Source: Paludisphaera soli (GTDB lineage Bacteria > Planctomycetota > Planctomycetia > Isosphaerales > Isosphaeraceae). From it: a stretch of DNA of 64,000 nt. A program made the position numbers and the translations under genes. The stretch is taken from contig NZ_JAALJI010000020.1 of NCBI RefSeq assembly GCF_011064595.1, forward strand, positions 1 through 64,000. The letters are read 5' to 3'. Positions 1 through 64,000 of the stretch are shown here, piece after piece. The first letter of the stretch is position 1. Each line of letters opens with the position of its first letter. Below the pieces are notes generated by a model, which saw nothing but the letters and a program-made list of their open reading frames with translations, had not been told where the DNA came from and did not search any database.

Positions 1-528
1 AATCTAGACCAGGTGGGTCCGCCGCTCGCGAGCCTCCTCGGGGATCCGAGCAAGCTCCTCGGCCCTTCAGTGGGCGATCCGCTCCTCATCCCGCTGCCGG
101 GACTACTTCTGCGGCCGCTGCCTGCTCCAGCGGAGCCGCCGTCGGAGGATCCTGCGGACGTGCTCGACGTGGTAATCGACGCCGAAGCGACGACGGACGA
201 GTTCGGCGACCCGGCCGGCGCTCCAATAGGTCGTTGGGCCAGCCGTGGGCCCGGACGCCCTCCAGCAGCACTCGCTCCAACTCCCGACGCTGCTCGTCGG
301 TCAGCCGGGGCCGGGGGCCGAGATGGGCCTGGCGGCCAGCGCCTCGGGGGCCTTCTCGGCCAGGGCGAGCCAGCGGTACAGCGAAGTCCCGCCGACGCCC
401 AGGATGCGGGCGACGACGGTAGGCGACTCCCCCCGCCACATCAGCTCGACGGCGTGGCGACGGCGACGTTCCAACTCCTGGGCGGTTTCGACGGGTCTCA
501 TGCCCTTACTACGACGGAAGCCGCCCAA
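1..528 (-). pseudogene. IS630-type transposase remnant, 5' part only, decayed
   Basis: Reading the minus strand from 528, the first frame encodes a helix-turn-helix start (ERRRRHAVELMWRGES, then a GVGGTSLYRWL recognition helix). The reading then jumps by one base near 340 into LTDEQRRELERVLLEGVRAH and GWPNDL. It jumps again near 225 into SAGRVAELVRRRFGVDYHVE and VRRILRRRL. This is the usual N-terminal order of IS630-family transposases. In the last frame there are three stop codons, at 103-105, 67-69 (probably from a Trp codon) and 4-6. The DDE catalytic domain would lie beyond the left edge. Two frameshifts and three stops mean the element is dead. No terminal inverted repeat was recognised at the right end. 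Confidence 0.8.
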
Positions 529-727
529 GTGCTCCTTTGGCTACGCTGCGGTCAGTAAGGTTATCAATATTCGAACCTTGCGTCGATTGGGTTCGTTGTC
601 GACGGTCCCGAAGGAAGCCATTTCACACCTGGGAGCCTTTCGCGCGGTCTCTGGCCGAGCGTCGGGCGGGGCGGAGGAACCTCAGCGAGCACGATCGGGT
701 TTCGTGGCGAGCGGCCGGTGAGGGGGG

Positions 728-733
728 TAGAAT
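728..733 (+). promoter_or_regulatory. Candidate -10 element (TAGAAT) upstream of glcD
   Basis: TAGAAT lies 77 bases before the chosen glcD start, in the 281-base spacer after the transposase remnant. No convincing -35 hexamer stands at 16-18 bases. The assignment rests on similarity to the sigma-70 -10 consensus and on similar hexamers before other genes in this window. Confidence 0.35.
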
Positions 734-809
734 GTGCGAGACCGCCCGACGAGCCGTCCGTCCGTGCTCGGCCCCGATCGACCGAACTCTCCGCCAGGAA
801 TCACGAATC

Positions 810-2282
810 ATGACCGCCACCGCCGTCCCGTCGTCGGCGTCCTCAACCGCCGCCCGGCTCGTCGCCGACCTGACGGCGGCTCTCGGGGCCGAGAACGTCC
901 TGTTCAACCGCGACGAGCTGGTGGTCTACGAGTGCGACGGCTACGTCATCGAGAAGGCCGTCCCCGACGTGGTGGTCTTCCCGACCTGCACCGAGGACGT
1001 GGTGGCCGTGGTCAAGATCTGCAACCGCCACGGCGTCCCGTTCGTCCCCCGAGGGGCCGGCACCAGCCTGGCGGGGGGGACCCTGCCGGTGGGGGGCGGG
1101 GTCATGATCGGCCTGACGAAGATGAAGCGAATCTTGGAGATCAACACCCGCGACCGCTACGCGATCGTCGAGGCCGGGGTGGTCAACGTCTGGCTCACCC
1201 GCTCGCTCGTCGGCACGGGCGTCCACTTCGCCCCCGACCCGTCGAGCCAGACCGCCTGCACGATCGGCGGGAACGTCGCCACGAACGCGGGCGGCCCGCA
1301 CACGCTCAAGTACGGCGTGACCGTCAACCACGTCCGGGGGCTGGAGATCGTGACGCCCGACGGCGAGGTCGTCCAGGTCGGCGGCGTGGTCGAGGACCAG
1401 CCCGGCTACGACCTGACCGGCCTGATCGTCGGCAGCGAGGGGACCTTCGGAATCGTCACCAAGGTCATCGTCAACCTCAGCCGCGACCCGGAGGCCGGGC
1501 GGACCCTGCTCGCCGTCTTCGACACGGTGGAGGACTCGGTCGAGGCGGTCAGCGGCATCGTCGCCGCCGGGATCGTCCCCGCCGCGCTCGAGATGATCGA
1601 CAACCTGATGATCCGGGCCGTCGAGGCCGCGTTCAAGTTCGGCTTCCCGGTCGACGCCGGGGCCGTCCTGATCATCGAGGTCGACGGGCTCGACGCGGCG
1701 CTCGACCACGAGGCCCAGGCCATCTCCGAGATCGTCCAGACCCATCGCGGCAAGGTCGAGAAGTCGATCGGCTGGCGGACCCGCGAGGAGCCCGAGTACA
1801 AGGCGATCTGGAAGAGCCGCAAGATGGCCTTCGGCGCGATCGGCCGGGTCAGCCCGACCTTCTGCACCCAGGACGGCGTCGTCCCCCGCACGGCCTTGCC
1901 GCACATCCTGCGTTTCATGGAAGGGGTGTCGGAGCGGCAGCAGGTGCGGATCGCCAACGTCTTCCACGCCGGCGACGGCAACCTGCACCCGATCATCCTC
2001 TTTGACGAGCAGGACCCGGACCAGGTCCGCCGGGCGCTCGACGCCAGCGTCGAGATCCTCGACGAGTGCATCCGGCTGGGCGGGAGCGTGACCGGCGAGC
2101 ACGGAATAGGCGTGGAGAAGCTCGCCATGATGCCCAAACTGTTCACCCCGGACGACCTGGCGGCGATGACGGCCGTCCACGACGCGCTCAACCCCGACGG
2201 CCGCTGCAGCCCGGCCAAGAAGCTGCCGATCGGCGGCCACTGCATCGAGCGCACCAAGCCGGGGCGGCACGCCTCGGCCTGA
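810..2282 (+). CDS. glcD: Glycolate oxidase subunit GlcD (FAD-linked oxidase)
   Basis: This 490-residue protein is the FAD-binding catalytic subunit of glycolate oxidase, which oxidises glycolate (or D-lactate) to the 2-oxo acid. The PCMH-type FAD domain shows PRGAGTSLAGG at about residues 80-90, then CTIGGNVATNAGG and the GSEGTFGIVTKV stretch. The C-terminal FAD-oxidase domain carries HAGDGNLHP and the closing GEHGIGVEK motif. Length matches the family (about 480-500). The ATG at 810 is chosen because an AGGAA stands about 9 bases before it. The reading frame is open further upstream to 537, but that part is arginine-rich and unlike the family. glcE and glcF follow after one intervening gene, so the three-subunit GlcDEF complex is complete here. 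Confidence 0.93.
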   Translation: MTATAVPSSASSTAARLVADLTAALGAENVLFNRDELVVYECDGYVIEKAVPDVVVFPTCTEDVVAVVKICNRHGVPFVPRGAGTSLAGGTLPVGGGVMIGLTKMKRILEINTRDRYAIVEAGVVNVWLTRSLVGTGVHFAPDPSSQTACTIGGNVATNAGGPHTLKYGVTVNHVRGLEIVTPDGEVVQVGGVVEDQPGYDLTGLIVGSEGTFGIVTKVIVNLSRDPEAGRTLLAVFDTVEDSVEAVSGIVAAGIVPAALEMIDNLMIRAVEAAFKFGFPVDAGAVLIIEVDGLDAALDHEAQAISEIVQTHRGKVEKSIGWRTREEPEYKAIWKSRKMAFGAIGRVSPTFCTQDGVVPRTALPHILRFMEGVSERQQVRIANVFHAGDGNLHPIILFDEQDPDQVRRALDASVEILDECIRLGGSVTGEHGIGVEKLAMMPKLFTPDDLAAMTAVHDALNPDGRCSPAKKLPIGGHCIERTKPGRHASA

Positions 2283-2318
2283 CCGACGGCGGCCTTTCGT
2301 TCGATGTCGGGCGGGGAC

Positions 2319-2324
2319 TATGAT
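2319..2324 (+). promoter_or_regulatory. Candidate -10 element (TATGAT)
   Basis: TATGAT sits 36 bases after the glcD stop and 68 bases before the preferred start of the next gene. It could give glcE-glcF and the downstream genes a promoter separate from glcD. It overlaps the alternative ATG at 2320, which argues against that start. Confidence 0.3.
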
Positions 2325-2391
2325 GGGCGGATCGAACCGGGGCCGACGCCCCCAGAACTCGTCGCGGCGACGACCGCGACGTCGGAAAGGC

Positions 2392-3306
2392 ATGGCGAAC
2401 GTGGGGGAGCGGAATCGATTCTCGCGGTGGCGTCGCCTGCCGCCCGTGTACCGCTCGGGCGAGCACAAGCTGCCGGGCTACGAGGACGAGACCCAGCGCC
2501 TGACTCTCTACCTGCCCGGGAGCCTGCTCGACCTGGCCGAGCTGCTCGCCAACCTGGATCAGTCCCCTTCGGTCCAGGAGTACTGCACGAACATGCTCTC
2601 CCGGGCCCTGGAAGACGAACGCGTGCGCCGGAAGGTGGCGAAGGTCGAGGCCGACCGAGGCCCCCTGCGGGGCCTGGACGAGATCGCCCGAGACGCCGAG
2701 TACCTCGCCGAGTGGCGCGACCGCCGCGACGAACCCCACCACGCCCCCCAGCCGCCTCCGACCGCCATGACCGTCCCCCTCGTGTTCCTGCCGCCGCCCG
2801 ACGAACCGGCGGCGCTTGACGGTCGCGGCGCCCCCGCGCTGGACCCCCCTTCGCCCTTGACGATCCGGGTCGAGACCGGCCCCCGGCCCGAGCCGGTCGT
2901 CGCCCGCGAGGCGACCCCCGAGATCTCCACCCCCGACGGAACCGCCATGGACATCGTCTGGAAACACGTCGGTCCCGAAGGGGGCGACCCCCGAGGCTTC
3001 CTCCCTCACCTGCGCCGAGGCGAATCCGTCCCGCCCGCCTCGGCCTCGGAGCTCCTGGAGGCCCTTCGGACTCTGGAATCGGAGAACCGAGGCGCGGACG
3101 GCCTCAACCGCCGGCTCGCCTACGCCGTCCATCGCCTGGCCCTCGAATCTCAGGTGCTGCTCACCGAAGCCTGGCCCGGGGCCTTCGACGAGCCGACCGT
3201 CGAGGCCATCCGCGCCGTGCAGGAGATGGCCGAACGCATCCTCTCCGGCGAGGACGTCCGCTACTACGCCGGCCCAGAGAGCCAGGCTCCCGGGAGCGCA
3301 TCGTGA
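2392..3306 (+). CDS. Unknown protein encoded between glcD and glcE
   Basis: I do not recognise this 304-residue protein. It has no signal peptide or membrane segment. The first third is polar and helical, starting with an RFSRWRRLPPVYRSGEHKLP stretch. A proline-rich linker with PPP runs follows around residues 120-180. The C-terminal third is again helical, with ESENRGADGLNRRLAYAVHR and DEPTVEAIRAVQEMAERIL. The start is uncertain: ATG at 2392 has GGAAAGG directly in front but very close, and an in-frame ATG at 2320 would add a basic 24-residue tail. Its stop overlaps the glcE GTG start by four bases (GTGA), so it is translated with the glycolate oxidase genes. A role in that complex is an inference from position only. 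Confidence 0.75.
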   Translation: MANVGERNRFSRWRRLPPVYRSGEHKLPGYEDETQRLTLYLPGSLLDLAELLANLDQSPSVQEYCTNMLSRALEDERVRRKVAKVEADRGPLRGLDEIARDAEYLAEWRDRRDEPHHAPQPPPTAMTVPLVFLPPPDEPAALDGRGAPALDPPSPLTIRVETGPRPEPVVAREATPEISTPDGTAMDIVWKHVGPEGGDPRGFLPHLRRGESVPPASASELLEALRTLESENRGADGLNRRLAYAVHRLALESQVLLTEAWPGAFDEPTVEAIRAVQEMAERILSGEDVRYYAGPESQAPGSAS

Positions 3307-4580
3307 ATCGGCAGGTCCAGGCCCCCGTTTGGCCCGACGCCCCCGACGCGGCCCCGCTCGGCGACGACCGGTGCGCCACGAGATTGCATCGCCCGACGAC
3401 CGTGGACGCCCTGTGCGACGCCGTCCGCGAGGAGGTGGAGCAGGGGGGCGCGGTCTACCCCCAGGGGGGCCGGACGGCGCTCGACTACGGCCGACCCCCC
3501 GGCCGTCCCGGCGCGGCGGTCGACGTCTCGGCGCTGGACGAGGTCATCGACTACCCCCACGCCGACATGACCATCACGGTCCGGGCCGGGATGACCGTCT
3601 CGACCCTGCGCGGAATCCTCGCCGAGAAGAATCAGCGGCTCCTGATCGACGTACCCTGGCCCGACCGGGCGACCCTCGGCGGCGCGCTGGCGACCGGCGT
3701 CTGCGGGCCGCGACGCTTCGGCCTGGGTCGGCCGCGCGACTCGATCATCGGCGTCTCATTCGTGACCTCGAACGCCGTCGAGGTCAAGGGGGGCGGAAGG
3801 GTCGTCAAGAACGTCGCCGGTTACGACTTCCCCAAGCTTCTGACCGGCTCGATGGGGACACTCGGCGTCATCACCCAGGCGACCCTGAAGGTCCGGCCGC
3901 TCCCCGGGGCCTCGGCGTTGATCTGGCTGCCGGTCGACGACCCGGCGAAGCTCGACGAACGGCTCGCCGCGCTCGCCTCGTCGGCCCTCCGGCCGGTGGC
4001 GTTCGACTTCCTCAGCCCGTCCGCCGCGCGGCTCGTCGGCGGCCCAGTGGGCCTGGGACGGGACGCCTGGACTCTCGTGGTGGGGATCGAGGACGACGCG
4101 AACTCGGTCGACTGGCAGGTGGACCGGTTCCGGGTCGAGGCCGAGCGGGCCGATTTCGACGTGCTCCGCGACGACGCCACCGCGCCGCTCTGGACGGCGC
4201 TGACCGAGTTCCAGGTCGAGACGCCCGGGCCGTTCGCGTGCTCGGCGAGCCTGCGGCCGTCCCAAGTCGCCGCGTTCCTGGCGGACCTCCCCGCCGAGCG
4301 CTGGGCCTTGCAGGCCCACGCGGGCGTCGGCGTCGTGCGGATGCAGGCACTGGGCGAATGGGGCGGGGACGAGGCGGAAGCGGCGATCGCCGGCAAGCGG
4401 GCCGAGGCCGTCCGCGGCGGCGGCAACCTGATCGTGACCCGATGCCCGACGCCCTGGAAGGCCCGCATCCCCGTCTGGGGCGAGTCCCGCCAGGACTGGG
4501 CCCTGGGGCGGGCGGTCAAGCGAGCCCTCGACCCCGAGGGCGTGATGAATCCCGGCCGGTTCGTGGGCGAGGACGGATAA
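3303..4580 (+). CDS. glcE: Glycolate oxidase subunit GlcE (FAD-binding oxidase)
   Basis: This 425-residue protein is the second FAD-binding subunit of the GlcDEF glycolate oxidase. The N-terminal FAD_binding_4 domain includes YPQGGRTALDYG, a TLGGALATGVCGPRRFGLG stretch and VKNVAGYDFPKLLTGSMGTL, all typical of GlcE. The C-terminal half is weakly conserved and ends in the usual ALDPEGVMNPGRF motif. Translation starts at GTG 3303, which overlaps the stop of the previous gene. glcF follows after four bases. The intact FAD motifs and correct closing motif suggest a working subunit. Confidence 0.9.
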   Translation: MNRQVQAPVWPDAPDAAPLGDDRCATRLHRPTTVDALCDAVREEVEQGGAVYPQGGRTALDYGRPPGRPGAAVDVSALDEVIDYPHADMTITVRAGMTVSTLRGILAEKNQRLLIDVPWPDRATLGGALATGVCGPRRFGLGRPRDSIIGVSFVTSNAVEVKGGGRVVKNVAGYDFPKLLTGSMGTLGVITQATLKVRPLPGASALIWLPVDDPAKLDERLAALASSALRPVAFDFLSPSAARLVGGPVGLGRDAWTLVVGIEDDANSVDWQVDRFRVEAERADFDVLRDDATAPLWTALTEFQVETPGPFACSASLRPSQVAAFLADLPAERWALQAHAGVGVVRMQALGEWGGDEAEAAIAGKRAEAVRGGGNLIVTRCPTPWKARIPVWGESRQDWALGRAVKRALDPEGVMNPGRFVGEDG

Positions 4581-4584
4581 GATT

Positions 4585-5928
4585 ATGCAGACAACTGGGA
4601 ACCATCCCGTCGCCCCGCAGGCCCCCGCCGAACGCGTCGCGAATCCCGGCGTCGACCTGGCCTGGCTCGCCGACCGCATCGATTACCCGCTGTTCCAGCA
4701 GTGCATCCATTGCGGGCTCTGCACGGCGAGCTGCCCGACCTACGTCGAGACGGGCGACGAGAACGACGGCCCGCGCGGTCGGATCTACCTGATGCGATCG
4801 GTCACCGACGGCCGCCTGGCGATGAGTCCCGAGGTCCGCCGCCACCTGGACCTCTGCCTCGACTGCCGGGCCTGCGAGACGGCCTGCCCGTCGGGCGTCC
4901 AGTACGGCAAGCTGATCGAGCCCTTCAAGATCGCCATGCTCCAGGACGTCCCCGCCGGGGCCGGGCTCAGCCCGCTCCAGCGGCTGATCCTCCACCGCCT
5001 GTTCCCGTACGCGAACCGCGTCCGGGCGGCGCTCTTGCCGGTGCGGGTGCTCCAGAAGCTCGGCCTGATGCGGCTGATCGAGCGGAGCGGCCTGCTGAAG
5101 CTCCTGCCGCCGACGCTCCGCAACATGGCCGCGATGGTGCCGACGTTGCAGCCGGCGTCAAACCTCCCCGAGGTGCTTCCCGCGATCGGTCCCAAGCGGG
5201 CGCGCGTCGGCCTGTTCCTGGGCTGCGTGACCGACGTGATGACCCCCCAGACCACGGCCGCCACCGCCCGGGTCCTCCAGCGCAACGGCTGCGAAGTGGT
5301 CGTCCCCCGGGGCCAGGCCTGCTGCGGCGCCATCCATTACCACTCGGGCGCCGAGGCCCCCGCGCTGGAACTGGCGATGAAGAACCTGGAGGCGTTCGAC
5401 CCCGACGAACTGGACGCCATCGTCATCAATGCCGCCGGCTGCGGGGCCATGTTCAAGGGGTATGAACACATCCTCCCCCCCGAAGACCACGAACGGGCCG
5501 CGAAGTTCGTCGCCAAGATCAAGGACGTGTCGGAGTTCCTCGTGGCCCTCGGCCCGATCGCTCCGACCCATCCGATCGACGCCAAGGTGACGTACCACGA
5601 CGCCTGCCACCTCTGCCACGCCCAGCAGATCCGCAACCAGCCTCGCCAGCTCCTAGGGATGATCCCTGGCCTGCAGCTGGTCCCGCTCGTCGAGAGCGAG
5701 CTTTGCTGCGGGGCGGCGGGGACCTACAACCTGACCGAGCCCGAGATGTCCGCCCGCCTCGGCCGTCGGAAGCTGGACAATATCGAGGCCACCGGCGCGG
5801 CGATCGTCGCCAGCGGGAATATCGGCTGCACTTTGCAGATCGCCCGCCAGATTCGCGAACGCGGCGGCTCGATCGAGGTCGTCCACCCGGTCGAGCTGCT
5901 GGACCAGGCCTATGGGGGGGAGGGCTGA
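4585..5928 (+). CDS. glcF: Glycolate oxidase iron-sulfur subunit GlcF
   Basis: This 447-residue protein is the iron-sulfur subunit that takes electrons from GlcD/GlcE towards the respiratory chain. Two 4Fe-4S ferredoxin motifs are visible: Cys40, 43, 46 and 50 (CIHCGLCTASC), and Cys91, 94, 97 and 101 (CLDCRACETAC). Two CCG domains follow, with ACCGAIHYHSG near residue 245 and LCCGAAGTYNL near 372. These are heterodisulfide-reductase-like cofactor sites. Length and domain order match GlcF. It starts four bases after glcE and is followed directly by gpsA, so the genes are probably co-transcribed. Confidence 0.94.
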   Translation: MQTTGNHPVAPQAPAERVANPGVDLAWLADRIDYPLFQQCIHCGLCTASCPTYVETGDENDGPRGRIYLMRSVTDGRLAMSPEVRRHLDLCLDCRACETACPSGVQYGKLIEPFKIAMLQDVPAGAGLSPLQRLILHRLFPYANRVRAALLPVRVLQKLGLMRLIERSGLLKLLPPTLRNMAAMVPTLQPASNLPEVLPAIGPKRARVGLFLGCVTDVMTPQTTAATARVLQRNGCEVVVPRGQACCGAIHYHSGAEAPALELAMKNLEAFDPDELDAIVINAAGCGAMFKGYEHILPPEDHERAAKFVAKIKDVSEFLVALGPIAPTHPIDAKVTYHDACHLCHAQQIRNQPRQLLGMIPGLQLVPLVESELCCGAAGTYNLTEPEMSARLGRRKLDNIEATGAAIVASGNIGCTLQIARQIRERGGSIEVVHPVELLDQAYGGEG

Positions 5929-5929
5929 C

Positions 5930-6928
5930 ATGGACCGCGTGGCCGTCCTCGGCGGCGGCGGCATGGGCACGGCGATGGCGATGGTCCTCGCCCGCTCGGG
6001 AGTCGAGGTCCGCCTCTGGGTCCGCGAGCCTGACCGGGCGTACGCGATGGCCGCGACCCGCGTCAACGCCCGGCACCTGCCCGAGGTCCGCATCCCCGAG
6101 GCCGTCCGGATCCTCGGCGACCCGGCCCAGGTCCTGCACCGCGCCGAGCTGATCCTGGCGGCGATCCCGACTTCGTACCTCCGCGAGACGCTCGCGAGCC
6201 TGGCCGCCGCCGCGCCCGCCGACGTGCCCGCGCTGAGCGTGGTCAAGGGGATTGAGTTCGGCACGTTCGCCCGGCCGTCGCAGATCCTGGTCGAGACCCT
6301 CGGCCCTCGCGAGACGGCCATCCTGACCGGCCCGAGCCACGCCGAGGAGCTGGCGCGCGGTCTGCCCGCCTCGCTGGTCGTCGCCGGGGCCTCGTCGGCG
6401 CTCTGCGAGGCCGTGCAGCGCGAGTTCTCCCACGAGACGTTCCGGGTCTACCGCAACTCGGATGCGATCGGGGCCGAGGTCGCCGGGGCGCTCAAGAACA
6501 TCCTGGGGATCGCCGCCGGGGTCTGCGACGGCCTGGAGATCGGCGACAACGCCAAGGCCGCGCTCCTCACCCGGGGCCTCGTCGAGATCGCCCGGATGGG
6601 CGTCCGCCTGGGGGGCCGGGTCGAGACGTTCTACGGCCTCGCCGGCGTCGGCGACGTGGTCACCACCTGCTACAGCCCCTTCGGTCGAAACCGCGAGGTC
6701 GGGCTTCGCATCGGCCGGGGCGAGGCCCTGCCGGCGATCCTGGCCGACATGCCGAACGTCTCCGAAGGGGTCCCCACCATCCGGAGCGTCCACGCCCTGG
6801 CGATCCAGATGGGCGTCGACATGCCGATCACGCACGAGCTGCATCAGGTCCTTTTCGAGGGCAAGCCCCCACGCGCGGCGGTCGTCGACCTGATGACGCG
6901 CACGCCGAAGGACGAGTCGGAGCTATGA
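5930..6928 (+). CDS. gpsA: Glycerol-3-phosphate dehydrogenase [NAD(P)+]
   Basis: This 332-residue cytosolic enzyme reduces dihydroxyacetone phosphate to sn-glycerol 3-phosphate for phospholipid synthesis. The N-terminal nucleotide-binding motif is GGGGMGTAMA. GPSHAEELARGLP and the KNILGIAAGVCDGLEIGDNA stretch, with the catalytic lysine at about residue 189, are diagnostic, as is GLAGVGDVVTTC. The ATG at 5930 follows an AGGG and starts right after the glcF stop. An in-frame ATG at 5912 would lie inside glcF and is not preferred. Its own stop overlaps the next start by four bases. Its place behind the glycolate oxidase genes probably reflects a shared operon, not a shared pathway. Confidence 0.95.
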   Translation: MDRVAVLGGGGMGTAMAMVLARSGVEVRLWVREPDRAYAMAATRVNARHLPEVRIPEAVRILGDPAQVLHRAELILAAIPTSYLRETLASLAAAAPADVPALSVVKGIEFGTFARPSQILVETLGPRETAILTGPSHAEELARGLPASLVVAGASSALCEAVQREFSHETFRVYRNSDAIGAEVAGALKNILGIAAGVCDGLEIGDNAKAALLTRGLVEIARMGVRLGGRVETFYGLAGVGDVVTTCYSPFGRNREVGLRIGRGEALPAILADMPNVSEGVPTIRSVHALAIQMGVDMPITHELHQVLFEGKPPRAAVVDLMTRTPKDESEL

Positions 6929-7575
6929 GCGATCTCCCCCCCGAATGCGCGATCGGCTTCAAGGAATGGGCGGGCGTCTGCGAGGCGCTGGCCTCGGGCG
7001 CCCAGACCCTCATCCTTCGCAAGGGGGGGATCGCCGAGGAGGGGGGCGTCTTCACGCCCGAGCATCGCGCCTTCTGGCTCTATCCGACCCGGCTCCACGA
7101 GTCGCAGCAGGGGCTCCGCGTCTCGCCGACCGCGACGCATCCCGCCCCCGCCGAGCCCGACGTCATCCCGATCCGCTCGCTGGCCGTCGTCGACTCGATC
7201 CGCCTGATCGATCGCGAAGAGGAACTGGACTCCCTGGAGCCGTTCCACGTCTGGACGTCCGAGACCATCCACAAACGCTTCCACTACCGCCGGCCGGGGC
7301 TCTGGGTGCTGGGCGTCCGGGTCTGGAACCGGGCCGAGCCCCTGGATCTGATCGCGACGCCGGAGCAGATGGGCTGCAAGACCTGGGTGCCTCTCGGGAC
7401 CGCGCTTACGACGGGCGGCCTGGCCCCCGCTCTCGGTGAGGGGGCGTGGCGTGATCTCCGCGATCGGCTCGACCGGACGATCCGGTCGCAAGCGGCCGGC
7501 GGTCGGGTAGAATCTCCGTCCGACCCGGGCGTCGCGCCCGAGGCGCCCCCAGCGGCCCCCCCGAGCCCAGCATGA
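6925..7575 (+). CDS. DUF1802 family protein
   Basis: This 216-residue protein matches the DUF1802 pattern: an early KEWAGVCEALASGAQTLILR stretch, then a glycine-rich segment with FWLYPTRLHESQQG, and later an SLEPFHVWTSETIHKRFHYR segment. The function of the family is unknown. The last 30 residues are rich in Ala and Pro and probably unstructured. It overlaps gpsA at the front and the rhomboid gene at the back, each by four bases, so translation is coupled. A candidate -10 element for the rhomboid gene lies inside its 3' end. Confidence 0.75.
   Translation: MSDLPPECAIGFKEWAGVCEALASGAQTLILRKGGIAEEGGVFTPEHRAFWLYPTRLHESQQGLRVSPTATHPAPAEPDVIPIRSLAVVDSIRLIDREEELDSLEPFHVWTSETIHKRFHYRRPGLWVLGVRVWNRAEPLDLIATPEQMGCKTWVPLGTALTTGGLAPALGEGAWRDLRDRLDRTIRSQAAGGRVESPSDPGVAPEAPPAAPPSPA
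7508..7513 (+). promoter_or_regulatory. Candidate internal -10 element (TAGAAT) before the rhomboid gene
   Basis: TAGAAT lies inside the DUF1802 gene, 59 bases before the rhomboid start. It could allow separate transcription of the protease. There is no clear -35 hexamer. Confidence 0.25.
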
Positions 7576-8702
7576 ACCCCCGACCGATCCTCCGCGAGCT
7601 GCGAGACTACCCGGCGACGGCGTTCTTCTGCGCGAGCTGGCTGGTCGTCTTCATCGCGATGGTCGCCCTCCAGCTCCGGGCCGAACCCGCCCCGACGGCC
7701 TGGCGCATCCTGGTCCTGGGGATCGGCGACGGCGGTCGGTTCGGGGACCTGACTCTCCGGGACCTGGCGAACGGGGAGTACTGGCGGCTCGTCACCTGCA
7801 ACTTCGTCCATTACAGCGTCGTCCACATCGGGATGAACCTGTTCGCGTTCTACCTCCTGGGGACGATGCTTGAGTCGTGGTACGGCCCCTGGACCTTGAT
7901 CGCGATCTACGGGACGACGGGCGTGGGGGGCAACCTGCTGTCGGTGATGGCGAGACGCTGGCTCGGGTCGAATCCGCTGGTCCATTCCGGCGGCGGGTCG
8001 GTGGTCATCATGGGGCTCATCGGCCTGTGCGCGACGGCCGGCTGGGTCTCGCGGACGACCCGCGATCGCGAGCTGACCTGGCAGATGGTCAAGGCGTTGG
8101 CGATCACCGGGGCTCTCGGACTGGCCTTCCCGCGCTACATCGACAACTGGGGCCACGCCGGCGGGGCCATCGCCGGGCTGCCGATCGGGCTGGCGCACTC
8201 CCGGCTGCTCGCGGGGAGGAAACGTCCCTGGACCTGGGGGGCGGGCGTGGCATGGGGCCTGGTCCTGATCGCGGGCGGCCTGGCGCAGGCCCGCCACGAT
8301 CGCCAGGATCGAACGGCTCGCGCGTTGGTCGAGCAACGCCGGGAACTCGACGCCCACCTCACCGCCTACCGAGTCATCCTCACGACGCGCCTCTGGACCG
8401 ATCGGCCTGGCGACGCGAAGGGGCTGGCGCAGCTCCTGCGCACACAGGCCCCGGTGCTGGACGCGGGGCCGACGCGCGCGGCCTATCGCAGGCTCCTCCC
8501 GCTGGCCGAGGAGTTCTCCCGGCGCAAGCCGACGCTCCCGGAACTGCTGGCCTTCCGACGCGAGCTGGACGCCGTCCGCGGGACGCTTCGGCTCGAAACG
8601 AAGGGTCGCCTCAAGGCCTACTGGGAGCGGCGGCGGAAGGCGAACCTCCCCGTCCCGGGCGGCCGGACGGACGCATCGGTCTTCAGACCGGGCCCGATGT
8701 GA
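7572..8702 (+). CDS. Rhomboid family intramembrane serine protease with C-terminal extension
   Basis: This 376-residue membrane protein has a rhomboid core in its first 215 residues. GEYWRLVTCNFVHYSVVHIG and the following MN are the entry segment and the HxxxN-type helix. HSGGGSVVIMGLIG carries the likely nucleophile Ser143, and NWGHAGGAIAG carries the partner His195. The usual GxSG is GGSV here, so the glycine after the serine is missing. After a last hydrophobic segment (WGAGVAWGLVLIAGGLAQ) comes a soluble tail of about 140 residues that is helical, charged and rich in Arg. Substrates cannot be predicted. It is the last gene of the glc-gpsA run, and the next gene is convergent and overlaps it by 20 bases. 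Confidence 0.85.
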   Translation: MNPRPILRELRDYPATAFFCASWLVVFIAMVALQLRAEPAPTAWRILVLGIGDGGRFGDLTLRDLANGEYWRLVTCNFVHYSVVHIGMNLFAFYLLGTMLESWYGPWTLIAIYGTTGVGGNLLSVMARRWLGSNPLVHSGGGSVVIMGLIGLCATAGWVSRTTRDRELTWQMVKALAITGALGLAFPRYIDNWGHAGGAIAGLPIGLAHSRLLAGRKRPWTWGAGVAWGLVLIAGGLAQARHDRQDRTARALVEQRRELDAHLTAYRVILTTRLWTDRPGDAKGLAQLLRTQAPVLDAGPTRAAYRRLLPLAEEFSRRKPTLPELLAFRRELDAVRGTLRLETKGRLKAYWERRRKANLPVPGGRTDASVFRPGPM

Positions 8703-9315
8703 GCCTGGCCCCGTCTCGATGCCGGGGACGGACGCGGCCCCGGCGGAGGGCGGCGACGAAGTCGGCCATGGACTCGATGGCGTCGTCGAACTCGCTGAAG
8801 TAGCAGCCGAGGGCGGCGACGTCGTGGGCGTCGCTCGACCCGGTGCGGGGCATCGGCGAGGTTTCCAGGAGCGCGAGCGCTTGGGCCCGAGTCTCGGCCG
8901 TGACGTTGTTGCTGACGAACTCGACCCCGTGGAAGGCCGGTCCGTGCTCGGCGACGATCCGGTCGAACGGCTGGAACCAGCGGAACGGGTGCGCGGCGAC
9001 GATCGCCGCCCCGCGACGATCCACGACCTTGAGCAGCTCTCCGACCTTGACGCCCGGCCCGACGTCCTCCAGGTCCGGCAGGCCGTAGACGAGGAAATGC
9101 CCCTCGCGGGCCGAGACCTCGACGCCGGAGAAGACCTTGAGCCCCCCCGCTCGGGCGGCCAGCTCGGTCAGCTCGTCGGCCTCCCACTGGTGGTCGTGCT
9201 CGGTGATGACCACGCCGTCGAGCCCGATCTCGCGGGCTCGCTCGATCATGGCGAGGGGGTCCATCACGCTGTCGGGGGAGTGGCGGGACGTATGGAGGTG
9301 ATGATCGAACTTCAT
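8683..9315 (-). CDS. PHP-domain phosphoesterase
   Basis: This 210-residue protein has PHP-domain metal sites: HHLHTSRHSPDS at the N-terminus, TEHDHQWE, a glutamate in SGVEVSA, AAHPFRW, and SSDAHD near the C-terminus. Such stand-alone PHP proteins hydrolyse phosphate esters, for example histidinol phosphate or nucleoside bisphosphates, using two or three metal ions. Which substrate this one uses cannot be read from the sequence. The ATG overlaps the stop of the upstream LpxH-like gene by four bases. Its 3' end overlaps the convergent rhomboid gene by 20 bases. Confidence 0.85.
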   Translation of the reverse strand: MKFDHHLHTSRHSPDSVMDPLAMIERAREIGLDGVVITEHDHQWEADELTELAARAGGLKVFSGVEVSAREGHFLVYGLPDLEDVGPGVKVGELLKVVDRRGAAIVAAHPFRWFQPFDRIVAEHGPAFHGVEFVSNNVTAETRAQALALLETSPMPRTGSSDAHDVAALGCYFSEFDDAIESMADFVAALRRGRVRPRHRDGARLTSGPV

Positions 9316-10076
9316 GATAGGGGTGCGTGGCTCGCCTCGTTGCGGTTCGGGCCATGGCCCGGTGGGGCCTGGGGGACGATCGGGTGATCGCCCTCGATGT
9401 GGAAGCTCGCGCCGGCGGCGTCGACCTTGAGGTAGCTCAGCCGGTGCTGCCAGCCGCCGAGGACGATCAGGCGGGGACGTCCGGGTAGGTCGACGGCGCG
9501 GTGGACGTGGCCGAAGACGGCGACGTCGATCCCGTCGTCGAGCCCGTCCGCGTAGTCGCGATACATCTTCAGGTGGCGACGCTCGTCCTCATCCAGCCCG
9601 CGCTGGTTCTTGGCTTCGAGCACGGCGTCGAGCGCCTTCGCCGCCGGCCCGGGGATCAGTCCGAAGGCCCGGAAGAACCCACGAGACTCCAGGCTGGCCT
9701 TCCACTTCCGGCGGGCGCCCAGCAGGTGGCCGTGGACGACGTGGATCCGCAAGCCGTGTGTCGTAATCTCGACCGGCTCGGCGAGCATCGTGGCTCCGAG
9801 CGCCTTCTTGTAGAACTTCGCGAGCCAGAGATCGTGGTTGCCGGGGAGGATGCTGAGAGCCCCGCCACTCGCACGGAAGGCCGCCAGCGCGGACAGGGCC
9901 GGATCGCGGGCGAGTTCTTCGTGCGACGTCCGCGAGCCCATCCAGAAGTCGCAGAGGTCGCCGGCGATCAGGAGCCGGTCGGACGGCTCGAGGCGTTCGA
10001 GGAGTCGGACGAGGCGACGGGACCGCTCGGGCCGATCCTCGCGCAGGTGCACGTCGCTGAGGAGGTACTCGCTCAC
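9312..10076 (-). CDS. UDP-2,3-diacylglucosamine diphosphatase-like metallophosphoesterase (LpxH-like)
   Basis: This 254-residue protein has a calcineurin-like two-metal site in the right order: LSDVHLRED, AGDLCDFWMG, LPGNHDLW, VVHGH and FGHVHRA. DLCDFWMG and the spacing resemble LpxH, which cleaves UDP-2,3-diacylglucosamine in lipid A synthesis. The C-terminal 25 residues (after GDHPIVPQ) look like an unconserved tail. No other lpx gene is adjacent, but LptF/LptG-like permeases and an LpxL-like acyltransferase occur further along this window. It is coupled by overlap to the PHP gene downstream and lies 30 bases after the WalJ-like gene. A general phosphodiesterase role remains possible. Confidence 0.8.
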   Translation of the reverse strand: MSEYLLSDVHLREDRPERSRRLVRLLERLEPSDRLLIAGDLCDFWMGSRTSHEELARDPALSALAAFRASGGALSILPGNHDLWLAKFYKKALGATMLAEPVEITTHGLRIHVVHGHLLGARRKWKASLESRGFFRAFGLIPGPAAKALDAVLEAKNQRGLDEDERRHLKMYRDYADGLDDGIDVAVFGHVHRAVDLPGRPRLIVLGGWQHRLSYLKVDAAGASFHIEGDHPIVPQAPPGHGPNRNEASHAPLS

Positions 10077-10106
10077 GGACGCTCTCCGGCCGTCGGGCGA
10101 CGACGG

Positions 10107-11060
10107 TCAAGGAATCTCCAGATTCAGCCCCGGGAGGAAGCCGCAGGCTTCCGAAGGCCGCCATCGCGACCGGGCGGGGCGGGCGGTTCGGGCGGACGAG
10201 CCGTGGGACCGCCAATCGAACGTCGATCGCGAAGGCCCGAAGGTCAGATCGGGATGGGCGGGGGACTGGCGCGCCGCGTGGACGAGCACCTGACGGCCGC
10301 TCTCCCGGATCGCGTCGCCCGCCTCGCGCAAGGCCAGCTCAGGCCGGTTGCACTGGTCGCTCAGGTGGAGCAGGACCAGATGGCTGACCCGATCGCGTCG
10401 CGAGCGTTCGAGGATCGCCGAGACAAGCTCGGCCCCCTGGCGGTTCGAGAGGTGCCCCCGGTCGCCGAGGTTCCGAGCGATCAGGGCCGGGTGGCGACCG
10501 GAGGTACGCTGGAGCATCACGTCGTGGTTGAACTCGATCCCCAGCACGTCGACGTCGACGAGGGCCTCGGCCGTGGCGTCGCACCAGGTTCCGGTGTCGG
10601 TCAGGTAGCCGACCGAGACCCCGCGGTGCTTCCGCCCCGCGCCGGCCTCGATGCGGAAGCCGAACGTCGGCCCGCCGTCGTGCCAGGCGGTGATTGGCTC
10701 GACCCGGAATCCGCTCGGGGCGAGGAACGGCCGTTCGTCGTAGATCCGGACCAGGCCCAGGGCGTCGAGTTGCTGGAATCCCGCGTCACGTTGCAAGTTG
10801 CGATGATGACCCTCGTGGCAGTAGAGGGGGATTCCCCGCTTCGCCATGCCTCGAAGAATGCTCGTGTCCACGTGGTCGCCGTGGGTGTGCGTCAGCACCA
10901 CGGCCGCGAGGTTCGACCAGTCCGCCCCCACGCTCATCAGTCGCTCGGTCAGCGACCGCACGCCGAGGCCGGCGTCGATCAAGATCCCCGCGCCCTGCTG
11001 GCGGAACAGCGCGGAGTTGCCCTTCGAGCCGCTGCCGAGGACGGCGAACTGGAAGGTCAT
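10107..11060 (-). CDS. MBL-fold metallo-hydrolase, WalJ/YycJ-like
   Basis: This 317-residue protein begins with FAVLGSGSKGNSALF and has the metallo-beta-lactamase metal motif THTHGDHVD. A WalJ-type HDGGPTFGFRIE region and a LTDTG motif follow. YycJ/WalJ proteins are predicted nucleases linked to DNA repair or the WalRK regulon in Firmicutes. The start at 11060 is chosen because GAGGTGG stands 7 bases before this ATG and because family members begin with this motif. An in-frame ATG at 11111 would add 17 residues. The C-terminal 50 residues (after HAARQSPAHPD) are rich in Arg and Ser and are probably a variable tail. Confidence 0.85.
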   Translation of the reverse strand: MTFQFAVLGSGSKGNSALFRQQGAGILIDAGLGVRSLTERLMSVGADWSNLAAVVLTHTHGDHVDTSILRGMAKRGIPLYCHEGHHRNLQRDAGFQQLDALGLVRIYDERPFLAPSGFRVEPITAWHDGGPTFGFRIEAGAGRKHRGVSVGYLTDTGTWCDATAEALVDVDVLGIEFNHDVMLQRTSGRHPALIARNLGDRGHLSNRQGAELVSAILERSRRDRVSHLVLLHLSDQCNRPELALREAGDAIRESGRQVLVHAARQSPAHPDLTFGPSRSTFDWRSHGSSARTARPARSRWRPSEACGFLPGLNLEIP

Positions 11061-11187
11061 GGGCGTTCCACCTCGCTGCAGATCCGGGAGGACCGGGCGA
11101 TCCGTCGTCAAGGGAACAAGTGTAGTTCGGCGGCTGACGCCCGGACAAGTCCTCTATCCATGAGTTCGCCGCGATCCTCGCCGCCTG

Positions 11188-11193
11188 TACAAT
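11188..11193 (+). promoter_or_regulatory. Candidate promoter -10 (TACAAT) for the DUF5131 gene
   Basis: TACAAT stands 44 bases before the TTG start at 11237, with TTCGCC 17 bases further upstream (11165-11170) as a weak -35. Confidence 0.4.
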
Positions 11194-11236
11194 GCTCGAA
11201 AGCCCTGAAATCGACAAGGGCGAGAGGGAGCCGGAG

Positions 11237-12040
11237 TTGAGCGACAACACCAAGATCGAATGGACCGACGCAACCTGGAACCCCGTCCGAGGCTGCACCA
11301 AGATCACGCCCGGATGCGCCCACTGCTACGCCGAGACGTTCGCCGAACGCTTCCGGGGAGTTCCCGGCCACCCCTACGAGCAGGGCTTCGACCTGCGTAT
11401 GGTTCCCCACAAGCTCCTGGACCCCCTGCGGTGGACGAGGCCCAGGATGGTCTTCGTGAACTCCATGAGCGACCTGTTCCACATGGGCGTGCCCGACGAC
11501 TACGTGGGTTAGGTCGCCGAGGTCATGCGGGTCGCCGACTGGCACACGTATCAGGTCCTGACCAAGCGTTCCGAGCGGCTGGCCGCGATGCTGGCGGGCG
11601 GCCTGCGCGACCTGGCGGATCGGTCGCACGTCTGGTGGGGCGTGAGCGTCGAGGACCGCCGCCACGGCCTGCCCCGCATCGAGCACCTCCGCCAAGCCCC
11701 GGCCGCCGTCCGGTTTCTCTCGGTCGAGCCACTGCTGGAGGATCTCGGCGCGGTCGACCTCTCTGGAGTCCACTGGATGATCGTCGGCGGCGAGAGCGGC
11801 CACGGCGCGCGGCCGCTGGCGAAGGAATGGGTCGCCAGCCTCCGCGATCGGTCCGTCGCCGCCGGCGTCCGGTTCTTCTTCAAGCAGTGGGGAGGCGTCC
11901 GCAAGGGCAAGGCCGGCCGGGAACTGGACGGCCGGACCTACGACGAGGTGCCTCCGCCCAGCGTCAACCCCATGCCCGACGCTCGGCGGCGCGCGGATCT
12001 GGCTCGGGAACTGGAAGTCCGCTTCGCCCGGGGCGCCTGA
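11237..12040 (+). pseudogene. DUF5131 (phage Gp37/Gp68-like) gene with one in-frame amber codon
   Basis: The reading frame encodes a DUF5131 protein of about 266 residues. The opening SDNTKIEWTDATWNPVRGC is typical, followed by the cysteine cluster C-x5-C-x2-C-Y (GCTKITPGCAHCY) and MVFVNSMSDLFH. Further on come TYQVLTKRSERL, WWGVSVED, RFLSVEPLLEDLG and FFFKQWGG. The cysteines resemble a radical-SAM-like metal site. At 11510-11512 (codon 92) a TAG interrupts the frame after VPDDYVG, and the same frame continues unbroken. A single C-to-T change from CAG would explain it. The TTG at 11237 follows GAGGGAG. The product is either broken, made by readthrough, or intact with a sequencing error. The rest of the frame shows no other decay. 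Confidence 0.8.
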
Positions 12041-12182
12041 TCAAGACCCGGGAAGCTCTCGTCGCGGGACCTCCTCGACGAGCGAGACCGGGGCGCGATA
12101 CCTTGCGTGACCTGCGGTGTTTCCTGCTGGTCGGCCGCCGGGGCGGTCGCGTGATGTTCGATCGAGATCGAGGGAGCGTTTG

Positions 12183-13631
12183 ATGCGATCCGCCTTTCCG
12201 TCGCTCGTGGGAAACCCGAGCCGAGCCTCGAAGATCCTCGGGGCCCTGCTCGCGTCGTTCGTCGCAGGGACTTTGGTCCGGGCCGAGGAGTCGCCGAGGG
12301 GGCCGAACATCGTCGTCATCCTGGCCGACGACCTGGGCTGGGGCGATGTGGGCTGGCACGGCTCGGAGATCAAGACCCCGAACCTCGACAAGCTGGCGGC
12401 GGCGGGGGCCCGGCTGGAGAACTTCTACGTCCAGCCGGTCTGCTCGCCGACCCGGGCGGCCCTCCTGACCGGGCGCTATCCCATGCGGCACGGCCTTCAG
12501 GTGGGCGTCGTGCGGCCCTGGGCGCAGTACGGACTGCCGCTCGACGAGCGCACCCTGCCGCAGGCATTGAGGGAGGCCGGGTATGAGACGGCCATCGCCG
12601 GCAAGTGGCACCTCGGCCACTTCCGCCCCGAGTACCTGCCGACCCGCCGGGGCTTCGACCACCAGTACGGCCACTACAACGGGGCCCTCGACTACGACAC
12701 CCACGAGCGCGACGGCGGCCACGACTGGCACCGCGACGACCGGGAGAACCGCGACGCCGGCTACAGTACGCACCTGATCGGCCGCGAGGCCGTCCGCGTG
12801 ATCGAGGAGCACGACGCCGCGAAGCCGCTGTTCCTGTATGTCCCGTTCAACGCCGTCCACGCCCCGCATCAGGTCCCGGCCCGCTACAAGGAGCCGTACG
12901 CCGGCCTCAAGGAGCCGCGACGAACCTACGCCGGGATGCTCGCGGCGATGGACGAAGAGGTCGGTCGGATCGCCGGGGCGGTCGAGAAGAAGGGGATCGG
13001 CGGGAACACCCTGATCGTCTTCTCCAGCGACAACGGCGGCCCGGCCCCAGGCCGCGTCACCAGCAACGGCCCCCTGCGCGGCTCCAAGGGGACGCTCTTC
13101 GAGGGCGGCGTCCGCGTGGCCGCCTTCGCCACCTGGCCGGGGCGGATCCGGGCGGGCTCGGTCGTGGACGCCCCTCTCCACATCGTCGACCTCTATCCGA
13201 CGTTCCTCAAGCTCGCCGGCGCGACGGCCGAGCAGCCGACGCCTCTCGACGGCCGCGACGCCTGGCCGACGATCGCCGAGGGGAAGGCGTCGCCGCACGA
13301 CGCGATCCTCCTGAACACGACCCCCCGCAATGGCGCCCTCCGCGCCGGCGACTGGAAGCTGATCGTGGGCCCGCCCGGCGGCGGCGGGGGCGACGGCGAT
13401 GAGGGCGACGCCGAGATCCGGCCGGCCGCCGGCGCCGCGGCCGACCGCGTGATGCTGTTCAACCTGGCCGACGACCCGAATGAGAAGGTCGATCTGGCCG
13501 CCAAGCGTCCCGAGAAGGTGGCCGAGCTGCGAGCTGCCTATGAGGCCCTCGCGGTGCAGGCCGTCCCGCCCAGAGCCGCGCCGAAGCCGCCGGGGTTCCG
13601 CTCACCCCGGGTCTGGGGGCAGGCGGACTGA
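12183..13631 (+). CDS. Secreted sulfatase (arylsulfatase family, S1-type)
   Basis: This 482-residue enzyme should hydrolyse sulfate esters outside the cytoplasm. Residues 1-34 form a signal peptide (basic start, hydrophobic ALLASFVAGTLV, cleavage near RAEE). The metal-binding NIVVILADDLGWGDVGWHG follows. The CSPTRAALLTGRY signature has Cys87, the residue converted to formylglycine by a sulfatase-maturing enzyme. GKWHLG and the later SSDNGG metal motif are intact. A glycine- and aspartate-rich loop near residues 398-412 is unusual. Length fits planctomycete sulfatases of the arylsulfatase A type. The substrate, probably a sulfated glycan, is not evident. No maturase gene is in the window. The ATG at 12183 is chosen because it gives the signal peptide. 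Confidence 0.93.
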   Translation: MRSAFPSLVGNPSRASKILGALLASFVAGTLVRAEESPRGPNIVVILADDLGWGDVGWHGSEIKTPNLDKLAAAGARLENFYVQPVCSPTRAALLTGRYPMRHGLQVGVVRPWAQYGLPLDERTLPQALREAGYETAIAGKWHLGHFRPEYLPTRRGFDHQYGHYNGALDYDTHERDGGHDWHRDDRENRDAGYSTHLIGREAVRVIEEHDAAKPLFLYVPFNAVHAPHQVPARYKEPYAGLKEPRRTYAGMLAAMDEEVGRIAGAVEKKGIGGNTLIVFSSDNGGPAPGRVTSNGPLRGSKGTLFEGGVRVAAFATWPGRIRAGSVVDAPLHIVDLYPTFLKLAGATAEQPTPLDGRDAWPTIAEGKASPHDAILLNTTPRNGALRAGDWKLIVGPPGGGGGDGDEGDAEIRPAAGAAADRVMLFNLADDPNEKVDLAAKRPEKVAELRAAYEALAVQAVPPRAAPKPPGFRSPRVWGQAD

Positions 13632-13663
13632 CCGACGGATGGGCTCCCGGGGCCGACGGCCGC

Positions 13664-15412
13664 TCACGCCCGCGAGAGGACTTCTCGGCGGGCCTCGGCG
13701 AGCCATCCGGCGGTCTTCGGGAAGTTTGCATAGTCCCGAATCGAGGCCAGGAGCGGGTCGTCGGGACGGACCCCGGCGGACTGCAGGAGCGCGTAGTCCT
13801 GCAGGCTGTCGGCGAACACCTCCCAGCGGATCGAGTCGATCGGCCCATCGGCTCCAGGGTAGACCACGAAGGCGTCGCCGTAGGGCATCCCCGGCCAGGC
13901 CCCGACCGATGCGTCCTGGAACGGGTCGCCGATCTTGCTGGTGCAGAAGACGAACCAGTAGTTGTAGCCCCAGTGCAGGAAGCCCCGGGCCTGGAGCTTG
14001 TAGAAGAGCCAGCCCGCCATGCGGATCTTGGAGAGCGGGGTGTCGAGCAGGCGCTGGAGGAACCGGTCCCTGGGGCCGCAGCAGAAGTACGCCCAGGCCG
14101 GGCAACCGGCCGCGGTGAAGGCCGGCGCGGTGGCGATGCTGGGAATGGGCATGTCGGAGAGCCGTTCCGTGGCGAACCGGGGATCGCTCATGGCGTCCAT
14201 CACCCGCATCCACGGGGCCAGTTCGGTCAGCAGGGCGCGGGCATTTCGATAGTCCGCCATCTGCACGTCGCCGTCGGGCTCGTCGGCGCAGTGGAAGAGC
14301 GACCGATCGAGCACATCCTCCTCTTCGAGGAACTCCTTGAACGCCGGGAGGAACTGGCCGAGGAACGCGCGATAGACGTCCGAGGTCGCGGCGACCTCGG
14401 GCGCCCAGAGCATCGGGCCGAAGCCCTCGGAATCGCGCTCGAAGATCCGTTGCGGATGCCGTGCGCTCGTGGGGGCGGGCGTGAAGAAGTGCGGCCACTC
14501 GATGCGCCTCGCGCCGACCTCCTTCGCGATGCGAACCCAGCGGCGGACGTCGCTGAAGTCGAATTCATAGCGGTCCGGTTCGGTGCGACGGACCTTCAGG
14601 AGCTGCGCGGGCCGTTCCAGGATCTCGTGGCGGATGTTGAACAGCGGAGTGTAGGCGACGTCGACGCCGTGCTCGACGAGGTCCCTCAGGTAGGCCTCGG
14701 CCAGCTTCCAGAATTCCTCGCCGCATGGCGCGATCCGGTGCCATTCCCAGATCGAGTCGGCCGAGATCCAGTTGGTCACCGGGAAATCCCGACGAGGTTG
14801 GACGACCAGCGGACGGACGTCGATTCGGACGGGGAGTTCGACGGTCCAGGGCTCGGGGCGGACGAAATCGGTGTAGCCGTACTCGTTCTCCAGGGTCATC
14901 CGAACGCGGACCTCGTGGACGCCGGGCTCCGTCCCCTCCGGCGTCCGCAGCGAGATCCAGAAGACGCCGTTCGCCTCCGGGCCGACGTGCGCCGTCGGCT
15001 CCGGGAAAAGCGGATCGGGGCAGAGGCCGGGGATGAACCCGACGCCTTCCAATTCGTCACGGGGCACGTAGGTGTCGAGATGCTGCATCGGCACGAAGCC
15101 CACGCGACGCACGCGGGCCCGCCAGCCATCGGGGGCGGCGACCTCGCAGCGGACGAGCGCGGAGTTGGTCTTGGCGTTCCGGAAGCAAGCCTGGAACGAC
15201 AGGTTCTCGCCTCGAGCCGCGATCATGACGAGCGAACCGGCGTCGCCCGGCGGCGAGGTCGGATAGACGCGCCGCAGCGAGGTCTCCAGCCAGAACCGCA
15301 GGCCGTCGCGCTCGACGCGGGAGGCTGGGCCGGGCTCCCGGGGCGAGGCGACGTCGGGGGCGCCGAGAGCGCCGGCCAGCGCGATGCCACGGATCACGTC
15401 CCTGCGATTCAT
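13664..15412 (-). CDS. DUF4091 domain protein, predicted exported glycoside-hydrolase-like
   Basis: This 582-residue protein starts with RRDVIRGIALAGALGA, a possible twin-arginine or Sec signal. An N-terminal beta-rich region is followed by a TIM-barrel-like part with NWISADSIWEW, VDVAYTPLFNI and EWPHFFTPAPTS. FHCADEPDGDVQMADY holds a Glu that would suit catalysis, and the C-terminus has WGYNYWFVF and GDAFVVYPG. These match the DUF4091 family, which resembles glycoside hydrolases, but no substrate is established. It is convergent with the sulfatase gene (32 bases between stops), so the two may act on the same sulfated polysaccharide, but they are not co-transcribed. Confidence 0.8.
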   Translation of the reverse strand: MNRRDVIRGIALAGALGAPDVASPREPGPASRVERDGLRFWLETSLRRVYPTSPPGDAGSLVMIAARGENLSFQACFRNAKTNSALVRCEVAAPDGWRARVRRVGFVPMQHLDTYVPRDELEGVGFIPGLCPDPLFPEPTAHVGPEANGVFWISLRTPEGTEPGVHEVRVRMTLENEYGYTDFVRPEPWTVELPVRIDVRPLVVQPRRDFPVTNWISADSIWEWHRIAPCGEEFWKLAEAYLRDLVEHGVDVAYTPLFNIRHEILERPAQLLKVRRTEPDRYEFDFSDVRRWVRIAKEVGARRIEWPHFFTPAPTSARHPQRIFERDSEGFGPMLWAPEVAATSDVYRAFLGQFLPAFKEFLEEEDVLDRSLFHCADEPDGDVQMADYRNARALLTELAPWMRVMDAMSDPRFATERLSDMPIPSIATAPAFTAAGCPAWAYFCCGPRDRFLQRLLDTPLSKIRMAGWLFYKLQARGFLHWGYNYWFVFCTSKIGDPFQDASVGAWPGMPYGDAFVVYPGADGPIDSIRWEVFADSLQDYALLQSAGVRPDDPLLASIRDYANFPKTAGWLAEARREVLSRA

Positions 15413-15720
15413 GATGGTGCTTCCGTCTCCTGGATGGGCGGGACCGGCGGCAAGAGAGGCCCGGTCGCGCGGCCGATTCTAGCGGCGGGTCGACGCGATC
15501 ACAACGGTCGGCACCGGGCTTGCGCGAAGTCGCCGGCTCAGGCCCCTGTTCTCGGCGGGCCGGATCGGCCAGAATGCTGGAGATCGCGACTCCCCTCGCG
15601 ACCGAGCGACCGCGCCGGAGGCTCTCCAGAGGCGAGACGCGTCGCCCGGCCGGTCCCAACCCCGATTCATCGGGTCTTCCGCCCCGCGGGGCATCCATCC
15701 TCGTCGCAGGAGGGTCACGC
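15413..15720. other. Divergent intergenic region, 308 bases
   Basis: This spacer separates the divergent DUF4091 and upp genes and must hold both promoters. I see no open frame with coding character. An AGAAT-containing stretch (CCAGAATGCTGG at about 15569-15580) is the only -10-like sequence facing upp. A GGAGG at 15710-15714 is the upp ribosome site. Confidence 0.5.
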
Positions 15721-16374
15721 GTGCCTTCGGTCTATTCGTCGTCGCATCCGATCGTCCACCAGAAGCTCGCGGCCCTGCGAGACGCCCGCACCAGGCCGCC
15801 CGAGTTCCGCTCGCTCGTGCGGTCGCTCGCGTCGATGCTCGCCCAGGAGGCGACCGCCGACCTCCCCACGCGCGAGATCCGGGTGGACACCCCGCTCGGC
15901 CCGGCGCGGGCCTTCGTCCTCGCCGACGTGGTCGGCGTGGTGCCGGTTCTGCGTGCCGGGCTGGGCATGGCCGACGGGATGATCGACCTGCTCCCCGACG
16001 CCGAGGTCTGGCACATCGGCCTCTTCCGCGACGAGGTGACGCTGCGGCCCACCGAGTATTACAACAAGCTCCCGAAGCGGCCGAAGCTCACGGTCGGCTT
16101 CGTCGTCGACCCCATGCTCGCGACCGGCGGATCGGCGGTGCGCGCCTGCGAGATCCTCAAGGCCGCCGGCGTGCCCCGGATCAAGCTGATCTCGCTCATC
16201 GCCGCCCCCGAGGGGATCGCCCGGATGGTAGAGGCCATGCCCGACGTCCCCATCCACGTCGGCGCCATCGACGAGCGGCTCACGGACATCGGCTTCATCT
16301 ACCCCGGCCTCGGCGACGCCGGGGACCGCCAGTTCGCCACCCTGGCCGAGCACGACGACGCGCATCGCGCCTGA
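15721..16374 (+). CDS. upp: Uracil phosphoribosyltransferase
   Basis: This 217-residue enzyme converts uracil and PRPP to UMP. RAGLGMADGM and the PRPP loop VVDPMLATGGSA are diagnostic, as are SSHPIVHQKLAALRD near the N-terminus and the uracil-binding GDAGDRQF at the C-terminus. The GTG start at 15721 is preceded by GGAGG at 7 bases, and the length fits Upp (about 208-215). The longer open frame upstream is not conserved. It is the first gene of the nucleoside salvage operon. Uracil released by the next gene is its natural substrate. Confidence 0.95.
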   Translation: MPSVYSSSHPIVHQKLAALRDARTRPPEFRSLVRSLASMLAQEATADLPTREIRVDTPLGPARAFVLADVVGVVPVLRAGLGMADGMIDLLPDAEVWHIGLFRDEVTLRPTEYYNKLPKRPKLTVGFVVDPMLATGGSAVRACEILKAAGVPRIKLISLIAAPEGIARMVEAMPDVPIHVGAIDERLTDIGFIYPGLGDAGDRQFATLAEHDDAHRA

Positions 16375-16413
16375 CTCCTTCGAATGCATTCGACTCCATG
16401 GGGAGGGCCCGCC

Positions 16414-17733
16414 ATGCTCCGCGCGGTGGACGTCATCCGGAAGAAACGCGACGGCGAGGCGCTCTCGGCCGCCGAGATCGCGTGGATGGTCGGCGGCATC
16501 GCCCGCGGCGACGTGGCCGACTACCAGTGGTCCGCCCTGCTGATGGCGATCGTCCTGAAGGGGATGGACCGCTCCGAGACGGTCGCACTGACCGACGCGA
16601 TGATGCGGTCGGGCATCGTCGTCGACCTCTCGTCGATCCCCGGCGCGAAGGTGGACAAACACAGCACCGGCGGCGTGGGGGACAAGACCTCGCTGATCCT
16701 CGCGCCGATCGCCGCGGCGGCCGGGGTGCTCGTGCCCATGGTCTCGGGCCGCGGGCTCGGCCACACGGGGGGGACGCTCGACAAGCTGGAGTCGATCCCC
16801 GGCTTCCAGGTCGACGTGACGCTCGACCGCTACAAGGAGATCCTCCGCGAGACCGGCCTGGTCCTGATCGGCCAGACGGCCGAGATCGCCCCGGCGGACA
16901 AATTCCTGTACGCGCTTCGCGACGCCACCTCCACCGTCGAGGCCATCCCGCTTCTCGCCTCCTCCATCATGTCGAAGAAGCTGGCCGAGGGGATCGACGG
17001 CCTGGTCCTGGACGTGAAGACCGGCAACGGGGCGTTCCTGCCGGACCTGGAGCGATCCTGGAAGCTCGCCGAGACGATGTGCGACGTCGGTCGACGGATG
17101 GGCAAGAAGATGGTCGCCCTGATCACCCGGATGGACCAGCCGCTGGGCCTGGCCGTGGGGAACGCGGTGGAGGTCGCCGAGTGTCTCGCCTGCCTCAAGG
17201 GGGCGGGGCCCGACGACCTGACCTCGCTCTCGCTCGACCTGGCCGCCGAGATGATCCTCATGGCGTCCCGAGCCGCGAGCATCGAGGAGGCGCGCGGGAT
17301 CTGCGAGCGGACCATCGCGGATGGCTCGGCCCTGGAGCGCTTTCGGGTCCTGATCGCGGCCCAGGGGGGCGACGCCCGGGTAGTCGACGACCCGGGGCTC
17401 CTGCCCCAGCCGAGGCGGACGATCGAGCTGAAGGCCGACCGGGCCGGTTGGGTCGCCCGGCTCGACGCCCGGCCCATCGGCGTGGCGACCATGCTCCTGG
17501 GCGCGGGTCGGGAGCGTGTGGACTCGAAGATCGACCCGGCCGTCGGGGTCGTGTTCCGGCGGAAGGTCGGCGACCGCGTCGAGTCCGGCGAGACCCTCTG
17601 CACCCTGCTCGTCAACGACGAGGCGAGGCTCGATCAGGCCCTCTCGATGATCGAGGACGCCTACCACTGGTCGGATGAGCCGACCACGCCCCCCGACCTG
17701 ATCGTGGAACGACTGGTCGCCGAGATCGCGTGA
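16414..17733 (+). CDS. Pyrimidine-nucleoside (thymidine) phosphorylase
   Basis: This 439-residue enzyme cleaves pyrimidine nucleosides with phosphate to free base and (deoxy)ribose 1-phosphate. The family signature KHSTGGVGDKTSL is present, along with SGRGLGHTGGTLDKLE and the DVKTGNGAF stretch. The C-terminal PYNP domain (VGVVFRRKVGDRV) is complete. The ATG at 16414 follows GGGAGGG at about 6 bases; an ATG at 16384 in the same frame is less likely. The enzyme could be DeoA or Pdp type, and the residues that separate them cannot be judged by eye. It lies 39 bases after upp and 43 before the transporter. Confidence 0.92.
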   Translation: MLRAVDVIRKKRDGEALSAAEIAWMVGGIARGDVADYQWSALLMAIVLKGMDRSETVALTDAMMRSGIVVDLSSIPGAKVDKHSTGGVGDKTSLILAPIAAAAGVLVPMVSGRGLGHTGGTLDKLESIPGFQVDVTLDRYKEILRETGLVLIGQTAEIAPADKFLYALRDATSTVEAIPLLASSIMSKKLAEGIDGLVLDVKTGNGAFLPDLERSWKLAETMCDVGRRMGKKMVALITRMDQPLGLAVGNAVEVAECLACLKGAGPDDLTSLSLDLAAEMILMASRAASIEEARGICERTIADGSALERFRVLIAAQGGDARVVDDPGLLPQPRRTIELKADRAGWVARLDARPIGVATMLLGAGRERVDSKIDPAVGVVFRRKVGDRVESGETLCTLLVNDEARLDQALSMIEDAYHWSDEPTTPPDLIVERLVAEIA

Positions 17734-17776
17734 ACCCCCGGCCCTCCGAACCTCTTCTTGCACCACGAGTACGCCG

Positions 17777-19219
17777 ATGCGAAGGCTCCTCCTCGTCTGG
17801 ACTGTCGCGACGGCCTGCCTGACCCCGGCGGGCTCGACCCGGGCGGACGAGATCGCCTTCGCATCCCGCCAGCCGGCGCTCGAGGGCCGGGAACCCCTCG
17901 ACCCCGAGGATGGGGGCGATTCCGCGGGGCCGGGCGAGGTCCGCAAGGGCTATCGCCTCACAGTCGGGCCTTGGAGCGTCCGTTTCACGGCCGCGCGGCA
18001 TCTCGACCTTTACGACCTCGCCGATCGGCTCCGGGGCCTCCTGGGGATCGCCCTGATCCTGGGGATCGCGGTCTATCTCTCCCAGGACCGATCGGCGATC
18101 TCCCCGCGCATCGTCTTCTGGGGGCTCGCGCTCCAGTGGCTGTTCGCGATCGTCGTCCTCCGCTCGACCCTGGGCGTGCGCCTGCTCCGCGAGGCCGGGC
18201 GCGTCGTCGAGGCGGTGCTCGAATGCGCCCTCGACGGGTCGCGGTTCGTCTTCGGCCGGCAGCTGGTCGACTCCGGGGGGCCGGCGGGGTTCGTCTTCGC
18301 CTTCCGGGTGCTCCCCACCGTGATCTTCGTGGCAGCGCTCTTCGCGGTGCTCTATCACCTGGGAGTCATGCAGTGGCTCGTGCGGATCATCGCCGTGCCG
18401 ATGGCGTGGCTGATGGGCGTCAGCGGCGCGGAATCGCTCGACGTGGCCGCGTCGCTGTTCCTGGGCCAGACGGAGGCCCCGCTGACGATCCGGCCGTACC
18501 TGGCGAGGCTCACGAACTCCGAGCTGATGACGGTCATGACGGCGGGGATGGCCCACGTCTCCGGGGGCGTGATGGCGGCCTACTTCGCGTACAACGTCGA
18601 GCCCCGGCACGTCCTGACGGCCGTGGTCATGACGGCCCCCGGCGCGATCCTGCTCTCCAAGATCCTCGTCCCCGAGACCGGCTCCCCGGAGACGCTGGGG
18701 GGTGTGCGGATCTCCGACGAGCGCGAGGACGCCAACATCCTCGACGCCGCCTCGCGGGGGACGCGCGACGGCCTCAACCTGGCGCTCAACATCGCGGCGG
18801 TGCTCATCGCCTTTGTCGGCCTGGTCGCCCTGGTCGACCTCGGCCTGGGCCGATTCGGCTTCAAGCTGGAGGACCTGCTCGGCTGGGCCCTCGCGCCGGT
18901 CGCCTACTTCCTGGGGGTCCCCTGGGAGGACTGCCGACGGATCGGCGGCCTGCTGGGGACTCGCACGGTGCTCAACGAACTGGTCGCCTTCGAGCGGCTC
19001 GACGGCATAAGGCACGACCTGATGGACCGGTCCTTCGTGATCGCCAGCTTCGCCCTTTGCGGGTTCGCCAACATCAGCTCCATAGGGGTCCAGATCGGCG
19101 GCATCGGCGCTCTGGTGCCGGAGCGCCGGCGCGACCTGGCTCGGCTGGGCGGCCGCGCGCTGCTCGCCGGGACCCTGGCCAACTTCCTCTCCGCCTGCAT
19201 CGCGGGAGTCTTGCTATGA
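17777..19219 (+). CDS. NupC-type concentrative nucleoside transporter
   Basis: This 480-residue inner-membrane protein would import nucleosides by ion symport. A signal-like N-terminus (LLLVWTVATACLTPAGSTRA) and a soluble stretch of about 60 residues precede the membrane part, which is unusual since most NupC proteins are about 400 residues and lack this leader. The CNT core shows FRVLPTVIFVAALFAVLYHL, GAESLDVAASLFLGQTEAPL, MAHVSGGVMAAY and FANISSIGVQIGGIGAL, which are substrate- and ion-binding segments. It sits between two nucleoside phosphorylase genes and overlaps punA by four bases, which supports nucleosides as substrates. Confidence 0.92.
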   Translation: MRRLLLVWTVATACLTPAGSTRADEIAFASRQPALEGREPLDPEDGGDSAGPGEVRKGYRLTVGPWSVRFTAARHLDLYDLADRLRGLLGIALILGIAVYLSQDRSAISPRIVFWGLALQWLFAIVVLRSTLGVRLLREAGRVVEAVLECALDGSRFVFGRQLVDSGGPAGFVFAFRVLPTVIFVAALFAVLYHLGVMQWLVRIIAVPMAWLMGVSGAESLDVAASLFLGQTEAPLTIRPYLARLTNSELMTVMTAGMAHVSGGVMAAYFAYNVEPRHVLTAVVMTAPGAILLSKILVPETGSPETLGGVRISDEREDANILDAASRGTRDGLNLALNIAAVLIAFVGLVALVDLGLGRFGFKLEDLLGWALAPVAYFLGVPWEDCRRIGGLLGTRTVLNELVAFERLDGIRHDLMDRSFVIASFALCGFANISSIGVQIGGIGALVPERRRDLARLGGRALLAGTLANFLSACIAGVLL

Positions 19220-20121
19220 GCGCGTCGTCCCACCATTCCGATCTGGTCAAAAAGGCCGACGAAGCGGCCGAGGCCCTCCGCGGCGTCGTCGGCGATCATC
19301 CCCCGCAGGTCGCCGTCGTGCTGGGGTCCGGCCTCAACGGCCTCGTCGAGCGGTTCACCGATCGCATGGTGGTTCCCTACTCCCAGATCCCGCACTTCCC
19401 GACGGTCACCGTCGACGGCCACGCCGGCAACGCGGTGATCGGCTCGGTCGACGGCGGGGCCTCGGCCCTGATCCTCCAGGGGCGATTCCACTACTACGAG
19501 GGCCACGACCTCCGCGCGATCACTTTCCCCATGCGGATGCTCCAGCGACTGGGGGTGCAGACGGTCATCCTGACGGCCGCCACCGGGGGCATCCGCGCCG
19601 ACTTGCGCCCGGGGAACCTCGTCTGCCTCTCGGACCACATCAACTTGATCGGCTCCAACCCGCTCCGGGGGCCGGCCGACCCGCGTCTGGGGGCGCGGTT
19701 CCCGGACATGTCCGAGGTCTACTCGAAGCGGCTGCGGACCGCCGCCAAGGAGGAGGCCAAGCGGCTGGGCGTCCACCTGGTCTCCGCCGTCTACGCCTGC
19801 CTCGCGGGCCCGAGCTACGAGACGCCGGCCGAGATCCGGATGCTGCGCACGCTCGGAGCCGACGTGGTCGGGATGTCGACCGTGCCCGAGGCCATCGTCG
19901 CACGCCAGGCCGGGATGGAGGTGCTGGGGCTGGCCCTGGTCACGAACGCGGCGGCCGGCGTGGCGGCCTCGCCGATCCGCCACGAGGACGTGCTGGAGGC
20001 CGGCCGCAAGGCGACGCCGATGCTCGGCAAGCTGATCCGCCGGATGGTCCTGAGGCTGGCCGGCGTCGCGCCGGGGAACGTCGGGTTCAGCGGCGAGTTC
20101 CCGACCTATCGCCAGGACTGA
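19216..20121 (+). CDS. punA: Purine-nucleoside phosphorylase
   Basis: This 301-residue enzyme phosphorolyses inosine and guanosine (trimeric PNP class). LGSGLNG binds phosphate, and FHYYEGHDL, TAATGGI, GPSYETPAEIRML and GMSTVPEAIVARQ form the purine and ribose site. Length suits the mammalian-like trimeric type, about 275-300 residues. The ATG at 19216 overlaps the transporter stop by four bases. With upp, the pyrimidine phosphorylase and NupC it completes a purine and pyrimidine salvage operon. Its 3' end overlaps the convergent HAD gene by 35 bases. Confidence 0.94.
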   Translation: MSASSHHSDLVKKADEAAEALRGVVGDHPPQVAVVLGSGLNGLVERFTDRMVVPYSQIPHFPTVTVDGHAGNAVIGSVDGGASALILQGRFHYYEGHDLRAITFPMRMLQRLGVQTVILTAATGGIRADLRPGNLVCLSDHINLIGSNPLRGPADPRLGARFPDMSEVYSKRLRTAAKEEAKRLGVHLVSAVYACLAGPSYETPAEIRMLRTLGADVVGMSTVPEAIVARQAGMEVLGLALVTNAAAGVAASPIRHEDVLEAGRKATPMLGKLIRRMVLRLAGVAPGNVGFSGEFPTYRQD

Positions 20122-20785
20122 GCCGGGCGATGAGCGTCCGGGCGTCGAACTCGCCGAGGTGGGCGACGACCTCGTCGGCCCCCGCTTCTCGCAAGGCTTC
20201 GGCCGAGTGGCTGGACGTGACGCCGACCGCGAGCATCCCGGCGGCCTTGGCCGCGCGAATGCCCACAGGGGCGTCCTCGAAGACGACCGAGCGCGAGGCC
20301 GCCACGCCGGCCCGCTCGGCGGCGAGCAGAAACACCTGCGGGTCGGGCTTGCCCCGGGTCACGTCCTCGCCCGCCACGATCGCCTCGAATCGGCCGTGCA
20401 GGCCGCACTCCGCCACGGTCAGCTCCAGGTTCGGCCGGACGCCGCTGGACCCGATCGCCAGCAGGACGCCCGCCTCGGTCAGCTCGTCGAGCAATCCCCG
20501 GACGCCGGCCATCAGCGTGATCCGACCCCGCGCCAGGTCGCGGTAGGCGGATTCCTTGCGATCCGAGTACGCGGCCACGTCCGAGTCGGGAAGCGAATCG
20601 CCCAGGATCTTGCGGAGGATCGTGGCGTTGGTCATCCCGAAGGTCTCCAGGATGAACTCGGGAGTGACCCCGAGGCCGGTCTCCCGGCCCATCATCGTCC
20701 AGGAATCCTGGTGGAGCTTCAGGGTGTCCACGAGCACGCCGTCGTGGTCGAAGATGGCGAGGATCGGTTCGGCGGGGCGGGGCAC
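20087..20785 (-). CDS. HAD-superfamily hydrolase, beta-phosphoglucomutase/phosphatase-like
   Basis: This 232-residue protein has all HAD motifs: FDHDGVLVDT (nucleophile and acid Asp), AIGSSGVRPN (motif II), the Lys in GKPDPQVFLLAAERAGV (motif III) and VVFEDAPVGIRAAKAAGM (motif IV). The helical cap between residues 15 and 85 makes it subfamily IA, like beta-phosphoglucomutases and phosphoglycolate phosphatases. Since a glycolate oxidase cluster is in the window, phosphoglycolate is one possible substrate, but sugar phosphates are equally likely. It lies 36 bases after the peroxiredoxin-kinase gene on the same strand and could share its transcript. Confidence 0.85.
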   Translation of the reverse strand: MPRPAEPILAIFDHDGVLVDTLKLHQDSWTMMGRETGLGVTPEFILETFGMTNATILRKILGDSLPDSDVAAYSDRKESAYRDLARGRITLMAGVRGLLDELTEAGVLLAIGSSGVRPNLELTVAECGLHGRFEAIVAGEDVTRGKPDPQVFLLAAERAGVAASRSVVFEDAPVGIRAAKAAGMLAVGVTSSHSAEALREAGADEVVAHLGEFDARTLIARLSPGDRSGTRR

Positions 20786-20821
20786 GGGGAACTCCGATCG
20801 GGGGGCTGGGGGCGGGGCGAG

Positions 20822-22210
20822 TCAGACCGACTCGCAGACGGCGTCGATCTCGGCGACGATCCGTCGCATGTCGAGGTCGCGTTCGGTGGGGTCGGGCAGG
20901 AGCATGCTGCGGAGCAGGCAGGTGAAAGGCTCGCCCGCCTCCGAGGCCATCCTCTCGGGGTCGACGTTGCGGATCCGGTCCATGACCTGGAGGACGTTCC
21001 CCTCGGCGAAGGCGGGGCGGCCGGTGGCCATTTCGTAGAGCACCGCGCCCAGGGCGAAGACGTCGCTGGCGAAAGTCGCGGGCTCGCCCCGGGTCTGCTC
21101 GGGTGCCAGGTAGCGCGGGGTCCCGAAGAGGCCGTCGCCGGACTCGGCCAGGCCCAGCTCGCTCGTCTCGTCCGGGTTGACCAGATTGACCCGGTGGATG
21201 CGCCGGGCGAGGCCGAAGTCCAGCACCTTCACCAGGCCGTCGCCGCCGACCATGATGTTCTCGGGCTTCAGGTCGCCGTGCACGATCCCGGCGTCGTGGG
21301 CCGCGGCCATGCCGCCGGCGATCTGCCGGGCGACGCTCAGCCGCTCGTCCATCCGCATCTCCGAGTCGCGCAGGTGGTGCGCCAGCGAGCGGCCCTGGAC
21401 GTACTCCATGGCTATGACCGGCAGTCCCGCCGTGTCGTCCACGGCGTAGATCGTGCAGATGTTGGGATGGTTCAACGCGGCGACCGACCGGGCCTCGGCC
21501 AGCACCGTGCTCGGCGTCACGGGGCAGTCGCGTCTGAAAACCTTCAGGGCCACCGGCCGATCGAGCTGGAGGTCCCGCGCCAGGTAGACCCGCGCGAACG
21601 TCCCCACGCCGATCTCGGATTCCATGTAGTAGTGCGAGAAGATGTTGCCCGGGCCGAGCATCGTGTACGGATCGAGATGCGAGCCGTCGGTCATCCAATC
21701 TTCCCGGCATAGCCCGCCGGATTGCAGGGCCGTGAGGACGCGTAGGACCTCCTGGCTGCGACGGCCCACGCTCAGGCTGTGGACGACCTGATACTGGATC
21801 AGGCCCTTGGGATCCACGATGAACGTCCCCCGAACCGCCAGGTTCTGGCGGGGTTCGAACACGCCGTACGCCTCGGAGACCTTGCCGTCGAGGTCGCTGG
21901 CCAGCGGGAAGTTCAGGCCGCCGAGCCCCCCCTGGGCCTTGGGGGTGGTCATCCAGCGCTCGTGCAACTCGACGGTGTCGCAACTGATCGCGAGCACTTC
22001 GCAGTCGAGGGCCGCGAACTCCTCGCGACGCTGGCTCAGCGCGATCAGCTCGGTCGGGCAGACCATCGAGAAGTCGCGCGGGTAGAAGACCAGGACGAGC
22101 CAACGCCCCCGATAGTCCAGCAGTCGAGACCGCTCCCGGAACGGCTCGGGAAGCCTCGTGCGGGGGAGGTCGAAGAGGGGGGCGGGATTGCCGACGAAGG
22201 TGGTTGGCAT
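20822..22210 (-). CDS. Peroxiredoxin fused to Ser/Thr protein kinase
   Basis: This 462-residue protein joins two complete domains. Residues 1-180 are an AhpC/2-Cys peroxiredoxin: FYPRDFSMVCPTEL with peroxidatic Cys51, FPLASDLDGKVSEAYGV, RGTFIVDPKG, and SGGLCREDW with Cys168 at the resolving position. Residues 192-455 are a Hanks-type kinase: GVGTFARVYLA glycine loop, VALKVF with Lys223, HGDLKPENI with Asp313 and Asn318, DFG at 331-333 and GTPRYLAPE. No membrane segment follows, so it is soluble. A peroxide signal controlling the kinase is an inference. The ATG at 22210 starts the peroxiredoxin in register; the open frame extends upstream to 22420 without homology, and no strong ribosome site is visible. 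Confidence 0.92.
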   Translation of the reverse strand: MPTTFVGNPAPLFDLPRTRLPEPFRERSRLLDYRGRWLVLVFYPRDFSMVCPTELIALSQRREEFAALDCEVLAISCDTVELHERWMTTPKAQGGLGGLNFPLASDLDGKVSEAYGVFEPRQNLAVRGTFIVDPKGLIQYQVVHSLSVGRRSQEVLRVLTALQSGGLCREDWMTDGSHLDPYTMLGPGNIFSHYYMESEIGVGTFARVYLARDLQLDRPVALKVFRRDCPVTPSTVLAEARSVAALNHPNICTIYAVDDTAGLPVIAMEYVQGRSLAHHLRDSEMRMDERLSVARQIAGGMAAAHDAGIVHGDLKPENIMVGGDGLVKVLDFGLARRIHRVNLVNPDETSELGLAESGDGLFGTPRYLAPEQTRGEPATFASDVFALGAVLYEMATGRPAFAEGNVLQVMDRIRNVDPERMASEAGEPFTCLLRSMLLPDPTERDLDMRRIVAEIDAVCESV

Positions 22211-22316
22211 CGGGGTGGGGTCGCCGCGGGGGGGCCGACGTCCCGGTCCCGGGACGAATGCGAGGCGGTCGACGACCTCAAGGCCGCCGTCCTCGGGGCT
22301 TCCGAATCTTTGAAGG

Positions 22317-22322
22317 ATTATA
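22317..22322 (-). promoter_or_regulatory. Perfect -10 hexamer (TATAAT on minus strand) for the peroxiredoxin-kinase gene
   Basis: TATAAT on the minus strand lies 107 bases before the start codon at 22210, in an otherwise GC-rich spacer. The -35 position has no clear TTGACA-like hexamer. If used, the transcript would have a leader of about 100 bases. Confidence 0.45.
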
Positions 22323-22361
22323 ACAACGTCGACAAGTCCAGAACTCCGACGCGGCCTCGGC

Positions 22362-22853
22362 TCAGCCCGAGTCGCCCCCGTCCGGCTCGCGACGGAATCG
22401 GAAGTCGCAGTGGGGGGCACCTTGCATGAGCGTCTGGGTGCGATTCAGATGGATGTCGGGGCTGAAGCCCTCCGCCAGGGCGAAATCGCGTTGGCACGAG
22501 AGGGTGGAACCAAGGTCTTCGAGCCCGAGGCGTCGATACATCTCGGCGTAGCGGCAGCGGACGACGTTGAACGAAAGCCGGTCGGGCGTGCTTTCGAGCA
22601 GGTCGATCTCCAGGGCGTCGTCCTCCTTCCAGCGGTCGAGGCTGGTGGTGAACGCTTCGAGGGACTGCTCGCCGAGGGCTCGCGCCAGGTCGGCCCCGCT
22701 CTTGCGGGCGAGGTCGACGATCACGTTTCTCAGCACGTCGAGCGTCGCCTCACGGCCGAAGGCATCGGCGAAGCCCCGGATCAGCGGGCCGACGATCTGG
22801 GCCTCGATCTCGCGACGCTGGAGCAGCGTGAGCCTCGGTCCCTGTTCCGCCAT
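22362..22853 (-). CDS. L-2-amino-thiazoline-4-carboxylic acid hydrolase family protein
   Basis: This 163-residue protein matches the ATC_hydrolase family (PF14196). The signature is in its second half: RCRYAEMYRRLGLEDLG, then a Cys in LSCQRDFALAEGF, and HLNRTQTLMQGAPHCDFRF. Characterised members hydrolyse L-2-amino-thiazoline-4-carboxylate in a route to L-cysteine; many relatives are unassigned. The ATG at 22853 has CAGGAG 9 bases upstream. It lies 151 bases upstream of the peroxiredoxin-kinase gene on the same strand. A link through thiol chemistry is only suggested by position. Confidence 0.75.
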   Translation of the reverse strand: MAEQGPRLTLLQRREIEAQIVGPLIRGFADAFGREATLDVLRNVIVDLARKSGADLARALGEQSLEAFTTSLDRWKEDDALEIDLLESTPDRLSFNVVRCRYAEMYRRLGLEDLGSTLSCQRDFALAEGFSPDIHLNRTQTLMQGAPHCDFRFRREPDGGDSG

Positions 22854-22927
22854 AGATCCGGCTCCTGAAGGGAATTCCAGAGTTCGAGGCCGCACGGCGC
22901 GATGCCGAGACGAGCCGGGGGTGGAAC

Positions 22928-23875
22928 TTGATCGTCTGCTCGATACGCGCGATCGGCTGGCTGGCGCCGTCCCTCGCGACGGTCGGCCTCTGGGCCGTGT
23001 TCCCGGCCCGTCCGTCGGCCTCGGATCGGTTGCCGGAAGACGTGGTCCTGGTACGCGACGTCCGCTACGGATCGGCCGGCGACGGCTCCGAAAGTTTGGA
23101 CCTCCTGCTCCCGGCGGTCGGCGCGTCCTCGCCCCTTCGGCCGATCCTGGTGGCGGTCCACGGCGGAAGCTGGTCGGGGGGATCGAGGCAGGAGTATCGC
23201 GCCCAGTTCGCGCCGATCGCACGGGCCGGCGTCGCCGTCGCCGTGATCGATTATCGACTCGCTCGCCCCGGCGCGCCAAGCTGGGACGGGGCCCTGGACG
23301 ACGTGCTGGCGGCGGTCGATCGGCTGATCCGCGAGGCACCCTCGTTAGGCCTCGACCCGACCCGAGTGGCGACGCTCGGGACATCGTCCGGCGGGATGCT
23401 CGCAGCCCTTGCGGCCCAGCGCGACCCTCGGATCCGGGCGGCGGTGTGCCTCGCCTCGCCCACGTCGTTGATCGACCTCGCGGCGTCGCGACGCCAGGTC
23501 CATGAGCCCTCGCGCATGTTCCTGGGAGCGGATCCGGCCGCCGCGCCCGCGCGGGCGAGCCGGGCCTCTCCGCTCGATCAGGTTGCGACAGGCGGCCCCG
23601 CTTTCTTGCTGATCCACGGCGACGACGATGCCTGGGTTCCCATCGAACAGGCACGCAAGATGCGTGAACGACTAAGAGATTCGGGCGTAACCTGTCAACT
23701 CCTCGAACTGCCGGGAGTTCGTCACGGCTTCGAGCCGAACCTCGGCGAACCGGCCCCGCAGGATCTGTCCCCCGTCATCCTGGACTTCCTGAAGCGAATT
23801 TGGATCGATGGGGGAGGCGAGGCCGGTGGTTCGTCACCGTTCGATGCGAGGGCCCCCGCCCGCCCCAGCCCATAG
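22928..23875 (+). CDS. Exported alpha/beta hydrolase (carboxylesterase-like)
   Basis: This 315-residue protein has a hydrophobic N-terminus (IGWLAPSLATVGLWAVF, likely signal peptide with cleavage after ARPSAS). The alpha/beta-hydrolase core shows VHGGSWSGG (oxyanion hole), GTSSGGMLAALAAQ with the nucleophile Ser, HGDDDAWVP with the acid Asp, and GVRHGFEP with the catalytic His. It resembles the BD-FAE/Aes-type esterases that remove acyl groups from esters or xylans. The start at TTG 22928 is supported by GGGGGTGG 5 bases before it, but is not certain. It diverges from the ATC hydrolase gene, 74 bases apart. Confidence 0.85.
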   Translation: MIVCSIRAIGWLAPSLATVGLWAVFPARPSASDRLPEDVVLVRDVRYGSAGDGSESLDLLLPAVGASSPLRPILVAVHGGSWSGGSRQEYRAQFAPIARAGVAVAVIDYRLARPGAPSWDGALDDVLAAVDRLIREAPSLGLDPTRVATLGTSSGGMLAALAAQRDPRIRAAVCLASPTSLIDLAASRRQVHEPSRMFLGADPAAAPARASRASPLDQVATGGPAFLLIHGDDDAWVPIEQARKMRERLRDSGVTCQLLELPGVRHGFEPNLGEPAPQDLSPVILDFLKRIWIDGGGEAGGSSPFDARAPARPSP

Positions 23876-24047
23876 TCTGGATTTTCGTTTTTGTCGGTGA
23901 ACTTTCTTGCAAATGCGGACTCGGGGTGGAACGATAAGAGACACCATTCCCGAAGTCATTAAGATACAAAACCACTCGGAGCCCTCGTGAATCGCCCTTT
24001 TTCCTGGGGGCGGTGGAGGGTTTGTCTTGGCCGGGGGGGGTGACTCC

Positions 24048-25319
24048 GTGTCGACCGAACTTTACATCGGCGGGCCGATCGGTTTGCTTGGCGGACAGGT
24101 CTCGGACCCCGAGGTCTACGATCGGGTTCGCGAGACGGCCGCCGATCGTCCGGCCGAGGATTCCCTCCCGGACGTCCCCGACCCCGCCGGCGATCATGAG
24201 GACCTCGAACGGAAGCTCCGGCGCGACGACGTCGAGGCCAAGCACCAGCGGGTCCGCGAGTTCCTGGATCGCACTAATCAGGACGCCGTCATCCTCGGCC
24301 GGGCCGACTCGATCGCCTGGTTCACGGCCGGCGGGGACCTGGGGCAGGACGTCTGCTCCGAGAACGGCTCGATCCTCCTCTTCATCAACCGGAACTGCCG
24401 GGCGGTCCTGGCGGATAACGTGCAGAGCTGCCGGGTGTTCGAGGAGGAGGTGGCCGGCCTGGGCTTCCAGCTCAAGGAGCGGCCCTGGTTCGACGACCCC
24501 ATGCGAGTCGTGGCCGAGCTGTCCCATAACAAGAAGGTCGCGACCGATCTCGCGACGGAGACCCCGTCCCCATGGCGTCGCACGCTCGACCCCCTGCGCG
24601 ACCTGCGCCGGCAGTTGACGCCGCTTGAGCGCCAGCGTCTCCGGGAACTGGGGCGGACGCTGGCCCTGGCGGTCGAGGCGACCTGCCGGAACTTCGATCG
24701 GGGCGAACGCGAGGCCGATGTCGCCGGACACCTGGCGCATCGCCTGATCCGCGAAGGGGTGACGCCCGTCGACCTCCGGGTCGCCAGCGACGACCGACTG
24801 GCCCGGTATCGCCAGCCCACGTACAAGGCCGCGCCGATCCTCCGGAAGGCGACGATCGCCGTGACGGGGCGCCGCCACGGCCTCTGCGCCTCGGTGACCC
24901 GCACCGTCTCGTTCGGCCCGCCCGAGGAGGAGTTTCGGCGGAGCCACTCGCTGGCCGCGATGGTGGACGCGACCTGCATCTACTTCTCCCGCCCCGGCGA
25001 GGTCATCTCCGAAGTCTTCCGCCGCGCCCGCCGCATTTACGAGAAGTTTGACGCCCCCCACGAGTGGACCCTCGACTACCAGGGGGTTCTAATCGGCTAC
25101 TCGCCTCGGGAAGCTCTGCTTACGCCGGACAGCTCCATGCGACTGGAGCCGAACATGGCGGTCTGCTGGAGCCCGAGCGTCGGATCCGCCCGCTCGGAGG
25201 ACACGATCGTCGTGGACTCCCGCGGCTACGAGGTCGTCACGGCCGCTCAGAACTGGCCGCAGATCGAGGTGGCCGTGAAGGGCTACAGCCTGCCGCGTCC
25301 GGGCATCCTCGAACGCTGA
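24048..25319 (+). CDS. M24 aminopeptidase-like protein, metal ligands largely lost
   Basis: This 423-residue protein has the layout of Xaa-Pro peptidase (creatinase fold): an N-terminal domain ([20 protein letters not shown] and [10 protein letters not shown]) and a C-terminal domain beginning near residue 200 with [14 protein letters not shown] and [15 protein letters not shown]. In active M24 enzymes two Asp, one His and two Glu bind metals. Here the region with SVTRTVSFG (residues 276-290) has Ser where Asp is expected, and GHG..H is replaced by YQGVLIGYS. Only the final Glu in SEDTIVV (about 382) is clear. This is probably a non-catalytic homologue. GTG 24048 is preferred over TTG 24027, as the first residues are GGG-rich. 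The 172-base spacer before it is unusually AT-rich. Confidence 0.75.
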
Positions 25320-25488
25320 TCGGGCCGCCCGAAGCATGTCGCCGCCCGTTTCCGGGCCTTCGCCCCGCCGCGCCATTCCGTCGGTTCCTCGGGGGCTGTA
25401 CAAGGGAGGAGTTCGCGCGATGGACCGGTCGCGGGGCTCCCGCCGCGACTCCTCGCGCGCCTTTCCGAACGCGAAGAGGAAGCGGACC

Positions 25489-27282
25489 ATGAGTTCGAGC
25501 GTGAAGAGTCCCTGGATCGGTCGCCTCCCCAAGATCGGCATCCGCCCGGCGATCGACGGCCGCCGTCGCGGTGTGCGGGAGTCGCTGGACGATCAGGTCA
25601 TGGCGATGGCCCGCAACGCCGCGGAGTTCCTGTCTTCCCAACTCCGGCACCCGACGGGCGAGCCGGTCGAGTGCGTCATCGCCGACTCCTGCATCGGCGG
25701 CGTGGCCGAGGCCGCCGCCTGCGCCGACAAGTTCGCCCGCGAGGGCGTCGGCGTGTCGCTGACCGTCACGCCCTGCTGGTGCTACGGCAGCGAGACGATG
25801 GACATGGACCCGCTGATCCCCAAGGCCGTCTGGGGCTTCAACGGCACCGAGCGGCCCGGCGCGGTCTACCTGGCCGCGGTCCTCGCCGCGCACAACCAGA
25901 AAGGCCTTCCGGCCTTTGGCATCTATGGCCGCGAGGTCCAGGACGCCGGCGACGCCTCGATCCCCGAGGACGTGCAGGAGAAGCTGCTCGCGTTCGCCCG
26001 GGCGGGGCTCGCCGTCGCGACGATGCGCGGCAAGTCCTACCTGGCGATCGGCGGCGTCTCCATGGGCATCGCCGGTTCGATCGTCGACCAGCCTCTCTTC
26101 GAACGCCACCTCGGGATGCGGGTCGAGTCCGTCGACATGAGCGAGGTCACGCGACGCATCGAGGAGAAAATCTACGATCCCGAGGAATTCGAGCGAGCCC
26201 TGGCCTGGGTGCAGGCCCACTGCAAGGAGGGCAAGGACTACAACCCGCCTGCATCGCAGAAGTCCCCGACCGAGAAGGCCGAGGATTGGAAGACCGTCGT
26301 CAAGATGACGATGATCTTCCGCGACCTGATGATCGGCAATCCCCGGCTCGACGCCCTGGGATTCGGCGAGGAGGCCCTGGGCCGCAACGCCATCTCGGGC
26401 GGATTCCAGGGCCAGCGGGCGTGGACCGACCACTCCCCCAACGGCGACTTCCCCGAGGCCATGCTCACGTCCTCGTTCGACTGGAACGGCGTCCGCATGC
26501 CGTTCATGTTCGCCACCGAGAACGACAGCCTCAACGGCGTCGGCATGCTGCTGGGCTACCTCCTGATGAACACGGCGCAGATCTTCGCCGACGTGCGGAC
26601 GTTCTGGAGCCCCGAGGCCGTCAAGCGAGTTACGGGCGTCGAGCTTTCGGGCCCGGCCGCGGGGGGCTTCATCCACCTGATCAACTCGGGAGCGGCCACG
26701 CTCGACGGCTCGGGCGAGCAAACCCGCGACGGCAAGCCGGCGATGAAGCCGTTCTGGGAGATCAGCGACGACGAGGTCGATCGCTGCCTCAAGGCGACGA
26801 CCTGGCCCCCGGCGGTCCGCGAGTACTTCCGGGGCGGCGGCTACTCGTCGTGCTATCTCTCGAAGGGGGGGATGCCGATGACCATGAACCGCCTGAGCCT
26901 GGTCCAGGGCCTGGGCCCGGTGCTCCAGATCGCCGAAGGCTACTCGGTCGACCTCCCGCCCGCGGTCCACGAAGCCCTCAACGAGCGGACCAACCCCACC
27001 TGGCCGACCACCTGGTTCGTGCCCAACACCACGGGCGAGGGCCCGTTCGCGGACGTCTACAGCGTCATGGCGAACTGGAGCGCGAACCATGGGGCGATCA
27101 GCTACGGCCACATCGGTGCGGACCTGATCACCCTGGCCTCGATGCTGCGGATCCCGGTCGCGATGCACAACGTCCCGGCCCACAAGCTCTTCCGCCCCAG
27201 CGCCTGGGGACTTTTCGGAGCGCTGGAGCCCCAGGCGGCCGACTATCGGGCCTGCTCGACGTTCGGCCCGCTGTACGGCTGA
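25489..27282 (+). CDS. fucI: L-fucose isomerase
   Basis: This 597-residue cytosolic enzyme interconverts L-fucose and L-fuculose. The family appears along the whole length: [18 protein letters not shown] at the start, the [17 protein letters not shown] region, [15 protein letters not shown], and [14 protein letters not shown]. Later come [14 protein letters not shown] with a conserved Glu and Asp of the Mn site, and the C-terminal SYGHIGADL. Length matches FucI (about 590). The ATG at 25489 follows GAGGAAG. No fuculokinase, aldolase or fucose transporter is next to it; the secreted esterase and sulfatase in the window suggest use of algal polysaccharides but do not prove it. Confidence 0.95.
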
Positions 27283-27300
27283 GCCGCGTTTCCGGCGAAC

Positions 27301-27361
27301 ATTCGGGGGGTCGGCGTCGAATTAGGGGTGTGCCCCAAAGGTAGTCCGCCGACGCCCGAAT
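27301..27361. repeat. Nested inverted repeat between fucI and the site-2 protease gene
   Basis: ATTCGGG (27301-27307) pairs with CCCGAAT (27355-27361), and TCGGCG (27311-27316) with CGCCGA (27347-27352). Between them GGGG-TGTG-CCCC (27325-27336) forms an inner hairpin. There is no T-tract for a classical terminator. It overlaps an alternative ATG at 27360 of the next gene, which favours the later start at 27390. Confidence 0.6.
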
Positions 27362-27389
27362 GGTCGATCGAGAAGGAAACGGGTCGCTG

Positions 27390-28166
27390 ATGTTCAAGTC
27401 ATGGAAACTGGGTCGGATCGCGGGGATCGACGTCTTCCTGCATCCGACCTTCTTGTTGATCCTGCTCCTCCCGGCCGCCGCGACGCGACTCCCCTTGCTG
27501 CTCGCGTTGTTCGGCTGCGTGCTGCTCCACGAGTTCGGCCATGCCCTGGCCGCCCGTCGGTTCGGGATCGACACGGCCGACATCACGCTCTATCCGATCG
27601 GCGGCGTCGCCAGGCTGACGCGAATGCCCCGCGCTCCAGGCGCCGAGCTGCTGATCGCACTGGCCGGACCGGCGGTGAACCTCGCGATTGCGGCCGGGCT
27701 CTACCTGACGCTCGGGCTTTTCACATCGATCGGGGCCGGTCGGTTCGTGGTCGAGCTGCTGGCGATGAACCTCGTGCTCGCCGCGTTCAACATGATCCCG
27801 GCCTTCCCGATGGACGGCGGCCGCGTGCTCCGCGCGCTGCTCGGGGGGTGGATCGGCCGCGCCCGGGCGACGACCTTCGCCGCGAGCGTGGGACGGGCGC
27901 TGGCGGTGGGCTTCGGCATCTACAGCCTGCTCACCCTGAGCTTCTTCCAGGTCGCTCTCGCGGTCTTCATCTACATGGCCGCGGGAGCCGAGGAGGCCGG
28001 CGTGCTGGCCGAGGAGGCGCGGCGACGGGGCGGCGGCGAGAGGGACCTGGATTGGTCCGCCCCGCCCGGCTACCGCTGGATCACGTCGGGCCGGGGCGTC
28101 TGGAGATTGGCGCCCATCACCGTATCCACCCAGGCGACTCCCGGGGCCGATCACCGATGGCGCTGA
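27390..28166 (+). CDS. Site-2-protease-type (M50) membrane metalloprotease
   Basis: This 258-residue membrane protein has the zinc motif LLHEFGHALAARRFG and the third ligand in NMIPAFPMDGGRVLRALLG, as in the short M50 proteases. At least five hydrophobic segments are visible (FLLILLLPAAATRL, a segment around LALFGCVLLHEFG, LIALAGPAVNLAIAAGLYL and two later). The last 50 residues are soluble. Such proteases cleave membrane-bound regulatory proteins. No substrate is adjacent. The ATG at 27390 is preferred over 27360, which is inside an inverted repeat. The next small ORF overlaps it by ten bases. Confidence 0.88.
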   Translation: MFKSWKLGRIAGIDVFLHPTFLLILLLPAAATRLPLLLALFGCVLLHEFGHALAARRFGIDTADITLYPIGGVARLTRMPRAPGAELLIALAGPAVNLAIAAGLYLTLGLFTSIGAGRFVVELLAMNLVLAAFNMIPAFPMDGGRVLRALLGGWIGRARATTFAASVGRALAVGFGIYSLLTLSFFQVALAVFIYMAAGAEEAGVLAEEARRRGGGERDLDWSAPPGYRWITSGRGVWRLAPITVSTQATPGADHRWR

Positions 28167-28387
28167 AGCCGGTCGTCGAGCTGGGCGTTGCCGAGGCCTA
28201 TGCAATCCTCGCGGCGTTGCCGGAAGGCCCGATCCTGCCCCCGCTCGAGGCCATCGAGAACGAGGATTGGGGCCGGGATTTCCTCCTCGGCCGCTTCGAG
28301 GATTTTTCCGCCAGCGAGTTGGCCGCGATGGGGCTGCGGTGGGACGAGGAAGGCGACGGGACGGATTCCGTCGCTCAATCGGGCTGA
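28157..28387 (+). CDS. Small acidic protein of unknown function
   Basis: This 76-residue ORF begins inside the last codons of the M50 protease gene (ATG at 28157) and ends 13 bases into the convergent DUF1080 gene. Its protein is acidic and compact, with helical stretches such as VAEAYAILAALPEGP and FEDFSASELAAMGLRWDEE. Base composition and amino acids look coding, but I recognise no family. Coupling to the protease gene suggests a partner role, without other support. Confidence 0.55.
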   Translation: MALKPVVELGVAEAYAILAALPEGPILPPLEAIENEDWGRDFLLGRFEDFSASELAAMGLRWDEEGDGTDSVAQSG

Positions 28388-28989
28388 ACGCGGATCGTGA
28401 TGTTCTTCCACTCGTAATGGCCGGCCTTGTCATATAGGCCGATGTGGCCCGGGGCCGGGTCGACTCCCTCGGCGAGGGTGATGAGGACGTCGTCGAGGCT
28501 GATTTCCATCCGATCGCCGGTCGCCTTGAGCGAGAGCTTCTGCCACGTTCCCGGCGGCTTCGCCGCCGCCTTTAGGGCGTCGGCCTTGCGCTCGAATCGG
28601 GGCGGCGCCGTCCCGTGTCCGAAAAGGACGAGGTTGCCGTCGCCGTCGGTGATGGGGACCTGATAACCCTTGGCGGTCCAGTGCGGCTCGGCCGCGGCGC
28701 TCTCGGCTGCGGCCCGGATCAGGAGGCCCCCCTCGGACCCTTCCTTGAGGATGCGATACTCCAGATCAAGCTGGAAGTTCTTGAACGAGCTGGCCGATCT
28801 CAGCCAGCCGTGGCCCGGCTTGCTGGCCAGCACGCCGTCGTGCGCGGCGAATGCCTCGGTGTGTTCGGGAACCCAGCCCTCCAACGATTTCCCGTCGAAC
28901 AGGGGGACCGCGGGCGGGGGATCGTCGAAACCGACCAGAAGGCCGGTCAACAGCAGGACGGTCGGGATCGCCCCCAGGAGACGTCTCAT
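28375..28989 (-). CDS. DUF1080 (3-keto-disaccharide hydrolase-like) exported protein
   Basis: This 204-residue protein starts with a signal peptide (LLGAIPTVLLLTGLLVGF). It has the DUF1080 fold signatures: LFDGKSLEGWVPEH, VLASKPGHGWLRSASSF, FQLDLEYRI, GGLLIRAA, and PGHIGLYDKAGHYEWKNITI at the C-terminus. DUF1080 domains are concanavalin-like lectin or glucanase folds; some members cleave 3-keto-glucosides. This family is greatly expanded in Planctomycetes. A minus-strand CATAAT at 29092-29097 is a candidate -10, 103 bases upstream. The 3' end overlaps the small plus-strand ORF by 13 bases. Confidence 0.87.
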   Translation of the reverse strand: MRRLLGAIPTVLLLTGLLVGFDDPPPAVPLFDGKSLEGWVPEHTEAFAAHDGVLASKPGHGWLRSASSFKNFQLDLEYRILKEGSEGGLLIRAAAESAAAEPHWTAKGYQVPITDGDGNLVLFGHGTAPPRFERKADALKAAAKPPGTWQKLSLKATGDRMEISLDDVLITLAEGVDPAPGHIGLYDKAGHYEWKNITIRVQPD

Positions 28990-29164
28990 CGGTCGCAGCC
29001 TCGCGATGTCGGAGTCGGTTTCACGCGGACCGTGGCCTGCGGTCGCCAGCGGCGGGGTGGTCGATGGGCGGCGTCCCCGCGTCCCACCTTGATTATGCTC
29101 TATCGAAAGGGCGAGGGCGGCCGATCCGACCGGCTTTTGCGTAAGCCGGCCGGCGGCGAGTCTC

Positions 29165-30385
29165 TCAGTCGGGCGTGCGGGGGCCGGATTGGAGCCGGGC
29201 GGCGAGGTAGTGAACGGGGTGATTGAGCTGGACGGCCAGCTCGGCGAGTCGGTCCAACCGACCGGCCCGCTGGCACAGCTCGGCGACGGGCGGGCAGGCG
29301 AGCATCGCGTCGGGGACATTGAGTAGGTGCTTCGTGGCGACCTCGACCGCCTCGTCACGGCGGTCGAGCCGCATCAGCAGGTTGACCAGCACCTGCGCGG
29401 GAAGCGTCGATTCCGGACCCTCCTCGTCCATCGCCCCGGGGTCGGCGACCTTGCCCCGGAAGTGGGCGACAGCCTCGTCGACGTCGCGGCCGATCAGGGC
29501 CTTGAGGTAGATGTGGTGGTCCTCGAAGGTCCGATCGAACGGGGGGGCCGAGTCGTACTGAAGGCGATCCGAGAGCCGTCGGCCGTATTCGGTCAAGTCG
29601 ACGGCGAGACCGAGGATCTCGGGATCGGTCTCCAGGACGGACCAGCGGACCACGGTGGTCAGGTGGGAGACGTCCGTGTGGTAGGCGTCGTCGGTGAACA
29701 GCCAGTCGCGGCCGGCGATCAGCTCCGCCAGCGAGGCGCCGGCGGGGGATTGGGGCTGGCCCCGTCGGACGACGTCGGCCCGGATATTCTCGACCAGCTG
29801 CTCATGCAGATGGCGGACGAGCCGGCCCACGCAGGCGGCTCGGACGGCGGGGTCCGAGGGGCCCATCTGTTCCAGCGAGGTGATCGCGGAGCAGGGGCCG
29901 TAGTGGCGGAGGATCCATTCGAAGCCCCGGACCGGGTTCGCCCCCTGGTGGAAGGCGACGTCGATGAGGACGCCGACCTTGTCCGGCTCCTCGGGGGTCT
30001 CACAGTCCTCCAGGGCACGGGTAACCGGGCCGGGCTCGCCGATCGCCTGGAAGTAGGCCCAGGCGGTTGGCACGTCGCCCGACTCCAGGAATCTCGAGCC
30101 GACCCGGCGGAGGGCGTCGATGTACCGCTCCTCGAAGCGGAGCCGATCGGCCTCGGGCAGATCGGCGTAGCGGCCGACCTGGATCAGCGGCAATCCCAGC
30201 TCGAATCGGGCCTTGAGGAGGAGTGCGTCCAGCAGGAGCCGGTAATTCCCGGCCGCGTCCAGGTCGGCGACGAGCCGGTCGAGGGCCTCGGCGGGCCCGC
30301 CCGTCTCAAGGCTCTCGTCGAGCCCGGGGAAGCCGGTCTCGGCGACTGCGGTGGGCCGCGCGTCCGGCGTCTTGGCGTCTCTCAT
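29165..30385 (-). CDS. Helical-repeat protein of unknown function
   Basis: This 406-residue protein has no signal peptide or transmembrane segment. It is mostly helical, with pairs of amphipathic helices resembling TPR or SEL1-type repeats, for example GDVPTAWAYFQAIGEPGPVT and the C-terminal VAELCQRAGRLDRLAELAVQ. There is a conserved-looking central block with DWLFTDDAYHTDVSHL. I do not recognise a family. The start at 30385 is chosen because GAGGGA stands about 10 bases before this ATG; ATGs at 30415 and 30538 in frame are less likely because the extra part is Pro-rich. It follows the LOG-family gene on the same strand with 40 bases between. Confidence 0.65.
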   Translation of the reverse strand: MRDAKTPDARPTAVAETGFPGLDESLETGGPAEALDRLVADLDAAGNYRLLLDALLLKARFELGLPLIQVGRYADLPEADRLRFEERYIDALRRVGSRFLESGDVPTAWAYFQAIGEPGPVTRALEDCETPEEPDKVGVLIDVAFHQGANPVRGFEWILRHYGPCSAITSLEQMGPSDPAVRAACVGRLVRHLHEQLVENIRADVVRRGQPQSPAGASLAELIAGRDWLFTDDAYHTDVSHLTTVVRWSVLETDPEILGLAVDLTEYGRRLSDRLQYDSAPPFDRTFEDHHIYLKALIGRDVDEAVAHFRGKVADPGAMDEEGPESTLPAQVLVNLLMRLDRRDEAVEVATKHLLNVPDAMLACPPVAELCQRAGRLDRLAELAVQLNHPVHYLAARLQSGPRTPD

Positions 30386-30425
30386 CGGCGATGGATCCCT
30401 CGCGATACCTACCATGCCATGCGTC

Positions 30426-31394
30426 TCACTGGGCGTCGGCCTTGGTCGGGTCGACGGCGGCGGCCGGGCCGCCGGGAGGGTCGGCGTCAAGGCTGGCCCC
30501 CACGGATTTCTTCCAGGCCTCCCAGCAGCGAGTTTCATAGCATTCTACGAGATGGTCGCGGATCTCTTCGAGCGAATCCGTCACGAACAGCAGATTCATG
30601 TCCTCCGGGGAGATCGTTTTGCGTTCCAGCGGCGAGGCCACGATCCAGTCGATCAGCCCTTTCCAGTAGGCCGATCCATAGAGGATGATCGGGAACCGGT
30701 TGATCTTCCGGGTCTGCACCAGGGTCAGGGCCTCGAACAGCTCGTCGAGCGTCCCGAAGCCCCCCGGGAAGATGACGAACCCGTCCGAGAACTTGACGAA
30801 CATCGTCTTGCGGACGAAGAAGTAGCGGAAATTGATCGACAGGTCGGTGTACGGGTTGCCGTCCTGCTCGAATGGGAGCTGGATGTTGCAGCCGATCGAG
30901 TATCCGTCGGCCTCCTGGGCGCCCCGGTTCGCCGCCTCCATGATCCCCGGCCCGCCGCCGGTGATCACGGCGAAGCCGGCCTCGGCGAGCAGCCCCCCGA
31001 GCCGCCTCGCGTCCTGATACATCGGGTCGGACTCGTGCGTCCGCGCCGACCCGAAGACGCTGACCGCCGCGCCGACCTCGGCCAGGGCGTTGATCCCGTA
31101 GACGAACTCGCCCTGGATCCGCAGGACGCGCCACGACTCCTCGTGCGTGAAGGCCCCCAGCTCGGGCATCAGCGGCGTGGGGCCGCGTCGCTCGCTGGTG
31201 GTCTCCCGGTTCAGGAGTTGCTCATCCTCGGTCTTCTCGCGGTCCGCGCCGCGGTCCCGCGGCTTTTTGCGACAGGATAGGGGACGCTGGGGCTCTTCCG
31301 CGATACGTGCGGCGTGGTTCGCCGCCACGCCGTCTTCCCTTGCGGACCCGTTCACTGCCCCGGACCCGTCCCGGGCTTGCTGATCATGCTCCAT
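30426..31394 (-). CDS. LOG family protein (TIGR00730-like, Rossmann fold)
   Basis: This 322-residue protein has the LOG signatures GGGPGIMEAANRGA and PGGFGTLDELFEALTLVQT. Characterised members are cytokinin riboside 5'-monophosphate phosphoribohydrolases or nucleotide 5'-monophosphate nucleosidases. The annotation lysine decarboxylase is a historical error for this family. The first 75 residues are low-complexity and charged (rich in Arg, Glu, Asp), and the true start may be MPELGAFTHEE at about residue 76. The C-terminal 40 residues are also an unconserved extension. It diverges from hemE. Confidence 0.85.
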   Translation of the reverse strand: MEHDQQARDGSGAVNGSAREDGVAANHAARIAEEPQRPLSCRKKPRDRGADREKTEDEQLLNRETTSERRGPTPLMPELGAFTHEESWRVLRIQGEFVYGINALAEVGAAVSVFGSARTHESDPMYQDARRLGGLLAEAGFAVITGGGPGIMEAANRGAQEADGYSIGCNIQLPFEQDGNPYTDLSINFRYFFVRKTMFVKFSDGFVIFPGGFGTLDELFEALTLVQTRKINRFPIILYGSAYWKGLIDWIVASPLERKTISPEDMNLLFVTDSLEEIRDHLVECYETRCWEAWKKSVGASLDADPPGGPAAAVDPTKADAQ

Positions 31395-31525
31395 AGGAAC
31401 CGTCCGTCGTCCTCGAAACTGGGGAGAGGGGGAGGCCGCGTTGATGGCCTCGTCGACTCGAATTATAGGCGAACCCGGGGCCGGAAACCGGGAACCGCGG
31501 GTTTTGCGATCCCGGCGTCGGCGGC

Positions 31526-31531
31526 TAGGAT
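31526..31531 (+). promoter_or_regulatory. Candidate -10 element (TAGGAT) before hemE
   Basis: TAGGAT lies 55 bases before the hemE ATG in the divergent hemE/LOG spacer. No good -35 is present. Confidence 0.3.
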
Positions 31532-31585
31532 GGAAGGTCGGGATGTCCCCGCCCTGCGCCGCCCCACCTCGGAACGACCCGATTC

Positions 31586-32659
31586 ATGACAAGCGATCCC
31601 TCCCCGCCAGCCCGACGGATGTCGGACGAGCTCTGGAACAGCCGATTCCTGAAGGCCTGCCGTCGCGAGGCCGTAGACGCCACCCCCGTCTGGTTGATGC
31701 GCCAGGCGGGCCGGTACATGTCCGAGTATCGCTCGCTGCGATCCAAGGTCTCCTTCCTGGAGCTTTGCAAGTCGCCCGAGCTGGCGGCCGAGACGACGAT
31801 CTTCGCGGCCGAGACCCTGGGGGTCGACGCCGCGATCCTGTTCGCCGACATCCTCCTGATCCTCGAACCGCTGGGCTTCCACTTGGAATTTTCCAAGGGG
31901 GAAGGGCCCGTCATCCACAACCCGATCCGCGAGCCGGCCGACGTGGCCGACATGGAGCCGCTGACGGACGTTTCTTCGCTCGGGTACGTCTACGAGGCCG
32001 TGAGGTTGATCCGGGCCGGCCTCCCCTCCGGCCTGCCGCTGATCGGCTTCGCCGGCGCGCCGTTCACGCTGGCCTGCTACGCGATCGAGGGCGGGGGCTC
32101 CCGGCATTACGAGAAGGCCAAGACCTTCATGTACAGCCACCCGGCCGCCTGGAACGCCCTGATGACGATCTTGACCGACTCCACGGCCCGATATCTGAAC
32201 GCCCAGGTGGACGCCGGGGCTCAGGTCGTCCAGCTCTTCGACAGCTGGGTGGGCTCGCTCGGGCCCGATGAGTACCGGCGGTTCGTCCAGCCCCACATGC
32301 GTCGACTGTTCGACCAGATCGACCCCGAAGTCCCCTCGATCCATTTCGGGACCGACACCGGCTCGCTCCTGGAACTCCAGCGCGACGCCGGCGGCTCGGT
32401 GATCGGCCTCGACTGGCGTGTAGAGCTCGACAAGTGCTGGGAGCGGCTCGGGCCCGAGGTGGCCGTGCAGGGCAACCTCGATCCGATCACCCTGTTCGCC
32501 CCGTTGAGCGAGATCGCCGCCCAGACGCGGCGGATCCTCGACCAGGCGGGGGGGCGTCCCGGTCATATCTTCAACCTGGGCCACGGCATCCTGCCGCACA
32601 CCCCGGTCGACCATGTTCGCGCCCTGGTCCAGATGGTTCATGAATTCTCCGTGAAGTGA
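31586..32659 (+). CDS. hemE: Uroporphyrinogen decarboxylase
   Basis: This 357-residue enzyme converts uroporphyrinogen III to coproporphyrinogen III in heme synthesis. VWLMRQAGRYMSEYR is the substrate-binding signature. AAILFADILLILEPLG, GFAGAPFTLACYAIEGGG and the C-terminal LGHGILPHTPVDHV are also typical. Two starts are possible: ATG 31586, used here with a weak GGAACGA ahead, or ATG 31619, which begins at SDELWNSRF, where most members start. It overlaps the upstream extension of the hemG frame by four bases. Together the two genes cover non-adjacent steps of the same pathway. Confidence 0.95.
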   Translation: MTSDPSPPARRMSDELWNSRFLKACRREAVDATPVWLMRQAGRYMSEYRSLRSKVSFLELCKSPELAAETTIFAAETLGVDAAILFADILLILEPLGFHLEFSKGEGPVIHNPIREPADVADMEPLTDVSSLGYVYEAVRLIRAGLPSGLPLIGFAGAPFTLACYAIEGGGSRHYEKAKTFMYSHPAAWNALMTILTDSTARYLNAQVDAGAQVVQLFDSWVGSLGPDEYRRFVQPHMRRLFDQIDPEVPSIHFGTDTGSLLELQRDAGGSVIGLDWRVELDKCWERLGPEVAVQGNLDPITLFAPLSEIAAQTRRILDQAGGRPGHIFNLGHGILPHTPVDHVRALVQMVHEFSVK

Positions 32660-32748
32660 AGCCCTGGCGAAATCGCGTCGGATCGGGGACACTGGGGGCC
32701 TGGGCGGCAGATTTGGGAACGCGGGAGCCCCGGAAGGGAATCGACCTG

Positions 32749-34233
32749 ATGACGGCGACGATCGAACGGACGTCGGGGACCAAGACCTCGGACCGCGTGG
32801 TGGTGATCGGCGGCGGGCTCTCCGGCCTGGCCGCTGCGAATCGCATCCAGCAGTCCGAGAAGTCCTTGCGCCGACCGGTCGAGGTCCTGGTCCTGGAGGC
32901 CAAGGATCGCGTCGGGGGGGTGATCGCGACCGATCGTCGCGACGGCTTCACCCTGGAGCGCGGGCCGGACTCGTTCATCACCAACAAGCCCTGGGCGACC
33001 GACCTCTGCCGTCGCCTGGATCTGGACGACCAGCTCATCGAGGCCGCGCCGACCTTCCGCCGGTCGTTCGTCGTCCGCCGGGGGAAGCTCGCCCCGGCGC
33101 CCGAGGGATTCGTCCTGATGGCCCCGCATCGGCTGGCCCCGGTACTCTCGTCGCCCATCCTGTCGCTGAGGGGTAAGCTCCGCCTGCTGGCGGAGGCCCT
33201 GATCCCGCGCCGGGAAGGGCTGGGGGAGGAGAGCCTGGCGGCCTTCGTCCGGCGTCGGCTGGGCCGTGAGGCGCTGGAGCGGCTGGTCCAACCGCTCGTG
33301 GGGGGCATGTACACAGGCGATCCCAACAACCTGAGCCTCAAGGCCACCCTCCCGCAGTTCCTGGCGATGGAGCAGGAGCACGGCAGCCTGATCCGCGCCG
33401 CCTGGCGACGCCGGAAGGACGCCGACGCCCGGCTGGAGACGGAATCCTCGGGCGCTCGCTACGGCATGTACGTCTCGCTGGCCGACGGCATGGGCGCGCT
33501 GCCCCGGGCCCTGGCGGCGACGTTGCGCCCCGGCACCGTGCGGACCAACGCGCCAGTTCGGCGGATCACCCGCGGGCCGAACGGGAACGGCTGGCTCGTG
33601 GAGCCGCTCAACGGCCCGCCCATCGAGGCCGACGTGGTGGTGGCGACTACCGAGGCCCACGCCACCGCGCGCCTGATCGACGGCGTCGACCCTTCGCTGG
33701 CCTTACGGCTGCGAGGCATCCCCTATGCCTCTTCAATCATCGTCAACGTCGCCTATCGGCGCGACCTGGTCCGGCACGCGCTGGACGGTTTCGGATTCGT
33801 CGTGCCGACGATCGAAGGCCGGCGGATCCTCGCGGCCTCGTTCCTGAACGTGAAGTTCCCGCAACGGGCCCCCGAGGGGACGGCCCTGATCCGCGTCTTC
33901 ATGGGGGGAGAGTCGCAGCCCGAGCTGTTCGACCTCGACGATGAATCCGTCCGGCAGATCGTCGCCGCCGAGCTCGGCGAACTGATCGGGGCCTCCGGCG
34001 ATCCAATCTTCCTGGACATCGCCCGCCACCCCCGCTCGATGCCCCAGTATGTCCTCGGCCATCTCGAAGGCGTCGAGGCCATCCGCCGCAAGGCCGCGAG
34101 GCACCCGGGACTGTACCTCGCCGGTGTGGCCTATGACGGGGTCGGCATTCCCGACTGCATCCGCGCCGCCGAGGCCGCCGCCGACGCCGTCGTCTCCCGC
34201 CTGGCCGATCCCGGCTCGATCGCCGCCGCCTGA
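32749..34233 (+). CDS. Protoporphyrinogen oxidase (oxygen-dependent, HemG/HemY type)
   Basis: This 494-residue flavoenzyme oxidises protoporphyrinogen IX (or coproporphyrinogen III) to the porphyrin. The dinucleotide motif VVVIGGGLSGLAAANRI opens the protein. FTLERGPDSFITNKPW, GGMYTGDPNNLSLKATLPQF and the C-terminal LAGVAYDGVGIPDCIRAAE with the FAD-closing motif are diagnostic. The ATG at 32749 is preferred because GGAAGGGA stands 8 bases before it. The open frame starts at 32656, overlapping the hemE stop, which would add 31 unconserved residues. Whether the product leads to heme by the protoporphyrin or the coproporphyrin route is not decided by the sequence. Confidence 0.92.
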   Translation: MTATIERTSGTKTSDRVVVIGGGLSGLAAANRIQQSEKSLRRPVEVLVLEAKDRVGGVIATDRRDGFTLERGPDSFITNKPWATDLCRRLDLDDQLIEAAPTFRRSFVVRRGKLAPAPEGFVLMAPHRLAPVLSSPILSLRGKLRLLAEALIPRREGLGEESLAAFVRRRLGREALERLVQPLVGGMYTGDPNNLSLKATLPQFLAMEQEHGSLIRAAWRRRKDADARLETESSGARYGMYVSLADGMGALPRALAATLRPGTVRTNAPVRRITRGPNGNGWLVEPLNGPPIEADVVVATTEAHATARLIDGVDPSLALRLRGIPYASSIIVNVAYRRDLVRHALDGFGFVVPTIEGRRILAASFLNVKFPQRAPEGTALIRVFMGGESQPELFDLDDESVRQIVAAELGELIGASGDPIFLDIARHPRSMPQYVLGHLEGVEAIRRKAARHPGLYLAGVAYDGVGIPDCIRAAEAAADAVVSRLADPGSIAAA

Positions 34234-34270
34234 CGCGCCCCGGCCTCGCCCGACGACCGCCGATCGTCGG

Positions 34271-36004
34271 CTATCTCGCGCGACCGAAACGCGGGATCAG
34301 GGCCAGCAGGACGCTCCCCTGGGGGCCAACCGTCGATCGGCCCAGCTTCTGGTCGAACGACCCGCACGCGGTCGCGTAGATCGCCAACGCGGCGAGCCCC
34401 TGGATCAGGCTGCAGAGCGCCATCTGTTGGGATAGGGACCTCGTGAAGAAGATCTCCGGGGTGCCCTCCGCCACGGCGAGGCTCCCCATCATCGCGCCGG
34501 CCAGCGGCGATCCGAGCAACAGCACCGGGCCGATCGAATTCTCGCCTTGGGCCGTCATCACGGAGAGGATGGGCCAGCCGAAGCAGGCGGCCACGTAGGC
34601 TCCGACGCAAAGGCCCGCCGCGCGTCCCTGGCGAGACACCCAGACCGCGATCGCGAGGCCCACACTCGTGACGATCGCGGCGTAGGTCACCAGCAGCACG
34701 AAGAACAACGCGAGGTTGACCCAACGGCCGTACTGCAGGCATCGCACGAAGCCCGCGGCGATCGGCAGGTAGAAGACCAGGCCCGTCGATCGAAAGACCC
34801 CCCACCACTTGCCGGCGACGATCTCCGGGGTCGTGATCGGCGTGGTGAGCAGGACGTCCAGGCTCCCCCGGATCCGCTCCTCGGACAGCGACGTGGCGGC
34901 GCGGACGCTCAGCAGGAGCAACCCCACGACGATCACGAACAGATTCGCCCCGAGGCCGAACTCCAGCAGCGACCCGGTCTGGCCGATCGACGCCACGGTG
35001 AAGAGGATCGCGATCAGGGCGTACCCTCCTCGGACGAATCGGCCCCAGCGCGACGGCGCGTCGCGGCTCCACTCGCGCCAGAGGACCGGGTTCGAGTCCA
35101 GCGACGGCCTGGGGAGGAGCCTCGGCCAGCGAATGCGCACGGTCCGCGTCCTTCGGCCCGACTTCACCTGCCCTCTCAGCGTGAGGGGGCGGATCGTCGC
35201 GACGCACGCGACGACCATCGCCGTCGAGAGCGCCCCGCACACGCCGAGGAAGCCCGCGACCCGCATCGCGTAGTCCTCGATCGGCTCGTTGAACGACGGA
35301 AAGCACAACTGATACGGGTTCGCGGCCACCGCCGATTGCACCGCCCATTCCACGAAGCCGGACGAGGCCTGCGAGGGGGCGAGCGAGAATGCGGCGGCGA
35401 GGAGGAAACCGGCGACGAGCGGCGTCAAAGCCAGCCAGGCGATCAGGATAAGGTACGTCGTACCGACGACCTCGTGCGTCTTGCCCCCCCCGATCGAGAG
35501 CGTGAAAGCCAGGGTGCAGACGAGGACGGCCGTTCCCAGCGTGACGAAGAACGACCCGATGAGCAGACTCGGGTCGATACCCCCCAGCAGCGAGGCCAGC
35601 ATCATGACCGGCAAGACGCAGAAAACCAGGCCGACCACCGGAATCAGCCCGGCGCCGAGCTTTCCCAGGACGATCTCCACATCGGTCAGATCGGTCGCCA
35701 TCACCTGGATCAGTGCCCCTCGCGACCGGTCGAGGCAGATCGAGCCGGCCGTCGCGGCGGGCGCGGCGAGCAGGATGAGGGTCAGCTCGATGCTCACGAT
35801 CGTGGCGTAGAGATACCAGCCGAAATCGGCCAGCTCCGAGATCGAATAACCTTCGGGCCTGTTCGACCCGCCCCCCCAGCTCAGCGAGAGCCCGAGCAAA
35901 AGCATCGCGACGAAACCCGAACGCATTGCGTAGAGCTGCCATCGCCGCGACGTGCGGAGCCATTCAGAAACGAACACCGGTCCGGGGCCCCATCGCATCG
36001 CCAT
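34271..36004 (-). CDS. ABC-2-type membrane permease, orphan
   Basis: This 577-residue protein has about twelve hydrophobic segments, beginning with a membrane anchor after SEWLRTSRRWQLYAMR. The middle has LSEERIRGSLDVLLTTPIT, the sequence just before a permease core typical of ABC-2 gliding or export permeases (the ALGP/Nat-type pattern). The N-terminal half has LDRSRGALIQVMATDLTD, the same element again, so the protein looks like two permease units fused. No ATPase gene is adjacent. It is the last gene of the minus-strand run and lies 64 bases after the Fbp-type permease. Confidence 0.75.
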   Translation of the reverse strand: MAMRWGPGPVFVSEWLRTSRRWQLYAMRSGFVAMLLLGLSLSWGGGSNRPEGYSISELADFGWYLYATIVSIELTLILLAAPAATAGSICLDRSRGALIQVMATDLTDVEIVLGKLGAGLIPVVGLVFCVLPVMMLASLLGGIDPSLLIGSFFVTLGTAVLVCTLAFTLSIGGGKTHEVVGTTYLILIAWLALTPLVAGFLLAAAFSLAPSQASSGFVEWAVQSAVAANPYQLCFPSFNEPIEDYAMRVAGFLGVCGALSTAMVVACVATIRPLTLRGQVKSGRRTRTVRIRWPRLLPRPSLDSNPVLWREWSRDAPSRWGRFVRGGYALIAILFTVASIGQTGSLLEFGLGANLFVIVVGLLLLSVRAATSLSEERIRGSLDVLLTTPITTPEIVAGKWWGVFRSTGLVFYLPIAAGFVRCLQYGRWVNLALFFVLLVTYAAIVTSVGLAIAVWVSRQGRAAGLCVGAYVAACFGWPILSVMTAQGENSIGPVLLLGSPLAGAMMGSLAVAEGTPEIFFTRSLSQQMALCSLIQGLAALAIYATACGSFDQKLGRSTVGPQGSVLLALIPRFGRAR

Positions 36005-36068
36005 GATCGAACGCCTCGCTCGGGGTCGCAGCCATGCCCAGGCTTTCCGGACCTGAATCGTACACTCG

Positions 36069-37730
36069 TCAGGAAGGTCGCGACACGCTTTTCCCCAGCA
36101 GGAAGCACGCGGCCCCCCCCGAGACGGCGACCACGCCCAGCGTCGCGAGCGCGACCCCCGCCAGGTGGCTCTCGACGCCCGTGTGCAAGAGGCTCCAAAT
36201 CAGCAGGCTGATCGTCGAGACGCCCGGCGGCGTGAGGAGATTCGTGGCCGGCAACTCGCCGAGCCCGAGCACGAACGCGGAGGCCCACGCGGCCAGGGTC
36301 GCGCGGCGCGACAGGGGGATCGCGACGTGGAACACGCGCGCCGTCGGCGACCAGCCGTCCACAGCCGCGGCTTCGAATGCCTCGCCCGGCAGGCTCCGCA
36401 GCGCCGGCCCCAGGATCAGCAAGGCGTACGGCAACGCCCGCGCCGCCATCGCGAACGCCACGATCGTCGGCGTGTCATAGATCGCGTCGATCGACCTGTA
36501 CGCCAGCAGCAGGGCCATGCCCACCACCGGGCCCGGCGCCGCCAGCATGAGCGAGACGACGATCAGGGCGAGCCCCCGCCAGGCCCGTGAGCTACGCGAG
36601 AGCCAGGACAGCCCCCAGGCGACGACGACCGCGAGAGTCGCTCCTGCGGCCGCGAGCGTCGCGCTGGTCGCCACCGGCTCGCGGCATTCCTCGGCCGCGA
36701 AGGCGAGCGTCCCGAGAAAGCCCGAGATCGACCACGAGGGTGCCTCGCCGAGCGTGGCCCGGCCGCCGACGCGCCCGGCTCGCCACGCGAGGCTGAAGAG
36801 CGGCAACGCCACGGCGTTGCCGACGACGAGCATCAGCACGAGCCCGGCCGGGATCCTCCAGCTGCCGAGTTCCCAGACCTTCGCGCGTTGGAAGGCCGTC
36901 GCGAGCTGCGCCGGGGCGGTCCTGGACAGGGACCTGCCGACCAGGGCGATCCCCAGGCCCAGCAGGAGCATCGGCGGGATCGCGACGGCCGCCGCGCGGC
37001 CGGCGCCGCGGCCGAGAGTGAACTGGATGTAGGACTCCTCGGCGTAGGTCCGCACCTGCAGCAAATCGGTGACGGTCATGTCGCCGGCGGCCAGCACGGC
37101 GACCGCGAGCGCCGCGGCTGCGATCGGCGTCGCGGCGCGTCGCAGCGAGACGTTCCACCACACGCGGATCGCGGGCATGTCCAGGAGGGCCGATTCCTCC
37201 AACTCGCGTTCGACCAGGCGAAGTCCGACGCCGGAGAGCAGCACGACCCAGGACAGGGCGGCCATGGCCGTGACGACGATCACTCCCAGCCGCCCCACCA
37301 GGAACGGCCGCAAGCCGAACGCCTGCATCCGGCCCGCGTCGCCGAACGCCCCCAGCCAGGTCGTCGCGTGCAGCGGCAGCGGCACGAACAGCGCCAGCCC
37401 CATCGCCGCGAGCAGGGGCCGACGCCCCCAGACGTCCGTTCGGAACAGCAGGAACGCCAGCAGGACGCCGGCGGGCAGGGCGAGCGCCTCCGTCCCCGCG
37501 ACCACGAGCAGGGTCTCCAGCGCCAATCTCGCCGGCCTCGCCAGGCCGCCGTCCTCGGTCGCGACGGCGACGGTCGCGCCGAGGTCGAGCGCCGAGCCGG
37601 AGCCGCCGGCGTCGAGCGAGGTCGTGGGCCGCGCGGCCTCCAGAATCGTCGCCGCGGCCGGCCAGAAGACGAGGATCGTCAGGCCGGCGACGACCAGCAC
37701 GCGGGCCGGCAGCCCGGCCCGGTCCCTCAC
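36069..37730 (-). CDS. Fused two-domain ABC transporter permease (FbpB/ThiP-like)
   Basis: This 553-residue protein has about 12 membrane segments in two BPD-type permease domains. The first runs from residue about 70 with LALETLLVVAGTEALALPAG to the coupling loop with LEESALLDMPAIRVWWNV. The second begins near 320 and has its coupling loop in GEAFEAAAVDGWSPTARVF. This is the organisation of iron(III), thiamine and phosphonate-type permeases such as FbpB. The GTG at 37730 overlaps the isomerase stop by four bases. No binding protein or ATPase gene lies nearby, so the substrate is unknown. The frame is open further upstream, overlapping the isomerase gene. Confidence 0.85.
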   Translation of the reverse strand: MRDRAGLPARVLVVAGLTILVFWPAAATILEAARPTTSLDAGGSGSALDLGATVAVATEDGGLARPARLALETLLVVAGTEALALPAGVLLAFLLFRTDVWGRRPLLAAMGLALFVPLPLHATTWLGAFGDAGRMQAFGLRPFLVGRLGVIVVTAMAALSWVVLLSGVGLRLVERELEESALLDMPAIRVWWNVSLRRAATPIAAAALAVAVLAAGDMTVTDLLQVRTYAEESYIQFTLGRGAGRAAAVAIPPMLLLGLGIALVGRSLSRTAPAQLATAFQRAKVWELGSWRIPAGLVLMLVVGNAVALPLFSLAWRAGRVGGRATLGEAPSWSISGFLGTLAFAAEECREPVATSATLAAAGATLAVVVAWGLSWLSRSSRAWRGLALIVVSLMLAAPGPVVGMALLLAYRSIDAIYDTPTIVAFAMAARALPYALLILGPALRSLPGEAFEAAAVDGWSPTARVFHVAIPLSRRATLAAWASAFVLGLGELPATNLLTPPGVSTISLLIWSLLHTGVESHLAGVALATLGVVAVSGGAACFLLGKSVSRPS

Positions 37731-38551
37731 GGGCGGAGCCCGGCTTCGCGCATCAACGCGGCGGTCGTCGCATACGCCTCCTCGACCCACTCGACGATCC
37801 GGGCGGGGTCGGGGGAGTATTCCAGCTCGATCGAGACGGTCGCGTCCTCGATCCCCAGCCGCTTGATCGCCGCCAGGTACGGCGGGAAGTCGACGACGCC
37901 GCGGCCGGGCGGGAGATCGCCGTGGACCTTGCCGTCGCAGTCGGAAATGTGGACGTGCGCGACGCGACCCCGCAGGGACTCGATCGATTCGGGCGGCTCC
38001 TTCGCGAGGACGAGGTGCGAAACGTCGATGTTCGCCTTCACCGACGGCCGGTCCACATCGTCGAGGAACCGCACCATGCTGGGCACGTCGTTCAGCAGGG
38101 CCATCGCGAACGGCTCCAACTCCAGCGCGATCTCCAATCCGAGGTCGGCCGCGTAATCGCCCAGCTCCTGCAATCGGGCGACGCCGGTCGCCCACTGCTC
38201 GGCGGGCGGGATGACCTCCTTCTGCCAGATGTACTCGCCGACGACCAGCAGGACGTTTCGCGCCTCCAGCTCGTAGGCCAGGTCGAGATAGGCCCGGACC
38301 CGACTCGCGTGGAATCGTTGGACGCTGGGGTTGAAGTCGATCAGCCCGACGGCGACGCACGGAAGGCTGACGATCGGCAGGCCGGCCCGCGCGCATTCGG
38401 TCCGGATCAGCCGACGTTCCCGGGCGTCGAGGTCGAGCGGATCGGCGAAGACGTCGATGCAGTCGAACCCGACCACGCGCGTCTTCTCGATGCCGAAAGC
38501 CGTCCCCCGGCCCGCCTGCACCCACGCGGAATTGATCAATCCCAGCCTCAT
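37727..38551 (-). CDS. Sugar phosphate isomerase/epimerase family (AP-endonuclease-2 fold TIM barrel)
   Basis: This 274-residue protein matches the xylose-isomerase-like TIM-barrel family. The metal and substrate motifs are visible: GFDCIDVFADP near the start, VVGEYIWQK, ALELEPFAMAL with a metal Glu, KANIDVSHLVLAKE with an Asp-His pair, VAHVHISDCDGKVHGDLPPG, and the final Glu in SIELEY. Such enzymes include inosose dehydratases, tagatose epimerases and hydroxypyruvate isomerases. It has no leader peptide. It overlaps both neighbours by four bases, so it is translated together with a sensor kinase and an ABC permease, an unusual pairing. Confidence 0.85.
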   Translation of the reverse strand: MRLGLINSAWVQAGRGTAFGIEKTRVVGFDCIDVFADPLDLDARERRLIRTECARAGLPIVSLPCVAVGLIDFNPSVQRFHASRVRAYLDLAYELEARNVLLVVGEYIWQKEVIPPAEQWATGVARLQELGDYAADLGLEIALELEPFAMALLNDVPSMVRFLDDVDRPSVKANIDVSHLVLAKEPPESIESLRGRVAHVHISDCDGKVHGDLPPGRGVVDFPPYLAAIKRLGIEDATVSIELEYSPDPARIVEWVEEAYATTAALMREAGLRP

Positions 38552-40170
38552 GCTTCCGGCCCCCCCAACGGGTCGTTCGTGAGTTTCGCGAGCGCTCCGT
38601 CGGTCGGCGTCGCGGCCTGCGGCACCCGTTCCTCGACCACGGGCCGGCCCGCGCCCGGCCGAGGCGGCCCTCCCACCGCGGCCGCCCCGTAGGGCGAGCG
38701 CGACGGCTCGATGGGCATGTGGACGGAGAAGCACGAGCCGTAGCCCACGGTGGACTGGACCTCGATCCGGCCGTTGTGCTCCTGGATGATCCCGTAGCTG
38801 ATCGAGAGCCCCAGGCCGGTCCCCTGGCCGAGCGGCTTGGTGGTGAAGAAGGGGTCGAAGATCCGGTCGCGGATCTCCGGCGCGATTCCGCCGCCGTTGT
38901 CGTCGATGTCCACGCGCACGCCCAGGGCGTCGGCCTCGGTCTCGGTGCGGACGGTCACCTGGCCGTTCTCACCGCAGGCGTCGATGGCGTTGGTCAGCAG
39001 GTTGAGGATCACCTGATGGATCCTCGCCGCCCGGCAGCGGACGGCCGGCAGCGCCCCGAGATCCATGACGATCTGGACCCCCTTCTTCCGCGCGTAGCCC
39101 TTCACCATGTTAATCGAGGACTCGATGCCGGGATTCAGGTCGACCTCGTTCCACTCCCCCTCGTCCACCCGTGCGAACAGCCGAAGCTCCTTGACGATCC
39201 GCTCGATCCTCCGCAGACCTTCCCGGGTGCGCTCGATCAGCCTCGGGAAATTGTCCAGGCAGTACTCGAGGTCGATCCGTTCGAGGATCTCCGCGAGCTC
39301 CGTCGCGACGGCCGGGTCGCGGGGCGTGGTGCGGCCGTCGTCGGCCCGGTAGATTTCGATCAGCCGCAGGAGGTCCCGGAGGTCGCGTTCCAGCACCGCC
39401 ACGTTGTTGCTGACGAACGCCAGCGGATTGTTGATCTCGTGCGCCACCCCGGCGACGAGCTGGCCCAGGCTGGCGAGCTTCTCGTTCTGGACCAGGAGGC
39501 TCTGAGCCTGCTTGAGCGCCTCGTGGGCCTGGTGCTCGGAGCGGGCCAGGCCTTCCAACTCGGCGTTCTTCTCGCGGAGCTGCTCCTCGGCGCGGATCCG
39601 GGCGGTGACGTCCCAGAAGATGGCCTGGATGCCGATCAGGCCGCCGTCGGCCGCATACAGGGGCGTTTTCATCACCTGGACGTGTAGCGTGTCCCCCCGA
39701 GGGGTGACGTGCTTCTCGACGATGTCCAGAACCCGGCCGCTCTCGACGACCCAGCGATCGTCGGCGCGGTACTTCTCGGCGAGCGGCCGCGGGAAGAAGT
39801 CGTAGTCGGTCTTGCCGACGACCTCCTCCCGGCGATGGCCCAGCTCGTTGCAGAACCGCTGGTTCGCGAACGTGAACCGGCCGTCGAGGTCCTTGCGCAG
39901 GAACGATTGCGGGAGGGTCTCGACGAGCGAGTGGTAGACGGCCTCGGTCTCGCGGATGGCCTGTTCGGCCTCGGTCCGCCGCCGAAACTCCTCGGCCGAC
40001 CCGGCCGCCAGCCTGCGGAGCCGGGCCCGCTGGCGGAACGCGTACGCCAACGCCCCGATCGTCGCCAACCCCATCGCGACCGTCAGGCCGAACAAGCCGC
40101 CCTCGGCCTCGATCGGCGGAGAAGCCGCGATCAGCAATGTCGGACCGCCCAGTCGTTCCAACGACGGCAT
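38548..40170 (-). CDS. PAS-containing sensor histidine kinase
   Basis: This 540-residue kinase has one predicted N-terminal membrane helix ([20 protein letters not shown]), a PAS domain at about 75-200 ([20 protein letters not shown], then [19 protein letters not shown]), a coiled-coil with [16 protein letters not shown], the HisKA box [18 protein letters not shown] with phospho-acceptor His244, and an HATPase_c domain with N box [11 protein letters not shown]1 DIDDNGGGI and G2 [11 protein letters not shown]. The C-terminal 40 residues are low-complexity. No response regulator is adjacent. A minus-strand CATAAT at 40230-40235 may be its -10 element. Its stop overlaps the isomerase start. Confidence 0.93.
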
Positions 40171-40229
40171 CCTTTCGGTTCCGGGAAGTCACGGTCCGGC
40201 GAATCTCGCACGAACCGATTCGACCCTCT

Positions 40230-40235
40230 ATTATG
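40230..40235 (-). promoter_or_regulatory. Candidate -10 element (CATAAT) for the sensor kinase operon
   Basis: CATAAT on the minus strand lies 60 bases before the kinase start and overlaps the last codons of the oxidoreductase gene. With a TGGTGT at 18 bases it is a weak promoter candidate that would split the run into two operons. Confidence 0.3.
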
Positions 40236-41337
40236 CGCCGCCTTCGTCGAAGCACACCACGCGGTGTTCGGTCGCGGCGGTCAGGACGGCCTCGCACAGG
40301 GCGATCGTCCTGAGGTTGTCGCGGCCGGCGATGTCGGGCTCGCGGCCGGACTCCAGGGCGAGGAGCAGTCCGGCCATCGTGCCCGCGAAGGCGTCGGGGA
40401 ACCAGGCCTGGGGCCATCGGGGACGATGCCAGGCGCCGGCGTCGCGGATCGTGCTGTAGTCGATCGTGCTCGGCCGGCGTCGCGGCCAGGAGGGCCAACC
40501 GATCGTCCCCAGGGCCAGCCCCTCGGTCCCCTCGAATCGCCAACGCACGCCGAGGTCCGAGCCGGCTCCCTCGCGTGCCGGCCCCGCCCACACGTCGTCC
40601 CAGCAGGAGCCGCGCGCGCCGTCGGCGTACTCCAGGATCACCAGATTGATCCCGTCGATGTGCGGGAATTCGGTCCGTGGATCCGCCCGCGTACTCGCCA
40701 GGACGCGTTCCGGGTCGCCCAGCCAGTAGCGCATCGTGTCCAGGTGATGGATGCTCATGATGAACGTCGAGAGCGACCGGCCGTCGCGAGCCCAGGGCAT
40801 CCAGTGCGGGATCGCCCGAAGCTCGATCGTCGCCAGCACCGGGTCGCCCAGGGCCCGCCGGTCCAGCAGATGTCGGAGCGCGCGGACGGAGTGGTCGTAC
40901 CGCATGTTATGATTGATCTGCAGGACGATCCCGGCCTCTTCGCAGGCTTCGACCAACTCCCGGGCCTCCGCGAGCGACAGCGCGAGCGGCTTCTGCGCCA
41001 GGATCCCCCGGACCTTGCGGGGGTGGCCGACGATCCGGCGGATCACCTCGGGCTGCTCGGCGGGGGGGACGGCCACGTCCACGACCTCGATCCGGGGATC
41101 GTCGAGCATCGCCTCCAGCGTCGGATGGACGTGCGGGACCTCGCGCAGGGCGGCGACCTCGCGCGCCGTCGCCTCGGTCCTCGACGTGATCGCGAGGGCG
41201 GGGAAGCCGGCCTCGCGATATGCGGGGAGGTGGCAGTCGCGGACGATGAAGCCCGCGCCCACGACGCCTATCCCCCAGTCGCGACGCGAGGGGAACTCCG
41301 GGAGGTGCGCCCTGGGGGCGAGAAGGCTTTCGGTCAT
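40231..41337 (-). CDS. Gfo/Idh/MocA family oxidoreductase
   Basis: This 368-residue dehydrogenase has an N-terminal NAD(P) fold (GIGVVGAGFIVRDCHLPAY) and VVDVAVPPAEQPEVI. The catalytic region shows AQKPLALSLAEARELVEACE with the family's conserved Lys-Pro pair, then NHNMRYDHSVRALRHLLD. SIHHLDTMRYWLGDPERV contains a conserved His. The family oxidises sugars, inositols or sugar acids, and the substrate here is unknown. The ATG at 41337 gives the normal family start. It follows the CDP-alcohol phosphotransferase gene after 43 bases on the same strand. Confidence 0.88.
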   Translation of the reverse strand: MTESLLAPRAHLPEFPSRRDWGIGVVGAGFIVRDCHLPAYREAGFPALAITSRTEATAREVAALREVPHVHPTLEAMLDDPRIEVVDVAVPPAEQPEVIRRIVGHPRKVRGILAQKPLALSLAEARELVEACEEAGIVLQINHNMRYDHSVRALRHLLDRRALGDPVLATIELRAIPHWMPWARDGRSLSTFIMSIHHLDTMRYWLGDPERVLASTRADPRTEFPHIDGINLVILEYADGARGSCWDDVWAGPAREGAGSDLGVRWRFEGTEGLALGTIGWPSWPRRRPSTIDYSTIRDAGAWHRPRWPQAWFPDAFAGTMAGLLLALESGREPDIAGRDNLRTIALCEAVLTAATEHRVVCFDEGGA

Positions 41338-41380
41338 GTCGAGGACTCGCGTCGCCTGTCGATCGGCGGCGGCGCGACCC

Positions 41381-42289
41381 TCACGCCGCCTCGGTCGCGC
41401 GATGCACCGCACCTGTTGATACAACGCCGGCCTCGGCCGCGTCCAGGGGGCGACGCCCGGAAGCCGCGCCGAGCGGCCGGAACCAGGCACGGAATTCGGC
41501 CTCCGTCGCGGCCTTCCCGATCGCCCGACGGATCCTCGCGGCCGCGAGCGCCGGGGCGGCCGCCGCCATCCCCGCGACGCCGACCCGCCAGCAGTCCTCC
41601 CAAATCCCCGGCGCCGCGACGGCCATCGCGGCCAGCGTCGTCAGTCCGAGCAAGACGACGTGGGGCTCGCAGGCCTTGTAGGCCGGATAGGTGATCACGC
41701 CCGGCCCCACGCGGGGCCATCCCGGCGCCGGCGCCGGACGACCCCCGGCGCCGCCTTCGACGCGGTAGCTCTCGCGGCTGCTCTTGAGCCGCTGGACGAA
41801 CGCCTTGTACCGGCAGTCGTTGTGCAAGCCGAGCAGCGTCCACCCCAGCGCGATCGCGAATCCCGCGCCCGCCCAGCCGACGTTTCCCGTACGCACGGCC
41901 AGCCCGAAGCCCAGGGCGAAGCCCGTCGCCATATTGAGGACGTGGTGCATCAGGTAATCGAAGTAAACGCCGTCGAGGCTCGCCGAACCCCGCCAGCGGG
42001 CGACCTGGCCGTCGACGTGGTCGAGCCAGAACGCCATGTGGCCGAGGGCCGCGCCGGCGACGAAGGCCCAACGGTGTCCCGTCGCGATCGCCGCGGCCGA
42101 CGCCAGGCCGGCCAGCAGGGCGGCCGACGTCGCCTGATGGGCCGAGAGGCCGAGCCGGACGGCCGCCCAGGTGCCGTAGACGGCGGTGGGCCGGGCGACG
42201 CGTCGGGCCAGCCAGTTGCCGATCTCGCGATGCCGCCCCTTCTGGACGACGGCTCGAAGCTGTTTCAGCGTGGGACGATCGACGCTCAT
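41381..42289 (-). CDS. CDP-alcohol phosphatidyltransferase family protein with altered active site
   Basis: This 302-residue membrane protein has the CDP-alcohol phosphotransferase motif D-x2-D-G-x2-A-R-x8-G-x3-D, seen at Asp90, Asp93, Gly94, Ala97, Arg98, Gly107 and Asp111. The fourth aspartate, usually four residues further and thought to be the catalytic base, is His115 here. Membrane helices surround the motif (AALLAGLASAAAIATG, VAGAALGHMAFWLD). The C-terminus contains a soluble Gly/Pro-rich loop with VEGGAGGRPAPAPGWP. Such enzymes join CDP-diacylglycerol and an alcohol, or make inositol-containing lipids. It overlaps the glycosyltransferase-like gene by four bases. Confidence 0.85.
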   Translation of the reverse strand: MSVDRPTLKQLRAVVQKGRHREIGNWLARRVARPTAVYGTWAAVRLGLSAHQATSAALLAGLASAAAIATGHRWAFVAGAALGHMAFWLDHVDGQVARWRGSASLDGVYFDYLMHHVLNMATGFALGFGLAVRTGNVGWAGAGFAIALGWTLLGLHNDCRYKAFVQRLKSSRESYRVEGGAGGRPAPAPGWPRVGPGVITYPAYKACEPHVVLLGLTTLAAMAVAAPGIWEDCWRVGVAGMAAAAPALAAARIRRAIGKAATEAEFRAWFRPLGAASGRRPLDAAEAGVVSTGAVHRATEAA

Positions 42290-44154
42290 CGCCTGACGCT
42301 TCCCTCGGACAGGTCGTAGATCGCGTAGTTCCGCACCAGCCCGTCGCCGTCGGACAGTTCCTCGTTGTAGAGCGGCCGTTGCGAGGCGAGCCAGGGGGCG
42401 AGCAACTCGCCCAGGGTCGGGTCGAACTCCACGTCGCTCTCGCCGGCGGGGGGGCAGAGCATGAGGTGCGTGTAGCCCTCGCGACGGAGAGCCGCGACGA
42501 CCTCCCCTTCGGTCTCGCCTTTCTCGCCCAGGTCGGTGCGTCGGCGGTGCGCCAGCTCCATCGTGTATTCGCGAGGGATGTAGAACCCCCGGTGATCCTG
42601 GCCGATGACTCGGGCGTCTTGCGGCAGGTGCTCGCCGATCCAGCGCCCGACGCGGTACGTCGGCTCGCATCGCGCCAGGAACTGCATCGAGGTTTCCGTC
42701 CCCAGCACCGAGCCCGCCGCGCGGCCGGCGCGGGCCATGGCTACGCAGGTCTCCAGGCCGAGCACGCTCACGAGCGCGATGGTCAACACCCTGGCCGGGA
42801 TCGTCGGGCGGTCGCGCCAGGTCGAGGCCAGCCAGGCGACCCCGATCGACAACGGCCCGACCGCGATCAGGAGGAATCTCATGCTCTGGCGCTGGGTCAT
42901 GCAGAGCATCAGGAAGACGTATCCCAGCAGCACCAGGCCCAGCACCCTCCGGGGGGCTCGCTCCAGCAGCAGGGCCGGGAGGAACAGGAGGAAGATCGGC
43001 CCGAACTGGTGGGCGAAGCTGTCGAACCGGTGCGGCTCCAGGCTAAGCGGCCCGATCGCCGTCAGGATGTTCCATGCGGTGACCTGGAGCGGGCGCTTGA
43101 TCGGGTCGAGCACCTCGTCGAGCCCCGAGCCGAAAAAGGAGCGGAAGAACGGGTGCACCGGGTTGCCCGTATGCACGTACGCCCGCAGATACCACGCTCC
43201 TCCCGCCGCCAAAAGGGCCGGGAGGAACCAGCTCGTCAGGACCATCGAGCGTCGCCAGGTGGCCGTGGGATCAGTCTTGCGGGCGAACAGAGGTCGGAAC
43301 AGGAGCCCCACGCCGAGCAGGCCCGCGAGCACGAGCGCCGGGTATTTCACGCCGACCGCCATCCCGACGAGGACTCCTGCCACGACCGCGGCCCGCCGGC
43401 TCGGTGCGTCGTGAAGCCTGGCCCAGGCGGCGATGGCGGCCGTCCCGAAGGCGGCGAGGGCGACGTCGTTGAGCGGGGCGGCCATGCCGTTCGTGACCGC
43501 GGGCACCAGCAAGGCCCCGGCCCCCGCCCACCAGGCCCGCCTGCCGAGGCTCGGCCGCGCCAGGGCCGTCACATTGGCGGCCATCGCCAGGCCCAGCATC
43601 CACTGGATGCTCCGGCAGGCGATCGGACCTCGGAACGCCAGGGCGATCAGGTAGAGCATCTCGGTCGTCAGCGGGTAGACCGTCTCGTGCAGGTCGGGGT
43701 CGTACACCGCCGAGCCTTCCATCAGGAAGACCTTCGGCACCTGGAGGTGGTAGCAGAGCGCGTCGCCGTCGGTCACCGGCGCGAGCGAGGAGATCGCCGT
43801 CGCCGCGATCGTCGCGAGCAGGAAGACCCGCGTCAGGCGATCGACGCCCGTGACGCGGGCCTCGCCGCCGTCGCCTCGGAAGAGCGAACCCCCGATGGCC
43901 GCCGTCAGCCGGACGCCGGCCAGGAGGCCGACCTCCGCCGCGACCGCCAGCACCACGGCGAGCCCCAGCACGTTCAGGGCCTGGAACTGGCCGAGCAGGA
44001 GGACGGCCAGCCCCACGATCCCCGCGCCGAGGGGGAAAGCCAGGCCGAAGCGATCCACCGGATGCTCGGGGTCGAGCCCGATTCGCTGGAGGATCCTCGC
44101 GCCGAGGCCGGTCGCGAGCAGGGTCAGCAGGAAGGCGAAGGCGAGGTCGAGCAT
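42286..44154 (-). CDS. Large membrane protein, GT39/GT-C-like glycosyltransferase
   Basis: This 622-residue protein has about 12-13 membrane segments followed by a soluble C-terminal domain of about 130 residues. The first loop contains TDGDALCYHLQVPKVFLMEG, an Asp-containing first extracytoplasmic loop followed by ETVYPLTTEM, the pattern of GT-C/GT39 (mannosyltransferase-type) enzymes that use polyprenyl-phosphate sugars. The C-terminal part (RVGRWIGEHLPQDARVIGQD, then REYTMELAHRRRT) is a typical DUF-like soluble domain of these proteins. It is translated with the CDP-alcohol phosphotransferase, which fits a glycolipid or cell-surface glycan role. The function remains a family-level inference. 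Confidence 0.75.
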   Translation of the reverse strand: MLDLAFAFLLTLLATGLGARILQRIGLDPEHPVDRFGLAFPLGAGIVGLAVLLLGQFQALNVLGLAVVLAVAAEVGLLAGVRLTAAIGGSLFRGDGGEARVTGVDRLTRVFLLATIAATAISSLAPVTDGDALCYHLQVPKVFLMEGSAVYDPDLHETVYPLTTEMLYLIALAFRGPIACRSIQWMLGLAMAANVTALARPSLGRRAWWAGAGALLVPAVTNGMAAPLNDVALAAFGTAAIAAWARLHDAPSRRAAVVAGVLVGMAVGVKYPALVLAGLLGVGLLFRPLFARKTDPTATWRRSMVLTSWFLPALLAAGGAWYLRAYVHTGNPVHPFFRSFFGSGLDEVLDPIKRPLQVTAWNILTAIGPLSLEPHRFDSFAHQFGPIFLLFLPALLLERAPRRVLGLVLLGYVFLMLCMTQRQSMRFLLIAVGPLSIGVAWLASTWRDRPTIPARVLTIALVSVLGLETCVAMARAGRAAGSVLGTETSMQFLARCEPTYRVGRWIGEHLPQDARVIGQDHRGFYIPREYTMELAHRRRTDLGEKGETEGEVVAALRREGYTHLMLCPPAGESDVEFDPTLGELLAPWLASQRPLYNEELSDGDGLVRNYAIYDLSEGSVRR

Positions 44155-44194
44155 GCCGAGTCCACCGAGGGTAGGGGGGAGGAGGGCGGATGCG

Positions 44195-44911
44195 TCAGCC
44201 GTCGAGGCGGACCACGCAGAACTGCGACGTCTCGGCGTCGGCGTCCATCGGGATCGGCCCGACCTCGGCGACCCGGCGACCCTCGGCCCGATACCAGGCG
44301 GCCGTGTCGTAGCCGTACCGGTTGTAGCTGAGGTTGGTCTCCTCGTTGTGCGCGGCGAACCGCCGCGCCACTCGGACGACCTCGCGACGGATCCGGTCGG
44401 CCACCTCGGGCGGGTTGTGGAGGATTACGGCCGAGGTCACCACCATGTCGAACGCGCCGTCGGCGAACGGGAGCCGGTCGCCTCGGCCCAGAAAAAGGTC
44501 GATCCGTTCGGCGCCGTCGAGGAACCCGCGGGCGGCTCCGAGCTGCGTCGGGCTGAAATCGAGGCCGGCGAGCGGCGCGTCGATCCGGTCGCGGAGCGCC
44601 CCCAGCAGCTTCCCGTACCCGCAGCCGATCTCCAGGATCGAGGTCGGTCGATAGGCCGCGATCCGCCCGGCGATCCATTCCGCGCGGAGGGTGCGCGCGA
44701 CCTGGCCTTCCTGCTCCCGGAAATAGTCATGCCCGCCCCGCAGCGTCCAGTATTCGCGAGGGTCGGCGTAGAGGAGTCGGCGTTTCCACGAGGGCCAGCG
44801 GCCGAGCGAGCGTCGGAGGGCCTTGTGCCACGCATATCGCCCCCCCCGGGAACGGACGGCGCGCCAGGCGCGGAGGGGGAGGGGGGGCTCGGCGGTGATC
44901 GGGGTTCCCAT
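44195..44911 (-). CDS. SAM-dependent methyltransferase, class I
   Basis: This 238-residue protein has the SAM-binding motif ILEIGCGYGKLLGAL, an acidic post-II position in LAGLDFSPTQL, RGDRLPFADGAFDMVVTSAV as motif IV region, and LHNPPEVADRIRREVVRV. The N-terminal 60 residues are basic. The substrate is unknown; its place before the glycosyltransferase-like gene (40 bases apart) suggests a surface glycan or lipid. The family includes Methyltransf_11-type enzymes. Confidence 0.85.
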   Translation of the reverse strand: MGTPITAEPPLPLRAWRAVRSRGGRYAWHKALRRSLGRWPSWKRRLLYADPREYWTLRGGHDYFREQEGQVARTLRAEWIAGRIAAYRPTSILEIGCGYGKLLGALRDRIDAPLAGLDFSPTQLGAARGFLDGAERIDLFLGRGDRLPFADGAFDMVVTSAVILHNPPEVADRIRREVVRVARRFAAHNEETNLSYNRYGYDTAAWYRAEGRRVAEVGPIPMDADAETSQFCVVRLDG

Positions 44912-45085
44912 GAGCGTTGACCGTCCTGGTCCATGGCGATGCGGCCCGGGGAGTGGGCCTCCCCCCGCGTTTCGCGACGCAGTGTACGAGCCGTCGAAAA
45001 GAGGGTCAAGGCAAGGCGGGGGCGAAACCGATCGCGCCCGCGAATCCGCGGAGAGACGCCGTCCCGCCCGTCCCGACCCTCCGGT

Positions 45086-45114
45086 TTGCCCGTCGGGGCG
45101 GGGTCGCCTATACT
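45086..45114 (+). promoter_or_regulatory. Sigma-70-like promoter before the DUF2617 gene
   Basis: TTGCCC (45086-45091) and TATACT (45109-45114) are separated by exactly 17 bases. It lies 90 bases before the ATG at 45204, in the divergent spacer with the methyltransferase gene. One of the best -35/-10 pairs in the window. Confidence 0.6.
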
Positions 45115-45203
45115 ACCCTCCAGGATCAGGATCCTCGCTCGACCCCCGCGTCGGAAACGACGGCGCCGGCCCGGTCGCCGCTCCTGCCGGAGGACTCGGT
45201 TAG

Positions 45204-45758
45204 ATGGGAGTGAGATCCGAAGGAACGCGTGTGGCCGACAGGTCCTTCCAGGTCTTCCACCGCGCGCTACACCCCGAGTGGTTCGCCGTCCGGGCGCACG
45301 AGCGCCTCGAGGCCGGCCCATGGCAGGCGGACGTCCGGATCGTCGAAGGGGGTCACGCCGTCGTCTTCGGCCATGAGGGCGTGCGGCTCACGGAAGTCCT
45401 CGGCGTCCGAGGGAACGCGCTGCCGCTCGAAGGCCTGCTCTTGAACTCGCCGATCCGCCACGAGCGGTCGACCGTCCTCCGGCCGGGCGGCCGGATCGTC
45501 TATCAGGTCTGTCTCGAAGTCGAGCAGGTCGATCCCGAGGTTTTCCGTCACCTTTGCGAGGAGACGACCCTCGACGCAAGCCGAGGGCGGCTTTTCCACG
45601 CCTTCCCCGCCGCCAATCGGATGTCGCCGCGTCCCCTGAGCCAGATCCGGGTCGAGCGCCTGGCCGGCGGGCTCTCCCTCCAGACGTTCCATTCCTTCCC
45701 CGAGGAACTGGCGATCTTCCGGTCGCAGTCGCTGATCGAGGTCACGCCCGCCGATTAA
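45204..45758 (+). CDS. DUF2617 family protein
   Basis: This 184-residue protein resembles the DUF2617 family: SFQVFHRALHPEWFAVRAHE, a GGHAVVFGHEGVRLTEVLG region, VYQVCLEVEQVDPEVFRHLC, then FHAFPAANRMSPRPLSQIRV and FHSFPEELAIFRSQSLIE at the C-terminus. The family is of unknown function. The start is uncertain: ATG at 45204 or GTG near 45231 (before ADRSF). It has its own promoter-like sequence upstream and no co-directional neighbour within 370 bases. Confidence 0.75.
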   Translation: MGVRSEGTRVADRSFQVFHRALHPEWFAVRAHERLEAGPWQADVRIVEGGHAVVFGHEGVRLTEVLGVRGNALPLEGLLLNSPIRHERSTVLRPGGRIVYQVCLEVEQVDPEVFRHLCEETTLDASRGRLFHAFPAANRMSPRPLSQIRVERLAGGLSLQTFHSFPEELAIFRSQSLIEVTPAD

Positions 45759-46132
45759 TCCCTCATGGGTGTGAAATCGACATCCTCAGGGCTTGACAAA
45801 CAAGGCTCTGGGATGCAATGTAAAGCATCGTTGAGTCGAAGCATCCATGGCCCGGTACCGACGCCGGTCTCGGGGATCCTGGATCTTCCAGATATGACGA
45901 TGTGCCGTTTTTATTCGTCCGGCCGCCTCGGTTTACGATGAGGGCCCCGGCCCCCGAGGCGCTGAAGGCCGTTTTTGGACAGCCCTCGATGGGGGGGGCG
46001 CGGGTCGTTCCACAAAGGCTCACCACCCCGACAGGGGCGTGGGCCCGTGCGACGCGGCCCGCCGCGTGGGTCCGGTGCCGATTCGCATTACGCCCATTCG
46101 GGGCTGCGATCTCCGCCCCGGGGAGGTCGACG
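45759..46132. other. Intergenic region, 374 bases
   Basis: I see no gene here. It holds TTGACA at 45793-45798 with TGTAAA 20 bases on, a spacing longer than normal, so any promoter for the small gene at 46133 is weak. A GGGAGG at 46126 is that gene's ribosome site. An open frame from 45902 runs in phase into that gene but is Arg/Pro-rich and is probably not translated. Confidence 0.5.
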
Positions 46133-46420
46133 ATGGAACGGATGGAGCACATTCGCGGCGCGTTGGTCGACGGCGATCAGGTCGTCCTGGATGACATCGA
46201 CGGGTATCTCGCGAGCCATGACCACAAGGGGGGTCGCAAGGCCTTCGACGGCTACTTCGAGATGCCGACCGATCGGCTCCAGGCGTTGAGCCACGATCGC
46301 TGTTATCGGCTGGTCCTGAGCGACGGACGCAAGGCGAACGTCTACAAGGAGGTCGTCCCCAGCAACGTCCCGGGGAACTCGCTCGCCGAGTTCCACGTCA
46401 GCGGCGCGCTGAAGAAGTGA
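46133..46420 (+). CDS. Small conserved-looking protein, unknown
   Basis: This 95-residue protein is well formed: ERMEHIRGALVDGDQVVLDD, GYFEMPTDRLQALSHDR, VLSDGRKANVYKEVVP. It is a mix of short strands and helices, with no cysteines (except one) and no membrane segment. The chosen ATG at 46133 has GGGAGG at 5-7 bases; the next Met at 46142 is also possible. I recognise no family. It stands alone, with large spacers on both sides. Confidence 0.6.
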   Translation: MERMEHIRGALVDGDQVVLDDIDGYLASHDHKGGRKAFDGYFEMPTDRLQALSHDRCYRLVLSDGRKANVYKEVVPSNVPGNSLAEFHVSGALKK

Positions 46421-46932
46421 ACCGCCGCGACGCGATCCGAGACGTCGACGTCGTGCAGGTCCCGGCCGCCGGGTCGCGACGATCGCCGCGATTGCGCCCG
46501 AGACCCTCGCGAGGCCCCTCGAATCCCCGACCACTTGTATGCTCCGGGTGCGACGCCGATCCGATAACTGGAGGTGCGGAGACGCCCCCCAGGTCCGGGT
46601 CGCGCCGCGTCCGGCCCGGCTTGCCGTGACTCCGGACGACGACGGACACGAGGGTCGGCGACCGGCCGGTTCCCTCGAGGAGCCCCGCTCGTCGTCCTCG
46701 ACGAAAAGCCCTCCCGGTCCAAAAAATTCGGGGGGTGCCCGGATCGATCCTAAGTGACTCAAACAGCACGCTCCGCCGGTGCCAGGGCGTGGTCGCAGGC
46801 CCGGCCCGGTGGGGTTCCAGGGCCAGAAAACGGTTGGCTAGGTCGATCCAGGTGGTTATCTTGCGTTCGTCCCGACGGGGGACGTCGCCGAGCCGACGGA
46901 AAGCGGGTCGGCGCCCGAGGAGCATTGCCACG
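46421..46932. other. Intergenic region, 512 bases
   Basis: No coding frame is convincing here. Near the right end there is a sigma-70-like promoter for the ADP-ribosylglycohydrolase gene. A run of six A followed by TTCGGGGGG at 46721-46735 is the only other irregular element. The rest is unremarkable high-GC sequence. Confidence 0.5.
46834..46862 (+). promoter_or_regulatory. Sigma-70-like promoter before the ADP-ribosylglycohydrolase gene
   Basis: TTGGCT (46834-46839) and TATCTT (46857-46862) are 17 bases apart. The -10 is 71 bases before the ATG at 46933. Confidence 0.5.
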
Positions 46933-48120
46933 ATGCCGCAATTGTCTCGTATCGACCGAGTTCGCGGGTGCCTCCTGGGCCTGGCCGTCGGCGACGCCCT
47001 GGGGGCGCCGCTCGAAGGGCTCACGGCCCAGCAGATCAAGACCCACTACGGCAGGGTCAAGAACTACGTCGACGGCGTGCAGGCCTGGAAGCGGAAGCCC
47101 TACCGGTGGCGGATGCGCGGCCTATACTCGGACGACACGCAGCAGGCGCTGGCGCTCGCGGACGTCCTTCTGGAATGCGGCCACGCCGACCAGGGGCGGC
47201 TCGCCGCAATCTACGTCGCCATGGCCGAGGCCAAGGGGACGTTCCTGGGGGTCCACCGGGGCATCGGACGCAGCTTCCGGCAGGTCCTCGCCGATCTTCA
47301 GAGGGGCGTCTCGCCCCGATGGAGCGGGCAGATGAAGGCCGGGATCGGCGCCGCCATGCGAATCGCGCCCGTCGGCCTCTTCTTCGAGGATGATCCGGAC
47401 GGCTTCTTTCGGGCGGTCATGGAATCCAGCGTGACGACCCATCGCGACGTCCGCAGCCTCAGCGGGGCGATGGCCGTGGCCCATGGCGTGCGCCGGCTGG
47501 TCGCCGGGGAACCTCGCGACCCCAGCCTGCTCCTTTGGCTGGCGTCGGACGTGGCCCGGGACGAGGCCCGGATGACGACCGAGGGCTACGGCGAGGTTGT
47601 CATCTCGCTGGAGCCGCACGCCCGGGCGATGTCCAAGGCCCTGGCCCACGCCGAGACCCTGCTGGAGACCCCCCGCGAGCGGGCCCTGCCCGCCTTGGCC
47701 GAGGAGGCCAATCGGCACGGGGCCGAGCCCGATTGCAAGCGTCCGACGATGGGATTTCCCCCCGCCTGCATCCCCACCTGCCTGTACGTCCTCTTGACGA
47801 CGGACTCGTTCGAGGAGGCGATCCAGGAGATCGTCAATCTCGGCGGCGACGCCGATACCACCGGCGCCATCCTGGGGGCCCTGGCCGGGGCCCACTACGG
47901 GATCGACGAGATTCCTTCGCGCTGGCTTGAAGGCCTCCAGAATCGCGAGGGGATCGAGAACCGGGCGTTGGCCCTGGCCCGTCGGTCGACGGACGGGCTC
48001 TCCATCCCGGACCTCATCGCCACCGAGATGGACCTTAATGAGAAGGAAGGGACCCACCTCGCGCGTTACGCCTCGCTCGCCCGCCAGGGGGGCGATCGAG
48101 GGGCGAATCCGGTGATCTGA
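46933..48120 (+). CDS. ADP-ribosylglycohydrolase family protein
   Basis: This 395-residue protein has the DraG/ARH fold signatures: RGCLLGLAVGDALGAPLEGL at the start, YSDDTQQALALADVLL with two metal Asp, and LGGDADTTGAILGALAGAHY with the second metal site. Members remove ADP-ribose from proteins or small molecules with two Mg or Mn ions. The middle shows HRGIGRSFRQVLADL and FPPACIPTCLYVLL. The ATG at 46933 has GAGGAG about 10 bases before it. A clear terminator follows it. Specific target unknown; no partner ADP-ribosyltransferase is in the window. Confidence 0.93.
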   Translation: MPQLSRIDRVRGCLLGLAVGDALGAPLEGLTAQQIKTHYGRVKNYVDGVQAWKRKPYRWRMRGLYSDDTQQALALADVLLECGHADQGRLAAIYVAMAEAKGTFLGVHRGIGRSFRQVLADLQRGVSPRWSGQMKAGIGAAMRIAPVGLFFEDDPDGFFRAVMESSVTTHRDVRSLSGAMAVAHGVRRLVAGEPRDPSLLLWLASDVARDEARMTTEGYGEVVISLEPHARAMSKALAHAETLLETPRERALPALAEEANRHGAEPDCKRPTMGFPPACIPTCLYVLLTTDSFEEAIQEIVNLGGDADTTGAILGALAGAHYGIDEIPSRWLEGLQNREGIENRALALARRSTDGLSIPDLIATEMDLNEKEGTHLARYASLARQGGDRGANPVI

Positions 48121-48147
48121 GCCTCCCGGCGGGGCGTCGCCGGTCTC

Positions 48148-48180
48148 GGGGCGTGGGGCGTCTTCCCCCGCCCCTTTTTT
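48148..48180 (+). terminator. Rho-independent terminator after the ADP-ribosylglycohydrolase gene
   Basis: GGGGCG-T-GGGG (48148-48158) pairs with CCCC-CGCCCC (48165-48174) around the loop CGTCTT, followed by six T (48175-48180). A 10-bp GC stem with one bulge and a T-tract 28 bases after the stop is a textbook terminator. Confidence 0.85.
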
Positions 48181-48316
48181 CGCCCCAGGGCCCACCGTAG
48201 GATACACTGGTACTCGACGACCTGGCGACTTCGCCGGAGTCGAGGCCGCGAATCCGATGGGCCACTCGCGGGAGACTCCGGCACGGGCCCGCGTCCCGCC
48301 TGGAGTGTCTAGAGCG

Positions 48317-48841
48317 ATGAGCACGACCACCCCGACCCGGATCCGGCGTCAACTCGACGAGGCCGAGGGCTATCTCATGCTCGAGATGCCCCAGTACGCC
48401 CTGCGAATCCTCGAGAGCCGGGCGGAATGGCCCCTGATGACCTTCGAGGCCAACTTCCTCAAAGGAGAGGCCTTACGCTGCCTCCATCGCCATCGCGAGG
48501 CGCTGGCCTGCCTGGAAGCGGCCGCCTTGCTCCGCCCGGAAGACGTGGCCGTCGCCGTGGCGCAGGGGTGGTGCTACAAGCGGACGAACCGGCTGGCCGA
48601 GGCCGTCGACGCGCTGGAACGCGCCTCGCGGCAGGAGCCCGAGAACCCGCTGATCCACTACAATCTCGCGTGCTACTGGAGCCTGGCGGCGAACGCCGCG
48701 AAGGCGCTGGAAGAGCTGGCCACGGCCCTACGGCTCAGGCCGGAGATGCGGCGGATGATCGCCGACGAAGCGGATTTCGACTACCTCCGCGGCGATTCCG
48801 CCTTCCAGCGGCTCGTCCAGGGGGCGACCCCGTCGAAATGA
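48317..48841 (+). CDS. Tetratricopeptide-repeat protein
   Basis: This 174-residue protein consists mostly of TPR units: EANFLKGEALRCLHRHREAL, then the AVAVAQGWCYKRTNRLAEAV unit, then PLIHYNLACYWSLAANAAKA and a final unit ending RMIADEADFDYLRGDSAFQR. It probably serves as an adaptor; partners are unknown. The ATG at 48317 has only a weak GGAG upstream. A TAGGAT at 48198-48203 could be its -10, just after the terminator of the previous gene. Confidence 0.8.
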   Translation: MSTTTPTRIRRQLDEAEGYLMLEMPQYALRILESRAEWPLMTFEANFLKGEALRCLHRHREALACLEAAALLRPEDVAVAVAQGWCYKRTNRLAEAVDALERASRQEPENPLIHYNLACYWSLAANAAKALEELATALRLRPEMRRMIADEADFDYLRGDSAFQRLVQGATPSK

Positions 48842-48931
48842 TCGTCTGCGCAAGCCGGGATGCGGGGAGCCGCAGCGGGGCGCCCGCCGCTTCGGAGTGG
48901 ACGGGACGCCGCGACCGCGATTTCGGCGGGC

Positions 48932-49255
48932 TCAGACCTCGTCCAGGACGCGCTGGGTGATCTCTTTCTCGCAGTACTTGCACCACTTCCAGCGCTTGGC
49001 GCCGACGGTCTCGTCGAGATGCTTGTGCGCCAGCCCGACGCTCCGGAACCAGATCTTGGTTTCCTCGCCGTTGATCTTCTCAAGCCGAGGGCAGCGGGCG
49101 AAATGGAGCAGGTTGTTGGCTACCGAACCTGCCCCCTTTCCTTTCACGACCGGGACCGTACCGTGATAGATGAACCCGATGGCCTCCACGCGGGCCTCGG
49201 CGAAATCGTCGAGGGACTCGATGACGTGGATTCCGGCCTGTTCTTGGATCGGCAT
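48932..49255 (-). CDS. Small cysteine-containing protein, unknown
   Basis: This 107-residue protein has FARCPRLEKINGEETKIWFR in the middle and ends with RWKWCKYCEKEITQRVLDEV. The single Cys plus a C-x2-C pair near the C-terminus could bind zinc. The start is uncertain between ATG 49255 and ATG 49291. It is convergent with the TPR gene and divergent from the UbiB gene. I recognise no family with confidence. Confidence 0.6.
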   Translation of the reverse strand: MPIQEQAGIHVIESLDDFAEARVEAIGFIYHGTVPVVKGKGAGSVANNLLHFARCPRLEKINGEETKIWFRSVGLAHKHLDETVGAKRWKWCKYCEKEITQRVLDEV

Positions 49256-49424
49256 GCGAAAGATCCCCAAAGAGGACAAGGTCGACCTCATCGTATTCGA
49301 CCAATAAGCGAGAGTTTAATCAATTTGTGAGAAATCCGCAAGGCGGACGGTCGGCGGGGCGCCCGGGACGCCCCCCCCGATCTCGTCCCCCTGGCGGACG
49401 GCCCCGTCGGCCACCGGGTGACTC

Positions 49425-51068
49425 TTGATTCGAGAAACGGTCGGACATCTCCGAGACATCCCCCGCTATCGGCAGATCCTCACCACGTTGGCCCGGTACG
49501 GCTACCAGGACGTCATCGCCGCGCTGCGCCTTGAGAGCGTCGTCAAGCCCCTGGAACGGGTCGCGCTGGGCGAGGAGGTCGCGCTTTACGACCGCCCTCG
49601 CCGCCTGCGGCTCATCTGCGAGGACCTCGGGCCGACTTTCGTGAAGCTCGGCCAGCTCCTGAGCACCCGCCCGGACCTCCTCCCCGAGAGCTACACCAAC
49701 GAGCTTTCCGCGCTGAGGGACGACGTCCGACCCTTCCCCTTCGAGCAGGCGCAAGCGATCCTGGTCGAGGAGTACGACCGCCCGCTCGACGCCTGTTTCG
49801 CCTCGATCGACCCCGTCCCGGTCGCCTCGGCGTCGATCTCGCAGGTCCACCTGGCGGTCCTCCACGACGGCCGGCGCGTGGCCCTCAAGATCCGCCGCCC
49901 AGACCTCCACAAGGTCGTCGCGGCCGATTTGGACATCCTCAAGAACCTGGCCCAGCTCGCGGAACGGCACATCCCCACCCTCGCGGTCTACCGGCCGATG
50001 TCGCTGGTCCGGGAGTTCGAGCGGACGATCAAGCGGGAGCTGGACTTCAGCGTCGAGCTGCGCACGCTCAAACGCTGTCAGACCCAGTTCGCCGCCGACC
50101 CCACCGCCCACATCCCCTTCGCCGTCGAGGAGTTTTCCACCCCCCGTGTCCTGGCGATGGAGTTCATCGCGGGCGTCCGCGTCGACGACTTGCAGGGGCT
50201 GCGCGGGATGGGGCTCGACCCGGCCCAGGTCGCCGTCACGGGGGCGCGGATCCTGATCAAGCAGATCTTCCAGTTCGGTTTCTTCCACGCCGACCCCCAC
50301 CCGGGAAACCTCCGCGTGCTGCCCGGCGGTATCGTGGCCCCGCTCGATTACGGCATGTTCGGCCAGCTCGACACGAGGACCCGCGAGCGGATCGCCGACC
50401 TGCTGATCGGACTGCTGGCGCAGGACGTGGACCGGGTGCTCAAGGCGCTCGACGACCTGGAGGTCCGGGGCGAGGAGGTCGACCTGAAGGAGCTGAGGCG
50501 CGACGTCGGCGAGCTGGTCCAGACCTACTGCGATCTGACGTTGGCGACGATCGACCTGGGCGTCCTGCTCGGCGAGCTGGTCGGGATGATCCGCCGGCAT
50601 CGCCTCCAGATCCCGCCGGACCTCGTGCTCCTGATACGCTCGCTGGTGACCATCGAGGGCACCGGCCGCACCCTCGACCCCCGATTCGACATCGCCAGCC
50701 AGCTGGAGCCGATCCTCCGCAAGCTCGCGATCCGGCGCTACGGCCCGCGGCGCCTGCTGGAACAGGCGGCCGGGACCGCCGAGGACCTCCAGCGGATCGC
50801 CACGCTCCTGCCCGACCTCCTGAGCCATTCGCTGGAGTCGATCAAGCGGGGAGAGCTAAACGTCAAGTTCGACCTCCAGGGCTTCGAGAGGCTGGTCCGG
50901 CAGCTGACGCGGGCCAGCAACACGCTCGCGGTCGGGATCGTGATTGCGGGGCTGCTGGTCGCCTCGTCGCTGATCTATCGAGGCGGGGCGACCTCGCTGG
51001 CGGAGGTGGGCTACGGCCTCGGCATGGCGCTCAGCCTATGGCTCATCTGGAACATGTCCAGGAGCTGA
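49425..51068 (+). CDS. ABC1/UbiB family atypical kinase
   Basis: This 547-residue protein matches the UbiB/ADCK family: the KxGQ motif in LGPTFVKLGQLLSTRPDLLP (Lys about 73), the Ala-rich loop VPVASASISQVH, VALKIRRP with the ATP-binding Lys, EFERTIKRELDFSVE, and FGFFHADPHPGNLRVL with the metal Asp, then PLDYGMFGQLD. Two hydrophobic segments at the C-terminus anchor it in the membrane. These proteins support ubiquinone or other isoprenoid lipid functions; menaquinone organisms also have them. The TTG start at 49425 is inferred since no ATG precedes the conserved start. Confidence 0.92.
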   Translation: MIRETVGHLRDIPRYRQILTTLARYGYQDVIAALRLESVVKPLERVALGEEVALYDRPRRLRLICEDLGPTFVKLGQLLSTRPDLLPESYTNELSALRDDVRPFPFEQAQAILVEEYDRPLDACFASIDPVPVASASISQVHLAVLHDGRRVALKIRRPDLHKVVAADLDILKNLAQLAERHIPTLAVYRPMSLVREFERTIKRELDFSVELRTLKRCQTQFAADPTAHIPFAVEEFSTPRVLAMEFIAGVRVDDLQGLRGMGLDPAQVAVTGARILIKQIFQFGFFHADPHPGNLRVLPGGIVAPLDYGMFGQLDTRTRERIADLLIGLLAQDVDRVLKALDDLEVRGEEVDLKELRRDVGELVQTYCDLTLATIDLGVLLGELVGMIRRHRLQIPPDLVLLIRSLVTIEGTGRTLDPRFDIASQLEPILRKLAIRRYGPRRLLEQAAGTAEDLQRIATLLPDLLSHSLESIKRGELNVKFDLQGFERLVRQLTRASNTLAVGIVIAGLLVASSLIYRGGATSLAEVGYGLGMALSLWLIWNMSRS

Positions 51069-51081
51069 ACGTCGGGCCGCC

Positions 51082-52254
51082 TCAGGTGCGGATCTGACCC
51101 CAGCGGTGGGTCGCCAGAGCGCCGAAGATGAAGAGCGGCAGCCAGGCCGCCAGCGCCGGCGACAGCACGGCCTCGCCCCCGAGGTACTGGCAGAAGATCC
51201 CGGCCCCGTAGAACAGGGCCGAATTGCCCAGGGCGAACCCGAGGTTGATGAACATGTTCCGGCCGTATCCGCCGAGGACCAGCGGCAGGCTCATGAACAT
51301 GAGCGTCAGCGCCAGGAACGGCCGCAGCGCCCGCGAGTGGATCGTCAGCTCGATGTTGTTCCGCTCGGTCCTGTCCGTGGAGGGGTCGACCAGCCCGCCG
51401 ACGAGGTCCGTCATCGAGCCGTACTGATGCCAGTTCGTCTTCCTCGTCATGGCCTCGAACGAGAGGCTCGTCCTGACGAAGTACACGTCGCCTTCGAGCG
51501 CGCCCGGGTCGCCGACCGGCGGCGGGAACCCTTTCTGGTCGGCGACCTTCACCACGATCGAGTCGGGCTTCGCCAGCTCCTCGTCCGGGACCGGCGGCGA
51601 GATCTTCGCGCCTCGCACCAGCCAGCCGCCTCGCAGGGGGATCCGCGTCGCTTCGAGGGGGATGTAGGTGGCCTGTTTCCCCTCGATCTCGCGGATCGAG
51701 CCGAAGACCTGCACGGGGACGGTCACGAAGAACCGCTTCAGCATGGTCCGGGCCGCGCGGTCGGCCTCCTTGCCCGAGAACATCAGCGTCCGCGAGTCGT
51801 ACTGGGAAGAGAGGACGGCGATCGTGCTCGTGCCGTCGTCCGCGTGCGACTTCTGCAGCTCCTCGGCGTACCGGGGGATGATCAGCTCCTGGTTGGCGAT
51901 CGACAGGAAGCTGACCAGGATCGACGAGACGACGACGGGCCGGATCATCCGATGCGTGCTCACGCCCGCCGCCAGCATCGCGAGCTGCTCGTTGGCGCGC
52001 TGCATCCAGGTCACGGTGAAGATCGCGGCCATCATGCTGATCACGCCGCCGAGCTTGTCGAAGTACTCGGCCTGGCGCACGAGGTAATAGCGCCCCATCG
52101 CCGACATGAGCTGGCCGAAGCCGACCGTGCGCTTCGTGAACTCATCCACGTTCGAAAAGGCGTCCAGGACGATCCAGAGGCCGACGAACGAGATGTAGCA
52201 GGTCAGGTAGGCCTTGCCGAAGGCCCAGAACCGCTGTCGATCCAGGATTCGCAC
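51082..52254 (-). CDS. LptF/LptG-type permease (second of the pair)
   Basis: This 390-residue membrane protein belongs to the YjgP/YjgQ family that carries lipopolysaccharide out of the inner membrane with LptB. The N-terminal part has FVGLWIVLDAFSNVDEF, MMAAIFTVTWMQRANEQLAM, a periplasmic beta-jellyroll with LMFSGKEADRAARTMLKRFF, and three C-terminal helices (PFLALTLMFMSLPLVLGG and two more). The GTG at 52254 is chosen because GGAGGG precedes it by about 7 bases. The pair order and relatedness to the next gene suggest an LptG role. No lptB, lptA or lptC is in the window. Confidence 0.85.
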   Translation of the reverse strand: MRILDRQRFWAFGKAYLTCYISFVGLWIVLDAFSNVDEFTKRTVGFGQLMSAMGRYYLVRQAEYFDKLGGVISMMAAIFTVTWMQRANEQLAMLAAGVSTHRMIRPVVVSSILVSFLSIANQELIIPRYAEELQKSHADDGTSTIAVLSSQYDSRTLMFSGKEADRAARTMLKRFFVTVPVQVFGSIREIEGKQATYIPLEATRIPLRGGWLVRGAKISPPVPDEELAKPDSIVVKVADQKGFPPPVGDPGALEGDVYFVRTSLSFEAMTRKTNWHQYGSMTDLVGGLVDPSTDRTERNNIELTIHSRALRPFLALTLMFMSLPLVLGGYGRNMFINLGFALGNSALFYGAGIFCQYLGGEAVLSPALAAWLPLFIFGALATHRWGQIRT

Positions 52255-52308
52255 GCCGCAACCCTCCACGACCGGGACCGTCCGCGACGGCCTCCCGGCG
52301 GACGCCGA

Positions 52309-53526
52309 TCAGTATTTGATGATCCGGGGATACACCCAGCCGGCCAGCAGCGCGAGCGCCAGGTTGCTCAGCCAGAGCGCCTTGTACGGGGCCATCGTCC
52401 CCTCCTTGCCCATGTTGATGCCAAGCAGCATCAGGGGGTAGTAGAGGCCGATGATCGGCAGGAAGCAGGTCATGAAGGCGCTCAGGAAGTCGCGCTTGGC
52501 GAAGCGGATGCCTATCGGGGCCCCCAGGACGACGAAGAGGAGGCTGCCGAAGGCCATCGACGTCCGGAGCTGCTTCTCGGTCTCGAACTCGTCGCACTTC
52601 TTCCGCCAGTGGCCGTGGTTGATGAACGACTCCTTGACGTTCTCCCACTTCACGTCGCCGATCTTGCCGGCGGCGAACAGCAGGCCCGTCCCCATCGCCT
52701 CCCGGAGGCGGTCGGTCGCGAGGTGCTCGCGGAACTTCACCAGCTCCGCGTTCAGCTCGTCGTTGGTGTGCTCCTGGATCGACATGGCCGCGAGCGGGCG
52801 GTCCTTATCGGGGATCGGCACCTCGAAGGTGTGGCCGTTGTCGGGCAGCAGCGTCACCTCCTGGTCGCCGGAATGGTTCTGGACCTCGGCCCCCTCCAGG
52901 TAGACGACGATGACCTTGCGGTCGAGGTCGAATTTCAGGCGGGCCCGCTTGGCCTGGATGGTCCCGGCGTTGGCGTCGCTCCCGTCCGGCAGCTTCTTCT
53001 GCTGCTTGAAGGTGGGCTGGATCAGCACCCGGTCCTCGACGTCGAGGACCTTGATGAAGAACGGGCTGCCGGGCATCGCGAACTGCTTGTCCCGCTTGAG
53101 GAACTTGTAGACCACGTCCTCCAGGTCGCGGAAGAGGACGAGCTTGGCCTGGTGGGCGCTCATCGGGATCCACGTCCGGCTCATCTGCCAGAGCACGCCG
53201 CTGACGAGGGCGCCGAGCAGGAGGGTGGGCCAGATCACGGTCATGACGCTCAGGCCGGCGGTCTTGACGGCGATGATCTCGTTGTCGCCGGCGATCCGGC
53301 CGTAGACCACCGTCACCGCGAACAGCAGCGACACCGGGGTCGTGTACGGGAGGGTGCTGGGGATGATGTACGGGATCAGGTTGAGCACGTCGCGCGGCGA
53401 GAGCATGCGGCTGTTCATCGCCTCGGCCGCCACCATGAACAGGACGAAGATGCCCGTCATGGTGATCAGCGCCATCGCGAAGGCGCGGAACACCTCTCCC
53501 CAGACGTAGCGTTGTAGGATACCCAA
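52309..53526 (-). CDS. LptF/LptG-type permease (first of the pair)
   Basis: This 405-residue protein has the same layout: a first helix around AFAMALITMTGIFVLFMVAA, NEIIAVKTAGLSVMTVIWPT (the coupling segment), a periplasmic domain with DVEDRVLIQPTFKQQKK, and three C-terminal helices (SMAFGSLLFVVLGAPIGIRF and two more). It is likely the LptF partner. The TTG at 53526 is chosen because GGGAGG lies 7 bases before it and family members start at ILQRY. The ATG at 53553 is the alternative. It lies 54 bases upstream of its partner. Confidence 0.87.
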   Translation of the reverse strand: MGILQRYVWGEVFRAFAMALITMTGIFVLFMVAAEAMNSRMLSPRDVLNLIPYIIPSTLPYTTPVSLLFAVTVVYGRIAGDNEIIAVKTAGLSVMTVIWPTLLLGALVSGVLWQMSRTWIPMSAHQAKLVLFRDLEDVVYKFLKRDKQFAMPGSPFFIKVLDVEDRVLIQPTFKQQKKLPDGSDANAGTIQAKRARLKFDLDRKVIVVYLEGAEVQNHSGDQEVTLLPDNGHTFEVPIPDKDRPLAAMSIQEHTNDELNAELVKFREHLATDRLREAMGTGLLFAAGKIGDVKWENVKESFINHGHWRKKCDEFETEKQLRTSMAFGSLLFVVLGAPIGIRFAKRDFLSAFMTCFLPIIGLYYPLMLLGINMGKEGTMAPYKALWLSNLALALLAGWVYPRIIKY

Positions 53527-53647
53527 GGCGAGTCCTCCCGGTTCAGCGTCCATGCCCCCAGGGGGTGGGCTCGTTCTTCGATCCGCGGCCCCTCACGCCC
53601 CAGGGCCCCGCATCCGGCGGGGCCGCTCCGGGCGATCCGCGCGTGGT

Positions 53648-54952
53648 TCAGCCCGACCCTCCGTCCGCCTCGGCGAGCGTCTCGCGGACGGCCTCGGCGA
53701 GCCGGCGCGCACCTTCCGCCAGCGCGGCCTCGTCCGGGACGCCGTAGGTCAGCCGCAAGTGGTTGCGGGGCGGCGCGGTCGGCTCCGGGGCGAAGGCGAA
53801 CTCCCCCGGGACGTAGATCACGCCTTGCTCCAGGCAGCGTCGGAACAGGGGCCCGTCGAATCCCGTATCGACCGACTCGGGCAAGGTCATCCAGACATAC
53901 AGCCCGCCCCTGGGCCGGGTCCATCGCACGCGGTCGCGAAGCGGCTCGAAATGGCGGTCCAGCGCCGAGAGGAAGGCGTCCCGCTTGCCGGCGTAGACGC
54001 CCCGCAGGCGTTCGACGTGCTGGTCGTACTCCCCGTTCGCCAGCACCAGCCGGACCAGCTTCTGGACGAAGTTCGAGGTCCCGAAATCGTGGTTCCCCTT
54101 GAGGGTCAGCACGGCGTCGACCAGCCCGCCGGGGAGGACTCCGTAGCCCAGCTTCATCCCCGGGCTGTAGGTCTTGCTGAAGGTCCGGGCCAGGATCACC
54201 GTCTCCCCCTCGGGGTCGAGGCTCCAGAGGCTCTCGGTCTCGGCCTGCTCGTACGAGAGCCCGTGGTAGGCCGAATCCTCCAGCAGGAAGATGCGATGCC
54301 CCGCCTCGTCCGACCATCGTCGCACCAGCTCGACCAGCGGCCTGCGGCGCTCGGCGGCCAGGCTGATGCCGGTCGGATTCGAGTGTTCGGGGATCGTGTA
54401 GACGAGCTTGACCCTGTCGAGCGAGCCTTCGGCCTTGAGTCGGTCGAACGTCGCCTCCAGGGCGTCGAGCTTCAGCCCCTTCTCGTCGATCGGGCTGCGG
54501 ATCGCGCGGGCGCCCCGGGTTTCCAGGGGGCCGAGGAAGACGAAGTACGTCGGGGCCTCGACGATCACGATGTCGCCGGGATCGAGCAGGGCCTCGCCGA
54601 CCAGATAGATGAGCTGCGCCGACCCGGTCGTCAGCACCGTCCGATCGACCGCCCGGCGGTAGGCGCCCGGCGTGACCCCGTGCTGCACCTCCAACCGCTC
54701 GATCAGGATCGCCCTCAGGGCCTCGTCGCCGATGGTCGTGCCGTATTGCAACGCGGCGCGTCCGGCCGGCGCGTCGCCGAGGATCTGGGCGGCGGCGTGG
54801 GCCGTGGTCGCGACCGGCAGCGACTGCTGATCGACGAAGCCCGCCGCCAGCGAGACGATCTCGGGACGTTCGATCGCGAGCTTCATCAGGCTGCTGATCG
54901 AGGGGGCGCTGGTGCGGGCGGTGGCCGCGCTGAGGTGGATGGGTCGTGTCAT
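53648..54952 (-). CDS. PLP-dependent class I/II aminotransferase (MocR/LysN-like)
   Basis: This 434-residue enzyme resembles 2-aminoadipate or multi-substrate aminotransferases. AALQYGTTIGDEALRAILIE near the start, TTGSAQLIYLVGEALLDPGD, IVEAPTYFVFLGPLETRG, YTIPEHSNPTGISLAAER, and the PLP Lys in RTFSKTYSPGMKLGYG are visible. The C-terminus has RPRGGLYVWMTLPES. The start at 54952 is uncertain; 54997 is also open. It stands 157 bases after the acyltransferase and 121 before lptF, all on the minus strand, without a clear pathway link. Confidence 0.85.
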   Translation of the reverse strand: MTRPIHLSAATARTSAPSISSLMKLAIERPEIVSLAAGFVDQQSLPVATTAHAAAQILGDAPAGRAALQYGTTIGDEALRAILIERLEVQHGVTPGAYRRAVDRTVLTTGSAQLIYLVGEALLDPGDIVIVEAPTYFVFLGPLETRGARAIRSPIDEKGLKLDALEATFDRLKAEGSLDRVKLVYTIPEHSNPTGISLAAERRRPLVELVRRWSDEAGHRIFLLEDSAYHGLSYEQAETESLWSLDPEGETVILARTFSKTYSPGMKLGYGVLPGGLVDAVLTLKGNHDFGTSNFVQKLVRLVLANGEYDQHVERLRGVYAGKRDAFLSALDRHFEPLRDRVRWTRPRGGLYVWMTLPESVDTGFDGPLFRRCLEQGVIYVPGEFAFAPEPTAPPRNHLRLTYGVPDEAALAEGARRLAEAVRETLAEADGGSG

Positions 54953-55109
54953 CTTTGGGCCGGGGACGAGTTCGAGGAGGCGATCGGGACGGGTCAAGGG
55001 CTACTCTAGCGACGGTCGGACGGCCGTCAAGCCCGCCTGGCGGCGGGGGCTCGACGGCTCCCACGTCGGATCGGACACGCCCGGCCGCCCGCCGGTTCGT
55101 GGTCGGCCG

Positions 55110-56033
55110 TCAGGCCGCGGCCTCCTCGTCCTCCCAGAAGAGGTATTCGTTGCTGTCGGCCGGATGACGCCGGATCTCTTCCTGCAGGAGGTCGAGGAAC
55201 GCCTGGACGTGGCCGCCGGCCTTCGCCTCCTCCTGGGCGTCCCGAGGCAGCACGAAGTGGGGGCGGAACTCCATGTGGTAGCGGGAGTCTTCGCCCATCC
55301 GGCAGAAGACCGGGACGATCGGGGCCTGAGTCATCGCCCCGAGGGCGATCCAGGTCGTGGAGAACCGGAGCGTGCGGTCCATGAACCGGGCCTCGGCCGT
55401 GAGTTGTCCGGTCCAGCGGACGTCGCCGGCCAGGAAGAGCATCAGGTTCGACTTGAGGACCTTGGCCGCCCGCAGGATGCTGCTGGCCGAGTCGGTCGGG
55501 CCCCCTTTGCGGGAGATGAACAGCTTGTCCTGGCTCAAGGGGCCTTCCCGCTCGAACCGCGAGGCCATGTATCGCGAGAGGCTGCGAGGCCGTTCCATGT
55601 ACAGGCGAAGCGGGTAGTCGTTGCGATAGAGCCAGTGGGCCGGCAGCATGTGGGCGCCGAAATGGCTGGTCAGGACGATGCAGCCCTTCCCGAGCGCCCG
55701 GGCGGCGTCGAGATGCTCGCGGCCCTGGACGTCGAACATGGCCAGCGCGCGTTCGTCCGAAGCCACGTCGAGCAGCAGGTCGCGGGATCGCCAGAGGATG
55801 TGGTTGCCCGCCAGGCGGTTGCTCACGGCCGGGACGTCCCAGTCGCATCCCAGGATCCGTCCCCCGCGCTCGACCGCCTCGTCGAACCGGAGCCGCAGGC
55901 CCGCGTTCCACCGATGCTCGAATCGGCCGATGCCCGAGACGATCCGAGCGGCCGTGGGCAGGGGGAGCAGCCGGACCACCGGCAACGCCCCCCGCAGGAA
56001 CCTCTTCCGGAGCTTGACCCCGCGTCGATCCAT
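55110..56033 (-). CDS. LpxL/HtrB-like lysophospholipid acyltransferase
   Basis: This 307-residue protein matches the lipid A biosynthesis acyltransferase family: ALPVVRLLPLPTAARIVSGI near the start, DVQGREHLDAARALGKGCIV, TSHFGAHMLPAHW, LRLYMERPRSLSR and LKSNLMLFLAGDVRW. Members attach secondary acyl chains to lipid A or related lipids. The usual H-x4-E/D catalytic motif reads His124-x4-Met129 here, so the acidic residue is missing at its normal place. The ATG at 56033 has GAGGTG 7 bases before it. It lies 130 bases after the ketoacyl synthase gene. Confidence 0.8.
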   Translation of the reverse strand: MDRRGVKLRKRFLRGALPVVRLLPLPTAARIVSGIGRFEHRWNAGLRLRFDEAVERGGRILGCDWDVPAVSNRLAGNHILWRSRDLLLDVASDERALAMFDVQGREHLDAARALGKGCIVLTSHFGAHMLPAHWLYRNDYPLRLYMERPRSLSRYMASRFEREGPLSQDKLFISRKGGPTDSASSILRAAKVLKSNLMLFLAGDVRWTGQLTAEARFMDRTLRFSTTWIALGAMTQAPIVPVFCRMGEDSRYHMEFRPHFVLPRDAQEEAKAGGHVQAFLDLLQEEIRRHPADSNEYLFWEDEEAAA

Positions 56034-56163
56034 CGACGTCACCTCGCCCTTGGCTGCGCCAGGCCGTGGCGCGACGTCGCCGTGACGCCCCGCATCGGCC
56101 GGGCGGGAGTGTGGCACGCCCGGCCCTCGCTGGCAACGTCAAATTCCGCGCCGGGCCGGGCCG

Positions 56164-57423
56164 TCAGCGGCCGGGGCGACGCAGGACCAGCACGTTGTTC
56201 GTCCCGCCGAAGCCGAACGAGGCGCTCATCACGGTGTCGAGGCGGGCGGCCCGCGACTCGTTCGGGACGTAGTCCAGGTCCAGCTCCGGGTCGGGCAGGT
56301 GGTTCACGGTGGGCGGAATCATCTGATCGCGTAGCGCGCGGACGCACGTGGCGGCCTCGATCGCCGACGCCGCGCCCAGGGTGTGGCCGATCGCCCCCTT
56401 GATCGAGCTGACCGGCAGCCGCCGGGCGTGATCGCCGAAGACCGATTTCAGGACGCCGGTCTCGACCTGATCGTTGATGGTCGTGCTGGTGCCGTGGGCG
56501 TTGTAGTAGTCGACCTGCTCCGGGGCGATCCCGGCCTTCTCGAGCGCGAGCGCGACGCAGCGTCGGATCCGGTCCGGGCTGGGCGTGGCCATGTGAAAGC
56601 CGTCGGAGTTGAGCGCATAGCCGGCCAACTCGGCGTGCACGTCCAGGCCCAGGCTTTCGACGGCCTTCTCGGAGGCCAACACGACCACGCCGGCCCCTTC
56701 GGACATCACGAACCCCGCGCGGTCGCGGCTGAACGGCCGGCTGGCCTGGGAGGGGTCGGCCTCGGCGCGGTCGCCGGCCTTGGGACCGAACAGGGCCTTC
56801 ATCGTCGAGAACCCGTTGACGATCGCCGGCGTGAACGCGCTCTCCGCCGCGCCGCAGAGGGCCAAGTCGGCGTCGCCGGCCTTGATCATCATGGCCCCCA
56901 GGATGATCGCGTGGCCCCCCGAGGCGCAGGCGTTCGCCGGCGCGACGCCCGGCCCGTAGAGTTTGAGTTGCTGCGAGATCTGCCCGCCGGCCTGGTTGAC
57001 CAGCAGTCCGGGGACCAGGAATGGGCTGACCGACAGGTCTTTCCGCTTCCGCATCCGGGCCTGCTGGGCTTCGAGGAAGTCCATCCCGCCGAACGCCGAG
57101 CCGACCGCCACCGCCACCCGATCGCGATCGATCCGATCGGCCGCGGCGTCGAGCCCGGCGTCGGCCCAGGCCTCGCGGGCGGCCGTCATCGCCAGTGTCA
57201 GGAAGCGGGCCGACAGCCTCGCGAACTCCCGGTCCTCGGATCGCGGGGCCGAGCCCAGGTCTTCGACCAGCCCGGCGACGTCCTGGAGGTACTGCTCGCG
57301 GTCGAGCGACGCGTGCCGTCGAATCCCGGATTCCCCGGCGAGCAGGGCCCGCCAGGTCGAATCCATGTCCTTGCCCAGGCACGTGACCGCGCCATGCCCC
57401 ACCACGAAGACCCGTTCCGCCAT
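56164..57423 (-). CDS. Beta-ketoacyl-ACP synthase (FabF-like)
   Basis: This 419-residue condensing enzyme has the full KAS II triad: Cys166 in APANACASGGHA, His310 in YYNAHGTSTT and His347 in KGAIGHTLGAASAIE, with Lys342. The closing SASFGFGGTNNVLVL is present. It elongates acyl-ACP with malonyl-ACP. The Cys context is slightly unusual (ACASGG rather than ACATG/S). It is followed on the same strand by an LpxL-like acyltransferase, and an acyl carrier protein gene lies 1.8 kb away on the other strand, so it may belong to a special lipid pathway rather than bulk fatty-acid synthesis. The ATG at 57423 has GCGAGG upstream. Confidence 0.93.
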   Translation of the reverse strand: MAERVFVVGHGAVTCLGKDMDSTWRALLAGESGIRRHASLDREQYLQDVAGLVEDLGSAPRSEDREFARLSARFLTLAMTAAREAWADAGLDAAADRIDRDRVAVAVGSAFGGMDFLEAQQARMRKRKDLSVSPFLVPGLLVNQAGGQISQQLKLYGPGVAPANACASGGHAIILGAMMIKAGDADLALCGAAESAFTPAIVNGFSTMKALFGPKAGDRAEADPSQASRPFSRDRAGFVMSEGAGVVVLASEKAVESLGLDVHAELAGYALNSDGFHMATPSPDRIRRCVALALEKAGIAPEQVDYYNAHGTSTTINDQVETGVLKSVFGDHARRLPVSSIKGAIGHTLGAASAIEAATCVRALRDQMIPPTVNHLPDPELDLDYVPNESRAARLDTVMSASFGFGGTNNVLVLRRPGR

Positions 57424-57489
57424 CGTCGCCTCGCTCCCTCGATCGCGCCGGTCGTCGCCGGCCTGCTGATTTCTCCGCCTCGATGATCG

Positions 57490-57495
57490 TATGAT
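57490..57495 (+). promoter_or_regulatory. Candidate -10 element (TATGAT) before the FAH-family gene
   Basis: TATGAT lies 55 bases before the ATG at 57550, in the divergent spacer with the ketoacyl synthase. No clear -35 is visible. Confidence 0.35.
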
Positions 57496-57549
57496 GGCCG
57501 CGTCGTCCGCAAGTCGATCGCCGTCACACCCGGCCCGAGGGACTCTCCC

Positions 57550-58413
57550 ATGAACCTCGTCAAGTTCGCGACCGATGCCGATCCGTCCCCCCGCGTGGGG
57601 CTGTTGCAAGGGGACGAGGTGGTCCCGCTCGGCGGCGGGTCTTCTCGCCTTTCGGAGATCCTCCACAGTGGAGATCCGGCCGGGACCGTGCGAGACCTCG
57701 CCGCCCGCGCCGAGAAGAGCCTGCCGCTCGCCTCGATCCGCCTGCTCGCGCCGATCGACCGGCAGGAGGTCTGGGGAGCTGGCGTGACCTATGAGAGGAG
57801 CAAGACGGCCCGCGAGGAGGAATCCCAGCAGGCCGCGACGTTTTACGACCTGGTGTATCGGGCGGAGCGGCCGGAGTTGTTTTTCAAGGCGACCCCGCAT
57901 CGGGTCGTCGGCCCCGGCGGGGCGATCCGGATCCGTCGAGACGCCCGATGGACCGTGCCCGAGCCCGAGCTGGCGCTGGTGCTCTCGCCGAAACTGGAAC
58001 TGGTCGGCTATACGATCGGCGACGACGTGAGCGCCCGCGACATCGAAGGCGAGAACCCGCTCTACTTGCCGCAGGCCAAGGTCTACGACGCCTGCTGCGC
58101 GCTGGGGCCGGGCGTCGTGCTGGCGTCCTCGATCGCCGACCCGAGCAGCCTGGAGATCCGGCTGGAAATCCACCGTCAGGGGGCGTTGGCGTTTGAAGGG
58201 ACGACCTCGACGGCCCGCATGGCGCGTCGATTCGAGGACTTGATTGCCTGGCTCGGCCGCGACCACTCGTTCCCGGACGGCCTGATCCTGCTGACCGGCA
58301 CCGGGATCATCCCTCCGGACGACTTCGCCCTGGAGTCGGGCGACAGGGTCCGCATCGCGATCGAGGGGCTGGGAGTCCTCGAGAATGCCGCCGTGCGGGG
58401 CGACGGGGCGTAG
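57550..58413 (+). CDS. Fumarylacetoacetate hydrolase family protein (2-keto-3-deoxy-sugar-acid dehydratase-like)
   Basis: This 287-residue protein has the FAH metal site in PEPELALVLSPKLELVGYTI and the following GDDVSARDIEGENPLYLPQA stretch, plus EVWGAGVTYERSKTAREEES and ERPELFFKATPHRVVGPGG upstream. The GENPLYLPQAKVYD and FFKATPHR stretches resemble the subgroup that dehydrates 2-keto-3-deoxy sugar acids (AraD1-like), but other FAH enzymes share much of this. It is a single gene with its own -10-like element. A hairpin that may terminate it lies 45 bases after the stop. Confidence 0.87.
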   Translation: MNLVKFATDADPSPRVGLLQGDEVVPLGGGSSRLSEILHSGDPAGTVRDLAARAEKSLPLASIRLLAPIDRQEVWGAGVTYERSKTAREEESQQAATFYDLVYRAERPELFFKATPHRVVGPGGAIRIRRDARWTVPEPELALVLSPKLELVGYTIGDDVSARDIEGENPLYLPQAKVYDACCALGPGVVLASSIADPSSLEIRLEIHRQGALAFEGTTSTARMARRFEDLIAWLGRDHSFPDGLILLTGTGIIPPDDFALESGDRVRIAIEGLGVLENAAVRGDGA

Positions 58414-58457
58414 CATGACGGCCCCGGTCGAGGCCTGGGGCGGCCTGGGCGGGTGGA

Positions 58458-58489
58458 TTCGGGGGCCGGAACGACCCCCGAACGATTTT
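58458..58489. terminator. Hairpin between convergent FAH and lipoprotein genes
   Basis: TTCGGGGG (58458-58465) and CCCCCGAA (58475-58482) form a perfect 8-bp stem with a 9-base loop, followed by CGATTTT. It lies between convergent genes and could end the plus-strand transcript. The T-tract is short and interrupted, so it is a moderate candidate. Confidence 0.55.
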
Positions 58490-58518
58490 GCTTTCGCGCA
58501 CGAGGTCCGGGTGGGACC

Positions 58519-58812
58519 TCAGGGGGTCTTCGCCGGTTCGGCGGCGGGAGCCTCGACCTTGGGCTCTTCGGTCTTGGGCGCTTCGACCTTGGGCTCCTCG
58601 GCCGGCGGGGTGGCGGCCGGGGCCTCAACGGCCGGGGGCACGGCGGCCGGCGGAGTCTCGGCGGAGGGGGCCGGGGCCGGGGCGGTGGCGGCCGGGGGGG
58701 TGATGGCCGGCGGGGCCGATTCCGGCGGCATCTCTTCCGTGTTGCAACCGGTGACGGCCAGGCAGAGGCCGAAAGTCGAGGCCGACAGCAGAGCCTTCAA
58801 TCCCATCTTCAT
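58519..58812 (-). CDS. Small repeat-rich lipoprotein
   Basis: This 97-residue protein has a signal peptide (LKALLSASTFGLCLA) and a lipobox LAVTGC, so Cys23 should be lipid-modified. The mature part is almost entirely Ala, Pro and Glu. It ends with two copies of EEPKVEAP separated by KT, an intrinsically disordered tether. Ala/Pro-rich lipoproteins of this kind are common in Planctomycetes and may link the envelope. The ATG has TAGGAG 11 bases before it. A minus-strand TAAGAT at 58858-58863 is a possible -10. Confidence 0.8.
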   Translation of the reverse strand: MKMGLKALLSASTFGLCLAVTGCNTEEMPPESAPPAITPPAATAPAPAPSAETPPAAVPPAVEAPAATPPAEEPKVEAPKTEEPKVEAPAAEPAKTP

Positions 58813-59195
58813 CGTGATCTCGCTCCTACATGGGGTGCGCGGTCGAGGACGCAGAGCATCTTAAAGAGTCCGGGCGTCGTGACGCCCGGCCGTCACGCAA
58901 ACGTGGCGGCCTCGTCCCACTGAAATCCGGGTTCATTCTAGTGGGGCCCGGAAGCCCCTTCAACGACCTACCGGCCTTTCGGACGAGTCTCTTTTGCAAC
59001 GGACGACTCAGGTTGGGACGGTTCGGTCGATCGTCCGGATCTCGGCGGGAAGGGCGTGGCGCCCCGCTCGTGATCCCAGGCTTGCGATCATTGAAAGCCT
59101 TCAAGATCCGGCCTCCCCACCTCCGATATCAGCGATGCGTCGCTCGCGCTTTGGCAGGCGTCTGGACGGTGGCCCGGGTGGGCAGGAGGTCTTCC
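58813..59195. other. Divergent intergenic region, 383 bases
   Basis: It separates the lipoprotein and ACP genes. It contains a 20-base palindrome near the lipoprotein promoter (listed separately) and an open plus-strand frame, from 58830, running in phase into the ACP gene; that part is basic, not ACP-like and probably untranslated. A GGAGG at 59185 is the ACP ribosome site. Confidence 0.5.
58870..58889. repeat. 20-base palindrome, candidate operator
   Basis: CCGGGCGTC, then GT, then GACGCCCGG make a perfect 9-bp inverted repeat with a 2-base centre. It lies 7 bases from the candidate -10 (TAAGAT) of the lipoprotein gene, on its upstream side where a -35 would be. The 2-base centre suits a dimeric DNA-binding protein better than an RNA hairpin. 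Confidence 0.5.
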
Positions 59196-59474
59196 GTGAT
59201 CCAATCTAAGACAGCCGCGAACGATTTCGACGGCGCCATGTCGGCCGTGTCGGAACTCATCCGAACCGTCTCCGAGAAGGCCAGGACCAAGGTGATCACG
59301 CCCGGGACCTTGCTGCTCGAAGATCTGGCCCTCGACTCGCTCGACATGGTCCGGGTCGTCATGCTGATCGAGGACCGCTACGGCGTGAGCCTTGACCTCG
59401 ACGTCGTCGCCGAGATGAAATCGGTCGACGACGTCGCGCGCAGCCTGGTCCAGCAGTCCCGGTCGGCGGCCTGA
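59196..59474 (+). CDS. Acyl carrier protein
   Basis: This 92-residue acidic protein has the phosphopantetheine site at Ser48 in LEDLALDSLDMVRVVMLIED, followed by RYGVSLDLDVVAEMKSVDDV. It is an ACP used in fatty-acid or specialised acyl synthesis. The GTG start at 59196 has GGAGG 6 bases before it. The D-S-L-D context is typical; the N-terminal 14 residues are longer than in housekeeping ACP. It is close to, but divergent from, the ketoacyl synthase and acyltransferase genes. Confidence 0.9.
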   Translation: MIQSKTAANDFDGAMSAVSELIRTVSEKARTKVITPGTLLLEDLALDSLDMVRVVMLIEDRYGVSLDLDVVAEMKSVDDVARSLVQQSRSAA

Positions 59475-60207
59475 CTCCCCGCCGGCGGAGCGGCGTCGCT
59501 CGGCCGACGCGCCGCCTCCGGTCCGACCCTCGCCTCCCGATCCCGCCTTTGTTCGCGAAACACGCGCGACTCGTGAGTCCTCGGGATTCCCAACCCGTTC
59601 TCACCAAGCTTTCAACAACTCTTCGCGCGCACCCGCCGCCGAAGCCCGGTGGTGGGGCCAGGTCTCGAATTGTCATGATTCGAGGATCGACCCGATTTCG
59701 GGTGGACCCGGCGCTGGCCGGCATCTTCTCCTGTGGCCGCACTCGTCTGGGCGGGGGCATCGAGGCCGGTCGCGCCGCGGCCCAGTGAGTGACGGTCGAT
59801 CCGACTGGTCGCGATCTGTCGATTGTTTCAATTACACGTCCCGTTGTAAGAATTTCCGGGCGTCCCGGTCGGGATCGTAAGGCTCAGGTGGATGGCGCGG
59901 ATGCGGACGGGAAATCCGGATCGACGTAAGAGTCTCAAAATCAGGGATTTCCTGTTATTGGACCGGTCGATCTCGAGTCCAGCGAGAGGGCGTGCCATCC
60001 AATGGCGCGGTCTTTGCTCTTATCTATAGAGGAATCCCGAGGGTGTCCCGACCGTCGACGCCGCCGTCGACTCCGACGCTCCCGCCGGGATGGCTGAGGA
60101 CGCACCAGAGATCGACGACGACGATCGCGGCGAATGGTGGACTCGGGCGTAAACGACCGTCGGGCCGTTCAAGGATGACGGCCCGAGCGAAGAACAGGGA
60201 GGTTCGC
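59475..60207. other. Long intergenic region, 733 bases
   Basis: I see no convincing gene. A large imperfect hairpin lies just after the ACP stop (CGGAGCGGCG..TCG with CGA..CGCCG..CTCCG, 59485-59520), without a T-tract. TTGTTT (59823-59828) and TAAGAA (59847-59852), 18 bases apart, could be a promoter, and TATAGA at 60025 another. If these are used, the PEP-CTERM gene would have a leader of 180-350 bases. A weak 79-codon frame at 59549 shows no coding character. Confidence 0.5.
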
Positions 60208-61365
60208 ATGGGTGGAATCAGGACGCTTGCAGGTGGGATCGCCGCATGGATGGCCCTGTCCTGCTCGGCTGCGGCCGCGCCTTTGTCCTGGTTCGACTCG
60301 CAAGCCAGTTTAACCGCCTGGTACGCGAACCAACTCAACACCGCGGGCAACATCTACGCCCCGCCTCGGGCGGCGAACACGATCACCAACCTCCCGTCGA
60401 ACTGGTATTATCAGCCGACCACCGCGCCGGCACCCGCACCAGTCGCCGCCCCGGTTCAGCCCGTCGCGGTGCCCGTGCCGAAGCCGACTCCGGCCCTGGC
60501 TTCTCCGGTGATCTCGGCTTCATCGATCTCGCCGACGGTCGCTTCCCTCCCCACCGCGCTCACGTACACCCGCCAGCCGTCCTTCGGCCCTTCGACCCCG
60601 ACTGCGGACGCCTTCATCAATCTGGGCTCGCAGCCTTACGCTCAGTCCTCCGGGCTGACCGTCGGCGACGCCAGGCCCTGGTATGAGAGCCCCGCCGCCG
60701 TCTCGGCGTTCGGAGGAACTCCGACGGCGGATCAGCAGGCGAGCTTCGCCCAGGACGTTCTGGCCAAGGTCGAGCGGACGTTCTCCATCAGCGGCCTCGA
60801 GGTCAAGTTGACCGACGATCCCGCCGAGTCGGCCCCGCGGATGATGAGCGTCGTCTCCGGAGCTTCCTACGGGCCGAACCCCAACGCGATCGGCATCACC
60901 AGCGTGGGCAACGACGGATTCAGCTTCATCGACAAGCTCAACTACGCCAGCAATCCGGATCAGCTCTCCTGGGCCGTCGCTCACAACGTGGCTCATGAGC
61001 TGATGCACGCCTTCGGCGTGGCCGACCACCCCGATCAGACCGGGAAGTACCTCGACGCCGCGGCCGCCGACTGGAAGATGCTGACCGATCCGAACACCAC
61101 GTTCAGCCCGGCGGCCGTCGAGCTGCTGAAGTCGCTGAGCAACGGCGCCAGCTCGGGCACCGTAGGGGCGGAGATGCTGAAGACCGGGCTGCTCGCGGCC
61201 CAGTGCCACTGCAACTTCTGCGACACCATGACCGGGATGGGCATCGACGGGGCGCAGGTGCTGGCCGCGGCCGTCCCCGAGCCCGCGACGTGGGCCGTCT
61301 GGACCCTGGCCGGAGCGGCCGGGGCCTTCGGCGTCCGGCGACGCAACCGTCGCCAGGCCGCCTGA
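60208..61365 (+). CDS. PEP-CTERM exported protein with zinc-metalloprotease motif
   Basis: This 385-residue protein has a signal peptide (GGIAAWMALSCSAAAAPLSW), a long Pro/Ala-rich linker (residues 70-105, with APAPAPVAAPVQP), and a compact domain from 150 to 330. The domain contains HELMHAFGVADH, with His263, Glu264, His267 and a further His274 preceded by Asp273. This fits the metzincin-like zinc motif HExxHxxGxxD/H. The C-terminus has VPEPATW (Pro357-Glu358-Pro359), a hydrophobic helix and the RRRNRR tail, the PEP-CTERM sorting signal read by an exosortase. The ATG at 60208 follows GGGAGG. Proteolytic activity is predicted, not shown. Confidence 0.9.
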   Translation: MGGIRTLAGGIAAWMALSCSAAAAPLSWFDSQASLTAWYANQLNTAGNIYAPPRAANTITNLPSNWYYQPTTAPAPAPVAAPVQPVAVPVPKPTPALASPVISASSISPTVASLPTALTYTRQPSFGPSTPTADAFINLGSQPYAQSSGLTVGDARPWYESPAAVSAFGGTPTADQQASFAQDVLAKVERTFSISGLEVKLTDDPAESAPRMMSVVSGASYGPNPNAIGITSVGNDGFSFIDKLNYASNPDQLSWAVAHNVAHELMHAFGVADHPDQTGKYLDAAAADWKMLTDPNTTFSPAAVELLKSLSNGASSGTVGAEMLKTGLLAAQCHCNFCDTMTGMGIDGAQVLAAAVPEPATWAVWTLAGAAGAFGVRRRNRRQAA

Positions 61366-61498
61366 CCCTCATCCTCCGCACCGACGCTCGATCACGACCT
61401 CGACCGGCACTTGACCGGCCCCGGCCCGGATGGTCCGATGAGGGACGTCGAGAAATCGGAACGTCCCTCGCCGAGTCCCCACTGCCGGCTGTATCGTC

Positions 61499-62293
61499 AT
61501 GAGTCCCTGGCTCCTGATCGGCCTGACCGCCGTCCTCCTGCTGCTCCCCTCCTTGCTGACTCCGGGGCGGCGCCCCTCCGCTCGCGTCTCCCGACCCGGC
61601 GAGATCGTGCCGAGTTTGATGCCCCTCTGGTGGCTGACCCGCGCCTACACCAGGGGAGTTCACGGGCTGCGGTCGAACGGCTGGGCTCCGCTCCCCGAGC
61701 GCGGGCCGGCGATCCTCATCGCCAATCACACCTGCTGCATCGACCACCTGCTGCTCCAGGCTCGCAGCCGCCGGGTGCTGGGATTCATGATCGCCAAGGA
61801 GATGTACGAGCTTCCCATCGTCCACGCGTTCTGCGTGCTGACCGGCTGCATCCCGGTCAATCGCGACGGCCGCGACCTCCAGGCGACCCGCGCGGCGCTG
61901 CGAGCCCTGGAGGAGGGGAAGGTGCTGCCGATCTTCCCCGAGGGACGCATCACGCCCGAATCCGGCCGAGGGCTGGGACCGATGCGGCCCGGCGCGGCGT
62001 TCATCGCGATCCGATCGGGTGCCCCCGTGATCCCGGCGTTCCTCTCGGGCACGCCGCCGACGGTGGACATCGGCCCCTCGCTCTGGACGCCGACTCGTTC
62101 GCGCGTGCGCTTCGGTGATCCCCTGGACCTTTCCGACTTCTCGCCTTCCCAGGCCGGCGACAAGGAGGTCCTCGCCGAGGTGTGCGATCGGTTCGATCGG
62201 GCCCTTCGTCGATTGCAGGAGATCAGCTTGCGGGAGGCCGGCGAGCTGCCATCCGGAGTCGAGCACCCGGCCGGCGTGGGACCGGCCGAGTGA
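61499..62293 (+). CDS. 1-acyl-sn-glycerol-3-phosphate acyltransferase-like (PlsC family)
   Basis: This 264-residue membrane-associated protein has an N-terminal hydrophobic helix (LLIGLTAVLLLLPSLL). The acyltransferase motif NHTCCID has His77 and Asp82 (H-x4-D), and FPEGRITPES is the glycerol-phosphate-binding motif. VIPAFLSGTPP is motif IV. It should acylate lysophosphatidate or a similar lipid. The next gene overlaps it by four bases (GTGA), so the two are translated together. Confidence 0.9.
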   Translation: MSPWLLIGLTAVLLLLPSLLTPGRRPSARVSRPGEIVPSLMPLWWLTRAYTRGVHGLRSNGWAPLPERGPAILIANHTCCIDHLLLQARSRRVLGFMIAKEMYELPIVHAFCVLTGCIPVNRDGRDLQATRAALRALEEGKVLPIFPEGRITPESGRGLGPMRPGAAFIAIRSGAPVIPAFLSGTPPTVDIGPSLWTPTRSRVRFGDPLDLSDFSPSQAGDKEVLAEVCDRFDRALRRLQEISLREAGELPSGVEHPAGVGPAE

Positions 62294-63294
62294 CCTCGGA
62301 GGAGCTTCGCACCGTCGTCGACCGCTATCCGGCCGCCGAGCGACCTCTGGCCCCTCCGGTGTCTCTGGGTGGAGCCGGCGGCCTGAGCGGGTCGCGGCTG
62401 TGGCGTTACACGTCGCGGAGCGGCGATCGCCTGGTCCGCGCCTGGCCTTCGGCGATCGGGGTCGAACGCGTGAGCCGGATCCACGCCTGGCTCCGCCGCC
62501 TCGCGGACCTGCCATTCGTCCCGCAGCCGATCGCGACTCGTGCTGGCGACACGATCGTGCGGCTTCACGATCGTTCCTGGGAGGTCGCCCCGTGGTTGCG
62601 CGGGACTTCCGCGTCGATCGAGCGGGCCCACGTCGACCGGGTCCGAGCCGTCTTCGAAGCCCTCGCCAAGGTCCATGTGCGGCTCGCGGGCTCCGACGCC
62701 CGACGCGGCCCGAGTCCCGGGCTCAGTGCCCGCTGCGATGAGGTGGCCGCACTCCGGCGTTCGGGATTCGACGAGATCGAGCGCTCTCTGGACCTGAAGG
62801 CCGACGACCCCCTGGCGGGCTCGGCGACGACCTGGCTCAGGTCGGCGCGGCGGGCTGCGCCAGACGTCCTGGCGGCGGCCTCGCCGGTCGTCGAACGGGC
62901 AGTCTGGTTGCAGCCGTGCCTCCGGGACGCGCGGCCGGGCCATTTCCTTTTCGATCAAGGTCGGCTGAGCGGCCTGGTGGACTTCGGGGCAATGGACGTC
63001 GAGTCGGTCTCCGCCGACCTGGCGAGGCTCGCGGGCGAGTGGTTCGGCCCGGATGACCTCTCGCTGCGATCCGAGGGGCTGGAGGCGTACGGTCGGATCC
63101 GCCCGCTGGAATCGGCGGAAGTCGAGGCGGCCCAGGCGTTCGAGACGCTGGCGGACCTGCTCATCGGCGAACGCTGGGTCCGCTGGCGGTTCCTCGAAGG
63201 TCGACGATTCGACGACCGCGTCTACCTTGACGGGATCGGACGGGGCCTCGCGCGGCTGGGACGTCTGGAGGTGGGGCGCCGATCGGAGCCCTGA
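62290..63294 (+). CDS. Aminoglycoside-phosphotransferase-like kinase family protein
   Basis: This 334-residue protein has the APH-type fold: LGGAGGLSGSRLWRYTSRSG at the start (loop and Lys region), TIVRLHDRSWEVAPWLRG hinge region, the substrate segment LQPCLRDARPGHFLFDQ, and the metal Asp in GLVDFGAMDVESVSADLARL. The HxD loop reads LRDARPGHFLF, where the expected His of H-x-D is replaced by Leu and Arg. Possible targets are small molecules such as choline, hydroxyl-amino sugars or lipids. GTG 62290 overlaps the PlsC stop by four bases, which suggests a lipid-related role. Confidence 0.75.
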   Translation: MTSEELRTVVDRYPAAERPLAPPVSLGGAGGLSGSRLWRYTSRSGDRLVRAWPSAIGVERVSRIHAWLRRLADLPFVPQPIATRAGDTIVRLHDRSWEVAPWLRGTSASIERAHVDRVRAVFEALAKVHVRLAGSDARRGPSPGLSARCDEVAALRRSGFDEIERSLDLKADDPLAGSATTWLRSARRAAPDVLAAASPVVERAVWLQPCLRDARPGHFLFDQGRLSGLVDFGAMDVESVSADLARLAGEWFGPDDLSLRSEGLEAYGRIRPLESAEVEAAQAFETLADLLIGERWVRWRFLEGRRFDDRVYLDGIGRGLARLGRLEVGRRSEP

Positions 63295-63295
63295 T

Positions 63296-64000
63296 TCAAG
63301 GCCTCGCGCCGGGCGAGGAGGGGTCGGGCAGCTGGTCCGGCGCGCCGGTCAGGATGCGTCGAGCCTCGTCCTGGTCGATGCTCACCCTATGGATCGAGAG
63401 GGCCCGGCCGCTCTCAGGGTCGACGCTGACCAGCGCGCCGTTGAGGCGCGGGTCGCCGACGGCGACGTCGAAGTGGGTGGGGACGAAAGAGAGCGTCGCG
63501 TTCAGCACCCTGTCGTAGCGTCGGCCGAGGATGCCGTCGTGCGGGCCGGTCATCCCCACGTCGCTCTGGTAGGCCGTGCCGCCCGGCTGGATGCGTTCAT
63601 CGGCCGTTGCGACGTGGGTGTGCGTGCCGAGGACCGCGGAGACCCGGCCGTCCAGGTAGCGACCGAGGAGGTTCTTGTCGCTCGTGGCCTCGGCGTGGAC
63701 GTCGACCAGGACCACCCGGACTGAGGGGCCGATCCGATCGAGGATCCGATCGGCGGCGCGGAAGGGGCAGTCGACGGGCTTCATGAAGGTCCGGCCGATG
63801 ACCGAGAAGACGGCCGCCTGGGTGCCGTCGCGGGCCTCGACGAGGGCGAGGTCGGGCCCCGGGGCGTCGGCGGGGAAGTTGGCCGGCTTGAGGACGCGGT
63901 CCGAACGGTCGAAGACCTGATGGATGTCGTCCTTGCGGTAGACGTGGTCGCCCATCGTCAGCACGTCGGCGCCGGCGTCGGTCAGCTCTTCGAAGCAGCG
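63296..64000 (-). CDS. YmdB family metallophosphoesterase (2',3'-cyclic nucleotide phosphodiesterase), 3' part
   Basis: The last 234 residues of a TIGR00282/YmdB-type protein are here; the N-terminus lies beyond the right edge at 64000. The visible metal and substrate motifs are MGDHVYRKDDI, VVLVDVHAEATSDK, VLGTHTHVATADERI and AYQSDVGMTGPHDGILGR. Family members hydrolyse cyclic nucleotides and affect biofilm and gene expression. In related proteins the first of these reads GNHTWDK; here it is GDHVYRK, so the Asn metal ligand is Asp. It is convergent with the phosphotransferase gene with one base between the stops. Confidence 0.9.
   Translation of the reverse strand, partial: RCFEELTDAGADVLTMGDHVYRKDDIHQVFDRSDRVLKPANFPADAPGPDLALVEARDGTQAAVFSVIGRTFMKPVDCPFRAADRILDRIGPSVRVVLVDVHAEATSDKNLLGRYLDGRVSAVLGTHTHVATADERIQPGGTAYQSDVGMTGPHDGILGRRYDRVLNATLSFVPTHFDVAVGDPRLNGALVSVDPESGRALSIHRVSIDQDEARRILTGAPDQLPDPSSPGARP

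Follow-up and report, generated by a model that had tools for sequence, protein, structure and literature searches.

A natural peroxiredoxin–Ser/Thr kinase fusion in Planctomycetota: a likely peroxide-responsive soluble kinase with probable selenocysteine variants

Introduction

Redox biology has yet to settle how a peroxide signal travels from a peroxiredoxin to a protein kinase, since encounters between the two are usually transient. A precedent comes from yeast, in which the 2-Cys peroxiredoxin Tsa1 controls protein kinase A in response to peroxide (PMC7392609). The locus studied here lies in a 64,000-nucleotide stretch of the Paludisphaera soli genome (contig NZ_JAALJI010000020.1, positions 1 to 64,000), hereafter the window, and places both partners on a single chain. 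It therefore raises the question of whether the redox state of a peroxiredoxin can set the activity of the kinase to which it is joined, as the original prediction for this gene supposed. With both partners naturally joined in an almost constant geometry, that question becomes directly testable on one purified protein. Judged from sequence comparison and structural modeling, the gene product would be a soluble bifunctional protein, and a peroxide-responsive Ser/Thr kinase is the most likely description of it.

Gene and domain architecture

The coding sequence occupies positions 20822-22210 of the minus strand and specifies 462 residues, running from an ATG at 22210 to a TGA stop at 20824-20822; all features of the gene given below lie on the same strand, and the plus strand of this interval is interrupted by stops. 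The frame stays open upstream as far as 22420, and the starts of the orthologues match the ATG at 22210. Two Pfam domains, AhpC-TSA (residues 6-140, E 4e-35) and Pkinase (residues 196-444, E 1.5e-44), score far above their cut-offs in this single frame, bearing out the predicted union of a peroxiredoxin and a Hanks-type kinase in one 462-residue chain. The peroxiredoxin half, supported by the AhpC-TSA match and the alignment to human Prx2, comprises residues 1-175 (21686-22210), the linker residues 169-193 (21632-21706), and the kinase half begins at Tyr194 (20846-21631).

Conservation was assessed in an alignment of 48 rows, which correspond to 44 distinct proteins, as some records represent the same species twice. 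Invariant positions are P44, C51, P52, T53, E54, G94, G95, R127, G165, G166 and C168 in the peroxiredoxin half, and G201, G203, K223, E239, H311, G312, D313, K315, N318, D331, P370 and E371 in the kinase half. The residues named in the original prediction (Cys51, Cys168, Lys223, Asp313, Asn318 and DFG at 331-333) all occupy the positions assigned to them, and the invariance of the catalytic residues agrees with its view that both active sites are intact; a pseudokinase or a dead peroxiredoxin is rejected on the same grounds. No frameshift was found at residues 170-200, the linker being in frame in the 47 other rows, and a mis-joined open reading frame is likewise rejected, since the other aligned proteins show the identical architecture.

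The peroxiredoxin half

The N-terminal half has an AhpC-TSA fold with a PxxxTxxC active site, in which P44, S48 (Ser or Thr), C51 and R127 are conserved. The profile of the fusion aligned to human Prx2 (1qmv) over residues 4-182 with an E-value of 5.6e-59. The peroxidatic Cys51 is encoded by TGC (22058-22060) and is Cys in 48/48 aligned rows; the codon is TGA in two further orthologues (L160 and L173), considered below. The resolving Cys168 (21707-21709), within a GG-[LMFV]-C...W signature, is equally invariant (48/48), is followed in the C-terminal arm by W172 (46/48), and falls in a region that aligns with the resolving region of human Prx2. Typical 2-Cys peroxiredoxins (Prx1/AhpC; human Prx2) share with the fusion the fold, the motif FYPxDF[ST]xxCPTE, the catalytic Arg, the GGLG motif and a near-C-terminal resolving Cys. 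By these features, the half is a typical 2-Cys, Prx1/AhpC-type peroxiredoxin and a predicted peroxidase.

It departs from these enzymes in two respects: its C-terminal arm runs on into a kinase, and it lacks the YF motif of the C-terminal helix that marks the hyperoxidation-sensitive subtype, the corresponding region being taken by the start of the kinase. The GG[LVI]G motif is kept, with G97 present in 34 of the 48 rows. Because the YF helix of hyperoxidation-sensitive peroxiredoxins is missing, a sensor based on sulfinic acid appears less likely than one based on a disulfide. The host genome also encodes a standalone AhpC-type peroxiredoxin (L038), so the fusion need not serve in bulk detoxification.

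The kinase half

The C-terminal half contains the glycine loop, the VAxK Lys, the alpha-C Glu, the HxDxxxxN motif, DFG and APE, and is, as far as these motifs tell, a complete Hanks-type kinase with predicted Ser/Thr phosphotransfer activity. The ATP-binding Lys223 (21542-21544) is Lys in 48/48 rows; the catalytic loop HGDLKPEN spans H311-N318 (21257-21280), and the DFG motif, placed by sequence and alignment, residues 331-333 (21212-21220). For residues 184-458, the best solved matches are PknB/StkP. Kinases of this type (3orm, 9ruk) share the full catalytic domain with the fusion, including the Lys, Glu, Asp, Asn, DFG and APE elements. They carry a C-terminal, membrane-anchored PASTA sensor where the fusion has an N-terminal peroxiredoxin, and HRD where it has HGD.

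The HGD catalytic loop is present in 47/47 fusions and in none of the 23 nearest other kinases, a comparison set drawn from five genomes, all of which have HRD or HCD. Lacking the Arg that precedes the catalytic Asp in the RD subtype, the kinase half classifies as a non-RD kinase. It still lies inside the Hanks-type superfamily, for which the RD subtype is not required. Non-RD kinases are often controlled otherwise than by phosphorylation of the activation loop, and the non-RD character would suit control through an attached sensor. At T349, a Thr of the activation loop, conservation is at least 90%.

Linker and structural model

Tyr194, which opens the first strand of the kinase, lies 26 residues after C168 in 44 rows; in the other 4 the distance is 27. 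On this spacing, the linker is equivalent to the C-terminal arm of 2-Cys peroxiredoxins. A model predicted from 43 rows, as a monomer, shows two folded domains (pLDDT 82, pTM 0.57) and a low-confidence or disordered stretch at residues 167-179. It supersedes a first AF2 model built from 17 rows (pLDDT 76), and the arrangement of the two domains is left free by both. Structure and fold searches returned the same two groups of proteins, and none of the chains shown spans both halves.

Distribution and origin

Searches with the peroxiredoxin half identified the fusion in 17/45 genomes of the host family, a count confirmed with a profile spanning the peroxiredoxin, the linker and the kinase N-lobe. 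Wider searches, in which a few best candidates were scored per genome and which therefore yield lower bounds, located it in at least 42/397 genomes of the class sample, across six family groups besides the host's own, and in at least three further genomes elsewhere in the phylum. The architecture is thus present in dozens of relatives with both cysteines and the kinase residues conserved, the pattern that the original prediction proposed to look for. Of the three refuting outcomes named with that prediction, two (no fusion in any relative, and a frameshift at the junction) did not occur. Carriers include Tautonia sociabilis (L073, identical in sequence to L023) and an Isosphaeraceae metagenome-assembled genome (MAG; L069, identical in sequence to L021). 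One further copy lies in a MAG labeled Zixiibacteriota (L076), which could be mis-binned. In the family group that holds the selenocysteine variants described below, 3/95 genomes carry the fusion, so the distribution is patchy, through loss or transfer. No plasmid-borne copies were found at E 1e-40.

In a tree of peroxiredoxin domains, 47 fusion halves fall on one side of a branch with SH-aLRT 99, opposite 98 standalone peroxiredoxins that include the planctomycete standalone proteins nearest by profile. In the kinase tree, the same 47 fusions are separated from the 23 nearest other kinases with SH-aLRT 100. Both trees were built by a quick method, with support values other than bootstrap and with limited comparison sets; both recover the main subgroups, and within the sets examined no separated relatives lie inside the fusion branch. 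On average, two peroxiredoxin halves share 54% identity and two kinase halves 45%, and the values for one half are correlated with those for the other (r=0.89). These patterns fit one old fusion whose halves then descended together; recurrent independent fusions are not supported, as each half forms a single branch.

Three atypical loci were also recorded. A 739-residue fusion (L166:1489-3705, genome G422) carries a long extension behind the kinase and is the most divergent member. Another copy (L179; G155:C6:127265-127975) is interrupted by an in-frame TAG within the N-lobe of its kinase and looks disrupted, as either a broken gene or a sequencing error. An Anaerolineaceae contig (L102) was rejected as a kinase fusion, because its open reading frame ends after the peroxiredoxin.

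Selenocysteine variants

Two orthologues from different genera, L160 (genome G308) and L173/L230 (G332), failed the filter for the Cys motif. Each carries an in-frame UGA exactly at the position of the peroxidatic Cys51, in the context DFSLV-UGA-PTEL (L160:1645 and L230:1636), and the frame then remains open for more than 400 further codons, through the kinase. Both genomes encode tRNA-Sec (72.9 bits in G308 and 74.6 in G332; gathering score 47) and SelB (368 and 358 bits; cut-off 242). A hairpin follows on the 3' side; its 5-nt loop, at nt 21-25 after the UGA, contains GU, and its stem is 8 bp long in L160 but 5 bp in L230, compared with at most 3 bp at the same place in the 48 Cys homologues. 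The L230 hairpin is weak evidence by itself. The features that define bacterial selenoproteins, a UGA at a redox Cys, a SECIS-like hairpin, SelB and tRNA-Sec, thus occur together in L160 and L173/L230, and on this combination the two are probably selenoproteins with Sec at the peroxidatic position. A sequencing error or pseudogene is an unlikely source of the UGA, given the same codon in two genera, the Sec machinery and the hairpin.

The probable exchange of Cys and Sec at residue 51 suggests that the selected residue is the peroxide-reactive one, also for the Cys-bearing host protein, and argues that peroxide reactivity itself is under selection. If the fusions do act as peroxide receptors in the way proposed below, those with UGA would be the first sensor kinases that are selenoproteins. 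As a naturally occurring pair, the Cys and Sec forms offer a built-in test of whether sensing passes through the peroxidatic residue.

Elsewhere in the host genome, outside the window, a TlpA/redoxin-like frame (L209:9582-9944; G000:C68:164581-164943) has two TGA codons at its CxxC position (FWSEV-U-LT-U-RAQWP) and lies 2-4 kb from SelB (C68:158854) and tRNA-Sec (C68:162258). It is a probable UxxU selenoprotein, so Paludisphaera soli itself probably decodes Sec.

Proposed mechanism and alternatives

Prx1-type proteins form decameric rings. In these enzymes, oxidation of the peroxidatic Cys leads to local unfolding of its helix, frees the C-terminal arm with the resolving Cys and shifts ring stability. 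The best solved relatives of the peroxiredoxin half are ring-forming peroxiredoxins. In the fusion, peroxide would oxidize Cys51, and local unfolding together with formation of a Cys51-Cys168 disulfide at turnover would move the C-terminal arm. This mobile arm would be the linker itself, which reaches strand beta-1 of the kinase after some 25 residues, and because the arm continues into that strand, the redox state of the peroxiredoxin could reach the kinase. The redox and oligomeric state of the ring may thereby govern how the kinase domains are placed or clustered, and hence how active they are, with transmission being either mechanical or through ring assembly. The invariant catalytic residues, a linker of almost constant length and the probable replacement of Cys by Sec at the peroxidatic position make such coupling more likely, and we consider a soluble, peroxide-gated kinase with a redox-mobile peroxiredoxin arm as its linker to be probable and the best explanation of the data, the coupling being the inferred part. 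Against it stand the patchy distribution, the lack of oxidative-stress genes among the neighbors at the loci examined and the loose domain arrangement of the model. The wider proposal of a widespread planctomycete family of single-chain peroxide receptors, in which a ring peroxiredoxin signals through its arm to a non-RD kinase and some lineages raise reactivity via Sec, is more tentative and has slightly less than an even chance of being right.

Oxidation could instead be relayed chemically: the oxidized peroxiredoxin would hand it on to a cysteine of the kinase half or of a substrate, with no role for conformation, as proposed for yeast Tsa1 and protein kinase A (PMC7392609). Among the cysteines of the kinase half, Cys252 (HPN[IVL]C, at the start of beta-4) alone is commonly retained, in 43/48 aligned fusions versus 3/23 of the nearest other kinases, and would be the natural candidate. 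In five rows, however, it is replaced by Ser, Gly or Ala, so that the kinase half has no invariant cysteine, and we regard a thiol relay as unlikely. Control could also run in reverse, the kinase phosphorylating the peroxiredoxin half within the same ring and tuning its peroxidase activity, so that the output would be the local peroxide level. Both activities appear intact, and a review covers how kinases phosphorylate eukaryotic peroxiredoxins (PMC6406269), but a non-systematic inspection identified no conserved phosphorylation site in the peroxiredoxin half, and we regard this arrangement as quite unlikely.

An uncoupled bifunctional enzyme, a peroxidase and a kinase merely co-expressed as a single chain, would agree with the open-access papers searched, which report no direct coupling; it fits poorly with the nearly fixed linker, the single ancient origin and the lack of separated relatives within the fusion branch in the sets examined, and is improbable. 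Least probable, for all the ring-forming tendency of the family and of the best solved relatives, is a peroxiredoxin ring that only multimerizes the kinase while its redox chemistry is irrelevant, as such a passive scaffold would require neither invariant Cys51, Cys168 and Arg127 nor the probable replacement of Cys51 by Sec in two lineages.

Relation to known systems

Each half of the fusion belongs to a well-known family; what is new is their union in a soluble Ser/Thr kinase whose probable sensor is a peroxiredoxin. The yeast system is the closest functional analogue, and the peroxide-gated reading differs from it in that Tsa1 and protein kinase A are two separate proteins (PMC7392609), whereas the fusion is one chain with inferred coupling. 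Bacterial Sec-peroxiredoxins of the PrxU type share the probable Sec position with the two UGA orthologues. A 2026 review of selenoproteins in prokaryotes lists Sec-peroxiredoxins without a kinase fusion and uses the word "kinase" twice, both times for a tRNA enzyme (PMC13188914); the host protein, in contrast, has Cys. Multidomain Ser/Thr kinases of Planctomycetota share the phylum and the joining of a kinase to an accessory domain; a 2024 survey of them stresses WD40 and TPR domains, and AhpC, redoxin and peroxide are absent from its main text (PMC11032199). No description of a peroxiredoxin–Ser/Thr kinase fusion was found in the open-access literature, a coverage that takes in few subscription journals. 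The UGA/Sec variants are new here; like the single origin and the HGD signature, they form no part of the original prediction. Planctomycetota have large kinase sets, mostly orphan, and the fusion would supply these with a soluble input for peroxide.

Gene neighborhood

Downstream of the fusion by 36 nt lies a minus-strand gene for a HAD-family, beta-phosphoglucomutase-like hydrolase (20087-20785; Pfam HAD_2, E 1.4e-29), which is probably co-transcribed with it. No oxidative-stress neighbors were seen at the loci examined, and neither the HAD gene nor the ATC_hydrolase gene described next indicates a pathway. A HAD hydrolase gene occupies the downstream position at 13/16 family loci examined, the neighborhood being otherwise variable. 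Upstream, also on the minus strand, an ATC_hydrolase-domain protein of probably about 164 residues (22362-22856; PF14196, E 5.2e-35) is encoded by a gene that is conserved at this position within the genus only (5 loci).
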